Of a DNA stretch of 64,000 bases, positions 1 through 64,000 are shown one piece after another. A program made the position numbers and the translations under genes. Below the pieces are notes generated by a model. It ran no database searches, was not told where the DNA came from, and saw nothing but the letters and a program-made list of their open reading frames with translations. The stretch is from Porticoccaceae bacterium (GTDB taxonomy: Bacteria; Pseudomonadota; Gammaproteobacteria; Pseudomonadales; Porticoccaceae). The DNA is taken from the NCBI GenBank assembly GCA_029252555.1, contig JAQXBF010000039.1, positions 1 through 64,000 of the forward strand, in the 5' to 3' direction. Position 1 is the first letter of the stretch, and each line of letters begins with the position of its first letter.

Positions 1-1686
1 CACACCCATTATGATCTGGAGTTGGAGGTAGCGCCTGGCCTGCCAGAGTCTACTCGCCACGGCACTACATCAGTGGTGATTGCCAACTGTAGTCTAGGGC
101 TGGCCTTTGGCGCTCAGCGCGATGGTACCAATGACCCAATTGTTAGCTGTTATGCGCGGGTAGAAAATATTCCCAAGCATGTTTTGCGCCACTGTGCCGA
201 CAATGTCAGCTGGGCAAACCCCGGCGACTATCTAGACCATCTGGAAAAGCTGAATCTTGGTCCCAATGTGGTGGCGCTATTTCCCCATTCCATGCTGCGT
301 ATCGAAAAAATGGGTTTCGAAAATAGCATTACACGGGACCCAACCAGCGATGAGCTGGAACAGATGAAAGATTCACTGCGCGAGGGTTTGCAGCAGGGCT
401 ATGCAGGTTTCTCAACCGATGCACTGCCATTTCACTATCTGGCGGCACAGCCCCACTGTGAAAAAACTATTCCCACCCAGTTTTCCAAATTCCCCGAGCT
501 AAAGGCGCTGGCTGGCGTGGTGCGAGAACAGGGTGCTCTATGGCAGGCTACGCCACCAAAAGACAGCGTGATTGGCACATTAAAAACCTTTCTGCTCACC
601 AGTGGCCGACTCTATGGCAAGCCCTTGCGCACCACTGTGGTTGCGGCATTGGATATTACCAATAACTGGCGTCTGGCTCGCCTGACTAAGATACTCGCGC
701 GTATGCTCAACTCCTGGCTGATCAAAGGGGACTTTCATATGCAGGCGCTGGGCGCGCCCTTTAAAACCTGGGGTGATGGCGCGGTGACACCACTGGCCGA
801 GGAAATTCCTGAGTTGCGCCGCCTTAATGAAACTGATCTTGAAGATCGCGAGGCTCGCCTGGCTATTCTCGATGACCCAGACTATGCCAGGGCTTTCAAA
901 GCTATGTGGATGAAGGGCAAGCAGGGTTGGAGTTTGGCGCGCCTCAAACGCAAGATCAATTTAGAGGACTATGCTTTCCACCGCACCCTAGCCGATATGC
1001 TTTTAGAGCGCTGCCCCCAGAGCAGCTGGCAGGGCATGGATTTCCAGGCAGTTTTTGATCGGATAAATGCTATTAATGCAGGGCAGCAACCGGCAGATAT
1101 AACCAAAGATGAGCTTGCAACAGTGCAGGCAGACTTTGCCTGGATTGAAGACGAAGGGGACTTTATGCTGCAGATGCTGCGCTCCTTTGACAATGATCTA
1201 ACCTGGAGCACCATCACTGCCAACCGCGACCTAGAGACAGTGCGCGAGCTGCTAATGAACCCTCTGCTGTTGCCCGGCTTTAATGACAGCGGCGCCCATC
1301 TGACCAATATGGCCTTTTATGATGTCAACCTGCGCAGCCTAAAGCTGGCGGCTCAGGGGGGTGATCAGGATGTTAGCTATATGGTCAAACGGCTGACTAA
1401 AGACGCCGCCGATGTGTTCGGTGTGGAGGGCGGTACTATCGACTTGGGTGATGTGGCGGATTTGATTTTGATCGACCCTAAGAAGCTTGCTGAATACGAT
1501 GGCGAGAACAGCGCCCAGCGTATTCACCGTGAAGAATTTAGCCATGAGCAGCTGGTCAATCGATCCGATGGCGTGGTTGAGCTGGTGATGATTGGTGGCC
1601 ACAGTGCCTGGGAAGATACCCAGTTTGCTGCTGATCTGGGCGAGAAGCCGATGGGCCGTCTACTGCGAGCAGTGAACGCGGCCTAG
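1..1686 (+). CDS. N-acyl-D-amino-acid deacylase / amidohydrolase family protein, 5'-truncated by the window edge
   Basis: Frame is open from base 1 and reads HTHYDLELEVAPGLPESTRHGTTSVVIANCSLG (metal-binding HxH-type start of the amidohydrolase fold). C-terminal GFNDSGAHLTNMAFYD and DLGDVADLILIDP are typical of D-aminoacylase-like amidohydrolases. Confidence 0.8.
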   Translation, partial: HTHYDLELEVAPGLPESTRHGTTSVVIANCSLGLAFGAQRDGTNDPIVSCYARVENIPKHVLRHCADNVSWANPGDYLDHLEKLNLGPNVVALFPHSMLRIEKMGFENSITRDPTSDELEQMKDSLREGLQQGYAGFSTDALPFHYLAAQPHCEKTIPTQFSKFPELKALAGVVREQGALWQATPPKDSVIGTLKTFLLTSGRLYGKPLRTTVVAALDITNNWRLARLTKILARMLNSWLIKGDFHMQALGAPFKTWGDGAVTPLAEEIPELRRLNETDLEDREARLAILDDPDYARAFKAMWMKGKQGWSLARLKRKINLEDYAFHRTLADMLLERCPQSSWQGMDFQAVFDRINAINAGQQPADITKDELATVQADFAWIEDEGDFMLQMLRSFDNDLTWSTITANRDLETVRELLMNPLLLPGFNDSGAHLTNMAFYDVNLRSLKLAAQGGDQDVSYMVKRLTKDAADVFGVEGGTIDLGDVADLILIDPKKLAEYDGENSAQRIHREEFSHEQLVNRSDGVVELVMIGGHSAWEDTQFAADLGEKPMGRLLRAVNAA

Positions 1687-1703
1687 TTAAGCCGGGCAAA
1701 GCC

Positions 1704-3377
1704 ATGGCTAAAGGTCTTTTCTCAAGGCGGCTGTTACTTAAGTTAATGGCCGCTGGTTTGTTGGGAGCCATCGCCATCCCCAGATTATTTAAACGGGCCA
1801 GCTCCTCTGGCCCTGTTCAGCATATTTTGCCCGCTGTTACTCACAACCAATTCTTGATTAAGGTTTCATTTCTCAAGCCCAAAACAGCAGTGCAATTATC
1901 GGTCTCTGGCCCTTGGCAAGATAATTTGATTGCTGGTCAGCAAACCGATAGTCACGGACGTTTTTGGATGTTTCAGGTCTCAGGGCTTGCCCCCGACAGC
2001 AGCTATAGTTTGCAACTGCAAGATAGCACTAGCCCAATTGCTGATGCCTGGCCTCTCAAAACCTTTCCCGCGCCCAATGCCCAACCCCAGAGCTTGAAAT
2101 TACTCTGCTATACCTGCGCTGGTGGCCCCGATGGCTTTGCTTTTCCCGGTGGCAAAGAGATTTTTAAGCCCCATCATGTGCGGCAAACACTATTTGATTC
2201 AGCTCTTGAGATGAAACCCGATGCAGCTGTTGCCATAGGGGATCATATCTATTGGGACCTGAGAGGTTCAGATTCCGTGACCCTGAGTGCAGGGTTGTTT
2301 GGCCAAATTGTCACCTGGTATCTGCAGCAGGTATTTGGTGCCTTCGACCGATCGGCCGAGATTATTGGCAATAAAAGTGCCAATGAAAAGGTACTGACCG
2401 CAATTGGCGATGATCAAATTGCCAACCTTTATGGCACCAAATTTAAATCGACTCCTATGTTTTTTGTCCCGGACGACCATGATTATTTTGAGAATGATGA
2501 TGCTGATATAGGCACCTTTCCCGCAGATAGTTTTAGCCGCCGCGCCCATGCTGCGATGGCCCACCTTTACTACCCCAGCTTTATGTCTTCTCGCCCCGAG
2601 TTCCCGGGCACCGACAGCGAGGGCAATAATCGCTCCTTTGGAACCTTTCGCTTTGGTGATCTGGTCGAGGTTCCCATGGTTGATTGCGCAGGCTATCTGA
2701 CTCTGGCTGAGGGTGGAGATCAATCAGTTCTTTTTCCAAGCGCCGTGGAAGATTGGCTGCTCAGTAAAATTGCATCAAACCAGACCCAACACTTTGGGTT
2801 AATTCCCTCCCACCCTCTGGGTTGGACCGCGGGTAAATGGCGGGAATGGTATCCGGATGTGGTGGCGCCAGATACTGGCTTTACCGGTTTGGTCGAAAAT
2901 AAATTAATGGCCAATGTTCAGGGGGTGCTCTCTGCCAAGGCGCAAAAAGCCCTGTGGCAAACTGGTTGGTGGTTGCAGCACCAGCGACTGATCACAGCCA
3001 TTGCTGATAACCAGAAAAGACCGACCATTTTGCTGTCGGGTGACATTCATGCTCTGGGAGCTAAAACTATTGAGGCCAGTAGTGAGATTGATTTGTCCCA
3101 CAGACCAATTCAGACTGTGCTGGTGGGTTCTGTAAGTACTTCCACATTGGCTTGGCCCTCGGCAGCGCGAAGTATTCCTGCAGCCTCACCAGAATGGTTG
3201 CAGACATCTGATCATGTCGCGACCACTGAAGACAATGGCTTTACCATGATTGAGTTTAGTCGCCACTCTATTGTGGCCACTCTGGTTAACTGTGGTGGTG
3301 GCCCCCAGAGTTCAGATGCTGCGCTCACCTCAGAGAAGGGCGCAGCCCTAACTAAAACCGAGATTGTTCTGACTTAA
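1704..3377 (+). CDS. PhoD-like alkaline phosphatase / metallophosphatase, exported
   Basis: 557 aa with N-terminal signal-like segment; AVAIGDHIYWD, FVPDDHDYFEND and LLSGDIHALGA metallophosphatase-like metal-binding blocks. Confidence 0.75.
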   Translation: MAKGLFSRRLLLKLMAAGLLGAIAIPRLFKRASSSGPVQHILPAVTHNQFLIKVSFLKPKTAVQLSVSGPWQDNLIAGQQTDSHGRFWMFQVSGLAPDSSYSLQLQDSTSPIADAWPLKTFPAPNAQPQSLKLLCYTCAGGPDGFAFPGGKEIFKPHHVRQTLFDSALEMKPDAAVAIGDHIYWDLRGSDSVTLSAGLFGQIVTWYLQQVFGAFDRSAEIIGNKSANEKVLTAIGDDQIANLYGTKFKSTPMFFVPDDHDYFENDDADIGTFPADSFSRRAHAAMAHLYYPSFMSSRPEFPGTDSEGNNRSFGTFRFGDLVEVPMVDCAGYLTLAEGGDQSVLFPSAVEDWLLSKIASNQTQHFGLIPSHPLGWTAGKWREWYPDVVAPDTGFTGLVENKLMANVQGVLSAKAQKALWQTGWWLQHQRLITAIADNQKRPTILLSGDIHALGAKTIEASSEIDLSHRPIQTVLVGSVSTSTLAWPSAARSIPAASPEWLQTSDHVATTEDNGFTMIEFSRHSIVATLVNCGGGPQSSDAALTSEKGAALTKTEIVLT

Positions 3378-3895
3378 GGGCCTTTGGTAATAAACGACCC
3401 TACACCCAAGAAATCAACCTTGCCAATCGCTACACCATTGTGGCGCAAAATATTGTAGGTAGTGCTGATATGGAAAAACATGTTCGGCAGTACCCACAGG
3501 TTTAAATACTCTTCGCCAGTAAAGGTTAATTCATAGGGACCAGCTGGCATAACAATGGTTATATCTGCGGAGCTATTAATTTTTTCTTCAGACAGGCTCA
3601 GCAAAAATGTCTTGGTGCTTGCAATTCTGGCCTGAAGTTCAGCGAAGGTTGTCTCATTATCTTCGTCAACTGGAGGTGCAACACCACCCAGCCTAGCACC
3701 GCCGAGCTTCACCATATCGGAGGCGATTTGTACCTGTTTGATAAGTGGATGCATATTGGGAAACAGGCGCGCGCTGGCGAGCACCGATTCATCAATAGCT
3801 TGATCTGTGCTATGGGCACTAGCGGAATTAAGCAGACCAGATAAATTATCTAGAAAGCGAATAAAAATTGGAATGGAACTGTTATACATTGACAT
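3374..3895 (-). CDS. DUF1993 family protein
   Basis: MSMYNSSIPIFIRFLDNLSGLLNSA...NMHPLIKQVQIASDMVKLGGARLGG resembles DUF1993; 4-bp convergent overlap with the upstream gene. Confidence 0.7.
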   Translation of the reverse strand: MSMYNSSIPIFIRFLDNLSGLLNSASAHSTDQAIDESVLASARLFPNMHPLIKQVQIASDMVKLGGARLGGVAPPVDEDNETTFAELQARIASTKTFLLSLSEEKINSSADITIVMPAGPYELTFTGEEYLNLWVLPNMFFHISTTYNILRHNGVAIGKVDFLGVGSFITKGP

Positions 3896-3948
3896 GGATT
3901 ACCTTGGCCAAATGGGACGCTGAGTTAAAAATGAATTAATAGATCTGT

Positions 3949-5064
3949 TTAGTTTGATCGAAGCAGGGCATTAATTGCAAATGACCCTAACCAATGTCCC
4001 CCTTCATAGCTGTCGCCTACCAAATTTGGCAGCGAATAATCGATATGTAAGTCTGCGACTTTTTTCAGATGTGAAAACGCCGGGTATTGCTCAGCTAAAC
4101 CATAGAGCACCCAGGCGCGACTGAAATTTAAACCATCCAGATGCACCAGCTTGCCATCAGTGCGGTCAAATACTTCACCCACGGCGAGATCAAAATCTGC
4201 TGAGGACAGCTGGGGTAAGAACTCATTAACCCAGGGAATAAACTGCTCTTCAGGCAGCACTCTGCGCATCAGATCGACTTCTTCAAGGCAAGGTGACAGA
4301 AAATCATAGCCGCTGGGTTCCCAGCTAATCGGGCAGTTTTTATCTTGTTGATAAAAGTCTTTTGCCCGTTGGGCAATTGCTGCTTTTAAAGGGGCATCGT
4401 CTAACAGCAGAGCATAGTCCCAAGCGAAGGTCAGGCCAAAGGCGGTGTTACTGTGTTCGCCCACGCGGATAGGGTAAACAAGCTTGGGTAAATGGGCGAT
4501 ATACATGGCCGACAGTTCATCAGCAAGAGGCTTAAGGGCTTTGGATAATGGTGCGGATGTTGGATCGTCCCAGGTTTCAAGTTCGAGCATTAACTTGAGC
4601 AGCCAGGCCCAACCATAGGGTCGTTCCCAAGATTTATTTTCTCGCAAATAGTCAATATCAACAGCGATATTGGCGGGAGTGATATGACGCTGCAGAATAA
4701 CTTTGGCTTGTTCATGGCCAGCCACATTGGGAAATGCTTTAAGCAGGCGTACCATAGACCAATGGCCATGGACCGCAGAGTGCCAGTCAAAGCAGCCATA
4801 AAAAGCCGGGTGAAGTTGGGTCGGAGAGGCGAGGTCAGCATCACTGCGCAGCATCTGACTGAGCTTATTAGGGTATTCGATCTCAGCGCAGTCGAGGGGC
4901 AGCTGCATAAGATTGCCAGCCTGTGCCTCATTGAGGGGCGCGCGGCTCTCTGTGATTGCGATATTGTCAGACGCCATCTCGCCGCAGCCAGATAAACTGC
5001 AGAGGCAGAGTATTACAAAGCCAAGATGGTAAACTGACGCACGATTCTGATTACTCTTAATCAT
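3949..5064 (-). CDS. DUF2891 family lipoprotein
   Basis: Lipobox CSLSGCGEM; YGCFDWHSAVHGHWSMVRLL and SHLKKVADLHIDYSLPNLVGDSYEGGHWLGSFA are characteristic of DUF2891. Confidence 0.75.
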   Translation of the reverse strand: MIKSNQNRASVYHLGFVILCLCSLSGCGEMASDNIAITESRAPLNEAQAGNLMQLPLDCAEIEYPNKLSQMLRSDADLASPTQLHPAFYGCFDWHSAVHGHWSMVRLLKAFPNVAGHEQAKVILQRHITPANIAVDIDYLRENKSWERPYGWAWLLKLMLELETWDDPTSAPLSKALKPLADELSAMYIAHLPKLVYPIRVGEHSNTAFGLTFAWDYALLLDDAPLKAAIAQRAKDFYQQDKNCPISWEPSGYDFLSPCLEEVDLMRRVLPEEQFIPWVNEFLPQLSSADFDLAVGEVFDRTDGKLVHLDGLNFSRAWVLYGLAEQYPAFSHLKKVADLHIDYSLPNLVGDSYEGGHWLGSFAINALLRSN

Positions 5065-5090
5065 AGGTTTTCTCTCAATGGCACCTAAGG

Positions 5091-6155
5091 TTAAAATTTC
5101 CGCGTTTCACCAATACTCAAGACCCAGCTATTGTCTTCACCAATAATGGTATCTTGTGCAGCGGCCTTAAAGCGCAGTGGTGGTTCCCCGAGGGGCTCAT
5201 CAGAGAGATTAAAAGTGCCAAAATGCATGGCGACGGCTCGTTGAGCTTTTATATCCACAGCAGCTTGAATCGCTTCTTCCGGATTCATGTGGGATACCTT
5301 CATCATCGCATTGGGCTCGTAGGCGCCAATAGGCACAGCAGCCAAGTCGAAAGGCCCTAGTTTTTCACCGATTTCTTTAAAACCGGCAAAATAGCCGGTA
5401 TCCCCAGCGAAGTAGAAACGTCGCTGGGGCCCAGTAACGGCCCAGGATGACCACAGTGCTTTTCGGGTGTCAATCAGGCTGCGCTTACTCCAATGCTGGG
5501 TTGGCAGGCAGTGAATGGTTGCGTCTTTAATCTTGGCTGTATCACCCCAGTCCAGTTCCTGAATCTGATCAATACCATTTTTACGCAGTAATTTGCCATT
5601 GCCGACGGGGACGAAAAACACAGTATCAGCACTGCGCTTGGCCAGCTTGCGCAAGGTGGGCAAATCCAAATGGTCATAATGGTTATGCGAGATCATCACA
5701 AAGTCGATAGGGGGTAAGTCCTCAATAGCAATGCCGGGTTTAACATAGCGGTTGGGCCCAGCAAAGGGCACTGGGCTGGGCTTGTTGGACCAAATTGGGT
5801 CGGTTAAAAATGTCAGATGGTCCATCTGGACTAATAAAGTGGCATGGCCTACCCAAGTAACGGTTGGCTCGCTGTGATTGGCATTCTCTCGCAGATATAC
5901 ACCGTCGTTAGGGATTCGTAATGGAGCACCGTTGCGACGGTTAAAAGCGGTGGCCACTCGACGCAGGAAAAAAGGTGCTGTCACCTTGATTGAAACGCCA
6001 GGAAGGTTCTCGTCTATATTGGTATAGCGGCCTTTAGCATCTGTCTTTGCTGGTGGAAAATTCCGTTCTGGTTCGCCCTTAACCTGCATCGCTAGACCCA
6101 GAATACAGGCTAAGCAGATAGAAATAAGTCGTTGAGGAAATTTTTTTTTTATCAT
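5091..6155 (-). CDS. MBL-fold metallo-hydrolase (NAPE-PLD/UlaG-like)
   Basis: SHNHYDHLDLPTL (HxHxDH), FAGDTGYFAGFKEIGEKLGPFDLAAVPIGAYEP, AMHFGTF. Confidence 0.85.
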   Translation of the reverse strand: MIKKKFPQRLISICLACILGLAMQVKGEPERNFPPAKTDAKGRYTNIDENLPGVSIKVTAPFFLRRVATAFNRRNGAPLRIPNDGVYLRENANHSEPTVTWVGHATLLVQMDHLTFLTDPIWSNKPSPVPFAGPNRYVKPGIAIEDLPPIDFVMISHNHYDHLDLPTLRKLAKRSADTVFFVPVGNGKLLRKNGIDQIQELDWGDTAKIKDATIHCLPTQHWSKRSLIDTRKALWSSWAVTGPQRRFYFAGDTGYFAGFKEIGEKLGPFDLAAVPIGAYEPNAMMKVSHMNPEEAIQAAVDIKAQRAVAMHFGTFNLSDEPLGEPPLRFKAAAQDTIIGEDNSWVLSIGETRKF

Positions 6156-6189
6156 TATAAGACTCCAGAAAGGCGGCTATGTTAACTGA

Positions 6190-6330
6190 AATACTGCTGT
6201 TCCGCCTGCTGATTTAGCCAACACCCTCAAGCATGAGATTCGCGAATGCCTGCTGGTAACAGCGGATATCAATGTTGTGTCCTTTGGCTCTGTGCCCAGG
6301 GCAACCTACAAAGCCTAACTGGTCGACTAT
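6190..6330 (+). pseudogene. Relic of an AMP-forming ligase C-terminus (phenylacetate-CoA ligase/PaaK-like)
   Basis: Manual translation of the intergenic frame starting at 6190: NTAVPPADLANTLKHEIRECLLVTADINVVSFGSVPRATYKA*LVDYS. This resembles the C-terminal block of PaaK-type ligases (…GSLPRSxxKAxxVxD). In-frame TAA at 6316-6318; no upstream body of the gene remains. Confidence 0.45.
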
Positions 6331-6449
6331 AGCAACGCATACAGACTATCTAACCACTTTTTATCTGTACCACCACTACTGCTAATTAATACCCTTCCTA
6401 GGGCTGTTTTGATTGCCAGTTCCTGAACCGTTGGTCATAACTAAGCTTG

Positions 6450-6455
6450 TATAAT
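6450..6455 (+). promoter_or_regulatory. Possible -10 box (TATAAT) upstream of the thiolase gene
   Basis: Perfect TATAAT about 100 nt upstream of the ATG at 6555; no convincing -35 at 17-nt spacing. Confidence 0.25.
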
Positions 6456-6554
6456 GGTTGGGCTGTTAATAAAGTGCCGTTTAAGAAAAAAAATTAATCG
6501 GGCCCGCAGTAACCTAACTGGCTGACTCTGGTCCTACCGAAAAAGGTAAACACT

Positions 6555-7790
6555 ATGACAGAAGCATGGATTATCGACGCCTGTCGCACCCCTCGAGGTA
6601 TTGGCAAACCGGGCCGCGGTGCACTCACCGAAATTCACCCTCAGCGCCTTGGCGCCACAGTGCTAAAAGCGCTGGCCGAGCGCAATGATATTAATACCGC
6701 CGATGTGGCTGATATTGTCTGGGGCTGCAGTGCTCAGCGCGGTCAAAGCACCAACGATATGGGTCGTATGTCAGCGCTCGATGCGGGCTATGACATCACC
6801 TCCAGTGGTGTCACTCTGGACCGCTTTTGTGGATCTGGTATTACCACGGTCAATATCGCCGCAGCCTCTATTATGTCTGGTATGGAAGATATGGTGATTG
6901 CCGGTGGCTGTGAAATGATGTCTGGCTATGGTCGTCACGGCAATAACGTATCCCCTTTTGTCGACACTGGCAATCTGCATCTGCGGGAAATGTATGGTCA
7001 GTCCCACCAGGGCATCTGTGCCGATACCATCGCCACATTAGAAGGTATTCCCCGGGAAGATCTCGACCGTTTGGCTGAAGTTAGCCAGCAGCGTGCCGCC
7101 CATGCCATAGAAAATGGCTATTTCGACAAGAGCCTGGTGCCTGTTTATCACGACGATGGCACATTGGCACTGGCTAAAGATGAGTTCCCCCGTCCGGAAA
7201 CAACCCTGGAATCATTGTCAGAGCTTAAACCTTCATTTGAAAAGCTGGCCAATATCCCGCTGGACGAAGAGGGGCTTACCTATGGCAAGTTGATGGCGCA
7301 AACCTATCCGGATCTGGATGTTAAGCATGTTCACCATGCGGGCAACTCCTCTGGTGTTGTAGATGGTGCTGCGGCGCTGTTGCTGGCCTCACCAGAATAC
7401 GCCACCAAGCAGGGTTGGAAGCCCCGCGCTAAAGTAGTGGCTTACTGCAACATGGGCGACTGCCCGACACTGATGTTGAATGCACCGGTTCCTGCGGCCA
7501 AGCGTGTGCTGGATCGCGCCGGCCTCACTAAAAACGATATTGATCTGTGGGAAATCAATGAGGCCTTTGCTGTGGTTGCCGAGAAGTTTATCCGTGATCT
7601 GGATCTGGACCGCGACACTGTCAATGTCAACGGCGGGGCAATGGCCCTTGGCCACCCTATTGGTGCAACAGGTTCAGTGCTAATTGGCACCATGGTCGAT
7701 GAGTTGGAACGCCGAGAGCTTCAGCGCGGGTTAATTACCATGTGCGCTGGCGGTGGAATGGCCCCGGCCATCATTATTGAGCGTATCTAG
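6555..7790 (+). CDS. Acetyl-CoA C-acyltransferase (thiolase)
   Basis: DRFCGSGITTVNIAA (nucleophile Cys), NVNGGAMALGHPIGATG, TMCAGGGMAPAIIIE. Confidence 0.9.
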   Translation: MTEAWIIDACRTPRGIGKPGRGALTEIHPQRLGATVLKALAERNDINTADVADIVWGCSAQRGQSTNDMGRMSALDAGYDITSSGVTLDRFCGSGITTVNIAAASIMSGMEDMVIAGGCEMMSGYGRHGNNVSPFVDTGNLHLREMYGQSHQGICADTIATLEGIPREDLDRLAEVSQQRAAHAIENGYFDKSLVPVYHDDGTLALAKDEFPRPETTLESLSELKPSFEKLANIPLDEEGLTYGKLMAQTYPDLDVKHVHHAGNSSGVVDGAAALLLASPEYATKQGWKPRAKVVAYCNMGDCPTLMLNAPVPAAKRVLDRAGLTKNDIDLWEINEAFAVVAEKFIRDLDLDRDTVNVNGGAMALGHPIGATGSVLIGTMVDELERRELQRGLITMCAGGGMAPAIIIERI

Positions 7791-7801
7791 AGGTTATCCT
7801 T

Positions 7802-8632
7802 ATGAGCCAGACGCAATCGTTAACTCCCAACAATGTGCCTATTGTTAAGCGCAATCCTGAGCTGGATATTGCCGATGCACTGAAAGGCGACTGGATGAAT
7901 AATCATCAGTTTGCCACTACCTGGTTTAATGCAATGTCTATTACCTTCCCGTTAGGTGAGCAGTTTTTCATTAACTCAGTGCGCCATTACCGCGACCGAG
8001 TTACTGACCCCAAGCTACAGAAGGAAATGCGTGACTTTTATAGTCAGGAGGCCGTGCATCTGCGTGAGCACCAACGTTACAACGAATTACTCTGCGCCCA
8101 GCGTGGTTATGATCTGGAAAAGCTGGAAGGGCCCCTGCGCAAGCGTATGGGCTGGGTTAAAAAGAACGTGCCAGCTCGGGAGCAACTGGCGGGCACTGTG
8201 GCGGTGGAGCATTTGACCGCTGTGCTGGCCGAGAGAGCACTGGGCGAAGCCGATTTATTTAAAGGTGCTCACCCAGCCATGGCCAAACTGTGGAAATGGC
8301 ATGCGGTTGAAGAGATGGAGCACAAATCTGTCGCCTTTGATGTTTATCGTGCTACAGGTGGCACAGAGATAATGCGCCGTGCGGCCATGCGTCGCAGTAC
8401 ATTTTTCCTGATCTGGGATATTCTTGGGGGTGTCTGTCATATGCTGCGCAAAGACGGCAAGTTGTGGAGCCCCAGCATGTGGGCCTCGGGTTTTTCTTTC
8501 CTATTTGGCAAACAGGGTATTTTGCGCGGTACCTGGCAGCCCTACAAAGATTTCTTTCGCGAAGACTTTCATCCTTGGCAGCACCAAACCCAGCAGTTGA
8601 TTGAAGACTGGGAGCTGCAACAGCAGGCCTAG
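7802..8632 (+). CDS. Metal-dependent hydrolase (PF10118-like)
   Basis: MSITFPLGEQFFINSVRHYRDRVTDPKLQKEMRDFYSQEAVHLREHQRYNE and HAVEEMEHKSVAFDVY are characteristic of this di-metal family. Confidence 0.8.
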   Translation: MSQTQSLTPNNVPIVKRNPELDIADALKGDWMNNHQFATTWFNAMSITFPLGEQFFINSVRHYRDRVTDPKLQKEMRDFYSQEAVHLREHQRYNELLCAQRGYDLEKLEGPLRKRMGWVKKNVPAREQLAGTVAVEHLTAVLAERALGEADLFKGAHPAMAKLWKWHAVEEMEHKSVAFDVYRATGGTEIMRRAAMRRSTFFLIWDILGGVCHMLRKDGKLWSPSMWASGFSFLFGKQGILRGTWQPYKDFFREDFHPWQHQTQQLIEDWELQQQA

Positions 8633-8673
8633 GCCAAGCTACTCAATGGATGGCCAGTATTCCCCCATAAACG

Positions 8674-8699
8674 CATTTTATTGGTGATCCAATAAAATG
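8674..8699. promoter_or_regulatory. Perfect 11-bp inverted repeat CATTTTATTGG-TGAT-CCAATAAAATG, candidate operator or hairpin
   Basis: Seen directly; lies 40 nt upstream of the acyl-CoA dehydrogenase ATG (8739) and downstream of 8632. Confidence 0.5.
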
Positions 8700-8738
8700 T
8701 AATCTATTGTTCTAACGCATTAATAAGAGAGAAAAATC

Positions 8739-10538
8739 ATGTCAATGATCGTCAATCGCCGAGACTTGGATTTTATGTTTTACGAGACCTTGGACTTGGA
8801 TAAGCTTTTGCAGTCCGAGCGTTACTCTGATTACGATCGTGAATCTTTGGATGCGATGATGGACCTGTGCCAATCCATCGCTGAAGAGGAATTTCTGCCC
8901 TTTGCCTCTAAGCTGGATGCCAATGAGCCACAGTTTGTCGACGGTGGGGTAGAGACCATTCCAGAACTAAAGCAGGCCATTAATGCCTTTAAAGATGCAG
9001 GGTTATGCACCTCGGGCTACGATGCGGATATTGGAGGCATGCAGCTGCCCTGGATGGTGGATCAGGCCATGAACGGCATGTTTGTGTGCGCCAATAATCC
9101 TGTGCACACCTATCTGTTTTTGACTCAGGGCGTGGCCAATATGCTGAATGTCTGTGGTTCTGATGAGCTTAAAGACAAATATCTTGGCAAGTTGGTTGAG
9201 GGTGAGTGGTTTGGCACCATGTGTCTTTCTGAGCCCCAGGCGGGTTCGTCTCTGGCGGATATTCGCACCAAAGCAGAGCCATTGGCTGATGGCAGATACA
9301 AAATTTCAGGTACCAAAATGTGGATATCTGGTGGTGAGCAGGACCTGTCCGATAATATTGTGCATATGGTACTGGCCAAGGTTCCCGGTGGGCCCGGTGG
9401 TGTCAGAGGTATTTCATTGTTTCTGGTGCCTAAAGTCAGCGTTAATGAAGACGGCAGCTTGGGTGAGCACAACAATGTTGCACTGGCTGGCCTTAATCAC
9501 AAAATGGGTAACCGCGGTACCACTAATACGCTGCTGAACTTTGGCGAGGGCGGTGACTGTGTAGGCTACTTGGTAGGTAATGAAAATGAAGGCCTGGCCA
9601 ATATGTTCCATATGATGAATGAAGCGCGTATTTCTGTAGGGCAGGCCGCTGTAATGAGTGCTCTCGGTGGCTATCTGTATAGCCTCGACTATGCACGCAA
9701 TCGCCCACAGGGCAGGCATCTGGCTGAAAAAAATCCCGACTTGCCCCAGGTGATGATCAGCGAGCATGCGGATATCAAGCGCATGCTGATGACCCAAAAA
9801 GCCTTTGTTGAAGGCGCGCAGTTACTAATGTACTACAGCGCTCAGATTATTGATCAGCAAAAAGTATCCACGGATTCAGATCAGCATCGCCGTATGAGCT
9901 TGCTGCTTGATCTGCTGACTCCCATTTGTAAATCCTGGCCTTCCGAATACTGTTTGGAAGCCAATAAGCTCGCCATTCAAGTGCTGGGCGGTTATGGCTA
10001 CACCAGAGAATATCCGGTTGAGCGGCTGTATCGTGATAACCGTTTAAACCATATCCATGAAGGTACCTGGGGTATTCAGGGTCTGGATATTCTGGGCCGC
10101 AAAATGCAGATGCAAGATGGTGCCGCGGTGGCCATCCTGCGCGAAGAAATTCAGAGCACCATAGAGTCAGCAGTGGGCCACTCAGCACTCGCAGAACATT
10201 GCACTCAGTTAGAGGCGTCATTGACCCAGATGGAAGAGACAGTGCATGCGGTTGCTGCCTGTGGTGACAAGTCACTGGCACTGGCCAATGCGACTATCTT
10301 CCTGGATGCGGCAGGCCATATTGTGATTGCTTGGATGTGGCTTAAGCAGGCAGTTGCGGCTTCTAATGGGTTGGGCAGTGGAGATGCTGGGGATGTCGCT
10401 TTTTATAAGGGTAAGCTGGCGGCAACCAAATTCTTCTTCCGCTATGAGTTGCCAAAATCCAGCGCTGGCCTGTCATTGGTCGCTGGCTTGGATAGCACCT
10501 GCTATGACTTAACCGCCGAGCAATTCCTCGGGGCCTAA
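8739..10538 (+). CDS. Acyl-CoA dehydrogenase (large, C-terminally extended type)
   Basis: WFGTMCLSEPQAGSSLADIRTKAEP, KMGNRGTTNTLLNFGE, AIQVLGGYGYTREYPVERLYRDNRLNHIHEGTWGIQGLDILGRK. Confidence 0.9.
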   Translation: MSMIVNRRDLDFMFYETLDLDKLLQSERYSDYDRESLDAMMDLCQSIAEEEFLPFASKLDANEPQFVDGGVETIPELKQAINAFKDAGLCTSGYDADIGGMQLPWMVDQAMNGMFVCANNPVHTYLFLTQGVANMLNVCGSDELKDKYLGKLVEGEWFGTMCLSEPQAGSSLADIRTKAEPLADGRYKISGTKMWISGGEQDLSDNIVHMVLAKVPGGPGGVRGISLFLVPKVSVNEDGSLGEHNNVALAGLNHKMGNRGTTNTLLNFGEGGDCVGYLVGNENEGLANMFHMMNEARISVGQAAVMSALGGYLYSLDYARNRPQGRHLAEKNPDLPQVMISEHADIKRMLMTQKAFVEGAQLLMYYSAQIIDQQKVSTDSDQHRRMSLLLDLLTPICKSWPSEYCLEANKLAIQVLGGYGYTREYPVERLYRDNRLNHIHEGTWGIQGLDILGRKMQMQDGAAVAILREEIQSTIESAVGHSALAEHCTQLEASLTQMEETVHAVAACGDKSLALANATIFLDAAGHIVIAWMWLKQAVAASNGLGSGDAGDVAFYKGKLAATKFFFRYELPKSSAGLSLVAGLDSTCYDLTAEQFLGA

Positions 10539-10570
10539 GTTTAAGTACCAGCTAAGCCCCCTATAAAAAT

Positions 10571-10603
10571 AGTCCCAGATAATGTGTTTCCTTATCTGGG
10601 GCT
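10571..10603 (+). terminator. Stem-loop (AGTCCCAGATAA…TTATCTGGGGCT), possible terminator
   Basis: 12-bp stem with one G-U pair just after the stop of the acyl-CoA dehydrogenase gene; no U-tract, so intrinsic termination is uncertain. Confidence 0.4.
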
Positions 10604-10656
10604 ATCTGTACAATCCCCGATGAAGCTTTCGCGCATAAAATAATAGGGCCAATAAA

Positions 10657-12573
10657 ATGTACAAATTACTGCACCATACTAAGTTATTTACCGTTCTTTT
10701 CACTTGCTGGTTTTTAATCTCATGTGCAGATCCACAGGGCTCTTCTGAGCCAGAAACAGCCACTGCCAGCGAGACAGCCCAGGCGGTAGATGAAAAATAT
10801 ATCTGGGATCTCACTGATCTGTATGCCGACAACGAAGCTTGGAATAACGCCCGTCTCGAAGCGGCAAAGCAGGCCGATGTGCTGGCTGCCTTAAAAGGCA
10901 CTCTTGGTGATAGCCCCCAGTCGTTTTTGGCCGCCGCAAATACCATTTCAGATGTTTATAAAGATGTTGTGCGCATCTATATCTACTCCAGCCTGATGGC
11001 GGACGAGGATACAGGTAACGCAGAAAATGCAGAGCGTCGCCAACTGGCAAATAATCTCTACAGTGATATTGGTGCTTCGGTAAGCTGGTATAACCCTGAG
11101 CTACTATCGCTGGGTGAATCAAAACTGCGCCAATTTATTGCCTCCGAACCCGGCTTGGCAAAACATGCCTTTGGTATAGAGAACTCATTGCGTCAGGCAC
11201 CCCATACCCTGAGTGAAGAAGTTGAGACTGTGCTGGCCAAAGGCGGTAAATTTTTAGGTACTTCCAGTTCTGTATACGGTGTGCTGGCCAATGCTAATTT
11301 ACCATGGCCGGAAGTGACTCTTTCCGATGGCGAAACATTGCGTCTAAGCCAGTCTGGCTATTCCGTGGGCCGACAAGCAACCCAGCGTGAAGACCGCAAA
11401 TTGGTGTTTGATACCTTCTGGGGTGTGTGGAAAGCTTTCGAGGCGACTCTGGGTACATTGATGAACAGCCATGTGCAGGGTTTGGCTTTTCGTACCGAAG
11501 TTCGCGAGTACGATAGTTCGTTGGGCCGCGCACTATTTGACGACAATATGCCTGAAGCAGTTTACCGAACGCTGGTGGCTGAAGTAAACACCGCATTACC
11601 CACATTGCATCGCTACTTTGAGCTGCGCAAACGCATGCTCAATATTGAAGATGAGATGCGCTACTACGATATCTACCCACCACTGGTTGATCTGGATAAG
11701 ACCTTTGGCATTGAAGATTCTATTGCGCTGACAAGACGCGCTCTGGAGCCTTTGGGCGATGAGTTTATGGCGGCCTATGATCAGGGTGTCTCAGAGCGTT
11801 GGATGCATGTCTACCCATCAAAGGGCAAGCGCTCTGGTGCCTATATGTCTGGGGGTGCCTACGATGTTCATCCCTATGTCTTGCTCAACCATAATGACGA
11901 TTACGACAGCGCCTCCACCTTTGCCCATGAGTACGGCCACGCGGTGCACTCAGTGCTGGCCAACAAAACCCAGACTTGGGAAAACGCTGGCTACTCAACC
12001 TTTATTGCAGAAACCGCGTCGATTATGAATGAGATGCTGCTGCAAGATATGGTTGTAGGTGAAGCCCAAACTGATCAGGAAAAGCTGTTTTATCTTGGCA
12101 GTGGCCTTGAGTCACTGCGCGGCACTTTTTTCCGTCAGACTATGTTTGCTGAGTTTGAGTTAAAGATGAACGAGGAAGTAGAAGCAGGCAATGTACTGAC
12201 GGGTGCTAAATTAACCAAGATTTACCTTGAGCTGCTAAAGCGCTATCACGGTCATGATCTGGGTGTGATGACCATTGATGATTTATACGGTATGGAATGG
12301 GCATTTATTCCTCACTTTTACCGTGATTTCTATGTATTCCAGTACGCTACCTCAATTACTGCAGCGGCCGGTTTGGCAGAGAAAATTTCCAGTCAAGACA
12401 AGCAGGCACAGGAAGACTTTATTAACCTGCTCAAAGCCGGTGGTTCTGATTACCCTTACCAGCTCATGAAAAATGCCGGTATTGATATGGCCACTCCAGC
12501 GCCTTATCGCGCACTGGTAACTCGCATGAATGCCATTATGGATGAGATGGAAGCAATTTTAGATAAGTCATAA
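10657..12573 (+). CDS. Oligoendopeptidase F-like M3 metallopeptidase, lipoprotein
   Basis: Lipobox FLISCADP; zinc motif TFAHEYGHAVHSVLA; overall M3B organisation. Confidence 0.9.
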   Translation: MYKLLHHTKLFTVLFTCWFLISCADPQGSSEPETATASETAQAVDEKYIWDLTDLYADNEAWNNARLEAAKQADVLAALKGTLGDSPQSFLAAANTISDVYKDVVRIYIYSSLMADEDTGNAENAERRQLANNLYSDIGASVSWYNPELLSLGESKLRQFIASEPGLAKHAFGIENSLRQAPHTLSEEVETVLAKGGKFLGTSSSVYGVLANANLPWPEVTLSDGETLRLSQSGYSVGRQATQREDRKLVFDTFWGVWKAFEATLGTLMNSHVQGLAFRTEVREYDSSLGRALFDDNMPEAVYRTLVAEVNTALPTLHRYFELRKRMLNIEDEMRYYDIYPPLVDLDKTFGIEDSIALTRRALEPLGDEFMAAYDQGVSERWMHVYPSKGKRSGAYMSGGAYDVHPYVLLNHNDDYDSASTFAHEYGHAVHSVLANKTQTWENAGYSTFIAETASIMNEMLLQDMVVGEAQTDQEKLFYLGSGLESLRGTFFRQTMFAEFELKMNEEVEAGNVLTGAKLTKIYLELLKRYHGHDLGVMTIDDLYGMEWAFIPHFYRDFYVFQYATSITAAAGLAEKISSQDKQAQEDFINLLKAGGSDYPYQLMKNAGIDMATPAPYRALVTRMNAIMDEMEAILDKS

Positions 12574-12642
12574 AAGTAGTGGGTTGGTTGTGAGCTCTTG
12601 GTGGTAATTCATTAGGCGTTTTAGGGGATTTAGGAGATTTAT

Positions 12643-13011
12643 GTGAATCAAACCAATGTTTTTGGTGAAGCGATTGAGGAATGTTGCAGCAACCCGGTAA
12701 CCGGATATTTTCGCGATGGTTTTTGTCGCACCGATAAATATGATCGCGGTTCTCATACGGTGTGTGCCAATATCACCATGCAGTTCTTGGCGTTTTCTAA
12801 ATCCCGTGGCAATGACCTGTCAACGCCGCGGCCAGAGTTTGATTTTCCCGGGCTGACCGAGGGCCAGTCCTGGTGTCTCTGCGCCTCCCGTTGGCTAGAG
12901 GCCCATGAGTCTGGCTGTGCCCCCAAGGTGCACCTGACCCGCACAAATAGCAAGGCACTGGAGATTGTTCCGCTGGAGGTTTTAAAAAGGTATGCTACAG
13001 ATCTGAACTAG
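12643..13011 (+). CDS. DUF2237 family protein
   Basis: GTG start; NVFGEAIEECCSNPVTGYFRDGFCRTD…GSHTVCANITMQFLAFSKSRGNDLSTPRPEFDFPGLTEGQSWCLCASRWLEA matches the DUF2237 pattern. Confidence 0.85.
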   Translation: MNQTNVFGEAIEECCSNPVTGYFRDGFCRTDKYDRGSHTVCANITMQFLAFSKSRGNDLSTPRPEFDFPGLTEGQSWCLCASRWLEAHESGCAPKVHLTRTNSKALEIVPLEVLKRYATDLN

Positions 13012-13053
13012 CCACAGACTAGATAATAAGACCAAAGTAGGAGGTGCAAGACT

Positions 13054-13674
13054 ATCTGCCTTTACGAAAAATATATCCTGCCGCGCTTTTTAAACTGTGC
13101 CTGTGGTACCAAACCGTTTAACCACCAGCGTCAAAAAGTAGTGCCAATGGCCAAGGGGCTGGTGTTGGAGGTTGGTATTGGTTCTGGCCTCAATATTCCT
13201 TTCTACGACAGCGCCAAAGTTGACAAGGTGTTGGGCCTCGACCCCTCGTCAGAGCTCAATGAATTGGCGGCCAAAGTAGCCTCGACGCACGATGTGCCAG
13301 TAGAGTTTATTTTGTCTGGCGCGGAAGATATTCCCCTGCCAGATCACCATGTCGATACGGTCTTGATCACCTACACCCTATGTACTATTCCGGATGTAGC
13401 TGCGGCCAATAAAGAGATTCTGCGGGTGCTAAAGCCCGGGGGTGTGATGATTTTCTGTGAGCATGGTGTGGCACCAGATGTCAATGTCTCCAAGTGGCAG
13501 AGCCGTATTAACCCCCTGTGGAGTAAATTGGCTGGTGGCTGCAACCTTAACCGCGATATTCCCGCACTAATAACCGATGCAGGCTTTTCCATTGAGTCTA
13601 TGCAGGAAATGTATCTGCCCAGCACACCCAAGATTGCTGGCTACAACTACTGGGGTACAGCCGTCGCCTGGTAA
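13054..13674 (+). CDS. Class I SAM-dependent methyltransferase, probable non-canonical ATC start
   Basis: LVLEVGIGSGLNIPFYD (motif I), HVDTVLITYTLCTIPD. The track starts at the GTG at 13141, but in-frame upstream sequence ICLYEKYILPRFLNCACGTKPFNHQRQKVV looks like the usual N-terminus. AGGAGGT at 13039-13045 lies 8 nt before the ATC at 13054. Confidence 0.8.
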   Translation: MCLYEKYILPRFLNCACGTKPFNHQRQKVVPMAKGLVLEVGIGSGLNIPFYDSAKVDKVLGLDPSSELNELAAKVASTHDVPVEFILSGAEDIPLPDHHVDTVLITYTLCTIPDVAAANKEILRVLKPGGVMIFCEHGVAPDVNVSKWQSRINPLWSKLAGGCNLNRDIPALITDAGFSIESMQEMYLPSTPKIAGYNYWGTAVAW

Positions 13675-15026
13675 GCCTTTACATAGTCGATTTCCAGTCT
13701 AAGAGGAAACGCACTGTCATCAATGGGGCCACCAGCTCGGCCCCAGTTACCACCAATAGCCAGATTGAGAATCACATGAAATGGGTGGTTAAACGGCCAT
13801 GATGCCCAGTCATCAGAGTCCCGATAATAAGTAAAATAAGGGATGTCATCTACCGTGGTAGTCAGGCTGTCTGGAGTCCATTCCAGGCCGTAGCTATAAA
13901 AATTCTTATGCACTGCATCTAGCTTAATACTGCCTTTGCGCTGGCTCCAATGAACCCAGACATAATCTTTGGTATGCACAGTGCCATGGACAATATTTGG
14001 GTCATAACCCACATGTTCCATAATGTCGATTTCACCTGAATTGGGCCAGGCATCGCAGGCACCATTGCCCTGCCAGTCAACCTTGCTGGGACCGCAGTTA
14101 GTGGCATAGCGGTAGGGGTCAGTGGGCATCATCCAGATGGCAGGCCAGGTGCCTTGGCCCTTGGGTAGTCTGGCGCGCACTTCGATTTTTCCGTAGAGAA
14201 TGTCCATTTTACCGGCGCTGTGAATGCGGGCGGAACTATATTTAGCACCGGCATAGTCTTCTTTATGGGCTTCTATCACTAGCAGGCCATGTTCTATACG
14301 GAGGTTTTTGGTTCTTGTGGTATAGGTCTGGTCTTCCGCATTTACCTTAGCCGCAGGCCAGGTCTCGATAGACCAGTTATCAGGATTCACTGAGCCATCT
14401 TTGTCAAATTCATCGGACCAGAATAGCGTCCAGGATTGCCCATTGGATGGCTGCCGCTGGCGCACTTCAAACCCGCTAATAACTGGCAGGCCTTTTAAGC
14501 CTTGCAGGCTAATGTCTAGGCGCCCCTCATTGACAGAGATATTGGGAATAGTTCGCGACAGAGCAGAGCGGATACGACCATCTCGGGAGCCCCGCACATC
14601 GAGGTTATCAATGACCACATTGCCTTGAGCTAGCACATCAAATAGCCTTGCACCCGAGGCTGTGTCCTGTGGCTCCATAAAGTGCAATGTTAGATCATAA
14701 AGTCCATTGCTAAGTGGCTTGGAGAATTTTAGATTGCCCGCGCGATAGCTTTTATACAGGGGCTGAATCTGCGCCCCCTCCACGCTAGAGACAGCACGGC
14801 AGAGCTCACTGGGGATTTTATTGGCTGGTGCGCAGTTATCGGCTTTATACTGCAATGAATCAGTTATTTTCAGGGCCTCGCCACCAATGTTAACCGCCCA
14901 TACAAGCTTATTTTGGGTCTCGGAAAACACTGGGCTGGCGAGTAGTAAAAGGCTTATGCTAAGACTGGCTAAAGTAAGGCGGCTAACGGGTTGAGGTTGC
15001 TTTAACCCTTTGATTATTGCAGTCAT
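13647..15026 (-). CDS. Malectin-like domain + glycoside hydrolase family 16 (probable beta-1,3-glucanase/laminarinase)
   Basis: Catalytic GEIDIMEHVG, WPAIWMMP, FHVILNLAIGGNWGRAGG; N-terminal VWAVNIGGEALKI…YDLTLHFMEP…FDVLAQGNVVIDNLDV is malectin-like. Confidence 0.9.
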   Translation of the reverse strand: MTAIIKGLKQPQPVSRLTLASLSISLLLLASPVFSETQNKLVWAVNIGGEALKITDSLQYKADNCAPANKIPSELCRAVSSVEGAQIQPLYKSYRAGNLKFSKPLSNGLYDLTLHFMEPQDTASGARLFDVLAQGNVVIDNLDVRGSRDGRIRSALSRTIPNISVNEGRLDISLQGLKGLPVISGFEVRQRQPSNGQSWTLFWSDEFDKDGSVNPDNWSIETWPAAKVNAEDQTYTTRTKNLRIEHGLLVIEAHKEDYAGAKYSSARIHSAGKMDILYGKIEVRARLPKGQGTWPAIWMMPTDPYRYATNCGPSKVDWQGNGACDAWPNSGEIDIMEHVGYDPNIVHGTVHTKDYVWVHWSQRKGSIKLDAVHKNFYSYGLEWTPDSLTTTVDDIPYFTYYRDSDDWASWPFNHPFHVILNLAIGGNWGRAGGPIDDSAFPLRLEIDYVKAYQATAVPQ

Positions 15027-15159
15027 AGGCTGAGCTCGGATTCAGATTTTTGTAATGCCTGGGGTACGGGTTGCCGCCAGGCGCCAAACGATGCTGTAAT
15101 TTTACGCTTATTCACAAGGGTAAAACCCCCAAATAACTCATATGGGAGGTAATTTGACG

Positions 15160-15215
15160 CAAATACAGTGTTTAGTCTTCCTCTTTGCCCCTGTTATCGC
15201 ATATTTCTGTATTTG
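15160..15215. promoter_or_regulatory. Dyad CAAATACAG (15160-15168) / CTGTATTTG (15207-15215) in the GH16-TBDR divergent intergenic region
   Basis: Perfect 9-bp inverted repeat seen directly. A partial direct repeat CAAATACAGTGTTTA / CAAATGCTGTGTATTTA is also present. Confidence 0.3.
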
Positions 15216-15340
15216 GTCTCAAATGCTGTGTATTTAACGATCGCGAAGTTGTAACTTATAGGCTTGGATATCTATCTACTCGTTTTACATAAAGGTAGGT
15301 CCACAGTTTTATTATTTTTTTACCTTGGGGGTTTAGCAAC

Positions 15341-18250
15341 ATGTTATTTAAAAAGAAAATGCTTTCTAGCAGCGTGGCTCTGGCTTTAGTTAGCACAGCG
15401 ATACCTGCATATGCTCAAGACGGAGCGCAGATTGAAGAGGTTATCGTTGAAGGCGGTATCCGCGCTAGTTTGAAGCGCGCAATGGACATTAAACGTGACT
15501 CGGCTGGTGTTGCAGATGCAATTTCCGCAGAGGACATGGGTAAATTCCCTGATACTAACCTGGCAGAATCTCTGCAGCGTGTTACTGGTGTATCTATCGA
15601 CCGCCAGCGCGGTGAGGGTAGTCAGGTTACTGTTCGTGGTTTTGGTCCAGAGTACAATCTGGTAACTCTGAATGGCCGTCAGATGCCAACACACAGCGAA
15701 GTTAATCGGTCATTTGATTTCGGTGACTTGGCTTCCGAAGGAATTTCAGCGGTTGTAGTGCACAAGACTGGTAATGCCGCGGCAGCTACCGGTGGTGTGG
15801 GCTCAACAATTAACATTATTACTACCAAGCCTCTAGAAGCTGGTGAGATCATGACCTTCGGTGCGAAGGCGGCTATGGACACCTCTACTGAGACTGGGGA
15901 TGACGTTACTCCTGAGTTCTCAGGTCTCTACTCGAACACATTTGCTGACGATACCGTCGGTATCGCCATTAGCGCCTCTTCACAGAAGCGTAATAACGCT
16001 GTGAACATTGCTAGCATCGGTGGCTGGCATACAAATGCTGGCGACACTGAAGGCACTTGGACTTCTGTTCCAAGCAATGAAGGCCAGGCTAACCGTCCAA
16101 CGGATGCAGCTGGCAACATGTCTATTCCTCAGAGCAATGCTTACAACCTGAGCGAATATGAGTCAGAGCGTATTAACGGTCAGCTAACTATACAGTGGGC
16201 TCCTTCAGACAGCGTAACTGCTACTGTTGATTACACTTACTCAGAGTTTGATCTGGAGCGCACTTACAGCGACCTTTCAGCTTGGTACAACCTGGGGAAC
16301 AATGTCCAGACATCAACCTGGGACGACGGCCTGATTGCTTCACCTATTATGTACAGCGAAGCTAGCCCTAATAGTGACTTCGCTATGGGTATCGGCCACG
16401 ATGGTACTAAAACTGAAAATGATTCTTTTGGCCTGAATCTAGAATGGCAGGTCAACGATCAGCTGAGCCTAACATTCGATTACCATGATTCTGGCTCTGA
16501 TAAGAGAGCAAACAGCCCATTCGGTACCAGTTCTCTGGTAACTATGGCGAGCTTTAACCGTGTTCAGACAACTACCTACTTCGATCAAGATCTGCCTATT
16601 TTGCAGCTTGGCTTGAACTCTGGTGCAGATGGCGCGGACCGACCTCTCTACAAAGACGACATGATCATCACCGGTAGTGTGTTCAGCAACTCCATCTCTG
16701 TGATGGATGTTCAGCAGTCACGTTTCTACGGTACTTTTGATTCAGACGACGCGACCAGTATTGATTTTGGTGTAGAACTTACTGAAGTCACTAACCGTAC
16801 CACGAGTAAGTCGGTTGAGCGTGGTACCTGGGGTGGTATTTCTGATCCCGGTTACATCAGCGACATTCTGGTTAGATCATCAATGGCTAACTCTTTCGAT
16901 CAGGTTTCTGGTGGTAATGACGCAAGACGTCAGTCTGAGTACTTCACTACGACCCTAGAGCAGATTGCCGAGTTGGCTGAGGCGCTGCCATTGGCTTCTA
17001 CTCAGACTGTTGGTGACTGTGGTACAGCATACTGTGCCTCTACTGCTTGGGACACTGACAAGCGCACCACAGAAGAGACTACTGCTGTTTATGTTCAGCT
17101 AAACCACGAGACAGAATTTAACAGCATGCCGATTAGCTTGCGTGCAGGTTTGCGCTACGAGAGCACAGATGTTGTTTCTGCAGCTCGTGCACCTACCTAC
17201 GACGATGTTTACTGGGAAGGTGGTAACGAGTTCTATCTGGTACAGGGTAGTGAAGTTGCATTTGACGACTATGAAGGCACCTACGACCTGATGCTTCCTA
17301 ACCTAGATATTAACGTGGACCTAAGAGATGATCTGGTACTGCGCGCATCGGTTAGTAAAACGGTTACTCGTCCTAGCTATGAAAGTATTAAAGGTGGTGT
17401 AACTGTAGACGGCCAGACTTTCAAGTTCCGTGACGCGCGAGCAGCTGGTGGTGATCCGTCGCTACAGCCTATCGAAGCAGAGAACTTTGATCTGTCTATA
17501 GAGTGGTACTACGGAGATGCAGACTACTTATCCATGGGTTACTATCAGAAAACTGTAGATAACTTTATCGGTAACGGCTTCAAGCAGATGCCATTGTTTG
17601 GTTTGAACGATCCAGCGTCTGGCGGCCTGTATGCAGAAACTGCTGCAGCTGAAGGCCTGGATGCCGGTTCTCAGTACACTGCTATTGGTACTGCAATGTC
17701 TGGCGCATTTGTTGACGGTCGCTACTATGGTACCTCTGCAAATGATCCACTAATGTTCACCGTTGCTGTACCTACTAACGAAAAGACCGCTAAGGTTGAC
17801 GGTATTGAAGTTAACTGGCAGCACAACTTTGGTGAGACTGGTTACGGCTTTATCATCAACGCTACTATCGCCAATGCAGACGTTGCCTTTGACCCTCTAG
17901 CACTGGAAACTCAGTTCGTACTAAACGGCTTGAGTGACTCTGCTAACGTTATCGGTTTCTACGACAAAGGTGGTTTCCAGGCACGATTCGCTTACAACTG
18001 GCGTGACAAGTTCCTGGCCGGTATTGGCCAGGGCCAGGGTTCAACAGCCATTAACCCGACTAATATTCGCGCATACGGCCAGCTCGATCTCAGTGCAAGT
18101 TATGAAGTCAACGACAATCTAACGATTTTCGTGGACGGTATTAACGTAACTGAGTCTGACTTCCGTGTTTATGGCCGTGAAGAGCTTCAGGTGCTGCAGG
18201 CAGGTCAAACTGGTGCACGCTACAATATAGGTGTTCGTTACACTTTCTAA
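15341..18250 (+). CDS. TonB-dependent receptor (carbohydrate-type)
   Basis: Signal peptide; plug SLKRAMDIKRDSAGVADAISAEDMGKFPDTNLAESLQRVTGVSIDRQRGEGSQVTVRGFGPEYNLVTLNGRQMP; C-terminal YNIGVRYTF. Confidence 0.95.
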   Translation: MLFKKKMLSSSVALALVSTAIPAYAQDGAQIEEVIVEGGIRASLKRAMDIKRDSAGVADAISAEDMGKFPDTNLAESLQRVTGVSIDRQRGEGSQVTVRGFGPEYNLVTLNGRQMPTHSEVNRSFDFGDLASEGISAVVVHKTGNAAAATGGVGSTINIITTKPLEAGEIMTFGAKAAMDTSTETGDDVTPEFSGLYSNTFADDTVGIAISASSQKRNNAVNIASIGGWHTNAGDTEGTWTSVPSNEGQANRPTDAAGNMSIPQSNAYNLSEYESERINGQLTIQWAPSDSVTATVDYTYSEFDLERTYSDLSAWYNLGNNVQTSTWDDGLIASPIMYSEASPNSDFAMGIGHDGTKTENDSFGLNLEWQVNDQLSLTFDYHDSGSDKRANSPFGTSSLVTMASFNRVQTTTYFDQDLPILQLGLNSGADGADRPLYKDDMIITGSVFSNSISVMDVQQSRFYGTFDSDDATSIDFGVELTEVTNRTTSKSVERGTWGGISDPGYISDILVRSSMANSFDQVSGGNDARRQSEYFTTTLEQIAELAEALPLASTQTVGDCGTAYCASTAWDTDKRTTEETTAVYVQLNHETEFNSMPISLRAGLRYESTDVVSAARAPTYDDVYWEGGNEFYLVQGSEVAFDDYEGTYDLMLPNLDINVDLRDDLVLRASVSKTVTRPSYESIKGGVTVDGQTFKFRDARAAGGDPSLQPIEAENFDLSIEWYYGDADYLSMGYYQKTVDNFIGNGFKQMPLFGLNDPASGGLYAETAAAEGLDAGSQYTAIGTAMSGAFVDGRYYGTSANDPLMFTVAVPTNEKTAKVDGIEVNWQHNFGETGYGFIINATIANADVAFDPLALETQFVLNGLSDSANVIGFYDKGGFQARFAYNWRDKFLAGIGQGQGSTAINPTNIRAYGQLDLSASYEVNDNLTIFVDGINVTESDFRVYGREELQVLQAGQTGARYNIGVRYTF

Positions 18251-18319
18251 GTTTTAGAATGTGTAACAACTCCTAGATTTGGAGTATTAGTTTGCGCGGT
18301 ACACCGTTGCAAACTTAAC

Positions 18320-18356
18320 AAGAAGCCGCTTAATTATTTAAGCGGCTTCTTTATTT
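18320..18356 (+). terminator. Rho-independent-like terminator after the TonB-dependent receptor
   Basis: Perfect 14-bp stem AAGAAGCCGCTTAA-TTAT-TTAAGCGGCTTCTT followed by a short T-rich tail. Confidence 0.8.
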
Positions 18357-18447
18357 GCAGCGTATATAAAGTAATATGCAGTTACAGTAAAAAACGGCTC
18401 AAGCATTAGAGGCCATATAATCAAGACTATTAAATTAGCTGATACCA

Positions 18448-20046
18448 ATGACTAAAAAAATACATCGAGTTGTTATCGTGGGCGGCGGCAGCGCTGGCTG
18501 GTTGTCTGCAGGGATTATCGCTGCAGAGCACTGTGTCGGCTCCACTTTTACCGCCAGTGGTGAAGGCAATAGCAATGGCTTTCAGTTGGTATTGGTGGAG
18601 TCTCCGGATATTAGTACCATTGGCGTTGGTGAAGGCACCTGGCCATCAATGCGCAATACCTTGAAAAAGATTGGTATCTCCGAGACCGAATTTTTCCGTG
18701 AGTGCAGTGCCAGCTTTAAGCAGGGCACATTGTTTAGTGATTGGTTAGGGGGTGAAACCGGGGCTGCTAATGACTCCTATATTCACCCATTTACTATCCC
18801 GCAAAGCTATGCAGATACCAACTTGGCGCCCCATTGGCAGCTTATTCGAGATCAGGTTAAATTTGCCGATGCGGTTTGCCCACAGAGTTCTCTGGCTCAA
18901 GGTCACCAGGCGCCAAAAAAAATCTCCACCCCTGAATATGCGTTCCAGCTCAATTACGGCTACCACCTAGATGCGGGTAAATTTGCCGAGCTATTGCGTG
19001 CCCACTGCGTGGACAATCTAGGCGTTGTACATATAAAGGCCAATGTGCAGTCGATAAACTCGGCAGATAATGGTGATATCGCCTCAATTATGACCGACAG
19101 TGCCGGTGTGATTGGGGGAGATTTATTTATCGATTGCAGTGGCTCCAAAGCAATGCTCTTGGGTGAGCATTTCCAAGTGCCATTAGTAAGCAAAAAGCAG
19201 TATCTATTTAACAATACCGCCCTGGCCGCTCAGATTCCCTACGGAGCCCCCGAAGACCCCATTCAATCCTTTACCCTTTCGACCGCTCAGAGTGCGGGCT
19301 GGATATGGGATATTGGTTTACCCACGCGCCGTGGCATAGGGCATGTCTATTCCGACGCCCATAATACTGAAGACCATGCTCGGGCAGAATTATTGGCCTA
19401 TATTGAAGCCTCCGCAGGCAAAGAGGCCGCCGAGCAGGCCATGGTCAGGAAAATCCAGTTTGATCCGGGGCACCGAGCAGAGTTCTGGCACAAAAACTGT
19501 GTGGCCATTGGCATGTCTGCGGGCTTTATTGAGCCTCTGGAAGCCTCTGCACTGGTGTTGGTAGAGCTTTCCGCTGCCATGATAGCCGAGCAGCTGCCAG
19601 CAAACCGTGAAACCATGGGTCTGGTGGCCAAGCGTTTTAACGATAAGTTTATATATCGCTGGGATCGCATTATCGATTTCCTCAAGCTCCATTATATTCT
19701 CAGTGAGCGAGATGGGCAGTATTGGCAAGATCATCGCGATCAGGCCAGTATTCCTCAGCATCTTGCAGAGCAAATCAAACTCTGGCGTCACCAGAGCCCT
19801 TGGCACCGAGATACCAACCATGTGGATGAGCTTTTCCCCTCGGCGAGTTTCCAATATGTGCTCTATGGCATGGGTTTCCAAACTGAGCGCAGCACCACCC
19901 AGCGTCGCTCCGAACAGGACGCCTATAAAATGGCGGGTAGCCTGTTTCAAGAGAACGCCAAAAGAACACAGCAGTTACAGGCCTCCTTGCCAACTAACCG
20001 GGAACTGATTAATAAAATACACACCTACGGGCTGCAGAAAATTTAA
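18448..20046 (+). CDS. Flavin-dependent tryptophan halogenase family protein, divergent motif variant
   Basis: VVIVGGGSAGWLSAG, GVGEGTWPSM, SASFKQGTLFSDW, GWIWDIGLPTRRGIGHVYS, FIEPLEASALVLVE. Confidence 0.88.
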   Translation: MTKKIHRVVIVGGGSAGWLSAGIIAAEHCVGSTFTASGEGNSNGFQLVLVESPDISTIGVGEGTWPSMRNTLKKIGISETEFFRECSASFKQGTLFSDWLGGETGAANDSYIHPFTIPQSYADTNLAPHWQLIRDQVKFADAVCPQSSLAQGHQAPKKISTPEYAFQLNYGYHLDAGKFAELLRAHCVDNLGVVHIKANVQSINSADNGDIASIMTDSAGVIGGDLFIDCSGSKAMLLGEHFQVPLVSKKQYLFNNTALAAQIPYGAPEDPIQSFTLSTAQSAGWIWDIGLPTRRGIGHVYSDAHNTEDHARAELLAYIEASAGKEAAEQAMVRKIQFDPGHRAEFWHKNCVAIGMSAGFIEPLEASALVLVELSAAMIAEQLPANRETMGLVAKRFNDKFIYRWDRIIDFLKLHYILSERDGQYWQDHRDQASIPQHLAEQIKLWRHQSPWHRDTNHVDELFPSASFQYVLYGMGFQTERSTTQRRSEQDAYKMAGSLFQENAKRTQQLQASLPTNRELINKIHTYGLQKI

Positions 20047-20085
20047 CTGCCCCTAACGTAAATAAAAGGCATAACTGGAGAAAGC

Positions 20086-20811
20086 ATGAGCAACTACGTA
20101 ATACTGACCAAGGGCGCCCACAAGGATACCAAGGTAATTATTGATCGCGGTGCAGCCTATGGCGATAAAGTTAAAACCGCTCTGACCTTCCCTTTGGAAT
20201 TTCGCAATATCCAGTCTTGCTACCCAATCTTTTTTGTCAAAGATAGCGAGACAGGGCAGTTTTACCCCTCTGCTATTTTTGGTTTTGAGCAAAATGAAAA
20301 TTTATTTCTTAGTGAACAGGGCTGGGATGCGACCTATATTCCCATGATGATCCGTCGCCACCCATTTTTGATTGGTTTCCAGCCGGGCCCGAATGGCGAG
20401 AAGCCTGAAGACAACCCAGTGGTATCCATTGATATGGACAACCCCCGTGTCAACGATCAAAAAGGCGAAGCGCTATTTACGGAAGAGGGCGCTCAGACCC
20501 CATATTTGGAAGGAGCCATCGCAGGCCTGGAAGCGATTCACGCCGGCCATGAGCACAACAAGGTATTTCTGGAAGCCCTGTTAGCCAATGATCTGCTAGA
20601 GCCTTTTACCTTGGACATTACGTTGAATGATGGCTCCAATAACCAGCTGTTGGGTTATTACACTATTAACGAAGAAAAGCTGCGAGATCTGGATGGTGAT
20701 ACTTTAAGCCGGCTAAATAAAGAAGGGTACCTGCAGGCGATTTATATGCAGATGGCCTCCTTCGCTAGAATAAGAACCTTGATCGACAAGAAAAATGCGC
20801 AGCTACCCTAG
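20086..20811 (+). CDS. SapC family protein
   Basis: YPIFFVKDSETGQFYPSAIFGFEQNENLFL…YIPMMIRRHPFLIGF is characteristic of SapC-family proteins. Confidence 0.85.
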   Translation: MSNYVILTKGAHKDTKVIIDRGAAYGDKVKTALTFPLEFRNIQSCYPIFFVKDSETGQFYPSAIFGFEQNENLFLSEQGWDATYIPMMIRRHPFLIGFQPGPNGEKPEDNPVVSIDMDNPRVNDQKGEALFTEEGAQTPYLEGAIAGLEAIHAGHEHNKVFLEALLANDLLEPFTLDITLNDGSNNQLLGYYTINEEKLRDLDGDTLSRLNKEGYLQAIYMQMASFARIRTLIDKKNAQLP

Positions 20812-20823
20812 GGTTAATTTACC

Positions 20824-21837
20824 TTGCTAGGTATTAACCAGCAGGTACAGGAGAGAACGGGTTGTCAGCCGGATTCCATTCCCGCTGAAGTGGTTAACTC
20901 ATCTGTACCATTGGTCTTAAGAGGGCTAGTTGCAGACTGGCCCCTGGTTCAAGAGGCGCAAAAATCAGCGCAAAACAGTATTAGTTATTTAGAGAAGTTT
21001 GATTCTGGCGCGCCACTAACGGCCTTTTTAGGCCCGGCTGAAAACAATGGCCGAGTGTTTTACAACGAGGATTACAGCGGCTTTAATTACGCAACTCATC
21101 GAGTGAATCTGAGTCAGGTATTTGAGCGGCTAACCGAGTACCAGAACAAGCCTGAAGCGCCAATGCTGTATGTGGGCTCCACTATGATCGACCAGTGGTT
21201 GCCGGGTTTTCGTGAGCACAATGATTTGGCACTTAGTGAGCACAACCCAGTGGTGAGTATCTGGTTGGGCAATCGCAGCCGGATTGCTGCTCACTATGAT
21301 TTCCCCACCAATATTGCTTGCTGTGGGGCCGGGCGTCGGAGGGTGACATTATTTCCCCCCGAGCAGCTAGAGAATTTATATGTGGGCCCTCTGGATTTTA
21401 CCCCAGCGGGGCAGCCGATTAGCTTAGTGGATTTTGCTCAACCAGATTACGAGCGCTTCCCCAACTTCCGTGAGGCCCTAAAAGTCGCAATGGTGGTTGA
21501 GCTTGAGCCTGGAGATGCCCTGCTAATCCCAAGCATGTGGTGGCACCATATAGAGGCACTTGAAAGCTTTAATCTGTTGGTGAACTACTGGTGGCGCAAT
21601 AGTCCAGCTTATATGGGACCACCGCTGAATGTATTACAGCACGCGATAATGGGGCTGAGAGACCTGCCCCCAGAGCAGCGAGCCGTGTGGCAGCAGCTGT
21701 TTGATCATTATGTGTTTAACCCTGAGCAGGAGGCGTTTGCGCATATTCCCGAGCAGGTGAGAGGTGTCCTCAACAGTATGGACGAAGCCTCTGCGAAGCA
21801 GATTCGTACAATGTTACTGAATAAATTTAAGCAATAA
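20824..21837 (+). CDS. Cupin-like (JmjC-type) 2-oxoglutarate oxygenase family protein
   Basis: TTG start; IAAHYDFPTNIACCGAGRRRVTLFPPEQLENLYVGP…PGDALLIPSMWWHHIEAL gives an HxD…H metal triad. Confidence 0.85.
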   Translation: MLGINQQVQERTGCQPDSIPAEVVNSSVPLVLRGLVADWPLVQEAQKSAQNSISYLEKFDSGAPLTAFLGPAENNGRVFYNEDYSGFNYATHRVNLSQVFERLTEYQNKPEAPMLYVGSTMIDQWLPGFREHNDLALSEHNPVVSIWLGNRSRIAAHYDFPTNIACCGAGRRRVTLFPPEQLENLYVGPLDFTPAGQPISLVDFAQPDYERFPNFREALKVAMVVELEPGDALLIPSMWWHHIEALESFNLLVNYWWRNSPAYMGPPLNVLQHAIMGLRDLPPEQRAVWQQLFDHYVFNPEQEAFAHIPEQVRGVLNSMDEASAKQIRTMLLNKFKQ

Positions 21838-21858
21838 AAAGCCTTTGGAGAGAATACC

Positions 21859-23349
21859 GTGGCAACGCAAAAAGTAAAAAAGGTAGTGATAGTGGGTGGT
21901 GGAACAGCTGGTTGGATGGCCGCTGCCGCTGTGTCTAAATTAATTGGTAAAAACCTTGATATCTCCTTGGTTGAGTCCGACGAAATTGGCACCGTGGGTG
22001 TGGGCGAAGCAACCATCCCTACTATGATTACCCTCCACCAATTGCTTGGCATTAATGAGCGGGAATTTATGGCCGCAGTGCAAGGCACTTTTAAGTTGGG
22101 TATTGAGTTTGCCAACTGGAAAAATGTTGGTGAGTCTTATCTTCACTCCTTTGGTTTTACTGGCGAAGATTGCTGGGCTGCCGGCTTCCAACACTTTTGG
22201 CTGAAAGGTAAAGAGCGTGGCATCAGCGGAGAATTTGGCGACTACTGCGCCGAACTGCAGGCCGCCAAAGCAAATAAATTTGCCGTGCTTCAGCGCAATG
22301 GTTTGAACTACGCCTACCATATGGATGCCAGTCTCTACGCCAAATACCTGCGAAAACTCGCTGAGAACTTTGGGGCAAACCGAATAGAAGGCAAAATTGT
22401 CGAGGTGGGCACAGACCATCAGTCTGGGGATATTACCCATGTGACTCTAGCCTCGGGACAAAAGGTTGAAGGAGATTTGTTTATCGATTGCAGTGGCTTT
22501 GCAGGCCTACTTATCGACAAGACCTTACATACAGGCTATGACGATTGGTCACACTTTTTGCCCTGTGATAGCGCAGTGGCCGTGCAGACTAAATCCATTA
22601 GTGACCCTATTCCTTACACTAGGGCCACTGCAAGAGAAGCGGGCTGGCAATGGCGTATTCCACTGCAATCGAGAGTGGGAAATGGCATGGTTTTTTGCAG
22701 CAAGTATTTGTCAGACGATGAAGCCATTAAAACCTTACTGAGCAATGTAGAAGGTGAAACACTTACCGAGCCCAGAGTTATTAAATTCCGCACTGGCCAG
22801 CGCCGCCAGCACTGGAATAAAAACTGTATTGCTCTAGGCTTGGCCAGTGGATTTGTTGAGCCCTTGGAATCTACCAGTATTCATATGGTGCAGCGAGGTA
22901 TTATTCGACTGCTTCAGATGTTCCCATTAGATGGTATTCGCAAGCCGGATGTCGAAGAATTCAATACCCAGATGCGCGAAGAGTTTTTGTTTATCCGTGA
23001 CTTTATTGTGTTGCACTATCATGTCACCGAGCGCGAAGACACCAAGTTTTGGCGACACTGCAAAACCATGTCTATCCCAGAATCACTGCAACACCGCATT
23101 GATCTGTTCAAGCAGACCGGCAAAATATTCCAAAAAGCCGGTGACGTGTTTGCTGAGAATTCCTGGACACAGGTAATGTTGGGGCAGGGCTTAATGCCCG
23201 AGCAGTATCACTCAATTGTTAATATGATGTCCGATGAAGAGCTGCAAGGTTTCTTGGAAAATATCAAACACAATGTGGACAGGCTGGTGGAACAGCTGCC
23301 GAGCCACCAGCAGTTTATTTCAAATTACTGCCAAGCAGAGGCGATGTAG
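21859..23349 (+). CDS. Flavin-dependent tryptophan halogenase family protein, canonical motifs
   Basis: GTG start; VVIVGGGTAGWMAAA, GVGEATIPTM, GTFKLGIEFANW, GWQWRIPLQSRVGNGMVF (WxWxIP), FVEPLESTSIHMVQ. Confidence 0.92.
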   Translation: MATQKVKKVVIVGGGTAGWMAAAAVSKLIGKNLDISLVESDEIGTVGVGEATIPTMITLHQLLGINEREFMAAVQGTFKLGIEFANWKNVGESYLHSFGFTGEDCWAAGFQHFWLKGKERGISGEFGDYCAELQAAKANKFAVLQRNGLNYAYHMDASLYAKYLRKLAENFGANRIEGKIVEVGTDHQSGDITHVTLASGQKVEGDLFIDCSGFAGLLIDKTLHTGYDDWSHFLPCDSAVAVQTKSISDPIPYTRATAREAGWQWRIPLQSRVGNGMVFCSKYLSDDEAIKTLLSNVEGETLTEPRVIKFRTGQRRQHWNKNCIALGLASGFVEPLESTSIHMVQRGIIRLLQMFPLDGIRKPDVEEFNTQMREEFLFIRDFIVLHYHVTEREDTKFWRHCKTMSIPESLQHRIDLFKQTGKIFQKAGDVFAENSWTQVMLGQGLMPEQYHSIVNMMSDEELQGFLENIKHNVDRLVEQLPSHQQFISNYCQAEAM

Positions 23350-23462
23350 CCTCTGCCGTTATCCGTTGCATGCTAAGCGTAGCGAAATTTTGTTAATATA
23401 ACTGCACATAAAAACAGTAATCTTGTAGCCTCCCATGTTCACTTATTAATGGATTAATGATG

Positions 23463-23840
23463 ATGATTGGATATACAACCTTAGGCACCAACGATTTAGT
23501 ATAAAGCGGTAAATTCTATGATGCTCTTTTTGCAGAGATTGGCGCGACGAGAACAATGGATTTTGAGAAGTTTATAGTTTGGTCTGTCGGGCCAGGCACT
23601 GCTGAGTTTACTATGATCAAACCATTTGATGGCCAACCTGCAATCTCAGGTAATGGCGCTATGATTGGGCTTGGTTGCGATAGTCCAGCACAGGTGGACT
23701 CATTGCATAGTAAAGCTATGGAACTGAGTGTGGTAGATGAGGGTGCTCCGGGGCCTAGAAGTAGTGGGTTTTATGCTGGGTATTTTCGTGACCTTGATGG
23801 CAATAAACTTAATTGTTTTTGTTTACAAGCTGATGTTTAG
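23463..23840 (+). pseudogene. VOC/glyoxalase family protein interrupted by an in-frame TAA
   Basis: Manual translation from the ATG at 23463: MIGYTTLGTNDLV*SGKFYDALFAEIGATRTMDFEKFIVWSVGPGTAEFTMIKPFDG…GFYAGYFRDLDGNKLNCFC. TAA at 23502-23504; the rest is a coherent VOC domain in the same frame. Confidence 0.8.
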
Positions 23841-23938
23841 GAAACCGCTTTTTGGCTGTGTTAAGGGCTGGGAGTTTTTTTCGGGTTCCATGGCATGGTT
23901 AGGATGACCTTGGACTGGTTAAGCTGATATCGACATAG

Positions 23939-24937
23939 TTACGTCAACTGCTCCAGTAAAAACTGTTTCACCTGAGCCTGCTGTTCCGGGCTCAGGCTAG
24001 TCACCAAGTCCTTAAGCTCAGCAGGCATGTCCTGCCCGGGCTCACCATTAGTTTTAAACACATAGTAATCAAAGAAATGCCGCCAGGCTTCGCGCTTCTC
24101 TGGGCTTAAATTAGCAATGCTCATCATGCTGTGCATCAGGCTATCATTCGGAGATATACCGGTATCGGTCATACCACCCCACCAATAGTTAATCAGCACG
24201 TTCACCACATGCAGTGATTCAACCCCATGCCACCAAAGCGCGGGAATATAGATACCATCCCCAGGCTCAAGGGTAGCTTCCTGAGCAGTTTTTTCAGCGT
24301 CCGTAAAATTGGGATACTGGCCTAAATCCGGTTGGTTGGTATCAACCATACTTACCGGCACACCGCCTGGTGTGACCAGCATGGGCCCTGGATATAAATT
24401 ATTGATTTGCTCTGGCGGGAACAGGGTGAATTTTCGTTGTCCCGCCACCACGCAGGCAAGGTTGTCGTGGATATCATAATGGGGTGCCACGGTGGCACGA
24501 TTGCCCAGCCACATGGTGGGGCCGACGGATTTATCCAGCAATGGCTGTTGGTTTTGTTGCTCAAAACCTGGCATAACCAAATCGACTGGTATGGCTTGCA
24601 GAGCTATAACATGAGGGTTTGGATCCTGCTGTATGGCAAGCAGTCGATCGAGGCCAATACCCATTGTGACCTGAGCCTTTTGAAAATTTAATGCGGTCAG
24701 TCCCGGCTGATAGAAGAAGCGGCCTTTAATACTGGGGTCGCCTACCAGTGCCGACACTACCTTTTCGCTATCATGTTTTTTCAGGTAGTCGACTATGGCT
24801 TCGGGGGACTGAGCGCCTGCTTTTACCGCGGGCCAATGGCCTACGATTGATTTGATATGGGCAGGTTGGTTTAGGGGGATTATCTCCCCGTGGAACTGAT
24901 CATAATTGACCTTTTCCCAGACTCGAATTACCTGCAC
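23939..24937 (-). CDS. Cupin-like (JmjC-type) 2-oxoglutarate oxygenase family protein, paralogue of 20824-21837
   Basis: VAPHYDIHDNLACVVAGQRKFTLFPPEQINNLYPGP…PGDGIYIPALWWHGVESL; same architecture as the + strand copy. Confidence 0.88.
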   Translation of the reverse strand: MQVIRVWEKVNYDQFHGEIIPLNQPAHIKSIVGHWPAVKAGAQSPEAIVDYLKKHDSEKVVSALVGDPSIKGRFFYQPGLTALNFQKAQVTMGIGLDRLLAIQQDPNPHVIALQAIPVDLVMPGFEQQNQQPLLDKSVGPTMWLGNRATVAPHYDIHDNLACVVAGQRKFTLFPPEQINNLYPGPMLVTPGGVPVSMVDTNQPDLGQYPNFTDAEKTAQEATLEPGDGIYIPALWWHGVESLHVVNVLINYWWGGMTDTGISPNDSLMHSMMSIANLSPEKREAWRHFFDYYVFKTNGEPGQDMPAELKDLVTSLSPEQQAQVKQFLLEQLT

Positions 24938-25028
24938 CAGCCTCTCCTATAAAATTATGATGTGTTGGCAATAATTATCGCAGAAAGAGCCCATGAAAAA
25001 TATGACTAGGATAGACGCCATGACATTA

Positions 25029-25396
25029 CTAGGTCTCAATACCTAATAGGATAAAAGGAACAGCGGGACTAGCTCTGCCTTGTCTTAGTATATGAGTTAG
25101 CGTTCGTTCATAGTAGCCCGGTCCGGATGACATTTGAGAGTTCAGTAGCTTTGTCGGCACAATTTCTATACCGAGATCGATATCTTTCCGTAAGTAAAAA
25201 CCTAAGTGTGTTACAAATAAATCAAACTCAATAAAAGCATATTTGCCAAATTGTATTTCTACTGCAGCCCCATTTTTAACATAATCTGTCTGGTGAAATG
25301 AGGATATAGGCGTTTCTCCAGCTTTCAATATCCTTTTTTCTGCTCAGAGGCATCTAGGTTTGCAATGTCTCTTGTAAGAGGTTCATTGGCCGTCAC
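25029..25396 (-). pseudogene. Truncated, frameshifted BglII-like type II restriction endonuclease
   Basis: FHQTDYVKNGAAVEIQFGKYAFIEFDLF…MSSGPGYYERTLTHILRQGRASPAVPFILLGIET resembles the BglII catalytic core (VEVQFSNYPF … VPIRLVGL). The upstream segment VTANEPLTRDIANLDASEQKK is in another frame and rejoins if the A6 run is A7. Confidence 0.7.
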
Positions 25397-25863
25397 AAAA
25401 TAATTGTATCTTTTACTCTAGGCACATTCTCCATGGCCCAGTGCTTAGGTTTTAGGTATTGAATAATTGATAAAAATTTATGTATATCAACCAGTCCGTC
25501 TTCAATATTCCCTTTGCCACCTCGATTGGCGTACGAGAACTGGATGCAAGGAGGGCTTCCGACCACAATATCTACCGACCCAGGCGCAGGTAAATCCGCT
25601 AAGTTTATTTCCCGGATATTCGTTTCACGGTTCTTTGTGCCGAAGTTAATGTTATGGGTTAGATTAGATTCAGGATTCCATTCAAATGAAGATAAGTGGT
25701 GGAGACCTGCCAGTTTCATGCCTAGTATCCAACCACCTATTCCTGAGTATAAGTCTATACAGTTCATAAAAAATGGCTTGTGCTCTATGATTTTTCTAGA
25801 GATAAATTGTATGAGAAATTGTTTGTTTTTGATACTAAAACAGTTTGGCAAAAGGTTATCCAT
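25393..25863 (-). pseudogene. DNA (cytosine-5-) methyltransferase, C-terminally truncated
   Basis: CIDLYSGIGGW (motif I), VGSPPCIQFS (motif IV region), WAMENVP (motif VI). Stops right after, without target recognition domain or motifs IX-X. Good SD (AGGAGAGG) before ATG at 25863. Confidence 0.8.
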
Positions 25864-25976
25864 AACCTCTCCTTGTCAGACGATTTGGCAAAGAGGACGT
25901 ATCTATTTTAATAATGGTTAGGCGAGCTGGTACCTCGGAACTGTCACAATTAGCAATATCTAACACCAAAATTGAT

Positions 25977-26942
25977 CTACAGTCTAAAATGCACTTCCGT
26001 GGCCACCAGTACCTCAAAGCACTGGTCACAGCGCACCTCCGCTTGCAGTGGGTTGCCGCAGGGGCTGTGGGTTAGCACCATTGGGTCACCGGAGTCTGTG
26101 CCACAGTATTTATTGCCCCAGCTTAACAGGGTGACAAAGTAGGGGAACAGGTCTCGGCCCTTATCGGTGAGGTGATATTCGTAGCGCAATGGGCTGTGCT
26201 GATAGGGCTGTTGGGAGAACACCCCTTCGTTCACTAAACGCTTTAGCCGGTCTGCAAGAATATTGGTGGCGACGGGGAGCTCTTGATGAAATTCATCAAA
26301 GCGCTTTAACCCATGAAAGGCCAGTGCCACCAGATTGGCGGTCCAGCGGTCGCCCAAAAGGTTGATTAGATTATTGTAGAGGGTCTTGCTATTGCTTTGG
26401 GCGGCTGTGGATGAGCGACGGCGGGTTTTGGTGACGCGCTGATCTGTGCCAGCGCCCGGCCCTGGCTTAAAGGCAATATCCCCTGACTGAACATCTTGGT
26501 CGCAACTGCTGCATTGCATCACTGGCCAAAAGGCCTTGCCACAGCCGTCATGGATGAGTTCCACTTTATCCAAGGCTGGGCTACTAAAATGCGTGCGCTC
26601 CCAAACCATGGCCATCAAGCCATTTTGGTAGAGTTCGATAGATTTTTTGGTCAGATGATAAACAGGGTGGCGTGCGGAGGTATCTCTGCGCAGGCAGTCG
26701 ATAGTCTGCAACCAGTTTAGGCGGTCGGTCAGCACCCCTTTGGAGGCGCCAGTGCCCATCAGCATGCCAGTAAAGGTATTCACGCCCCAGAACACTTCTT
26801 GCAGAATCAGCAGGCACCATCTATCGCCTATTTGATCTAGCGCTCGATTGATTGAGCTAGCTTTGGTGCCAAAGCTACTAGTCTCGGCTTTCAATGACGC
26901 TCTTCCAAAAAGCCATTCTCTTCCAATAACTCTTACTTCCAA
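25977..26942 (-). CDS. Transcriptional regulator with two tandem HxlR-type winged-helix domains
   Basis: Domain 1: ALDQIGDRWCLLILQEVFWGVNTFTGM…TDRLNWLQ. Domain 2: LINLLGDRWTANLVALAFHGLKRFDEFHQELPVATNILADRLKRLV. Confidence 0.85.
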   Translation of the reverse strand: MEVRVIGREWLFGRASLKAETSSFGTKASSINRALDQIGDRWCLLILQEVFWGVNTFTGMLMGTGASKGVLTDRLNWLQTIDCLRRDTSARHPVYHLTKKSIELYQNGLMAMVWERTHFSSPALDKVELIHDGCGKAFWPVMQCSSCDQDVQSGDIAFKPGPGAGTDQRVTKTRRRSSTAAQSNSKTLYNNLINLLGDRWTANLVALAFHGLKRFDEFHQELPVATNILADRLKRLVNEGVFSQQPYQHSPLRYEYHLTDKGRDLFPYFVTLLSWGNKYCGTDSGDPMVLTHSPCGNPLQAEVRCDQCFEVLVATEVHFRL

Positions 26943-28438
26943 AGGTCCTCACCGCGGCTCCACCAAGCGTGAAAACCCAGAGGTACGCGCTGGGGCATTT
27001 TAATTCGGGCTATTGGGCCCTGGCCGATATCCTGAGCATCAAAGATTTGCAGCTGAGAGGTCCAGTCATTGCTATCAGTCACCAATGACATGATATAGCC
27101 ATGGTCTTCAGCGCTCTCACGGTTGGCGCCTTTCACTGGGGCAAAGGGCGTTTCGCTGCCGTATACGCCTTCGCCATAATTCCACTCGTCATACTGGCCG
27201 GTATCATTGTTGTACTTAACCACGCCGTTAAAGCGCAAAGTGTGGCCGCCTTCTTCCAGCAGGGGAATGCGCTGGTGGTAGGCATATTTGCCTTTGGTGC
27301 CCTGATAGATCTGGTTCACCTTATTAAATTCGGTGTTCATATCGCAGATATCACCTTCACGTACTTCGCCTGTGACCAGATTAAAACGCCAGCGATAATT
27401 ATTGGCCTCCAGTCGCATATAAGCCAGCATATGAGACAGGGCGCCTTCATCGTTTGAGGCGTCGGGCATAGGGTTGGTGGAGCGGCAGCCATCCATGGTG
27501 ATCCAGTCGCCTTCTTCCCAGCAGTTGGACACATGCAAAATAAAGCAGGGTTCGCAGTCAAACCAGCGGATATCGCTGGACTGGCCGTAGCGAGGGATTA
27601 TGCCAAAGCGGGCGGGTATATCCCGGTGGAATTTCAACACGCGCATTTTGTGATTGCGCAGCACACCGATATTATGGAAAAACGGCAGATCATGGAGAAT
27701 GGTGTAGTTGGTAGTAAAACCAAGATCATGGGGCAGGCGAGGGCCTGGTATTTCAATTTCCACCTCTTGGCGCAAGGTGCCATCAGGATTGGCAACACCA
27801 TACGTCATAAATGGTGCCTCATCGCCATAATCCATAAATAGCAGTTCGCCGGTGTTCCAGTCTACATGGCTATGGGCTGACATTTTGCGTCTAGTGCGGC
27901 CCTCAAGGTCAAACACGCCTTTATTTTCCAGGGTCAGTGGATTCATGCTGTAGGGACTGCCCGCATTATACCAGGTGGGCAGTAGTTGGCCATTAAACAG
28001 AATCACATCGGTATTGCCTGTGTCCTTGATCGGGGAGTCTGGCAGGGAAAAATCAAAAGGCCCCATCACCCCAGGCCATACCGCCTGGTTTTCTGCTAGT
28101 TCGCGCTGCAGAGCGTAGGTATGGATATAGCTATTGCGATAGGAGGCTTTGCCATCGCGGATATATACCGCATGCACCATGCCGTCGCCATCGAAGGGGT
28201 GGTAGAGGTTCTTAGGCTTAAAAACCGGATTCGGGCCATTGCGATAATAGGCACCAAACAGATCGGCAGGCAGTTCACCAATTACCTCCAGTTCACTGAC
28301 TTCAATTTCGTCACTGGTCGGGGCATAGGCACCGTGCAGGTATGGGTTGTCCAGCTCATAAATCCAGTCTTGAGTATTGTCGAACAGCGGTGCTGATCCG
28401 ATACATTTTTCGGTGACTTCAAAGGTGCTGTTGCTCAT
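26933..28438 (-). CDS. Carotenoid oxygenase / lignostilbene dioxygenase family protein
   Basis: Four iron-ligand His contexts: SAHSHVDWNTGELLF, TNYTILHDLPFF, CFILHVSNCWEEGDW, VPLGFHAWW. Confidence 0.9.
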   Translation of the reverse strand: MSNSTFEVTEKCIGSAPLFDNTQDWIYELDNPYLHGAYAPTSDEIEVSELEVIGELPADLFGAYYRNGPNPVFKPKNLYHPFDGDGMVHAVYIRDGKASYRNSYIHTYALQRELAENQAVWPGVMGPFDFSLPDSPIKDTGNTDVILFNGQLLPTWYNAGSPYSMNPLTLENKGVFDLEGRTRRKMSAHSHVDWNTGELLFMDYGDEAPFMTYGVANPDGTLRQEVEIEIPGPRLPHDLGFTTNYTILHDLPFFHNIGVLRNHKMRVLKFHRDIPARFGIIPRYGQSSDIRWFDCEPCFILHVSNCWEEGDWITMDGCRSTNPMPDASNDEGALSHMLAYMRLEANNYRWRFNLVTGEVREGDICDMNTEFNKVNQIYQGTKGKYAYHQRIPLLEEGGHTLRFNGVVKYNNDTGQYDEWNYGEGVYGSETPFAPVKGANRESAEDHGYIMSLVTDSNDWTSQLQIFDAQDIGQGPIARIKMPQRVPLGFHAWWSRGEDLWK

Positions 28439-28611
28439 GGTCTGATCCCCTGGGGTTTAGCCGGACGCCTTAATATTTTGATAAGTCTAATTATGCAAGT
28501 ATATGCAATTTAAAGGTTACAGGGCAACTTCTCGGTTGCCAGCCGGTTGTGATCTCGCTAATATCTAGGCCACTATAAAAATTAATAACGCTGTAAAAGC
28601 GGGTTTTCTGA

Positions 28612-29592
28612 ATGTCATTAACCAAGCTGCGTCTGCCTGTTATTCAGGCACCATTGTTCCTGCTGTCTGGGCCAGAGATGGTAATTGCCAGTTGTCGCGC
28701 CGGTATTGTTGGTTCTTTTCCCAGTCCCAATGCTCGCACGTCAGAGATTCTGGAAGACTGGCTGATTGATATTACCAGTGCTCTTGAAGAGCCCCTTAAG
28801 GAAGAGACCCATTGGGGAGTTGAGGCCGCTCCTTGGGCGATTAACCTAGTGATGCACAGATCTAACCCCCGCCGCCATACCGATCTGGAGATGGCGATCA
28901 AATATAAAGCCCCACTGGTGATCACAGCTCTGGGTAGCCCAGAAGAGGCGGTAGCACCTGTGCACGGTTATGGTGGCAAGGTTTACGCGGATGTAAACAG
29001 CGTAGAGTTTGCCCGCCGTGCAGCCGCCACAGGAGTGGATGGCTTGGCACTTATTTGCGCTGGCGCCGGTGGCCATACCGGGCAGATTTCACCTTTTGCC
29101 TTTGTTGAGGAGGTGCGCCAGTTTTTTGATGGTGAGATTATTCTGTCTGGCGCGGTGAGCAATGGCCGGGCTATGTATGCCGCAGAAGTTCTTGGGGCGG
29201 ACTATGTGTACATGGGCACCAGATTTATTCCCAGCCATGAATGCTTGGCCGCAGACGAATACAAACAGATGGTCGTAGACGCGTCTGCTGGAGATATTGT
29301 CACTTCAGACTCTGTGACCGGAGTTAAGGCGAACTGGCTTAAAGACAGCCTGCGAAATGCAGGCTACGACCTCAATAATATGCCTCCCGCTGGCGATATA
29401 AATTTTCTTGAAGCCGCCGGTGATGTTAAGCGCTGGCGCGATATTTGGGCTGCAGGCCAAGCCGTGGCCTCTGTGACCGAGCAGCAATCTATTGCCGATA
29501 TTGTCGATCAGCTAGAACGGGAATATCTTTTGATTACGGCAACGGTTTTGGCTCCGGGGTCTGCTAAGGGACATGAAGGAAGAGCATTATGA
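28612..29592 (+). CDS. Nitronate monooxygenase family protein
   Basis: LPVIQAPLFLLSGPEMVIASCRAGIVGSFPSPNAR; ICAGAGGHTGQISPFAFVEEVRQFF; GADYVYMGTRFIPSHE. Confidence 0.88.
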   Translation: MSLTKLRLPVIQAPLFLLSGPEMVIASCRAGIVGSFPSPNARTSEILEDWLIDITSALEEPLKEETHWGVEAAPWAINLVMHRSNPRRHTDLEMAIKYKAPLVITALGSPEEAVAPVHGYGGKVYADVNSVEFARRAAATGVDGLALICAGAGGHTGQISPFAFVEEVRQFFDGEIILSGAVSNGRAMYAAEVLGADYVYMGTRFIPSHECLAADEYKQMVVDASAGDIVTSDSVTGVKANWLKDSLRNAGYDLNNMPPAGDINFLEAAGDVKRWRDIWAAGQAVASVTEQQSIADIVDQLEREYLLITATVLAPGSAKGHEGRAL

Positions 29593-31298
29593 TTACATCA
29601 TCTGCACAGCGTATTGCTGATTATCGAGAGCGGGGCTGGTGGGGTGATCTCACCCTCCACGGCATGTTGCGACAACATGCCCATAAGCACCCAGATTTAT
29701 TGGCGGTGGCAGATCAACCCAATCGCCAAGACCTTACCGGTGATGCGCCTCAACGGCTGTCATTTTTAGACCTCAACAATGCCAGCGATAATTTGGCCTC
29801 TCAGCTATTGCAGGCTGGTATAAAAAGCGGTGACGCTATTTTGGTGCAACTGCCCAATATCGCCGAGCTGGTAGTGGCCTATTTGGCCGCGAGCAAGATT
29901 GGGGTGATTATTTCTCCGGCAGCGGTGCAATACGGTGCCCATGAGTTGCAGCATATTTGCACCACCATTAACCCCACAGCGATGCTCACCATCGAACAGT
30001 TTAATGGCCTGCCACTGGCAGCCAATGCCCAACAGCATTTGCCGGAGACTGTGCAAGTGTTGGTGTTTGGATCGGACATCAGCGTCAATAGCATGGGCGA
30101 TAGTGGTGTTCAAAAGCAGCTCGCAGAGTATGAAGCCAAATACCCTGTTGGGGCTGATGATATTTTAACTATCTGCTGGACCTCTGGTACTACGGGCACA
30201 CCCAAAGGTGTGCCGCGCAGCCACAATATGTGGTTCGCCACATCCCGCTGCTGTGTCGAAGCAGCGGATTATAAGTTGGGTGACCGCTTTCTGAATATTT
30301 TCCCCATGGTCAATATGGGCTCGGTGGGGGCATTTCTCTACCCATCCATGTTGGTGGGCTGCAGTATTATTTTGCACCACCCCCTAGACCCTGGTTTGTT
30401 TTTAACCCAGCTGCAAGATGAAAAAATTACCTTTACGGTGGCCCCGCCTGCTGTGCTGAATCAGCTGGCAAAAAATGAGGCCATGTGGAATCAGTTCGAT
30501 TTTTCTGAGCTGCGCTCCATTGGCTCTGGTTCTGCACCACTGGCCCCTTGGATGATTGAAGCCTTTTGTCAGAAATACGGGTTAGAGGTGCTGAACTTCT
30601 ATGGCTCCAATGAGGGCATCAGCCTTTTTTGTACCCCGCAGCATGGCTCTGATGCTACCGAGCGCGCGACCATGTTCCCCCGGGTTGGCGCTGGCATCGA
30701 GGCTTGGGATTCCGAAGTTAACGCCATTGTCTACAGCAAGGTGGTGGATGTGGACACCGGCGAGGAAATTACCGAGGCCGGTAAAATCGGCGAATTATTG
30801 TTCGATGGCGCCACGGTATTTGATGGCTATCTGGGCACAGATAATGCCGAGGTATTTACCCACGATGGCTTTTTCCGCACCGGTGATCTGGTTGAGTTGT
30901 GTGGGGGAAGCAGTGCAGAGGGCAACCAAACAGCACCAAACTTCTACCGAATCGCTGGGCGCTGCAAAGATATTATTAATCGCGGCGGCATGAAAATTTC
31001 TCCTATGGAAATTGATATCTTGCTGGAGGGCTTGCCCAACTCAGCGGAGGTTGCTGTGTGCGCTTATACCGATGAGCGGCTGGGCGAAAAAATCTGTGCC
31101 TGCCTGGTGGTATCAGCGGATGCTGAAGCGCCCACCCTGAAGCACATTACTGAGCATCTTAGCAGACAGGGCATCGCCAAATTTAAGCTGCCCGAGCGCC
31201 TGGAACTATTTTGTGCATTGCCCCGCAATCCGTTGGGCAAGGTCCAGCGGTTTCTATTACAAGACATGGTCGGTCAACGAATTAAGGAGATGGAATGA
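29589..31298 (+). CDS. AMP-binding acyl-CoA ligase
   Basis: CWTSGTTGTPKGVPRSHN, NFYGSNEG, FRTGDL, GRCKDIINRGGMKISPMEI, PRNPLGKVQR; ATGA overlap with the upstream gene. Confidence 0.9.
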   Translation: MITSSAQRIADYRERGWWGDLTLHGMLRQHAHKHPDLLAVADQPNRQDLTGDAPQRLSFLDLNNASDNLASQLLQAGIKSGDAILVQLPNIAELVVAYLAASKIGVIISPAAVQYGAHELQHICTTINPTAMLTIEQFNGLPLAANAQQHLPETVQVLVFGSDISVNSMGDSGVQKQLAEYEAKYPVGADDILTICWTSGTTGTPKGVPRSHNMWFATSRCCVEAADYKLGDRFLNIFPMVNMGSVGAFLYPSMLVGCSIILHHPLDPGLFLTQLQDEKITFTVAPPAVLNQLAKNEAMWNQFDFSELRSIGSGSAPLAPWMIEAFCQKYGLEVLNFYGSNEGISLFCTPQHGSDATERATMFPRVGAGIEAWDSEVNAIVYSKVVDVDTGEEITEAGKIGELLFDGATVFDGYLGTDNAEVFTHDGFFRTGDLVELCGGSSAEGNQTAPNFYRIAGRCKDIINRGGMKISPMEIDILLEGLPNSAEVAVCAYTDERLGEKICACLVVSADAEAPTLKHITEHLSRQGIAKFKLPERLELFCALPRNPLGKVQRFLLQDMVGQRIKEME

Positions 31299-32530
31299 TG
31301 AGTGCACCTATTTATGTATTGGGCGGCGCGCAAACTGATTTTGCCCGCAACTGGGCGCGGGAAGGGCTGAATATCTACGATATGTTCCGCGAGACATTGG
31401 ACAGCGCCATCACCAAAACTAGTATCAGCCCAGAGCAAATTGAAGTAGGCCATGTGGGCAATTTTGTTGGCGACCTATTTACCGGCCAGGGGTTAATTGG
31501 TGGCTTTTTTGCCGAGGCCTATCCCGAGTTGGCCTATATACCCACCAGCCGTCATGAAGCAGCCTGTGCTTCGGGCTCCATTGCAGTACTCAGCGCCATG
31601 CGCGATATTGAAGCCTGTCATTACGACTTAGCCTGTGTGCTGGGGCTGGAATATATGCGCAATGTGGATGGCCAGATCGGTGCCGAACATCTGGGCGCCG
31701 CCACCTGGAAGGGTATGGAAGCGACTAATTGCGACTTCCCCTGGCCCTATATGTTTAATCAAATTATTGATGAGTATGATGCTCGCCATGGTATTGATTG
31801 TGATCACTTAAAAACCATTTCTAACATTAATTTTGATAATGGCCGACGCAATCCCAATGCCCAGACACGCAACTGGCAGTTGCAACCAGAGAATTACACC
31901 AACAGTGATCAGTACAATCCGGTGATTGAGGGTCGGGTGCGCAAAATGGACTGCGGGCAGATCACCGATGGCGCCGCCTGTGTGTTTTTGGCCAGCGAAA
32001 AAGCCGCCAAAAACTATGCCGCTGAACATGGCCTCAAGCTTGCAGACATACCCTGCATCAAAGGTTGGGGCCATCGCTCCGCGCCAATCAGTCTGGATAG
32101 CAAGCTTAAACTCAGTGCGGGCCAGCCTCTGTTGTTCCCCCATGTCAGCCAGATTATGACGGATGCATTGGGCCGTGCAGGCTTTGCCGATGTCACTGAT
32201 CTTGATGGTCTGGAAACCCACGATTGTTTTACCATCACGGAATATATGGCCATTGATCATATTGGCCTGACCGCCCCCGGAGAGAGCTGGAAAGCTATTC
32301 AAGAGGGGCGTATCAGCATGGATGGGGATTTCCCTATTAACCCCAGTGGTGGCCTGTTGGGTCAGGGCCATCCGGTGGGTGCCACGGGTATCCGAATGCT
32401 ATTGGACTGCGCCAATCAGGTGACTGGCCGCGCCGGCAACTTCCAGATCGAGGGTGCTCGGAATATGGCGACGTTTAATTTGGGTGGCAGTACCACCACC
32501 TGCGTTAGCCTGATTGTGGGCGTTAACTAA
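31295..32530 (+). CDS. Thiolase-like acetyl-CoA acetyltransferase (SCP-x type)
   Basis: SRHEAACASGSIAVLSAM, NPSGGLLGQGHPVGATG, FNLGGSTTTCVSLIV; overlaps the upstream stop codon. Confidence 0.87.
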   Translation: MMSAPIYVLGGAQTDFARNWAREGLNIYDMFRETLDSAITKTSISPEQIEVGHVGNFVGDLFTGQGLIGGFFAEAYPELAYIPTSRHEAACASGSIAVLSAMRDIEACHYDLACVLGLEYMRNVDGQIGAEHLGAATWKGMEATNCDFPWPYMFNQIIDEYDARHGIDCDHLKTISNINFDNGRRNPNAQTRNWQLQPENYTNSDQYNPVIEGRVRKMDCGQITDGAACVFLASEKAAKNYAAEHGLKLADIPCIKGWGHRSAPISLDSKLKLSAGQPLLFPHVSQIMTDALGRAGFADVTDLDGLETHDCFTITEYMAIDHIGLTAPGESWKAIQEGRISMDGDFPINPSGGLLGQGHPVGATGIRMLLDCANQVTGRAGNFQIEGARNMATFNLGGSTTTCVSLIVGVN

Positions 32531-33738
32531 TGCAGCCAGCCTTCGTCTACGATGCTATCCGCACGCCAAGAGGGCGCGGGCGAGCCGATGGTGACTTGGC
32601 GGGTATCAGTGGGTTTGAGCTATTAAAAACGCTTTATGATGCTTTGCAACAGCGCACTGGATTAGATAAAAACAGCGTCGACGATGTGGTACTGGGCTGT
32701 GTTACCCAGATGGGCGAGCAGGGCGGTAATATCGCCAAGACCTCGCTGCTCTATGCGGGCTGGCCCGACTCTATACCGGGCATGACCATCAATCGGTTTT
32801 GCTCTTCGGGGCTGGATGCCATCAATATTGCCGCCATGAAAATTAATACGGGGCAGGCCAGCTGCACTTTGGCTGGGGGCATCGAGATGATGTCCAGAGT
32901 GCCCATGCTATCGGATCAGGCGGCCATGTTTGCGGATGCTGAATTGGCGTTGGATAATCGCATGTTAATGATGGGCAGCGGCGCTGATTTAATCGCCTCC
33001 CTGCATAATATTAGCCGCAAGCAGGTGGATGACATCGCTTTTCAAAGTCAGCAGCGCGCAGCATTGGCGCGCTGCAAAAAGCATTTTAAATCTATTATTC
33101 CAGTATATCACCCAAGCAAAGATACATGGGTAACAGAGGATGAGTGCATTCGAGAAGAGCTCAGTTTGGCAGATTTGGCTCAACTAAAACCTTATTTTGC
33201 AGAAATGGGTGCCAATGGTGTGGATGCATTACAGCTCAGTGAGCATACTCATCTAAGCACAATTTCCCATGTCCATACGGCAGGCAATTCTCCGGCCATG
33301 GCCGATGCTGCATCTCTGGTAATGATAGGAAATTCGTCATTGCAGGACCAGGGACTTGTGCCCCGCGCACGTATTTTAGCTGCGACCACAGTTTGCAATG
33401 ATCCTTTACAGGTTGTTTCCGGCTGCGCTGCTGCCACCGCCAAACTAATGTCAGATCAGGGCCTTACCAGTGCAGATGTAGATCTGTTTGAATTGCATGA
33501 GGCCTTTGCAGCCACCAGTATTAAATGTCAGCGGGAACTGCATATTGATGCAGATAAGCACAATGTGAACGGTGGTGTGATTGCATTGGGGCACCCTATG
33601 GGCGCCACCGGTGGGATAATGCTGGGCATGCTTATTGATGAACTCGAGCGCCGGGATTTACGGTTGGGTGTGGTAGCCACCAGCGGTGCCGCGGGTATTG
33701 GTACGGCACTGCTTATACAGCGCGAGCCCAGCCTCTAA
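32530..33738 (+). CDS. Acetyl-CoA C-acyltransferase (thiolase)
   Basis: INRFCSSGLDAINIAA, NVNGGVIALGHPMGATGG, VATSGAAGIGTALLI; one-base overlap with the upstream gene. Confidence 0.9.
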   Translation: MQPAFVYDAIRTPRGRGRADGDLAGISGFELLKTLYDALQQRTGLDKNSVDDVVLGCVTQMGEQGGNIAKTSLLYAGWPDSIPGMTINRFCSSGLDAINIAAMKINTGQASCTLAGGIEMMSRVPMLSDQAAMFADAELALDNRMLMMGSGADLIASLHNISRKQVDDIAFQSQQRAALARCKKHFKSIIPVYHPSKDTWVTEDECIREELSLADLAQLKPYFAEMGANGVDALQLSEHTHLSTISHVHTAGNSPAMADAASLVMIGNSSLQDQGLVPRARILAATTVCNDPLQVVSGCAAATAKLMSDQGLTSADVDLFELHEAFAATSIKCQRELHIDADKHNVNGGVIALGHPMGATGGIMLGMLIDELERRDLRLGVVATSGAAGIGTALLIQREPSL

Positions 33739-34601
33739 CCTCGAATTAGAGGCCGAGTTAAGCAGGTCGCCCCCCCTTCTCCTTTGCGGCTCACTTCTAA
33801 ACCTTTATAGGTAGCCACATTACAACCGGCACCTTCCAGCCCGGTTTTAACACCGGGTAAGTTCTCCAGCATAATCGCCTGGCGCGGCGCAATGGCCAAT
33901 ACATTGCAGCCCATGGCTGGATATTCTTCCTCCGGCACATCGACAAATTTTATACCTAAGCCTTCAAGCCATGTAATAAAACTGGCAGGCATAAAGGGCC
34001 TGTATATTAGGGCTAAATCTCTATCTATGGGCGATATTATCGACATTAGATGAAGCACATCATCTGGGTGATCTGGGTCTGGTAATGCCACTATATGCAG
34101 TTCGGTATCTGGGCCGAGCAGCTCCTTCAGCTGGCGAATACCCTCGGCATTGGTGCGAGGGCCCAAGCCAACAGCTGCATGGTTTTTATCCAGCCAAATA
34201 AAATCACCGCCCTCTAGTGTACCGGGGCTAGTTATCTGGCCAGCAATATTATGTCCCATAGCCTCATAGGCGGCGGCGTTGGCACTTGCCTCTGGAGTGC
34301 GGCTAGCGCGGCCCATATTGCACAGGATTAAACCATTGGGGCTAATCAAAATACTGTCTCTGGTATAGATGCTGTCAATGGTCAAGTTATCAGCGCCTCC
34401 GAGCTCAATAATGTCGGCACCAGAGGCGCTGAGCAATTTTCGAAATTCAGCATACTCGGTTATGGCTTCGTCCAGTTCTGGCTTAGCGTGAAACCGCAGG
34501 GGCTGCCATTCCTGTTCAAGTTTGGCGTCGCTAACAAATGCATTACTGGCACTGCGAATAGCCACTTGGCTGATGGGAGAGTATTCATCAAAATTAGACA
34601 T
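33735..34601 (-). CDS. Amidinotransferase / dimethylarginine dimethylaminohydrolase-like protein
   Basis: NLTIDSIYTRDSILI, GTLEGGDFIWLD, MGCNVLAIAPRQAIML, GEGGATCLTRPL (catalytic Cys). Confidence 0.82.
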   Translation of the reverse strand: MSNFDEYSPISQVAIRSASNAFVSDAKLEQEWQPLRFHAKPELDEAITEYAEFRKLLSASGADIIELGGADNLTIDSIYTRDSILISPNGLILCNMGRASRTPEASANAAAYEAMGHNIAGQITSPGTLEGGDFIWLDKNHAAVGLGPRTNAEGIRQLKELLGPDTELHIVALPDPDHPDDVLHLMSIISPIDRDLALIYRPFMPASFITWLEGLGIKFVDVPEEEYPAMGCNVLAIAPRQAIMLENLPGVKTGLEGAGCNVATYKGLEVSRKGEGGATCLTRPLIRG

Positions 34602-34614
34602 GGGTTTGCTCTTA

Positions 34615-35961
34615 TTATTTTCTGACTAATGCGTAGATAGGCATGCCGATAAGGATAAGCATAAAGGAATAAAAAACAATCTCCCAGCCAGCGCCATATA
34701 TCGCAAAAAATGCATAAAGGAATGTGGCAGTGGAGAGCCCAACAGCGCGGTTGCGTTCTGGGCCTGGCGGATCAGATTTAAGAAAGTAGAATTCTGAAAC
34801 CGCGCAGAAGGCATAAGCCATTAAAGTTGAGAGAGTAGAGAGCATGGCCATAAAGGTAAATGCGGCTATCAGCCCTTTGGTGTAGTTTAAAAACAGCAGG
34901 GCACTAATAAACAGCCCTGAAACCATATAAGCAAATTGCGGCGTGCCGCTAGCACTCAGGCGTTTGAACTGGGCCGGCAATAAATTATCTTTGGCGGCGG
35001 CCAGAGCAACATTGCCCGCCGTTAATGTATTGGCATTAAGGGAGCCCAGTGTTGATACCAGAGCGCCCATTGTGATCAGCCCGGCACCGGCTGGCCCCAT
35101 CACTTTACTGGCGGCCAGAGCAAAGGGTGCCGGTGAGTTCATTAGCTCTTCGGCTGGCACTAACAGTGCAATAGCCAAGCTCACCAGTAGATAGATAGTT
35201 AGTATGGTAAATACAGCCGCCACTAGCACCCGAGGAATAGTTTTCTCTGGCTGCGCCATATTATCTGCCGGCACAGTGGCAGTTTCGATGCCGACAAAAG
35301 ACCACATGACTAAGGTGGTGACTGTGGCTAATAGCGCGGCTGGGTGAAGATCGGTAGGATTGGACGCAGGTAAATTAGCTGGCTCCATATAGGTAAACCC
35401 CAGCACAATCATAAACAGCAGCGGCAATATTTTGACTAAGGTAGATACCACTTGAAAGCGACTACTGCTCTCTAGGCTGCGAATATTTAACGCCACAATA
35501 GTCCATATCAACGCCAGCGCACAGAGCAGAGACAGCACTCTAGACTCTGTTATATGGGGGATAAACACACCTAGATAACCAACAAAGGCAATGGCTATAC
35601 CAGAGACTGCGGCAATACAGGCTATCCAGTAGGTCCAGGCAATTAAAAAGCCGGCGAAGCTACCCAGCCCTGCTTGTACATAGGCGTAGGGGCCGCCAAT
35701 TTTGGGAATACGCCGCACCAGACGCGAGAGCGATAGAGCAACTAATAATGTACCGCCGCCAGCGATAAGCCAGCCGGTCAGCCCCAGCAGACCATAGGGT
35801 GCCAGCAGGGTTGGCATCATAAAGACACCGGAACCAATAGCGCAGCCTACGGCTATAGACCAGCCGCGCCAAAAACCAATTTCATTATGGGTACTGGAGT
35901 TTTTATTATTGTTTTTCATGATCTTCCCATTGTGTCTATTCTCCCCTGAGGGAAAAAGCAC
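34615..35961 (-). CDS. APC-family amino acid permease
   Basis: SIAVGCAIGSGVFMMPTLLAPYGLLGLTGWLIAGGG; IPKIGGPYAYVQAGLG; multiple TM segments; adjacent to and same strand as the amidinotransferase. The true start may be internal (MKNNNKNSS). Confidence 0.87.
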   Translation of the reverse strand: MLFPSGENRHNGKIMKNNNKNSSTHNEIGFWRGWSIAVGCAIGSGVFMMPTLLAPYGLLGLTGWLIAGGGTLLVALSLSRLVRRIPKIGGPYAYVQAGLGSFAGFLIAWTYWIACIAAVSGIAIAFVGYLGVFIPHITESRVLSLLCALALIWTIVALNIRSLESSSRFQVVSTLVKILPLLFMIVLGFTYMEPANLPASNPTDLHPAALLATVTTLVMWSFVGIETATVPADNMAQPEKTIPRVLVAAVFTILTIYLLVSLAIALLVPAEELMNSPAPFALAASKVMGPAGAGLITMGALVSTLGSLNANTLTAGNVALAAAKDNLLPAQFKRLSASGTPQFAYMVSGLFISALLFLNYTKGLIAAFTFMAMLSTLSTLMAYAFCAVSEFYFLKSDPPGPERNRAVGLSTATFLYAFFAIYGAGWEIVFYSFMLILIGMPIYALVRK

Positions 35962-36104
35962 GTTAACAGGGAACTGTAATATTGCCTAGAATAAGTTGAC
36001 CTTGGGCAGGCTTGAATCCTTACTTATATAAGGTTACTTTAGGTTGCTACGAATAAAAAAATCAAAAAATAAAACACAGGCTGGTCTGGTGTGGGGGCTA
36101 CAAA

Positions 36105-37664
36105 ATGAGAATCTATTTGGCGATGGCTGTGCTGTCAGTGTTGACCGCTTGCGGGGGTGGATCTGGAGGCAGCAAACCTGCTTTTGTTCCGGTAAGCACC
36201 GGCGGTGGAACCACTACCACGCCATCCTCTGGGTGGGTAGCGGGTCAATACGATTCGATCTCTAGTTTGGAAGGGTTTTGTGCGAGTCCGAGGCCAAGTG
36301 GTGAATATAGTGACCTGCAGGGCAACATTACCGACGAGAACTTCTGGATTAGATCCTTTAGCAATGACACCTATCTCTGGTACCGAGAGCTGGATGATAT
36401 TGATCCCGGAACAGTAGACAGCACCGCCGAGTATTTTGATCTTATGAAAACTGATGCGGTAACGCCTTCGGGCAATGCCAAGGATCAGTTTCACTTCACC
36501 TATGACACAGAGGAATGGAAGCTATTATCCCAGTCTGGTATCTCGGCAGGCTATGGTTGGGAGCTCGCGTTTATGAGCACTTCGCCACCCCGTAGCCTGA
36601 TGGTGGCTTTCAATGAGCCAAACACAGCAGCAGCAGACAACAATGTAACCCGCGGCGCCGTGATTGTGTCGGTAGATGGGGCAGCCGTGGAAGACGGCTC
36701 TGCAGATGTTCTCAATGCGGGGTTATTCCCATCGGCTCTGGGTGAGTCTCATACTTTCGTTGTTCAGGATCTAGGTGCCACTGATACCAGAACTCTGGTG
36801 ATGGAAAGCATGGAGATCACCAGCCAGCCAGTGAAAAATGTAAAGACAATTGACCACAATGGCAGCAAGGTGGGTTACCTAACTTTTAACGCTCATATCG
36901 CCACGGCCGAACAACAATTAATCTCCGCGGCCAATCAGCTGAAGCAAGCCAATATTGATGAGCTAGTGGTTGATTTGCGATATAACGGTGGTGGTTATCT
37001 GGATATTGCCGCCGAATTCGCCGCGATGGTGGCAGGCGATGCCGCTAGTGGGCGAATATTCGAAGAGACTACCTTCAATGATAAGTATCCCTTGGTTAAT
37101 CCTATTACTGGCCGCAATCTAGCCCCGACTTATTTTCCTTCCACCGCGGCAGGCTTTTCTGCGGATCAGGGTGCAACCTTACCCAAGCTAAATATGTCTC
37201 GGGTGTTTGTGCTGGTCAGTGGTGGCACAGCATCTGCCAGTGAAGCGTTTATCAATGGCCTGCGGGGTATTGATGTGAAAGTTATTCTCATCGGTGCGAA
37301 TACCAGGGGCAAGCCCTATGGTTTTTATGGCATAGATAACTGTAGCACGACCTATTTCACTATCCAATTTAAGGGCTCAAATGCCAAAGGCTTTGGAGAA
37401 TACTCCGATGGGTTTATTCCTTCAGTAAGCGATGATATGTCTGGTGCCAATGTGCGCGGCTGTCTGGTAGCCGATGACTTAGCGCATGTGCTGGGTGATG
37501 CAGAGGAAGCTCAGTTTGCAGCGGCCTTAACCTTTATGGATACAGGCAGCTGCCCTGTGGGGTCAGCACCTTCCAAAACTACCCAGGCGAAAATGCAAAA
37601 AATGCTGGGGTCAGTCGCTGGTGATATTAATGTGCCAAGTATACCTGGCCGAATTCTGAGGTAG
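36105..37664 (+). CDS. S41 family (CtpA/Tsp-like) peptidase, lipoprotein
   Basis: Lipobox LTACGGGSGG; VKTIDHNGSKVGYLTFNAHI, LVVDLRYNGGGYLDIAAEFA, VLVSGGTASASEAFINGLRGI (catalytic Ser). Confidence 0.85.
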   Translation: MRIYLAMAVLSVLTACGGGSGGSKPAFVPVSTGGGTTTTPSSGWVAGQYDSISSLEGFCASPRPSGEYSDLQGNITDENFWIRSFSNDTYLWYRELDDIDPGTVDSTAEYFDLMKTDAVTPSGNAKDQFHFTYDTEEWKLLSQSGISAGYGWELAFMSTSPPRSLMVAFNEPNTAAADNNVTRGAVIVSVDGAAVEDGSADVLNAGLFPSALGESHTFVVQDLGATDTRTLVMESMEITSQPVKNVKTIDHNGSKVGYLTFNAHIATAEQQLISAANQLKQANIDELVVDLRYNGGGYLDIAAEFAAMVAGDAASGRIFEETTFNDKYPLVNPITGRNLAPTYFPSTAAGFSADQGATLPKLNMSRVFVLVSGGTASASEAFINGLRGIDVKVILIGANTRGKPYGFYGIDNCSTTYFTIQFKGSNAKGFGEYSDGFIPSVSDDMSGANVRGCLVADDLAHVLGDAEEAQFAAALTFMDTGSCPVGSAPSKTTQAKMQKMLGSVAGDINVPSIPGRILR

Positions 37665-37673
37665 GCACTGGCA

Positions 37674-38429
37674 ATGATCAAATCAGAATTACAATCTGTA
37701 TTGGCTAAGTCTTGGTGGCTGAGAGGCCTGCTAATACTCTGCGCACTGGGTGCAGTTTTTGTCGCTCAGGCAGATCGCAATCCTCTACCTGATTTTAAGC
37801 AGTATGAAAATGTTAAGCAGAAAAAAACAGCCTTTTTTGACTATATGCTTCCTATGGTGATTGAAAGCAATCGCAAAACATTGGAGCAGCGAGGAAAGCT
37901 TGAGTTGCTAGCGAGCAAGGCAGAGTTGTCTGCCGCTGATAGTAAAACCCTGAGTCAGTTTGCCAGCCAGTATGGGCTGCAGCCAGAGCAGGATAATCGA
38001 GAGCTGTTAAAAAAATTGCTGCTGCGAGTGGATAAAATACCTGCTTCATTAGCCCTGTCTCAGGCCGCGATAGAATCAGCCTGGGGCACTTCACGCTTTG
38101 CTGTACAGGGCAATAATCTGTTCGGCCAATGGTGCTATAAGAAAGGATGTGGCCTTGTGCCACTGCGCCGCAATAGCGGCAGTAACCATGAGGTGGCGAA
38201 GTTTTCTTCGGTGACTCATTCAGTTAATGCCTATATGCGTAATATTAACACCCACCATGCCTACGCAGATTTGCGCGCCAACCGCGCACAACTAAGGGCA
38301 GCTTCGCAGTGGGAAATGACCGGCCATCTGCTGGCTGAAAACCTGCTGCATTATTCAGAGCTGCGCGAGAAGTATGTGTACGAGGTGCAGGCGGTGATAA
38401 GAATTAATAAGCTTGCCCAGTACGATTAA
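37674..38429 (+). CDS. Bax-like glucosaminidase domain protein
   Basis: VDKIPASLALSQAAIESAWGTSRFAVQGNNLFGQWCYKKGCGLVP…SVNAYMRNINTHHAYADLR. Confidence 0.88.
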   Translation: MIKSELQSVLAKSWWLRGLLILCALGAVFVAQADRNPLPDFKQYENVKQKKTAFFDYMLPMVIESNRKTLEQRGKLELLASKAELSAADSKTLSQFASQYGLQPEQDNRELLKKLLLRVDKIPASLALSQAAIESAWGTSRFAVQGNNLFGQWCYKKGCGLVPLRRNSGSNHEVAKFSSVTHSVNAYMRNINTHHAYADLRANRAQLRAASQWEMTGHLLAENLLHYSELREKYVYEVQAVIRINKLAQYD

Positions 38430-38462
38430 CCCTAGAGCCTAATCTAGCTCCTAATCAAAAGC

Positions 38463-38828
38463 TTAATCCAAAAGCTTGTGAAATTCCCCAGCTTCTATTA
38501 GCGCGCGCATATCACTAGAGCCACCGATCAAAACGCCTTTCACAAAAATCATTGGGAAAGAGGGCCAACCGCTCCACATCTTTAGGGCATTGCGGCGACG
38601 CCATAATTTAAAGTAGCTGCCGTATTCGAGGTAGGCATAGTTGAGGCCCAATTCATCCAATTGCTTGCGCGCTTTTTTGGGAGCCGGGTTCTGGGCCATG
38701 CCTACAATCACGATCTGATTACTGGCAATAGCCTCCTGCACTTCTGTCACTATATCGGCATGGTTTTCATTAACCGTAGCCTGAACAGCCGGGTGAATAT
38801 CTTTGTTTTTAAGAATTTGACGAGTCAT
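38463..38828 (-). CDS. Glutaredoxin-fold protein lacking Cys
   Basis: IVIVGMAQNPAPKKARKQLDELGLNYAYLEYGSYF…IKMWSGWPSFPMIFVKGVLIGGSSDMRALIEAGE-like fold. The usual redox Cys site reads QNPAPK, and no Cys occurs in the 121 aa. Confidence 0.75.
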   Translation of the reverse strand: MTRQILKNKDIHPAVQATVNENHADIVTEVQEAIASNQIVIVGMAQNPAPKKARKQLDELGLNYAYLEYGSYFKLWRRRNALKMWSGWPSFPMIFVKGVLIGGSSDMRALIEAGEFHKLLD

Positions 38829-38908
38829 TGAGCTAGCCTTTAAATTGGTTTTTATTAAGCAGCAGCGACAGTAGGGGATAATGCAGTTATAGGCAATCAG
38901 TATTCTTT

Positions 38909-40849
38909 TCAGTTATTTAATTCTAGCAGATTTTTAAATAGCTCAAGGGCCTCTGGATTTGCCAGAGCATCGGTATTATTAACCGGCTGCCCATGAACCA
39001 CCTTGCGCACCGCCAGCTCGACAATTTTGCCGCTGATAGTGCGTGGGATATCCTTCACCGAAATCACCTTGGCAGGTACGTGGCGAGGTGTAGTTTCGCG
39101 CCTTATAGTTGCGCGAATATGGCCAACCAACTGGTCATCCAGCTCAACTGCATCCCGCAGCACGACAAATAACACCACGCGAACATCGTTATCCCAGTCC
39201 TGGCCTATACAGATACTGTCGACCACTTCATCGAGTTTTTCCACCTGACGATAAATTTCCGCGGTGCCAATACGCACACCGCCCGGGTTTAGCACTGCAT
39301 CGGAGCGGCCATGGATAATCACGCCATTGTGGGATGTTATTTCACCGTAATCCCCGTGGGCCCAAATATTGGGATAGGTGTCGAAATAGGCGCTGAGATA
39401 TTTTTTATTCTGCGGGTCATTCCAAAAATAGATGGGCGCACAGGGGAAAGGCTTAACACAAACCAGCTCACCTTTTTGCTCTGTGACTGCAAAGCCTTTG
39501 TCATCCCAAATCTCGACGGCCATCCCCAGGCCGCGACATTGAATCTCTCCCTCCCACACAGGTAGAGAAGGGTTGCCTAGTACAAAGCAGGACAGAATAT
39601 CGGTGCCGCCCGAAATCGAAGACAGGCGAATATTGGCTTTAATATCCCGATACACATATTGAAAACTCTCATGGGACAGTGGTGAGCCTGTAGAGAGTAT
39701 GGCTTTTAATTTATCTAACTTATGGCTTTCCCGAGGCACCACATGGGCTTTTTCCAGCGCCGCTATATATTTGGCACTGGTGCCAAATATGCTGACAGTC
39801 TCTTGCTCGGCCATATCAATCAGCGACCTCGGCTCTGGGTAAAAAGGCGCGCCATCATAGAGCACAAGAGTTGCCTCAGAGGCTAACCCAGCCACGAGCC
39901 AGTTCCACATCATCCAACCGCAGGTGGTGAAATAAAACATCACATCCTCTGGCTTCAGGTCTGTGTGTAACTGGTGTTCTTTAAGCTGCTGAATCAATGT
40001 GCCGCCAGCGCCATGAACAATACATTTGGGCACACCGGTAGTGCCGGAGGAGTACATAATATACAGGGGGTGATCAAAGGGCAGTTGAGCAAATTCCAGA
40101 GCTGGGGTGTTTTCTTGAACTAAGAAGTCCCGGTAATCAATGGCGTGGGGAATATCCGCTTGAGTCTTGGTGATTGTGACCAGAACCAGCTGTTCGATAG
40201 AGTCGATATGGTTGCAAATCTCTTGTACTCGGGGTGTTGAGTCGATGGTTTTGCCATTGTAGTAATAACCATTGCAGGCAAATAGCACCTTGGGTTTTAT
40301 CTGCCCAAAGCGGTCCATCACGCCATTAATACCAAAGTCTGGTGAGCAGGACGACCAGATAGCGCCAATGCTACTGGTGGCCAACATAGCTACAATAGTC
40401 TCTAGGATATTGGGCATAAAACCCGCTACTCGGTCTCCTTGAGCCACGCCCATGTCGCGCAGTGCCGCCGCCAGCTGAGCTACTTGCTGATAAAGCTCTG
40501 CGTAGCTTATGGTGCGTCGCAAACCATTTTCCAGGCGCGCAATAATAGCGGTTTTATCGGAGCGATTGCGCAGCAGGTTTTCAGAAAAATTAAGTCGCGC
40601 GCCCTCAAACCAGCTGGCCCCCGGAAACTGGTGCCCATTGCTGAGTACGCTGGAATAGCCCTGTGATGAACGGATATCAGTGTATTGCCATAGCTGCTCC
40701 CAAAACTGCTCTGGCTGATCCACAGACCATTGGTGCAGCTCGGCATAGCCTCCAAAGCTCAAACTCAGATTGGCCTTAACCTGGTCTTTAAACTGCTGCA
40801 TATGGCTGGGCTTAATTTGCTCAGCGCTGGGTTGCCATAATGGATTCAT
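38909..40849 (-). CDS. Acetoacetate-CoA ligase
   Basis: PLYIMYSSGTTGVPKCIVHGAGGTLIQQLKEHQLHTDLKPED, FYFTTCGWMMWNWL, SISGGTDILSCFVLGNP, GRSDAVLNPGGVRIGTAEIYRQVE. Confidence 0.93.
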   Translation of the reverse strand: MNPLWQPSAEQIKPSHMQQFKDQVKANLSLSFGGYAELHQWSVDQPEQFWEQLWQYTDIRSSQGYSSVLSNGHQFPGASWFEGARLNFSENLLRNRSDKTAIIARLENGLRRTISYAELYQQVAQLAAALRDMGVAQGDRVAGFMPNILETIVAMLATSSIGAIWSSCSPDFGINGVMDRFGQIKPKVLFACNGYYYNGKTIDSTPRVQEICNHIDSIEQLVLVTITKTQADIPHAIDYRDFLVQENTPALEFAQLPFDHPLYIMYSSGTTGVPKCIVHGAGGTLIQQLKEHQLHTDLKPEDVMFYFTTCGWMMWNWLVAGLASEATLVLYDGAPFYPEPRSLIDMAEQETVSIFGTSAKYIAALEKAHVVPRESHKLDKLKAILSTGSPLSHESFQYVYRDIKANIRLSSISGGTDILSCFVLGNPSLPVWEGEIQCRGLGMAVEIWDDKGFAVTEQKGELVCVKPFPCAPIYFWNDPQNKKYLSAYFDTYPNIWAHGDYGEITSHNGVIIHGRSDAVLNPGGVRIGTAEIYRQVEKLDEVVDSICIGQDWDNDVRVVLFVVLRDAVELDDQLVGHIRATIRRETTPRHVPAKVISVKDIPRTISGKIVELAVRKVVHGQPVNNTDALANPEALELFKNLLELNN

Positions 40850-40953
40850 GATAGGGCCCGAAAGATTGGATTTGACCTAGATTGCCCTAACTCTATAATT
40901 AACTCAAATAGTATTAAATGATTAATTAATCTATAAATTGGAATAATAAGCCC

Positions 40954-41841
40954 ATGAATATCAGTGTTAAACAGCTCCGTGGCTTTGTGGCCATTGCCGA
41001 AGCAGGTAGTTTTTCCGAAGCCTGTGAGCATTTACACCTCTCTCAGCCCGCTCTAAGCGCTGCCATTCGCAAAATGGAGGAAGAGCTAGGTGGCCAGCTA
41101 TTTGCCCGATCGACCCGATCTGTTGCACTCACCCCGGAAGGTGCTGAGTTTCTGCCGGTGGCCCGTCGCCTATTAGTAGACTGGAATGAAGGCTTTGATG
41201 ATCTGCGTGGGCTATTTGCACTACAGAGGGGCAAGTTAAGTATTGCCGCCATGCCGTCCTTTGCCAGTAATTGCCTACCTCAAACGCTTACGCAGCTTGT
41301 CCAGCGGTTTCCCAATATCAATATTAATGTGCAGGATATTGTAATGGAGGAGGTGATTAGTGCTGTGCAGTCTGGGCGAGTGGAATTAGGTATTACCTTT
41401 GAGCCGGACAGCATGGATGGTTTGGATTTTCAGCCATTATTTAATGATCGCTTTATCGCCATTATGCCGCCGAACCACGAGTTGGCCGCTAACTCAGAGG
41501 TCCCATTTGCCGATCTGCTGAGTTATACATTGGTCTCTCTCAATCGAGGTTCCAGCACCAGGCGCTGGACTGATAATGCGATCAGCCATGCCGGTCAGCA
41601 ACCCCCACATATTTTCGAGGCTTTTCAGCTCACTACGATAGGCTCTATGGTAGCTGCTGGAGTGGGCGTTGCGGTAGTGCCCGCACTTTGCCAGCAACAG
41701 ATGCAGGCACTGGGTGCTATCTGTTTGCCCATTTCTCATGGCGGCATTGAGCGTCGCGTTGGGCTCTTTACCCGTCGTCGCCATGCCCTGTCTTCGGCGG
41801 CGCAAAAATTTATCGAGCTGTTAAACAGGGAGGGCTGCTAA
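40954..41841 (+). CDS. LysR-type transcriptional regulator
   Basis: MNISVKQLRGFVAIAEAGSFSEACEHLHLSQPALSAAIRKMEEELGGQLFARSTRSVALTPEG; divergent from the acetoacetate-CoA ligase gene. Confidence 0.95.
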   Translation: MNISVKQLRGFVAIAEAGSFSEACEHLHLSQPALSAAIRKMEEELGGQLFARSTRSVALTPEGAEFLPVARRLLVDWNEGFDDLRGLFALQRGKLSIAAMPSFASNCLPQTLTQLVQRFPNININVQDIVMEEVISAVQSGRVELGITFEPDSMDGLDFQPLFNDRFIAIMPPNHELAANSEVPFADLLSYTLVSLNRGSSTRRWTDNAISHAGQQPPHIFEAFQLTTIGSMVAAGVGVAVVPALCQQQMQALGAICLPISHGGIERRVGLFTRRRHALSSAAQKFIELLNREGC

Positions 41842-41929
41842 AAAAACCAAATAACATGGCTCTATGTGATGATGTATTGTTAAATAGACTAACTAACAAA
41901 GAGCTATCAAAATAGTCAGGAGGTTTGGC

Positions 41930-42400
41930 ATGAAGATCAGTTTAAATATCAATGGGGCCATGCAACAGGTTGATGCAGACTCCGACACCCCATTGCTCTG
42001 GGTGATACGTGACAATATTGAACTGACTGGAACCAAATATGGCTGCGGCGTGGCTCAATGTGGCGCCTGCACAGTACATTTAAATGGCCAGCCCATTCGC
42101 TCTTGCTCAATGCCAATTGGTGCCATTGGTGATCAAAAAATAACCACTATCGAAGGGTTGCAATCCAAACAATCTGAAGCCATTCAGGCAGCTTGGGATG
42201 AGCTTGCGGTTGCCCAGTGCGGTTACTGCCAATCCGGTCAGATCATGTCAGCAGCTGCACTGCTCAAGGCCAATGTTAACCCCAATGACGATGATATCAA
42301 TGGCGCCATGTCCGGCAATATCTGCCGCTGTGCGACCTACAAACGCATTCGTGATGGGGTCAAACTGGCCGCGCAAAAAATTAATGCAGTGGAGGTATAA
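41930..42400 (+). CDS. (2Fe-2S)-binding small subunit of a xanthine-oxidase-family hydroxylase (IorA-like)
   Basis: YGCGVAQCGACTVHLNG, QCGYCQSGQIMSAAALL, GNICRCATYKRI; AGGAGG upstream. Confidence 0.93.
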   Translation: MKISLNINGAMQQVDADSDTPLLWVIRDNIELTGTKYGCGVAQCGACTVHLNGQPIRSCSMPIGAIGDQKITTIEGLQSKQSEAIQAAWDELAVAQCGYCQSGQIMSAAALLKANVNPNDDDINGAMSGNICRCATYKRIRDGVKLAAQKINAVEV

Positions 42401-42403
42401 CTG

Positions 42404-44545
42404 ATGGTTTCTCGCCGCCGTTTTCTAAAAACCAGTGCCACCTTCGGTGCTGGCTTTACTCTGTCAATGACACTGCCCGCTGCCGCTTCCAAGCTGGCAT
42501 CGGGTGCTGCCGAAGCAAAAACAGTCGCCAATGCCTTTGTGCGTATCAGCTCTGATAACCTTGTCAGCATTATGATTAAGCATATTGAGTTTGGTCAGGG
42601 TACTTTTACCGGGTTGGCAACTATTGTTGCTGAAGAAATGGATGCCGACTGGGATCAAATTGTGGCTGAGGCCGCTCCGGCCAATAAAGAGCTGTATTCA
42701 AATCTGCTTTTTGGTGCTCAGGGCACAGGGGGCAGCACCGCTATCGCCAACTCCTACACTCAGATGCGAGAAGCTGGTGCCAGCGCCAGAGCTATGCTGG
42801 TTGCGGCGGCAGCGCAGCAATGGGGCGTTCCAGTTGCGGAGATAACGGTGAGCAAAGGCCTGATATCCCATGCCAGTGGCCGCTACGCAAGCTTTGGCGA
42901 GATGGCAGGAGCTGCTGCCGAGCAGGAAGTGCCGAAAACAGTAGTCTTAAAAGACCCAGCTAATTTCACCTTGATTGGTGCCGAGACAGTATCCCGCAAA
43001 GATTTGGGTAAAACTGATGGCACTGCAATCTACACCCAAGACATCAAACTACCAGGCATGCTTACCGCGGTGGTTGCCCATGCGCCGCGCTTTGGGGCAA
43101 AGGTAAAATCCTATAATGATATAAACGCCAGAGCCGTGAAAGGAGTGGTGAATGTGGTACAGATTGACTCGGGCGTGGCTGTGCTTGCCGACACATTCTG
43201 GAACGCAAAAAAAGGTCGTGATGCCCTACAAATAGACTGGGATACCAGTGTGGCTATGTCTGAGAGTAGCGAAGAACAGATGCAACGGTTTCGACAAACA
43301 GCGCAACAGCCAGGCCTGCCCGCCGTGGCTGAAGGAGATATCGCCAAGGGTTTTGAAAATGCGGCGCAGATTATCGAGGCAGAGTATGAATTCCCCTATG
43401 TGGCCCATGCCACTATGGAGCCCATGAACTGCGTTGCGCAGATAACTGATGCAGGGGCAGAGGCTTGGTATGGTTGCCAGTCAACCACTAGCGACCAGTA
43501 TGCGATTGCCAGCACTTTAAAAGTGGCGCCGGAAAAGGTCAAAATTAATACTTTGTTCGCCGGCGGTAGCTTCGGGCGACGGGCGAGCAAAAACAGTGAC
43601 TATGTGTTGGAAGCGGTGCAGATTGCGAAGGCTAATAAATCTGACGCACCAGTTAAGCTGGTTTGGACCCGCGAAGACGATACTAATTCTGGCTATTTTA
43701 GGCCCATGTATTTTCATAAGATGAAAGCTGGCCTAGACAGTGGCGGCAAGATTATTGCGTGGCACCATCAAATTGTGGGGCAGTCTATTATGGCTAATTC
43801 TGCCTTATCTATGTTTATCAAAAATGGTATTGATGGCACCTCGGTGGAGGGAGCCACAGAGCTGCCGTACCACATTGCCAATTTTGCCGTGAACCTAAAT
43901 ACAGTTGAGTCTCAGGTGCCGGTACTCTGGTGGCGCAGTGTGGGTTCAACTCATACGGCCCATGCTGTTGAGAACTTTATGGACCAACTGGCAGCCGCTG
44001 CCGATACCGACCCACTGGCGTTCCGCTTAGCTAATCTGGGCGATGATACTCGCTATCGCGGTGTGCTTGATTTGGTGGCTGAGAAGGCTGGCTGGAATGC
44101 CAAAAACACATCGGGCCGTCTAAAAGGTCTAGCTTTGCATAAATCCTTTGGCAGCTATGTGGCCCAGGTTGCTGATCTCAGTGTTGATAAAAACGGCAAC
44201 TACAAAGTCGATCGGGTTGTCTGTGCTGTGGACTGTGGCGTTGCGATTAACCCGGATGTAATTCGAGCGCAGATGGAAGGTGGCATAGGATATGGTTTGT
44301 CACCTGCGCTCATGACTGAGATAACGATTGAAAATGGCGCAGTGGTTGAGAGTAATTTTGATAAGCAGCAGGTATTGAGGATTGCCGATATGCCAGAGAT
44401 TGAGGTACATATTGTCCCTTCCGCTGAGGCCCCAACAGGGGTAGGTGAGCCCGGCACACCAGTGATTGGCCCAGCGGTTGCCAATGCACTATTTGCCATG
44501 ACCGGAAAGCCGCGGCCGACATTACCCTTGGGAGTTAAGGTTTAA
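42404..44545 (+). CDS. Molybdopterin-binding large subunit of a xanthine-oxidase-family hydroxylase (IorB-like), Tat-exported
   Basis: Tat signal [79 protein letters not shown]. Confidence 0.92.
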
Positions 44546-44770
44546 AAACCTCTTAGCCGACTCTTTCATAGCGTCGGTTATAGGGATGACCACCCGAGCT
44601 TCTAAACCAAAATACACTGAGGTGCTGTGCAGGGCCGCGGCGATTTCATTGCGCACATCGCCCCAGCCAGCTTTGTCGATAGTGGCATTTTCCCCCGCCC
44701 AACCAAACAGCCCGTGCAAGAAGTGGTAAGAGCCGTCAACAAACATGGCAATATAGTGGCGAGTGCTCAA
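44522..44770 (-). CDS. Hypothetical small protein
   Basis: 82-aa ORF with TTG start, overlapping the 3' end of the IorB-like gene by 24 bp; no family recognised. Confidence 0.35.
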
Positions 44771-44809
44771 ATGACTCAGTGGCTTACACCTTTGTAAACG
44801 ATCATAGCT

Positions 44810-46303
44810 TTACTTCTCCAGAGCCAGCATATAAGTAGCTACAGCCATCTGAGTCTCTGCATCCAGATAATTCTGCGCAGGCATGGGTGGGAAGTTATCA
44901 CGCTTTTTAACCGGCGCGTTAATGTACTCCACCAGCCCCTCTGGATTACCGGCATACATGGCCTGAATAATTTCTACAGACGGGCCGATTAAACGCCCTC
45001 TGTAACTATGGCAGCCAGTGCAAACTCCCATATAAGCGATTTCACCGCGCTCGGAGGAGTGAATAACCCGAGGTTCTGCACCACCTGCCAGCAGATAAGA
45101 CTCAGTGCTGTCGGTATTGGTAAAGTCGCACTCAGCATAGCCGCCAATGCCTATGGTGCGATAGCGATGGCGATTAATAATACAGCTGCCGTTGCTGGAG
45201 CCCACATGAACAATATCTACTAGGCCGGTGTGCAACTCAGTCAGAGCCACAGCCTTCACCTCAGGGATTGTGTCGTAGCCATTATTGAGCATCACATTAT
45301 CGAGAATCATGGTCCGGTCAGAGTTGGGGTCTGACTCCTCATCCATGGTTAAGGTGGTAGCAAAGCTATGGTCATTAACAATGATACCAGCGGTTTTGTT
45401 GCCAGAAATAATATTGCCTTCAATAATTACATCATCAGCGGCCATCACCAGAATACCAGTGCCAGCGGGGATGCCGGAGACAATAGACCCCGGCGCACCA
45501 AAGTTAGGGGTGTTGTTATTCAGCACAAAATTATTGCGGATAATCACATCCTCGGTGGTTTTAATCGGCAGGCCAGGGGTAACGAAGGCCAGAATGCCAC
45601 CGGTATTATTGTGCGCATTGTTGTGTTCAACCACAGCGTGGCGGCTATTTTCAATTTCGATGCCAGCGACACTATCAAATACCTCGTTGTAGGCCACGTG
45701 GATATTGTCACTCATGCCAATATAAATGGCAGCATCTTCAATACCAGACACAACATTGTGTTCCACCAAGCCATTAGTACCCAGCTGAGGGAAAATGCCA
45801 TAGATGCCGGTATCCACAATCACATTGTTGCGAATCTCCAAGTTATTGCCCGCCTGACCCATAATGCCATTGCCTTTGTACTGAGTAATGCGGAAATTTT
45901 CGATCACCACATTGTTGCCGGAATAGAGAATGGCGTCGTTCAGTTTGCCCAAACCATCCATAGTGGCCCGAGCGCCCTCCTGAATAACACCCAGCAGATG
46001 AATATCGTCTTTGTCGATATACACAGTCTCTGAATAGGTGCCAGGCATAACCTGAATGGTATCTCCTGGCTGCGCTAACTCAACGGCCGCCTGAATAGAA
46101 TCGCCCGGGTTAACTACAATCACAGCACCTTTAGTGGTGCGCTGGGGAACCGCGCTAACCGATACAACCGATTGGAACCCGCCGCTATAGCTGGCACCAC
46201 CCATGGAACTGGTGATTACCGGAGCAACATTATTATTGCTGCCCATAATCCAGCCACCGGCAAAGATAATAATAACTAGTACGAATTTGAACTTAGTATT
46301 CAT
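44810..46303 (-). CDS. Exported right-handed parallel beta-helix (NosD-like) protein with C-terminal cytochrome c domain
   Basis: VNPGDSIQAAVELAQPGDTIQVMPGTYSETVYIDKDDIHLLG and repeated NVVIENFRITQ…NLEIRNNVIVDTG…NIHVAYNEVFD strands; C-terminal GVCTGCHSYRGRLIGPS (CxxCH) … FPPMPAQNYLDAETQMAVATYML. Confidence 0.88.
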   Translation of the reverse strand: MNTKFKFVLVIIIFAGGWIMGSNNNVAPVITSSMGGASYSGGFQSVVSVSAVPQRTTKGAVIVVNPGDSIQAAVELAQPGDTIQVMPGTYSETVYIDKDDIHLLGVIQEGARATMDGLGKLNDAILYSGNNVVIENFRITQYKGNGIMGQAGNNLEIRNNVIVDTGIYGIFPQLGTNGLVEHNVVSGIEDAAIYIGMSDNIHVAYNEVFDSVAGIEIENSRHAVVEHNNAHNNTGGILAFVTPGLPIKTTEDVIIRNNFVLNNNTPNFGAPGSIVSGIPAGTGILVMAADDVIIEGNIISGNKTAGIIVNDHSFATTLTMDEESDPNSDRTMILDNVMLNNGYDTIPEVKAVALTELHTGLVDIVHVGSSNGSCIINRHRYRTIGIGGYAECDFTNTDSTESYLLAGGAEPRVIHSSERGEIAYMGVCTGCHSYRGRLIGPSVEIIQAMYAGNPEGLVEYINAPVKKRDNFPPMPAQNYLDAETQMAVATYMLALEK

Positions 46304-46305
46304 GA

Positions 46306-47565
46306 TTATTCTCCTGATGCAGTCACAAGACTGATACTGGTTTTACTATTTAATAAGCCCGACGGAACCTGAGTGGGAACGTTGGGCATAAAACTTTCAT
46401 CGCTGAGCGCGCCCATAAAATCCACCAGACGATCCAGTTCCGTGTCGGTTAGGTTTGGGTCTGAGATATGCCAGTGCAGCAATAACTCCTCGCCCTCGGG
46501 CACGGCATGGCCTCGCCCTTTGGTATAAAATTCTGCGGCTTCGCGCAATGTGGCAAATCTGCCGCTGTGCATATAGGGTGCGGTGCGGGCTATATTGCGC
46601 AAGGTAGGCACTTTAAAGCCACCCCTTAAGCGCTCAGCATCAAAGGTTTCTGCAGCGCCTATATCCCGGGGTAATCCTGCGGGTTCTGGTGTGCCTATCA
46701 CCGCAACCTGCTGGTTGGTAAACAATGGTGGCGTATGGCATTGGGAGCAGCGGGCTACAAATGAGCGAAATACATTAAGCCCCTCCAGCTCATTGGGATT
46801 CAAGGCCTTGGCATCTCCGTGGGCATAGCGGTCATAGGGGCTGTTTAGAGAGATCAATGAGCTTTGAAAGGCACTCAGTGCCGTGGCTATATTGCTGATA
46901 ACGACGGCATCTTCAGAATCGGGAAAGGCCTGTTTAAATAGCTTGGGGTAGGCGTCCACCTGATTGAGATCAGCCAATAACTGCTCGGGGGTGTTGGCCA
47001 TTTCCACATCGGAAAACAATGGTCCAATGGCTTGCTCTTCGAGACTATGGGCACGAGCATCCCAGAAAAACACCTTTAAAAAAGCGCTGTTCCACAACGT
47101 TGGCGCCGAGCGCTGACTGACGTGCCCCCGGGCACCCACACTTCGGTCCATACCATCACTAAAACCCAGTGCGGGATTGTGGCAGTTGGCGCAGGAGAGG
47201 TTTTTATCGCCAGACAACACAGGGTCAAAAAATAGCAGGCGGCCGAGGTCAATTTGTTGGGGGCTAAAACCATCTCGGTGCTCTGGCAATGCGGTTTTAA
47301 GACCTCCAAGACCACGATCTTGAAGGGAATCATAGAGTTGGTAGAGATTGCGCAGGCGACATTGGTTATTACTGTCGAGGGCAAAGCTGGGAGGGCACTG
47401 ATCTGCCAGTGTATGCTGGGGTTGCGCCTGGCTAGCAGATGCAGATAAAAGCACAGATAATAGAACGGCAGAGAGCCTAAACTCACCAACAGAACGATTT
47501 ATATCTGTGCTGAATTTCCCCATGATATTCTGTATTTTTGTTATTTTAATGGTGAAGTATGCCAT
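46306..47565 (-). CDS. Di-heme cytochrome c peroxidase / MauG-like protein
   Basis: LSCANCHNPALGFSDG and ARCSQCHTPPLFTNQ heme sites; GRLLFFDPVLSGD; VPTLRNIARTAPYMHSGRFATLREAAEFYTKG. Confidence 0.92.
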   Translation of the reverse strand: MAYFTIKITKIQNIMGKFSTDINRSVGEFRLSAVLLSVLLSASASQAQPQHTLADQCPPSFALDSNNQCRLRNLYQLYDSLQDRGLGGLKTALPEHRDGFSPQQIDLGRLLFFDPVLSGDKNLSCANCHNPALGFSDGMDRSVGARGHVSQRSAPTLWNSAFLKVFFWDARAHSLEEQAIGPLFSDVEMANTPEQLLADLNQVDAYPKLFKQAFPDSEDAVVISNIATALSAFQSSLISLNSPYDRYAHGDAKALNPNELEGLNVFRSFVARCSQCHTPPLFTNQQVAVIGTPEPAGLPRDIGAAETFDAERLRGGFKVPTLRNIARTAPYMHSGRFATLREAAEFYTKGRGHAVPEGEELLLHWHISDPNLTDTELDRLVDFMGALSDESFMPNVPTQVPSGLLNSKTSISLVTASGE

Positions 47566-47656
47566 ATTTTATGGCTATATCCCCTGTTGCTGGTACAGCG
47601 ATATAAATTCTGTTCGTTTCTAAGTAACGAACAGATTATCTTCTTAACAAACAAGC

Positions 47657-48874
47657 CTATGGCAGAGGTGTTTCTGCCACAGCACCTGCGCTAATCAGGT
47701 CGTTGACCGACTCATTGGTCCAACCTAACTCGGAGAGAATATTGCGGCTGTGCTGGCCTAACAATGGGCTGGGTTCGGCTTGGGAAGCTGCTGCTCCCTC
47801 AAACTGTACTGGTGGTGTAGGCACTGTGAGTTTGCCCATGGCTTGGGTGACATGGGTTTCTAAGGCACCAATCGCCTGTATCTGTTCACTTCTCTCTAAG
47901 TCGTCGCGTTTTATACAGGGCGCGCAGGGCACATCGGCGGCCTTTAGTACGGCGATGGCCTTTTCGACACCAATATCTAACTTTGGGTTCTTTATGACTT
48001 TAGTGACCTCACGCATATTGGACATACGGGCTGGAATTGAGCCATACATTGGCGTTCCAACGAGTTCAGGATAGCCGAGCATGGGTAGCAGGGCTTCCCA
48101 ATGGTTGTCTCTCAAGGGAGCTACAGCGACACCGCCATCTGAATAGTTGATGGTTTCAAAATACTCTGAGCCCGGCGACATATTAATTCTGTCATCGTCT
48201 TTTAAGGTTCTATGCATCATGCCGTCTGGCCACATAAAGGCGATGCAGGCATGCAGCATGGAAATATCAATATGCTGTCCCTCACCGGTGGTCGCTCTGG
48301 CGAGCAGAGCTGCCGTGGCTGCCTGACCGACGGTGTAGGCGGTCACCTTGTCGCATAGAAAGGTGCGAATAAAATCAAACCTATGGTCATCTGACGCCTG
48401 AAGATCGGTAAATCCGGCCATGCCTTGAATAACATGATCAAAGGCGGGCATATCTGCCATGGGCCCCTGAGTACCAAAGCCGCTGACGGCGACGTAGACA
48501 AGTTTAGGGTTTATTGTGCGCAGCACATCTGAGCCAAGGCCAATACGATCCATAACGCCAGGACGATAGTTATGCAGCAAAACATCGGCTCGGGCGGCGA
48601 GTTTTTTGACTGCTTCAACACCGGCTTCAGATTTAAGATCAATGGCCAGCGAGCGCTTGCCGCGATTACAGTTGTGAAAGAAGCCGGAGACACCGTTTTT
48701 TTGCGTGCCCAGTGGGCGCATCTGATCGCCCCCGACTGGCGGTTCAACCTTGATAACAGTGGCGCCCTGAGCGGCCATGGTCATAGCGGCCAAGGAGCAG
48801 GTAATCATATTGGAAAGTTCTATGACTTCCAGCCCCGCTAGGGGTTGGCGAGCGGTTGCTGTTCGCTTGGTCAT
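47657..48874 (-). CDS. Family III CoA transferase (CaiB/BaiF)
   Basis: LAGLEVIELSNMITCSLAAMTMAAQGATVIKVEPPVGGDQMR, ADVLLHNYRPGVMDRIGLG, LVYVAVSGFGTQGPMADMPAFDHVIQGMAG. Confidence 0.93.
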   Translation of the reverse strand: MTKRTATARQPLAGLEVIELSNMITCSLAAMTMAAQGATVIKVEPPVGGDQMRPLGTQKNGVSGFFHNCNRGKRSLAIDLKSEAGVEAVKKLAARADVLLHNYRPGVMDRIGLGSDVLRTINPKLVYVAVSGFGTQGPMADMPAFDHVIQGMAGFTDLQASDDHRFDFIRTFLCDKVTAYTVGQAATAALLARATTGEGQHIDISMLHACIAFMWPDGMMHRTLKDDDRINMSPGSEYFETINYSDGGVAVAPLRDNHWEALLPMLGYPELVGTPMYGSIPARMSNMREVTKVIKNPKLDIGVEKAIAVLKAADVPCAPCIKRDDLERSEQIQAIGALETHVTQAMGKLTVPTPPVQFEGAAASQAEPSPLLGQHSRNILSELGWTNESVNDLISAGAVAETPLP

Positions 48875-48926
48875 CTTTGGTACCTGTTTATTATTCTTTT
48901 TATTGGCTGCTTTTGTTATTTTTTAA

Positions 48927-49733
48927 CTAGGTCACTTTATCGTAAACACCCACCATTTGGCGATTTAATGCGAGCAACTGGCCATTGGGGTGGTAAATTT
49001 TTCCCTCAGTATGAGCATAGCCTTGGCCTGATTCGATAGCGCTGCATTCATAGTAAAGTAAATCCTCGACCTCAAGATTCGCTCTGGGGTGCATAAACTC
49101 TACATTCCAGGTGATGGTGCTGCTGGGTGCCCTGGTGGTCATCATAGGCAGTATGGCGGGTGGCCAGGCATCAATCAGGGCCAGTATGGTGGCATCATTA
49201 AGAGCTTCGCTGGGCTTGGCAAAACGCATCCAACCGGTGATCAGGCTAATATTAGAGCCGCTAAACGGAAAGTTGTTATTGGTTTGGCGAAGATCAAAAT
49301 AGCTGACAAAAAATGGGGCTGAATCCTTCTTAAACTCGAAGGACATTTCACTGGTGTCTTGCACCGCCACGGGGAATTGTTTGGCTGGCGCAACAACGTC
49401 AATTGCAGAGACTCGCTGAGTGGTAAAACAGGCGATGATCTCGGTTTTAACCTCGCCATTTTGCAGTAGCTGCCCTTCGACTTGAATGACAGACCGGCCC
49501 GCTGATAGCACCCTGTGACGAAATTCACATGTGGTGTCGGCCAGAGTGGCACCACAGAAGTGAATATTAACCGTGCGCAAGTCGCGACCAGTTAAGTCGA
49601 CATTGGATTCTATATGGACCAATAGAAGTGCGGCGGTGAGACCACCAAAAATACTGCGCCCCTGCCCCCAATCTGCACTGATCGAGAATTCGGATTCAGT
49701 TTTGGCAAGCTCTCGATACTGTAAAAATTCCAT
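48927..49733 (-). CDS. Acyl-CoA thioesterase family protein (double hotdog)
   Basis: ISADWGQGRSIFGGLTAALLL, LRTVNIHFCGATLADTTCEFRHRVLSAGRSVIQVEGQL, WNVEFMHPRAN, YAHTEGKIYHPNGQLLALNRQMVGVYDK. Confidence 0.82.
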   Translation of the reverse strand: MEFLQYRELAKTESEFSISADWGQGRSIFGGLTAALLLVHIESNVDLTGRDLRTVNIHFCGATLADTTCEFRHRVLSAGRSVIQVEGQLLQNGEVKTEIIACFTTQRVSAIDVVAPAKQFPVAVQDTSEMSFEFKKDSAPFFVSYFDLRQTNNNFPFSGSNISLITGWMRFAKPSEALNDATILALIDAWPPAILPMMTTRAPSSTITWNVEFMHPRANLEVEDLLYYECSAIESGQGYAHTEGKIYHPNGQLLALNRQMVGVYDKVT

Positions 49734-49911
49734 GTTATTCCTGTGTCTCCCAACTCAGCAAATGTTAGCTCTACAGTTTCTATTTCTCGCCACATTGGGT
49801 AAAGACCAAAGTTAGACCAATCAGTACTGCTAAGGGTTTGAGCAATAATTCTAGCCTTTGGAGCTACTCGTCACTATGATTACCGCTACTCTAATAACAA
49901 GAAACCATCCA

Positions 49912-51195
49912 ATGAAAAACTCCCTTGCCCAGCCTTTGACGCTACCCTGTGGCGCCGTGCTTCCCAATCGACTTTCAAAAGCCGCCATGACCGAGGGTCT
50001 GGCCACGCCAGACGGATTACCTACCGCAGAACTGGAACTGCTATATGGGCTATGGAGTGATGGTGGCTCTGGTATGCTGTTATCGGGCAATATTCAGGTT
50101 GACCGAGACCACTTGGAACGCCCTGGCAACGTTGTCATTGATCGCAAGCCCAATAAAGCTATGCGCACTGCACTGGCGAGCTGGGCAAAGGCGGCCACGC
50201 GCAATGGCAATCATTTTTGGGCGCAAATCAGCCATGCAGGCCGCCAAACTCAGAAAATTATTAACCCTAATCCAAAAGCTCCATCTGCGATTAAGTTAGG
50301 CCTTCCTGGCGGGCAGTTTGGTGAGCCTGTGCCATTAACTAAAGCCGAGATTAAAAGTATTGTGCGTCGCTTTGGCCTCTGCGCGGCAGCGGTCAAAGAA
50401 GCGGGTTTTACTGGCGTGCAGATACACAGCGCCCATGGCTATCTGCTATCTCAGTTTTTAAGCCCACGCAGTAATAAGCGCACAGATAACTACGGTGGCG
50501 AATTGGCAAACCGAGCCCGCGCCCTTTTAGAAACCGTTGCCTCGGTTAGAGCTGCCGTGGGGCCAGACTTTCCGGTCGCTGTTAAGCTTAATAGTGCTGA
50601 CTTTCAGAAGGGTGGCTTTGCCTTTGAAGAAAGTTTGCAGGTGGTGCAATGGTTAGAGCAGGCCGGGGTCGATTTGATTGAAATCTCTGGTGGTACCTAT
50701 GAGCAGCCAAAACTGTTGGGTCTGCAGGGTATGGAAGAGGAGGAAAAACAAAATGTCGCCGAGTCTACGCAAAAGCGCGAAGCCTACTTTGTCGACTTTG
50801 CCATGGCCATGCAGGAAAAGGTCAATATTCCATTAATGGTTACTGGTGGCTTTCGCCAGCGCAGCACTATGGAAATGGCAGTAGATAGCGGCAGTGCAGA
50901 TTTAATTGGTTTAGGCCGCCCCATGTGTGTGATGACCGATGCTCCCAACCAGCTGCTAGCGGGTTTGGACGAGTTGCCACGCTATGAGGATAGCCTGTCT
51001 CTATTTCCCAGCTGGTTATCATTTTTAGGCAAGATAAAACCTCTGCGCGCGATGGCTGGTTTTGCAGTGCAGTATTGGTACTACGCCAATATCGATGCCA
51101 TTGGCCGCACTGGTCTTGCAAACCCTGATCTCTCCGTCTTTAAGGCGACTCAGGAGACTATGGCGCTGCAGAAAAAACTGACCTCTAAACAGTAA
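49912..51195 (+). CDS. NADH:flavin oxidoreductase (old yellow enzyme family)
   Basis: LPNRLSKAAMTEGLA, AQISHAGRQTQ, GFTGVQIHSAHGYLLSQFLSPRSNKRTDNYGG. Track ORF begins at 49858; the internal Met at 49912 fits better. Confidence 0.9.
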   Translation: MKNSLAQPLTLPCGAVLPNRLSKAAMTEGLATPDGLPTAELELLYGLWSDGGSGMLLSGNIQVDRDHLERPGNVVIDRKPNKAMRTALASWAKAATRNGNHFWAQISHAGRQTQKIINPNPKAPSAIKLGLPGGQFGEPVPLTKAEIKSIVRRFGLCAAAVKEAGFTGVQIHSAHGYLLSQFLSPRSNKRTDNYGGELANRARALLETVASVRAAVGPDFPVAVKLNSADFQKGGFAFEESLQVVQWLEQAGVDLIEISGGTYEQPKLLGLQGMEEEEKQNVAESTQKREAYFVDFAMAMQEKVNIPLMVTGGFRQRSTMEMAVDSGSADLIGLGRPMCVMTDAPNQLLAGLDELPRYEDSLSLFPSWLSFLGKIKPLRAMAGFAVQYWYYANIDAIGRTGLANPDLSVFKATQETMALQKKLTSKQ

Positions 51196-52006
51196 GCTGG
51201 CTAAACAGGGTCAGTGTAGCGATGGTGACTAGGCTCAGAGAGAATATCTTCTGCAGTTGAACACCTACAATATTATCGGCTACCAGACGACCGATAGTCA
51301 TGCCTATCAGCCCACCAGCGCAGACTTTTAATAATAGCAGCCAGTCGAGTTGAGGGTTGGCAACGACAAAGCTGGCAAACCCTGAGCTGCCAACTATTGA
51401 AATAATAAGCAGAGATGTGGCCACCGCCTGCCGTATGGATACCTGAGTAATATATAGCAGGGCAGGCACAATCAAAAAACCACCACCGACCCCAAATAGC
51501 CCACTTAAAAGGCCCACCACAAGGCCGCAGCTAATTAATGCGCCCACACATCTTGAGCTGAGGTCAAACTGTTCTGACTGGGTAAAACGACAGATTGGCA
51601 CTATATAATCATCTTCACTGAGATAACTGGAGCGCACAACACTCGCTTTTTCCGGTGTGCTTACGGCCTGTCGCCACATGATACCGGCAATGGAGAAAGC
51701 TAATGCGCAAAAGCCGACAAGCAAAAAAGTTGCCGGTAACTGACTACCCAAATATTTACCTATGGGTGCAACTAGCGCGCCACCCAGCCCCAAGGTTAAT
51801 GCCGGCACCCACAAGATATATTTGGCTCGCCAATTACTAATGGTGCCCATCAAAGCACTTACGGCAACCGCACCCAGTGCAATTCCTATGGCATCATTGA
51901 TAGGTAGGTCGAGTAATAAAATTAATAAGGGAACCGCGAAAATTGAACCACCGGCACCAGTCAGCCCCAGCACCGAGCCGATCAAAAGGCCAATGATAAC
52001 GGACAT
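51185..52006 (-). CDS. TauE/SafE family sulfite exporter-like permease
   Basis: IGLLIGSVLGLTGAGGSIFAVPLLILLLDLP, VVGLLSGLFGVGGGFLIVPALL; multiple TM segments. Confidence 0.9.
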   Translation of the reverse strand: MSVIIGLLIGSVLGLTGAGGSIFAVPLLILLLDLPINDAIGIALGAVAVSALMGTISNWRAKYILWVPALTLGLGGALVAPIGKYLGSQLPATFLLVGFCALAFSIAGIMWRQAVSTPEKASVVRSSYLSEDDYIVPICRFTQSEQFDLSSRCVGALISCGLVVGLLSGLFGVGGGFLIVPALLYITQVSIRQAVATSLLIISIVGSSGFASFVVANPQLDWLLLLKVCAGGLIGMTIGRLVADNIVGVQLQKIFSLSLVTIATLTLFSQLTV

Positions 52007-52007
52007 A

Positions 52008-52358
52008 TTATTTTCTCTGGCCCTGGTATTGCAGAGTTGTTAGTCCATTCAAACCGCCAGCGATAATAATAAACTGAGCATCTATAACCTGTTTTAAGTT
52101 TTCAGCGGCCAGAGATGCCCTTGGGCCACCGGCGCAGAGAAGATAAATTGGTTGATCAGGTTGATGCCCCTGCTGATCAAGATAGTCTTGCAGGATAGCA
52201 CTAGTCAGCGTTTGCACTGGAAAATGGCTGGTGCCACCAAGGCTTTCATTTTCTACTTCAGCATGGGTGCGCAGATCAATAATATAAAGCTTATCCCCAT
52301 GATCTTTATAGAGATGCTGAAATTCCTGAGCTGAAATAGATGTCACCTGAGCGGTCAT
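52008..52358 (-). CDS. Rhodanese-like domain protein
   Basis: YIIDLRTHAEVENE, IYLLCAGGPRASLAAENL (active-site Cys loop). Confidence 0.85.
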   Translation of the reverse strand: MTAQVTSISAQEFQHLYKDHGDKLYIIDLRTHAEVENESLGGTSHFPVQTLTSAILQDYLDQQGHQPDQPIYLLCAGGPRASLAAENLKQVIDAQFIIIAGGLNGLTTLQYQGQRK

Positions 52359-52449
52359 GGTTTAGTCCTCGAGGTCCGAGCAATAGTTTCAAGCGCCAGT
52401 ATACAAAAAAGTCTATACCAGCCCTATAGGCTAGCGACTGAGGCTAGTT

Positions 52450-53982
52450 TTATTCGCTGAGAAGATGCCAGATTTTAAGGTTGTTCATTTTCATTTTTTC
52501 CTGATCAACCATAAAGCGCACCAGAATAAAGTAGATATCTAAATCGAAGCGGTCGTCCCAGTCATCTCGATCATTGGCTTGCACCTCTGAAGCGACTGGG
52601 CGTTTATCTTCCTTCAGCATTTGGTAACCCAGATCATAGATGTCCTCAATAAGCGCCAGTTTGGCAACATAGCGCCAGCGATCAACAATATGAAATGCCA
52701 CCTGCTCTGGGTTCTGGGGATCGCGCTCCTCCACCAAAATCGGCCCTCCATAGGGCCATAGCTTTATCTGGTAGTTCTTGAGGGCGGCGGTCATTCGTTC
52801 ATTGTAAGCAGCAGCAGGTTCGGCTCCATGGCAGGCGCCAAAACATTTTTTTAACTGGGAGCGAAAACAGGGTTGTTGATTGTTGCGGTCGCCCTCAAGC
52901 CCCAATAATTTGTAGCAGAGAAAATACTGATCCGCCAGATGTTGCATCTTTTTTGTTGCCTGGCGGGGAGAGCGAAACAGGCCAAATTGCTGTTCAACAA
53001 ACGTATCCTCGGTTTCCACCGATTCTATATTGAGACGTAGATAGCCATTGCTATCTTCCGAGCTGCGGTATTGGAATAGTTTTTTAACCTTGCGCAGGCG
53101 CCGATTATAGATGGGGCTCTGAGCTTTGATTTGATTGCTCTCGCGAATTTGGGCGCCAAAGTCACTGGGCGTCTGCTCAAAATCGATATGGGCAATTTTG
53201 GTGCTCATCTGCAGATCTTTTGGGTTCTTGTGATCGGAGCTAAAATGGCTCATGACCCGATTACGGATATGCACACTTTTACCTATATAAAGCAATAGGC
53301 CTTTTTGGTCATAAAAATAATAGACCCCGGCACTGGCTGGTAATTTTTCAACCTCTTTACTGTCCAACAGGGTCGGTAAGCTGGGGCGTTTGAGCAGTGT
53401 TTTGCAGGTGGCAGCAATTTCATCATCGGAAAATAGCGCGGATGACTTTTGGAAAAATTTATAAATCATCTCGGCATCGTCCATTGCCCGATGACGGTTT
53501 TCGATACTGATTTCAAACCGCTCAATAATCTGCGACAGCCCGTGGCGCTTAAATTGAGGGTACAGATTACGGCTAAATTTTACTGAACACAGTGGCTTGG
53601 CATTGTAACTAATACCTATGCGCTCAAATTCATTTTTGAGAAAGCCGTAATCGAAGCGCGCATTATGGGCCACCAATGTGCGGCCCGCTAACTTGCTCAA
53701 AAGCTCCTCGGCTATAGCCTCAAACCTGGGAGCCCCTTGCAGCATGCCAGGATTGATACCGGTAAGCTTCTGAATAAAGGGGGGCAGGGAAGCCTCCGGG
53801 TCGACAAAGGTTTGCCACTTCTCAACCAACTCACCGTTTTCAATCACCAGCAAGCCAATTTCGATAATACGATGATAGATGGCTTTGCCACCGGTGGTTT
53901 CAAGGTCGAGCAGAACCATCTTTGCCGGGAACCCGGAAGAGAGAGTTGAGGGTATTTCACTGTCGAGCCAATTTAACTGCAT
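52450..53982 (-). CDS. DEDDh 3'-5' exonuclease + GIY-YIG nuclease fusion (DnaQ-UvrC/Cho-like)
   Basis: MVLLDLETTGGKAIYHRIIEIG and LVAHNARFDYGFLKNEF, HRAMDDAEMIYKFF; then SAGVYYFYDQKGLLLYIGKSVHIRNRVMSHF. Confidence 0.9.
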   Translation of the reverse strand: MQLNWLDSEIPSTLSSGFPAKMVLLDLETTGGKAIYHRIIEIGLLVIENGELVEKWQTFVDPEASLPPFIQKLTGINPGMLQGAPRFEAIAEELLSKLAGRTLVAHNARFDYGFLKNEFERIGISYNAKPLCSVKFSRNLYPQFKRHGLSQIIERFEISIENRHRAMDDAEMIYKFFQKSSALFSDDEIAATCKTLLKRPSLPTLLDSKEVEKLPASAGVYYFYDQKGLLLYIGKSVHIRNRVMSHFSSDHKNPKDLQMSTKIAHIDFEQTPSDFGAQIRESNQIKAQSPIYNRRLRKVKKLFQYRSSEDSNGYLRLNIESVETEDTFVEQQFGLFRSPRQATKKMQHLADQYFLCYKLLGLEGDRNNQQPCFRSQLKKCFGACHGAEPAAAYNERMTAALKNYQIKLWPYGGPILVEERDPQNPEQVAFHIVDRWRYVAKLALIEDIYDLGYQMLKEDKRPVASEVQANDRDDWDDRFDLDIYFILVRFMVDQEKMKMNNLKIWHLLSE

Positions 53983-54102
53983 GGCGTTATTACGCAGGCA
54001 GCACAGCTTTTGATTATTATGCTGCTCATTATTGTTTGGCTAACTTTTTTCCGGCTAACTGTGGTGCCGTTAATCAGTGCCCAGCCATAAACCTTGCCTG
54101 AA

Positions 54103-55176
54103 TCAGCCAACAAATCCCTTCCAGCCAGACATATAAGTAATAAACGCTTCGCCCAGACCCTCTTGGCGCAGGTGGTCTGCGGAAACTGGGTTTCTAACCG
54201 GCGCGAAATTGCTGTCTGCCTGCATTTGCAGTGGAAAGTCATGGTGCAGGATTGCCGCGCGACCGAGCATAATAAAATCGATATCAGCCTCCATTGCTAG
54301 GTTAATTTCCTCTGGATTGCGCAGCTTACCGGCAATACCCAGTGCCACATCCCCGCGTTCAAGCTCAGTGAAATAAGACATTAATGAGCGGCCTTTATAG
54401 GCCTCATCTTCAGGCTCTTTAAAGGAGTCCCACAATGACATATCAAGAAAATCAATTTTGCCTGCGGACAATACATTTTGTGCCACTTCGATAATATCCG
54501 GCAGATGCACATCAAAGCGCTCTGGGGATAGTCTCAAGCCCAGCAAAAAATCGGAACGACAGCGCGCGCGAACCCCATCAATAATCTCTGTAATCGGGCG
54601 CATACGATTTTCGATACTACCACCAAACTGGTCCTGTCGCTGATTCACCGTACCACTCAGAAACTGGGCGAGAATATAGCCATGGGCGCCATGAATTTCT
54701 ACACCGTCAAACCCGGCTTGCTCCGCTCGCTCTGCGCCGAGGATAAAGTCTTCGATCAATTGCTCTACCGCTTCAGTGCTAAGGCCGACGGCGCCAGTCT
54801 CAGCATGGTCGGATGGGCACACTGGTACCTGGCCAATAAGATCTGCTGGAGAGCGCATGCCCGCATGGTGCAGTTGCACCACTGCCAGGCTGTCTTCGCT
54901 TTTAATACCATTGGCTAGTCGGGTCAGGCCTTCAAGATGCTCATCGCTAAAGATACCCAGCTGCCCGGGAAAGCCTTGCCCCACAGCCTGAATATGAGCG
55001 GCACAGGTCATAGTCAAACCAAACCCACCCTTGGCACGCATGGTCAGCCAGTTATATTCGTCGTCTGACAATTTGCCATCGGGGTGGCTCTGGGTGTTAG
55101 TCAGTGGTGCCAGCATAAAGCGGTTTTTTAAGGTGGCACCGCAGCTCAAATTCAGTGCTTGAAACAGGTCTTTCAT
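54103..55176 (-). CDS. NADH:flavin oxidoreductase (old yellow enzyme family), second copy
   Basis: LKNRFMLAPLTNTQSHPDGKLSDDEYNWL, QLHHAGMRSPADLI, GFDGVEIHGAHGYILAQFLSGTVNQRQDQFGGSIENRMR. Confidence 0.9.
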   Translation of the reverse strand: MKDLFQALNLSCGATLKNRFMLAPLTNTQSHPDGKLSDDEYNWLTMRAKGGFGLTMTCAAHIQAVGQGFPGQLGIFSDEHLEGLTRLANGIKSEDSLAVVQLHHAGMRSPADLIGQVPVCPSDHAETGAVGLSTEAVEQLIEDFILGAERAEQAGFDGVEIHGAHGYILAQFLSGTVNQRQDQFGGSIENRMRPITEIIDGVRARCRSDFLLGLRLSPERFDVHLPDIIEVAQNVLSAGKIDFLDMSLWDSFKEPEDEAYKGRSLMSYFTELERGDVALGIAGKLRNPEEINLAMEADIDFIMLGRAAILHHDFPLQMQADSNFAPVRNPVSADHLRQEGLGEAFITYMSGWKGFVG

Positions 55177-55388
55177 AATGGGATCTCAGAATATAAAGGC
55201 TACACGCTGTGGAGTATATTTATCATTATGGCCCGAGGCATGTGCTATCTCGAATTGGGCCGTAATAATAGTCATTGGCTCGACGCTAATGCAACAGTCT
55301 AGTACTGGTGTTTTCCACTGATACCTTGTCCCTGTGAGGTCTACTGGTTATCCTGCACGCCTACTTACTCTCCCAAATTGGATGCTCT

Positions 55389-55961
55389 ATGCCCACAGAG
55401 GCGTTAACTGTTGCAGAACAGCGCACCAAAGCCTGGCTTGATAGCTTTGTGGTGGGCCTGAATTTGTGCCCCTTTGCGCGGCCAGTGATCGTTTCAGAGG
55501 GGTTGCGGCTGACTTTGAATAAGTCCAGTCAGGTGGAGGGCATTCTGCATGGGTTTTTGACAGAGCTGGAACTGATCAGCAGTTCTGATGAAACTGAAAT
55601 TGCGACTACCTTACTAGTAGTACCCAATGCACTTGCAAATTTTGAAGAGTATCTGGGCTTTGTCGAATTGGCAGAAGAGCTAATCGAAGAAGCTGATCTT
55701 GAGGGTGTCATTCAGCTAGCCAGCTTTCATCCTGATTATAGGTTTGATGGCGAACCCGAAGACTCGGCCAGCCACTTTACTAATCGATCACCATACCCAA
55801 TGATTCATTTTCTGCGTGAAGAAATGATGGAAAGAGTGTTAGGCGAATTTCCAGATTCTGAGCAGATTCCCCAGCAGAATATCCAAACATTGGAAACTAT
55901 TGGCCGTAGTGAAATTGAGCGACGATGGAATAGCCTTGAGCCAACAGATAGCCTGAAATGA
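55389..55961 (+). CDS. DUF1415 family protein
   Basis: TKAWLDSFVVGLNLCPFARPV…VIQLASFHPDYRFDGEPEDSASHFTNRSPYPMIHFLREEMME matches the DUF1415 pattern. Confidence 0.88.
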   Translation: MPTEALTVAEQRTKAWLDSFVVGLNLCPFARPVIVSEGLRLTLNKSSQVEGILHGFLTELELISSSDETEIATTLLVVPNALANFEEYLGFVELAEELIEEADLEGVIQLASFHPDYRFDGEPEDSASHFTNRSPYPMIHFLREEMMERVLGEFPDSEQIPQQNIQTLETIGRSEIERRWNSLEPTDSLK

Positions 55962-57151
55962 ACCCCAATAACTACGATGTGATAATTTTAGGTGGCGGAG
56001 CGGCAGGACTTTTCTGCGCATTTACCGCCGGTCAGCGCGGCCTATCGATATTAGTTTTAGACAGTAGTAACAAGGTGGGCAAAAAAATCCTTATGTCTGG
56101 GGGCGGGCGCTGCAACTTTACCAATCTGGACATACAGCCAGAAAACTATTTATCCGCCAATCCACATTTTTGTAAATCTGCACTCAATGGCTACAACCAG
56201 TGGCAGTTTATTGAGATGGTCGAGCAACATCATATTGCCTATCATGAGCGTAAACATGGCGAGCTATTTTGTGATGACTCAGCTAAGGATATTTTAAAAA
56301 TGCTGACAGACGAATGCGCGGCCGCGAATGTTGTTGTTAAAACTAGCTGCGCGATTAACACCATTGCAGCCACTGAGCCCGGTTATAAAGTAGAGACGTC
56401 ATTGGGCAATTTTCAATCCAGATCTTTAGTGATCGCAACCGGTGGCCTATCGATTCCCACCATGGGTGCCACAGGGTTTGGCTATGAAGTTGCCGAACAG
56501 TTTGGTCTCAACCTATTACCTCGCACTGCCGGGCTAGTGCCATTTACCTTTACCGACTGGGTCAAGGATATCAGTGATAGACTTTCCGGCCTGGCAGTGG
56601 ATGTGGAGATGTCTGTTAATGGCGTAAGTTTTCGCGAGAACTTGCTGTTCACCCATCGGGGCATCAGTGGCCCAGCGGCCCTGCAGTTATCTAGCTACTG
56701 GCAGTCGGGTCAGAGTATCAGTATCAATCTATTGCCAGATCACAATGCCATAGAGTTATTGCTGGGCTATAAAAAAGCCAGCGCCAAATCATTATTGCGC
56801 AATCTGTTATCTCAACATCTTCCAAAAAGCCTGGTGTTAGAACTTCAAAATGTACACTGGCCAGGCCATGCCGATAAGCCCATGGCAGAGATTCCAGATG
56901 CAGCACTAACAAAGGTGGCAGAGCAACTTACCAACTGGCAATTAAAGCCCTCGGGCACCGAAGGCTATCGCACTGCCGAGGTCACTCTTTGTGGTGTAGA
57001 CACAGATCAACTTTCCTCTAAAACTATGGAATGCAAAACCCAGTCGGGGCTGTATTTTGTGGGAGAGGTGATGGATGTAACTGGCCACTTGGGAGGTTAT
57101 AACTTTCAGTGGGCCTGGGCTTCCGGGTATGCGGCGGGGCAATACGTCTAA
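55958..57151 (+). CDS. NAD(P)/FAD-dependent oxidoreductase, HI0933/YhiN family
   Basis: VIILGGGAAGLFCAFTAGQRG, KVGKKILMSGGGRCNFTN, VATGGLSIPTMGATGFGYEVAEQFG, GEVMDVTGHLGGYNFQWAWASGYAAGQ; ATGA overlap with upstream. Confidence 0.93.
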   Translation: MNPNNYDVIILGGGAAGLFCAFTAGQRGLSILVLDSSNKVGKKILMSGGGRCNFTNLDIQPENYLSANPHFCKSALNGYNQWQFIEMVEQHHIAYHERKHGELFCDDSAKDILKMLTDECAAANVVVKTSCAINTIAATEPGYKVETSLGNFQSRSLVIATGGLSIPTMGATGFGYEVAEQFGLNLLPRTAGLVPFTFTDWVKDISDRLSGLAVDVEMSVNGVSFRENLLFTHRGISGPAALQLSSYWQSGQSISINLLPDHNAIELLLGYKKASAKSLLRNLLSQHLPKSLVLELQNVHWPGHADKPMAEIPDAALTKVAEQLTNWQLKPSGTEGYRTAEVTLCGVDTDQLSSKTMECKTQSGLYFVGEVMDVTGHLGGYNFQWAWASGYAAGQYV

Positions 57152-57246
57152 CTATCCCGCCAAGTTTGGCAGCAAGATAAAAATTCGTCTAACCTCATCA
57201 AAAGCATAAAAGGATTACTTTTATAATTATTACAGGACGTAATAAC

Positions 57247-58508
57247 ATGATCATGAAAACCATGATTGTCTCTAGCATTCTCTTTACACTCGCTGGTTGA
57301 GGCGGAGGGGGTAGCGATAACACTGACCCTGCGCTAACAGGTATATTTTTCCATAGCCCGGTGATTAATATTGGCTTTCGCACAGCAATCCAAAATGGTG
57401 AGACTAATTCCCGTGGGGAATTTAAATATCTGGCCAGTGAAACTGTCACTTTCTTTATTGGGGATTTGGTGTTTCCCTCAGTTTTGGCTGATGAGATTGT
57501 TACTCCTTTGGATATAGCCGATACTGATGATGTGGCTCACCGTATGGTGATTAATATTATTCGGCTGTTGCAGTCATTAGATAAGGATGGTGATCCAAAC
57601 AACGGAATTAGTATTACTCAGACGGCTAAAGATAATGCGGTTTTTTTAGATTTTGAGCTATCAACATAAAGCTTTGAATCACAGGCTGGAGTGAGTTTAT
57701 TTATTGCTAATGGAGGCCAGAATAGTGTCCAATTAGATTTAGTTGATACTGTGGTTGCTATGGTTCATTTTGTCGCTAGTCTCATCTTGTCGGGGGAAAT
57801 TGAGCACGAGATAGAGCCTATTGATAATAATTCACTAGTCGGTTCATGGGAGATTGCTAGCCCTACGGAATCCGACTTCCTGTTGCTTAGTTTTTTTCAG
57901 ATGGCACCTATCCGCATGCAGAGGTTAATGAGACTGCTCCCAACTTTTTGTCTGGAATGGAATGGGGCACATACAATATTGTTGGGCTTGGTGAAACCAC
58001 TGCAGAACAGAGTTTTGATAACAATGGCGATGCTGGTCTCAGTGACTTTGATGGTTCAGGACCGCGCCTAAGAATAATCGCCCAGCCATCCGGTTCCTTG
58101 ATGTTTGCGTCAGATACCAATAACGATGGTACTAGTAATAGCACATTCGGTTTGAGACGAGTTGTGTCTGAGGGTCTCTTGGGCACTTGGCTCAGCACTA
58201 CTACCGAAAATGACCTGTTGATGATAGTTCTCTTTGATGACGGTGCCTACTTCCATGGTGAAGTCGATGAAGATGACGACACTGAGATATCCGGTATGGA
58301 GTTGGGGGCCTATGCTCATGATGAGAGTACGGGACTACTCACAGTAACCCAGACCTTTGATAATACTGGTGGGACTGGGTTAACCGATTATGTGGGTATT
58401 GGTGCGCCAAATATCTTTGTTGATGTGGAAGGGGATATCTTAACCGCCAATGTTAATGAAGATGGTGATCAGTTGATTGACGAGACGATGATCTTTGAGC
58501 GCCGGTAG
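57247..58508 (+). pseudogene. Decayed repeat-containing lipoprotein (two in-frame stops and one frameshift)
   Basis: Manual translation MIMKTMIVSSILFTLAG*GGGGSDNTDPALTG…; TGA at 57298-57300, TAA at 57667-57669. Frameshift at the T7 run 57891-57897 links …SDFLLLSFF to DGTYPHAEVNETAPNFLSGMEWGTYNIVG…. Confidence 0.75.
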
Positions 58509-58510
58509 AT

Positions 58511-59449
58511 CTAACGGCGGTTGGCTTTAGCCTTTCTGCGCCGCGCAGCCGCTTTTTCCAAACGCTCTTTTTCCCGCTCTTCTTTCTCAGCTTTCAGGAC
58601 TACCACCTGTTTCATTTCTGCATCAATCATCTCTGGGGTCTCAAAACCCAATGGGCCCAGAGTGCCGGCGCGCAATTCATTAACAAAGATGGTTGATACT
58701 CGCTCTAAATCCACTCTGCCTCCAGAGCGCAAACAACCGCGCTGAGCGCCGATAATTTCTAGCAGGTCGATTTCTGTCTGAGGCAGGTTGCTGATGTTGA
58801 AGCGCTCTATCAGCTGCTGTGGGTATTTTTCCAGCAGAAACTCGGCAGCAAAAAAAGCGATATCTTCATAGCTTACGGCAGTGTCTTTAATCGCACCTGT
58901 GGTTGCCAATCTATAGCTGCCCTGAGGATTTTCGATCTTGGGCCAGAGAATACCGGGGGTATCCAACAGCATAATGCCATTGCGTAGATTGATTCGCTGC
59001 TGCCCCTTGGTAATCGCCGGTTCATCGCCAGTTTTGGCGATATGGCGGCCGGCCAGACAGTTGATAAGCGATGATTTTCCCACATTGGGAATACCGGTAA
59101 CCATCGCCAATGTATTGCCGCCCTCACGCTGGGGATAGAGTTTATTGATCAGATCAATAATTTTGGCGCTGGGGTCATGGTTCTTTAAATCCAGGGCCAT
59201 AGTTTTGGTGTTGCCCTGTTGTTCAAAATAATCCTGCCACTGCTGGGTGATAGACGGGTCGGCAAGGTCGGTTTTATTGAGTAGTTTGATATAGGGTTTT
59301 TCAGTGCACAGGTCTTGGATAAATGGATTGGAGCTACTGAAGGGAATGCGGGCGTCAAGAACTTCAACAACGATATTGACCTGAGGCAGGGCCTCGATCA
59401 TTTCGTTGCTGGCCTTGCGCATATGGCCGGGATACCACTGGATAGACAT
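58511..59449 (-). CDS. ylqF: Ribosome biogenesis GTPase YlqF/RbgA-like (circularly permuted)
   Basis: MSIQWYPGHMRKASNEM, LLNKTDLAD (G4), VTGIPNVGKSSLINCLAG (G1) downstream, LLDTPGILWPK (G3). Confidence 0.93.
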   Translation of the reverse strand: MSIQWYPGHMRKASNEMIEALPQVNIVVEVLDARIPFSSSNPFIQDLCTEKPYIKLLNKTDLADPSITQQWQDYFEQQGNTKTMALDLKNHDPSAKIIDLINKLYPQREGGNTLAMVTGIPNVGKSSLINCLAGRHIAKTGDEPAITKGQQRINLRNGIMLLDTPGILWPKIENPQGSYRLATTGAIKDTAVSYEDIAFFAAEFLLEKYPQQLIERFNISNLPQTEIDLLEIIGAQRGCLRSGGRVDLERVSTIFVNELRAGTLGPLGFETPEMIDAEMKQVVVLKAEKEEREKERLEKAAARRRKAKANRR

Positions 59450-59508
59450 GGGGCCTCAGTATCTGAGCTAAAAGTAATTGCCCCATTCTAGCATGGATGG
59501 ATCAGGGG

Positions 59509-61641
59509 TTACTCCCCAGGTCTGTAACTGCGCTGGATTTTAGGTGAGCGTTTCTCTGCATCAAATAATGGGTCATGCAGTATTTCATCCACATAATCCT
59601 GAGCTTGATCGGCATAATGAGGTGAGCTCTCATCCAATGTTGCAGCACCAAACTGGTGGATACCACGCACCTTTTGTTCGCCTTCCGCGTCCCAAGAAAC
59701 CATATAGTAAAGGCCATCACCAGCCACATTGGTTAGGTAGCCATCTTCTTCCATGCCCATGCCATAAATCGCGCGCAATGTGTCTGGGCCACCGCCTACT
59801 GGCAGGTTTAGATCACCGCGTACATGTCGGCTCACATCGCCCCATAGAGGATCGAGGCGGCCCACCTTATCCAGCAAGCGATCGCTGCAGCGGAAAAGCT
59901 CTTCGCGGGCATCTGGCTCTGGCTTGCCTTTTTGCTCGGCCAGCCATTCGGTGCCGATAACACAGGTGCTAAGGGCAGCACCGGAATTTTCAATATTGGT
60001 ATTGCGGTCCCAGTTGGCAATAATCTGCTGGGCATCTTGGTATTTCTGTTCCTGATCACTGAGATCGAGGGCCAATGCCTGATTTAAGAACGCCATAGAT
60101 CTGGACTTAGCACTAAAGCTTTTATCGTGCTTAATATCAAAAAATTCCTGCTCGGAGATGGTGCCCAGCTCGGCAAATAATTCAAGCCCGCGATCAGCGC
60201 GGTTGGTCATGCGAGTGGGGAAGCCATCTTCGATGCGATAGTTTGTTTCAACCGGATTATCGCCTTCAGCAGTGATATGGAATGGACTTTGGTTGGCGCT
60301 GTGAATATACCCGGACTTGGGATTAATAACCTGAGGCAACTGATCAAAGGGCATATAGTCATCCCAAATCAGGCTGCTGTCATCACCGGGTAGATAATGG
60401 TTCCAGTTATAGCCGCCCACTCGGTTAGGTGTCAGGCTATTATGCACAAACATGGTGTTACCTTCGCGGTCGGCATAAACCAGATTAAAGCTGGCAAAGG
60501 CATGCATGCGCATAGCATTGCGCCAGTCGTCAAAATTCTGCGCCTTATTCATGGCCAGCCACTGCTCTACTTGACGCATCTCGCCCATGCCTGCATAGCG
60601 AACCGCATAGGTGCCATGGCCGGTGCGCAGCACTGGGCCATGAACAGATCTCAGCCCCTCTTGGGTTGAGGTCCAGTTAAGAAAACCAAATACTTTTACA
60701 TCCACATCAATATCGCGGGCTTCCAATGTTTTCCATTCACCATCGAGCTTATAGCGATTGGGGTTGTTGGGGTCGATATCCAGCACATAGATATCCACCA
60801 GATCCGGTTTATTGACCGTAGCTCCCCAACCCAGATTTTCGTTAAAGCCCACACCTATGGTGACACTGCTGGGGAATAGCCCACCCATAATATTGAGACC
60901 TTCATTGCTCTGAACATGGGCTTCATACCAGGCCACGGGACCGGTGGTGGGTTGGTGGGAATTAATGGCTAGCATGGTAGAGCCATCGGTGCTGTTATAA
61001 GGGGACACAGTCATAGCATTGGAACCAACGGGCAGGCCACCCATGGTGACGCCATGGCTGCGGGTTTCTGTGTCGGCGACAGATTCCCCAGGCTTGCTCA
61101 CTGGGTATTTACGCTGCTCTTCAAACAGCTCAATGACCGGTGCATCAAAGCCATAGAACAGCAGGTGACGCAGCATATAGCCTGCGACAATATCTTTGCC
61201 ATTAATTGGGAAGATTCGCTGATTGGTCTCTTCGGGATGAAGAGCAGCATAGTAATTAATGCCATCGGCAAAGGCTTCAATATAGGCTCTGGTCTCAGGT
61301 TTAAGCCGAATCTCATAGCCAGCATCCAAATCTTGCCAAATGCCCAGCCAATGAATCAAAAAATCGGTAGTGGCGGCATCTCTGCCGTTAATGGCTGCGT
61401 TGGTACCGCGATAAAACGGAATGCTGTCATGGATAATCTGCCAGTTATCTTCCGCCTGGGCATAGGCAAAGCCAAAGGCCGCATCCACATCTCGCTCGCC
61501 TATAATATGGGGCACACCCAGATGGTCGCGCTCAATAACTACGTCGTATTTTTTATCGAGTTGGAGATATTCTGCTGCGCTAAATTTTTGGGCGCACCCA
61601 GTCGCAATCAGTAGGGCTGAGGCAATCATCAGTAAGCGCAT
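59509..61641 (-). CDS. Penicillin acylase family Ntn-hydrolase, lipoprotein
   Basis: Lipobox LLIATGCAQ at the internal Met (start 61641 rather than 61809); DHLGVPHIIGERDVDAAFGFAYAQAEDNW; GGLPVGSNAMTVS (autocatalytic Ser), INSHQPTTGPVAWYE. Confidence 0.88.
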   Translation of the reverse strand: MRLLMIASALLIATGCAQKFSAAEYLQLDKKYDVVIERDHLGVPHIIGERDVDAAFGFAYAQAEDNWQIIHDSIPFYRGTNAAINGRDAATTDFLIHWLGIWQDLDAGYEIRLKPETRAYIEAFADGINYYAALHPEETNQRIFPINGKDIVAGYMLRHLLFYGFDAPVIELFEEQRKYPVSKPGESVADTETRSHGVTMGGLPVGSNAMTVSPYNSTDGSTMLAINSHQPTTGPVAWYEAHVQSNEGLNIMGGLFPSSVTIGVGFNENLGWGATVNKPDLVDIYVLDIDPNNPNRYKLDGEWKTLEARDIDVDVKVFGFLNWTSTQEGLRSVHGPVLRTGHGTYAVRYAGMGEMRQVEQWLAMNKAQNFDDWRNAMRMHAFASFNLVYADREGNTMFVHNSLTPNRVGGYNWNHYLPGDDSSLIWDDYMPFDQLPQVINPKSGYIHSANQSPFHITAEGDNPVETNYRIEDGFPTRMTNRADRGLELFAELGTISEQEFFDIKHDKSFSAKSRSMAFLNQALALDLSDQEQKYQDAQQIIANWDRNTNIENSGAALSTCVIGTEWLAEQKGKPEPDAREELFRCSDRLLDKVGRLDPLWGDVSRHVRGDLNLPVGGGPDTLRAIYGMGMEEDGYLTNVAGDGLYYMVSWDAEGEQKVRGIHQFGAATLDESSPHYADQAQDYVDEILHDPLFDAEKRSPKIQRSYRPGE

Positions 61642-61699
61642 TTTAAGTAACCTTTTTTTATTTTTGTCTTTTAATTTACGATGGCTAGCCCCTAAAGGT

Positions 61700-62941
61700 T
61701 TAGCTGCTTTGAGACACAGGTTCCTCTTCTGCATGCAACACTGTGCCCACAGGCGCAGTGGCCGCTTGCAATGTAATCTCAACCTTGTATTCGCTTGGCA
61801 GAGCCTCAATGGTCAGTACGCGCCAGATGCTGATGCCTGCTAGCAGTAAAAGGCAGGCGGCCAAGAGCAAAAAGAAACTTTGCAAACCAAATAGCTGTAG
61901 CCAGAAAACTGCGGTAATAGGCCCGGTGATCGAGGTTAGCCCGGCAATCAAAACAATGGTGCCGCTGGCGGGAACAATTTCTGCAGGGCGCAGGTGATCA
62001 TTGGTCAGTGCCACGACTAATGAGTACAGAGATAATGAACAGCCCCCAAATAGGAAGACCAGCCCGTATAGCCGGATTGAGGCCTCGGATTCACGGCTGA
62101 TCATAAGAGCAAAGGCCACGGCAAATAAACAGGCAAAGCCCATCACCCAACGGCGGTCGATCATATCGGAGAGTTTACCGATGGGGTATTGCAAAATCAT
62201 GCCACCGGCCATCATGGCACCCATAAAGTTGGCCACCTGATAAACCGTGAAACCGAGTTTAGTGGCATAGACTGCGCCCATGCCAAACAAAATACTCGAT
62301 ACCCATTGGGAGAGAACAATACCGGTGACGCCCATGGGTGTGCGATACCACAGGTGGCGCATGGTAACCCGCTCAGTCTCTTCAATAGCGGGGGTGGTAA
62401 TCACTGATAATAAAATGGGTACGGCAGCCACGCTGACCATCACTGAGATCAGAATAAATAAGGTGAACTCTCTGGGGTTGGCCACATTGAGCATAAACTG
62501 CCCGGCGCAAATACCGGCCAGCAGAATGGCTGTATAAAGAGAGAGTATCTGCCCGCGATTGGTATTGTTGGAGGCCTGATTTAACCAGCTTTCGGACACC
62601 ACATAAATCGTTGAAAAGGCAAAGCCCGTGAGCAGACGCATCAGTGCCCAGGCCCAGGGGTTTACATAGATTGAATGCACCAGAATAGTGACGGATGCCA
62701 CCGCAGACAGTGCGGCAAAAATACGGATATGCCCTACCCGTTGAATCATCTTGGGGGTCAGCAGTGACCCGGCTAAAAAGCCGGCAAAATAGCAGGACAT
62801 CAGCAGGCCAATCAGGTAGTCGTCAAAGCCTTCGATTTCTGCGCGCACACCAAGCAAACTGCCCTGCACACCAACGGCGAGGCCAATTAGGGAGAGGCCT
62901 GCAAACAGCGGCCAGATGCTGACAATAGTTCTAACGGGCAT
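61700..62941 (-). CDS. MFS transporter (YcaD-like)
   Basis: 12-TM-like hydrophobic profile; GVQGSLLGVRAEIEGFDDYLIGLLMSCYFAGFLAGSLLTPKMIQRVGHIRIFAALSA. Confidence 0.88.
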   Translation of the reverse strand: MPVRTIVSIWPLFAGLSLIGLAVGVQGSLLGVRAEIEGFDDYLIGLLMSCYFAGFLAGSLLTPKMIQRVGHIRIFAALSAVASVTILVHSIYVNPWAWALMRLLTGFAFSTIYVVSESWLNQASNNTNRGQILSLYTAILLAGICAGQFMLNVANPREFTLFILISVMVSVAAVPILLSVITTPAIEETERVTMRHLWYRTPMGVTGIVLSQWVSSILFGMGAVYATKLGFTVYQVANFMGAMMAGGMILQYPIGKLSDMIDRRWVMGFACLFAVAFALMISRESEASIRLYGLVFLFGGCSLSLYSLVVALTNDHLRPAEIVPASGTIVLIAGLTSITGPITAVFWLQLFGLQSFFLLLAACLLLLAGISIWRVLTIEALPSEYKVEITLQAATAPVGTVLHAEEEPVSQSS

Positions 62942-63046
62942 AATAACCGACCGTATTTTAAAGGTCGCCAGCGTACACCCAGATTGGAAAAGTTCAAAGC
63001 AAAATTAATCACATTTAAGCGATATTTTTACTGTCCAATTTGTACC

Positions 63047-63583
63047 CTAAAGTTTAACGCCTGGAGTGAATATTAGGGGTGTCTGATCAGTATCCCAGGT
63101 GACTTCAGAATCCTGAATACTGACCTGAATATCGAGATTGCGCTGCATGCCTTTGGCCAGCTTTTTGGTGATATCTGTGTCGAGATGGCGAACACTAAGA
63201 TTTTTAAATCTAGCCAGTTGGGGCTGCATCTCTTTCCACCATTGTTCGGCAGAGCCGGTGCCATAGGTGTAAACAATAACCTGCTGGGCGCGGCCACAGG
63301 CTTTTTTGAGGCGCTTCTCACTGGGTAAGCCCAACTCGACCCATAACTCAATTTCATCGCTCAGGCTTTTTTGCCAAAGATCTGGTTCATCGTCGGTACT
63401 CAGGCCTTTGGTAAAGCGCAGTAAGTCACTGGCGTGCAATGCAAAGACGAGCAGCCGTATCATTAGGCGCTCATCAGTCTCCGAGGGGTGCTGAGCCAGA
63501 GTCAAACTATGCTGTTGATAATAATGTCGATCCATGTCGACAATATTGAGTTCTGCTTTGAAGATGGTTGCGCCTAGAGCCAT
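63047..63583 (-). CDS. yaeQ: YaeQ family protein
   Basis: MALGATIFKAELNIVDMDRHYYQQHSLTLAQHPSETDERLMIRLLVFALHA; the internal Met at 63583 is the likely start. Confidence 0.9.
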   Translation of the reverse strand: MALGATIFKAELNIVDMDRHYYQQHSLTLAQHPSETDERLMIRLLVFALHASDLLRFTKGLSTDDEPDLWQKSLSDEIELWVELGLPSEKRLKKACGRAQQVIVYTYGTGSAEQWWKEMQPQLARFKNLSVRHLDTDITKKLAKGMQRNLDIQVSIQDSEVTWDTDQTPLIFTPGVKL

Positions 63584-63659
63584 TAGGGTTAGTAGCCTAT
63601 TTTTAAGAAGGGCCATCATACGTTAGTTGGCCGTTGATAGCTGGCTATAAAAAAGCGGT

Positions 63660-63673
63660 AGTGAATATTCACT
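63660..63673. promoter_or_regulatory. 14-bp perfect palindrome AGTGAATATTCACT in a divergent intergenic region
   Basis: Seen directly between yaeQ (-) and the gene starting at 63933 (+). Confidence 0.25.
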
Positions 63674-63932
63674 CTCTACAGAGCTTTTCATCTGCAGTTC
63701 TTCCCAGCTTCAGTACTTACTTACTACGGTACTCTGACCTAGAGGCGAACCCTAGGAAACGTCCCCAAACCATATCTCAGTCATAGAGTGTTTTTTAGGG
63801 GTAATTCAAACTAATCAATCTAAAAGGTGATTTAAGTAGCTCATCTTCAAGGAAATAGGCCAACAGACCTTGTATAGCTGCGTGCAAACCAAAAATATTG
63901 CCAGTAGAATTGTCAAAAAAGAAGGACGTACC

Positions 63933-64000
63933 ATGAAAAAAATCCTCAAAATCACAGGGCAAATTCTGGCCACGCTTCTTGGTATAGCTGTGCTTTGGCT
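63933..64000 (+). CDS. Start of an exported or membrane protein, truncated by the window end
   Basis: MKKILKITGQILATLLGIAVLW… signal/TM-like N-terminus; SD-like GAAGGA upstream; product cannot be assigned. Confidence 0.5.
   Translation, partial: MKKILKITGQILATLLGIAVLW

Follow-up and report, generated by a model that had tools for sequence, protein, structure and literature searches.

A halogenase, SapC and oxygenase gene set that accompanies TIGR01782-type TonB-dependent receptors

Genes for two flavin-dependent halogenases, a SapC family protein and JmjC-type oxygenases adjoin the gene for a TonB-dependent receptor in a marine SAR92-type bacterium, and this co-occurrence is real: it is strong, ordered and taxonomically broad. 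The enzyme set tracks the receptor rather than the sugar. We favor a reading in which the locus combines laminarin uptake with a cytoplasmic oxidative tailoring set that would act on a shared, probably polypeptide, target, and we give this reading a probability of roughly 0.4.

The genes occupy positions 13647-24937 of the window, which is a 64,000-nucleotide stretch of a Porticoccaceae bacterium genome (contig JAQXBF010000039.1). All seven open reading frames are found where an earlier sequence-only reading had placed them and in matching orientations, and every family assignment scores far above its Pfam or NCBIfam cut-off, which bears out the gene inventory and layout given there.

13647-15026, minus strand: GH16 enzyme with Malectin domain, laminarinase type, predicted secreted (Pfam GH16 2.9e-21, Malectin 2.2e-19)
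15341-18250, plus strand: TonB-dependent receptor of the TIGR01782 (Xanthomonas-Caulobacter) type, putative glucan oligosaccharide importer (NCBIfam 6.5e-182, 607 bits against a cut-off of 310)
18320-18351, strand not assigned: hairpin, probable terminator or attenuator (from sequence; 45-nt fold, -21.8 kcal/mol)
18448-20046, plus strand: flavin-dependent halogenase 1 (FDH1), PDB 2pyx group (PF04820 2.1e-108; 2pyx 3.5e-179)
20086-20811, plus strand: SapC family protein, module type (PF07277 7.1e-70)
20824-21837, plus strand: Cupin_8/JmjC 2-oxoglutarate oxygenase, FIH-like (Cup1; PF13621 4.3e-72)
21859-23349, plus strand: flavin-dependent halogenase 2 (FDH2), near the Xcc4156 brominase (PF04820 7.1e-192; 6y1w 2e-201)
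23939-24937, minus strand: second Cupin_8/JmjC oxygenase, FIH/JMJD-like, convergent (Cup2; PF13621 3.5e-62)

The genome's halogenase, SapC and Cupin_8 genes all lie within this interval, and the receptor, with both plug and barrel matched in Pfam, is the sole TIGR01782 match above cut-off in the genome. Intergenic spacing within the plus-strand FDH1-SapC-Cup1-FDH2 set is 12-39 bp, and 197 bp separate the receptor from FDH1. As judged from sequence, the catalytic motifs of the locus enzymes are intact, and no N-terminal signal sequence is evident by eye on the halogenases, the oxygenases or SapC. A VOC-like reading frame, interrupted and absent from relatives, lies in the 589-bp stretch ahead of Cup2.

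In a class-wide survey, a halogenase lies at most 10 kb from SapC in 14 of 70 loci, against ~0.25 expected (Poisson P ~4e-20), and the two also co-occur at the level of whole genomes (P = 1.3e-6). A TIGR01782-type receptor adjoins SapC in 30 of the 33 loci that carry a halogenase, with two of the three exceptions ending at a contig edge, and in 0 of the 67 loci that carry none. The order of the set is kept across families and into Alphaproteobacteria, for which annotated plasmid loci were compared, with gaps mostly below ~70 bp and with the catalytic motifs of the enzymes kept in most copies. Subsets vary, in that some loci have only FDH1 and SapC, others have only SapC, Cup1 and FDH2, and Cup1 is absent from loci L047 and L049; loci that pair a halogenase with the receptor without SapC also exist (L127-L137). 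A lack of conserved co-occurrence beyond chance would have counted against the sequence-only reading; the loci show the opposite, with halogenases, SapC and cupins accompanying TonB receptors far above chance. Our literature searches returned no paper that combines tryptophan halogenase, SapC and TonB-dependent, and related searches yielded nothing on the set.

The GH16 enzyme carries its ExDxxE catalytic motif as EIDIME and a predicted hydrophobic N-terminal signal, and its nearest solved structure is the laminarinase 3iln (1.2e-64). This gene is divergent to the receptor here and in relatives, a pairing of receptor and CAZyme that marks a carbohydrate utilization (PUL/CUT) locus, and its orthologues (773-828 bits) adjoin the same set in L045, L046, L076, L077, L078 and L082; the gene thus keeps its place by the set in other families too. 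No sugar regulator or inner-membrane sugar transporter is found among the annotated neighbors within the window, whereas the loci of relatives do carry both (AraC and MFS in some, LacI and MFS in another) and add GH3, GH81+CBM56, GH94 and glucose-catabolism (Entner-Doudoroff) genes. Laminarin-type gene clusters have been described for 6 of 22 North Sea SAR92 species (PMC8371827). TonB-linked carbohydrate loci of Proteobacteria and the SAR92 laminarin loci likewise place a receptor beside a GH16 laminarinase-type enzyme; however, halogenase and SapC are unmentioned in the papers on them, and the window has no SusD, GH3 or regulator adjacent.

Across loci, the full set accompanies beta-1,3-glucan genes (GH16, GH3, GH81, GH94), and shorter sets accompany genes for chitin, alpha-galactoside and arabinan/xylan (GH18+NagA, GH36, GH43, GH95/GH31). 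Because the sugar genes differ between loci while the set persists, it is the receptor with which the set travels, and the ligand is accordingly a less likely target. Halogenases of this type require an electron-rich aromatic ring. The sequence-only reading had proposed that one ligand or protein is successively halogenated and hydroxylated; the varied sugars, the need for an aromatic ring and the lack of an evident signal sequence speak against the ligand in this proposal and leave the protein as a viable candidate.

FDH1 carries the FAD motif GGGSAGW, the SFKQG lysine, WIWDI and GFIEPLE, and FDH2 carries the TFKLG lysine, WQWRI and GFVEPLE. By the PF04820 variant A motif test, FDH2 has all four motifs (WQWRIP), and FDH1 has all except the proline (WIWDIG). 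FDH2 is 57% identical over 490 amino acids to Xcc4156 of Xanthomonas campestris (PDB 6y1w), with a single one-residue gap; in alignment the two are near-colinear, and the 98-140 region of FDH2 is shorter than in PyrH. Xcc4156 is reported to be without the lid and Trp-binding loops of the free-Trp halogenases PrnA, RebH and PyrH. Its reported bromination is confined to model substrates and does not extend to free tryptophan, its open active site might accommodate peptides, and as of 2020 it had no known native substrate (PMC7336383). The activity of the window enzymes is a prediction from such kinship, and both halogenases are probably open-pocket brominases. In the Brevundimonas/Botany Bay metagenome, brvH (PDB 6frl) also adjoins a second halogenase gene. 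TonB and SapC are unmentioned in the Xcc4156 and BrvH papers, as are cupins in the latter, and this brominase group is now linked to fixed partners: the receptor, SapC and 2-oxoglutarate oxygenases.

Both Cup1 and Cup2 carry HYD...WWH iron ligands, which supply the HxD...H triad of JmjC/FIH-like oxygenases. The top solved relative of Cup1 is factor inhibiting HIF (FIH; 3.7e-22), and Cup2 matches FIH (3.8e-17) and JMJD7 (8e-15). FIH, JMJD5 and JMJD7 are hydroxylases of side chains in proteins. Although FIH and JMJD5/JMJD7 are the nearest solved relatives of both cupins and share these ligands, the match is mainly over the JmjC core, and no substrate resembling ankyrin or HIF is known for this locus. 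Cup2 occupies the same convergent position at L045-L049, L076-L078 and L082, and DUF6445, a second oxygenase-like family (HxD...H...R motif), comes after FDH2 in L050, L052, L170 and L185. The halogenases are 30% identical to each other and the cupins 35%, and all four have orthologues in other families. These pairs are ancient paralogues, and not the local duplication of both redox enzyme types that had been suggested from sequence alone.

SapC is the genome's only copy and matches PF07277 over its full length (profile positions 1-220 of 220; 235 bits). An AlphaFold2 model (pLDDT 88.5) retrieved no structural relatives in PDB at E <= 0.001, and none were found by sequence. The protein groups in a clade of module SapC whose members always occur with a halogenase, except at L112. 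Other members of the same Pfam family adjoin giant proteins secreted by two-partner or type I systems and share with module SapC the near-invariant residues H12, E38, N72, W80, P86 and S225; however, they fall mostly in separate clades and never adjoin the TIGR01782 receptor or halogenases. This separation speaks against the surface modification role that the sequence-only reading had put forward.

In the scheme that we favor, extracellular cleavage of beta-1,3-glucan (laminarin) by GH16 would yield oligosaccharides for uptake through the TIGR01782 receptor. The FDH1-SapC-Cup1-FDH2 genes and the convergent Cup2 would be accessory genes for oxidative tailoring that belong with the receptor class and not with the sugar. 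Within the cytoplasm, the halogenases and FIH-like oxygenases would share a single polypeptide substrate found at all such loci, and SapC, itself non-catalytic, would present this polypeptide to them. The likeliest candidate is the not yet exported receptor, or else a partner produced alongside it. Gene content, order, co-occurrence, intact motifs and independence of the sugar are observed, whereas catalysis, a protein target and the role of SapC are proposed. In a more specific version, SapC would deliver the receptor, or its partner, to two cytoplasmic enzymes, a peptidyl-Trp brominase and an FIH-like hydroxylase; brominated and hydroxylated receptors would be exported, and SapC would be a general adaptor that elsewhere serves giant secreted proteins. 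We regard this version as rather unlikely.

Both SAR92 and Alteromonadaceae take an active part in carbon turnover during algal blooms, and for this reason a step of laminarin uptake that depends on bromide and oxygen, if it exists, would be ecologically relevant. Because the gene set recurs with the same receptor type regardless of sugar, the target can be sought directly, and nature provides contrasts in the form of receptors with the full set, with a halogenase only, and with none.

Our survey argues against some simple targets: the sugar as ligand, a RiPP peptide encoded between the receptor and FDH1, and a dedicated receptor tryptophan. W315 is the receptor's most discriminating column in one alignment (28 of 30 SapC-linked receptors versus 0 of 31 others) and the lone conserved residue within a variable loop. 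The receptor model is poor (pLDDT 41), and W315 is placed no finer than a long loop between predicted strands. However, W315 is kept in a nested receptor clade that lacks local SapC or halogenase (L187, L189 and L190, with orthologues at L197 and L199-L202) and in a genome rated 100% complete that has no SapC match (G733); it is therefore a clade marker, and we rejected it as a dedicated modification site. The nested clade shows that such receptors can work without the enzyme set. Almost all of the 91 columns that are at least 90% conserved in SapC-linked receptors are likewise kept there, and the changes are mostly conservative (D65E, I86V, V96I, F127L, R882K), plus A884T and N886A. No receptor residue was found that combines restriction to SapC-linked receptors with loss wherever the set is missing, and this, like the nested clade, weighs against the favored scheme. 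The distribution of H382 and W887 follows the Cup1/FDH2 subset, but only as a clade split. A RiPP cluster was also rejected: between the receptor and FDH1, neither the window nor the five relatives compared with it hold a conserved small open reading frame for a precursor peptide.

Among other explanations, the set might make a small metabolite of the indole type, brominated or hydroxylated, that serves as a signal, redox carrier or deterrent and is induced together with sugar uptake, with no protein modified. In vitro, BrvH and Xcc4156 do brominate indole itself and its derivatives, and the halogenase-receptor loci without SapC fit this idea, but the reported activity of BrvH on indole is low, at 2.5 mU/mg, and the authors of that study questioned whether indole is the natural substrate. 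The set also includes no recurrent biosynthetic or efflux gene, and SapC would be left without a role, so that we consider such a metabolite unlikely. The halogenase-like proteins might instead be Trp-directed protein monooxygenases, as annotated for the QhpG and LodB/GoxB cofactor maturases. Models for QhpG, GoxB and LodB are detectable, though far below cut-off, and the WIWDIG of FDH1 departs from the classical WxWxIP. This seems improbable given the kinship of FDH2 to a demonstrated brominase and the intact catalytic Lys and Glu regions.

It is also distinctly doubtful that these genes are co-inherited, co-regulated neighbors without joint biochemistry. Such a view would accommodate the varying subsets, including the absence of Cup1 from two loci, but not the conserved order and short gaps that extend into Alphaproteobacteria, nor the constancy with which module SapC accompanies a halogenase. 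Modification of the imported carbohydrate or its decorations is very improbable. Although the set is always within or near carbohydrate loci, it stays constant while the sugars vary, and its halogenases are of a type that acts on electron-rich aromatics and, like their partner enzymes, have no evident signal peptide.

Expression of the set may be adjusted separately from that of the receptor. On the plus strand the hairpin reads AAGAAGCCGCTTAA-TTAT-TTAAGCGGCTTCTT, followed by TATTT. A simple terminator scan flagged it on the minus strand only, and terminator-like sites overall were fewer than in shuffled sequences. In the favored scheme, this hairpin 3′ of the receptor gene would hold the amount of enzyme below that of the receptor. 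The hairpin that the sequence-only reading had called a terminator, between the receptor and the downstream genes, is present, and such an element recurs in the loci of relatives, with a hairpin plus T-run at the equivalent place in ~17 of the 28 loci that have room for one, as a raw count without a shuffled control. The hairpins of relatives differ from that of the window, and the element is credible because different hairpins occupy the same position.

Each of the seven genes named in the sequence-only reading lies where that reading had placed it, and curated models assign their families: a malectin-GH16 gene, a TIGR01782 TonB-dependent receptor (TBDR), two flavin-dependent halogenases (FDH1 and FDH2), SapC, and two Cupin_8/JmjC oxygenases (Cup1 and Cup2). 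The closest relatives of the GH16 domain are laminarinases. As judged by eye, the GH16 and receptor reading frames begin with signal sequences, and none was seen at the start of the halogenases, SapC or the cupins. Within the source assembly (40 contigs, 2.3 Mb), a TIGR01782 receptor scoring over the cut-off, halogenases, SapC and Cupin_8 proteins are carried at this locus only. The nearest readable relatives, loci L045 and L046 from Porticoccaceae/SAR92 assemblies (SapC identity 88-90%), have the same gene order: GH16(-) TBDR(+) FDH1 SapC Cup1 FDH2 (+) Cup2(-). The locus is of the laminarin-type uptake class, and the accessory set that it carries is both real and conserved. The gap preceding Cup2 spans 589 bp in the window versus 0-96 bp in loci L045-L049, and holds at 23450-23860 a VOC/glyoxalase-like frame interrupted by a single stop codon, whose family was read by eye and whose tested fragment has no Pfam match at E 0.01. 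A C5 cytosine DNA methylase frame at 25393-25863 (-) is truncated: of the 324 model positions it matches no more than 1-116.

A class-wide survey of 369 genomes identified SapC in 53, with 71 matches including that of the window, and the other 70 loci were read. A halogenase lies within 10 kb of SapC at 14 of these 70, compared with ~0.25 expected given the numbers of genes and the sizes of the genomes. This estimate ignores relatedness, and in the searches for halogenases and receptors only the few top candidates of each genome were scored. The excess is thus a rough figure, but a very large one. Among all loci read, a TIGR01782-family receptor accompanies 30 of the 33 carrying both SapC and a halogenase (two of the remaining three sit on contig ends), versus 0/67 SapC loci lacking a halogenase. 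The recurrence of these families beside TonB receptors, as stated in the sequence-only reading, is borne out. FDH1 with SapC is also seen alone, as is SapC with Cup1 and FDH2. At two loci from one genus (L112 and L115), the same ADH-like gene flanks SapC, and L112 lacks the TonB receptor and FDH1, which suggests that these two genes come and go together. At L127, L128 and L131-L137, related TonB receptors are accompanied by one to three halogenases but by no SapC, and some of them adjoin GH97, GH1 or sugar-catabolism genes.

Full sets adjoin GH16, GH3, GH81+CBM56, GH94, AraC, MFS and Entner-Doudoroff genes. Shorter sets have other neighbors:

L096: GH18 and NagA
L118: GH36
L121: GH43 plus an arabinofuranosidase domain
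L193, L194: alpha- and beta-galactosidase
L195, L196: GH95 plus GH31 or GH3

The receptor, rather than the sugar, is what the set tracks. Because the set accompanies the receptor across differing sugar genes, the sugar ligand, one of the substrates envisaged previously, is unlikely to be acted on by these enzymes, and the pattern points instead to something common to these loci. Published SAR92 laminarin-type clusters were described without mention of halogenases or SapC (PMC8371827).

The set enzymes look active as judged from their motifs. Both FDH1 and FDH2, like most relatives, carry the four halogenase motifs (FAD, lysine, WxWxI, glutamate), and both cupins have HxD...H ligands; the best solved-structure matches of the cupins are FIH and JMJD5/7. 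FDH1 clusters with the unpublished structure 2pyx, which comes from Shewanella, and FDH2 is 57% identical to Xcc4156. The doubling of both enzyme types had been read as duplication beside one receptor; with identities of just 30% (halogenases) and 35% (cupins), the pairs are instead old paralogues. DUF6445 (PF20043) follows FDH2 at four loci (L050:9020-9748, L052:13286-14008, L170:12900-13601 and L185:11675-12391), and its conserved HFD...H...R residues (HxD...H...R pattern) suggest that it may be a further 2-oxoglutarate/Fe(II) oxygenase family tied to receptor-set loci. Xcc4156 and BrvH are reported to brominate model indoles but not to use free Trp, and to have an open active site in which peptides might fit; the same papers give no native substrate for either enzyme (PMC5945002, PMC7336383).

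In the gap between receptor and set, ~17 of the 28 loci where it is long enough have a hairpin rich in G+C with a T-run behind it (a raw count without shuffled control), and the hairpin sequence differs between lineages. This recurrence agrees with the proposal that the set can be transcribed apart from the receptor, and fits an arrangement in which the receptor would be abundant and the enzymes scarce. The mechanism proposed for the set is held with moderate confidence.

The receptor remains a candidate target. Its tryptophan W315, which at first looked like a modification site, is present in 28/30 SapC-linked receptors versus 0/31 others (61 aligned). A low-confidence model places it where a long loop begins after a predicted strand, before the next one; surrounding positions are variable. 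It was rejected as a dedicated site, as the aligned tryptophan is kept by Pseudoalteromonas plasmid receptors beside GH16 without SapC or halogenase. Receptor orthologues at L197 and L199-L202 also keep it, and genome G733 (rated 100% complete) encodes GWGIW within its receptor and gave no match to SapC. Receptors from L187, L189, L190, L197-L202 and G733 form an Alteromonadaceae clade nested among module receptors, and the plasmid loci read from this clade carry neither SapC nor halogenase. Since W315 is retained in this clade and in SapC-free G733, it is a clade marker. The clade provides a natural 'set lost' contrast, and residue-level comparison of 37 SapC-linked receptors with it yielded no convincing dedicated site. 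Loci with a similar gene set have been noted before in Xanthomonas sugar regulons; given this and the Xcc4156/BrvH and SAR92 background, neither the gene families nor their association is claimed as new. New here are the anatomy of the set, its sugar-independence and the natural contrasts.

The AlphaFold2 model of SapC is confident (pLDDT 88.5, pTM 0.80) and matches no PDB structure at E <= 0.001. Most module proteins fall in a clade of 28 (support 0.91) apart from a clade of 57 others. Both lineages keep H12, E38, N72, W80, P86 and S225 almost without exception, so a conserved function is shared across the family. At the non-module loci without halogenase (L054-L123, L165-L179), a frame of >1800 aa occurs within the stretch read in 27 of 67, and the four such neighborhoods tested contain two-partner (ShlB/FhaC) or type I (OEP/HlyD) secretion genes.
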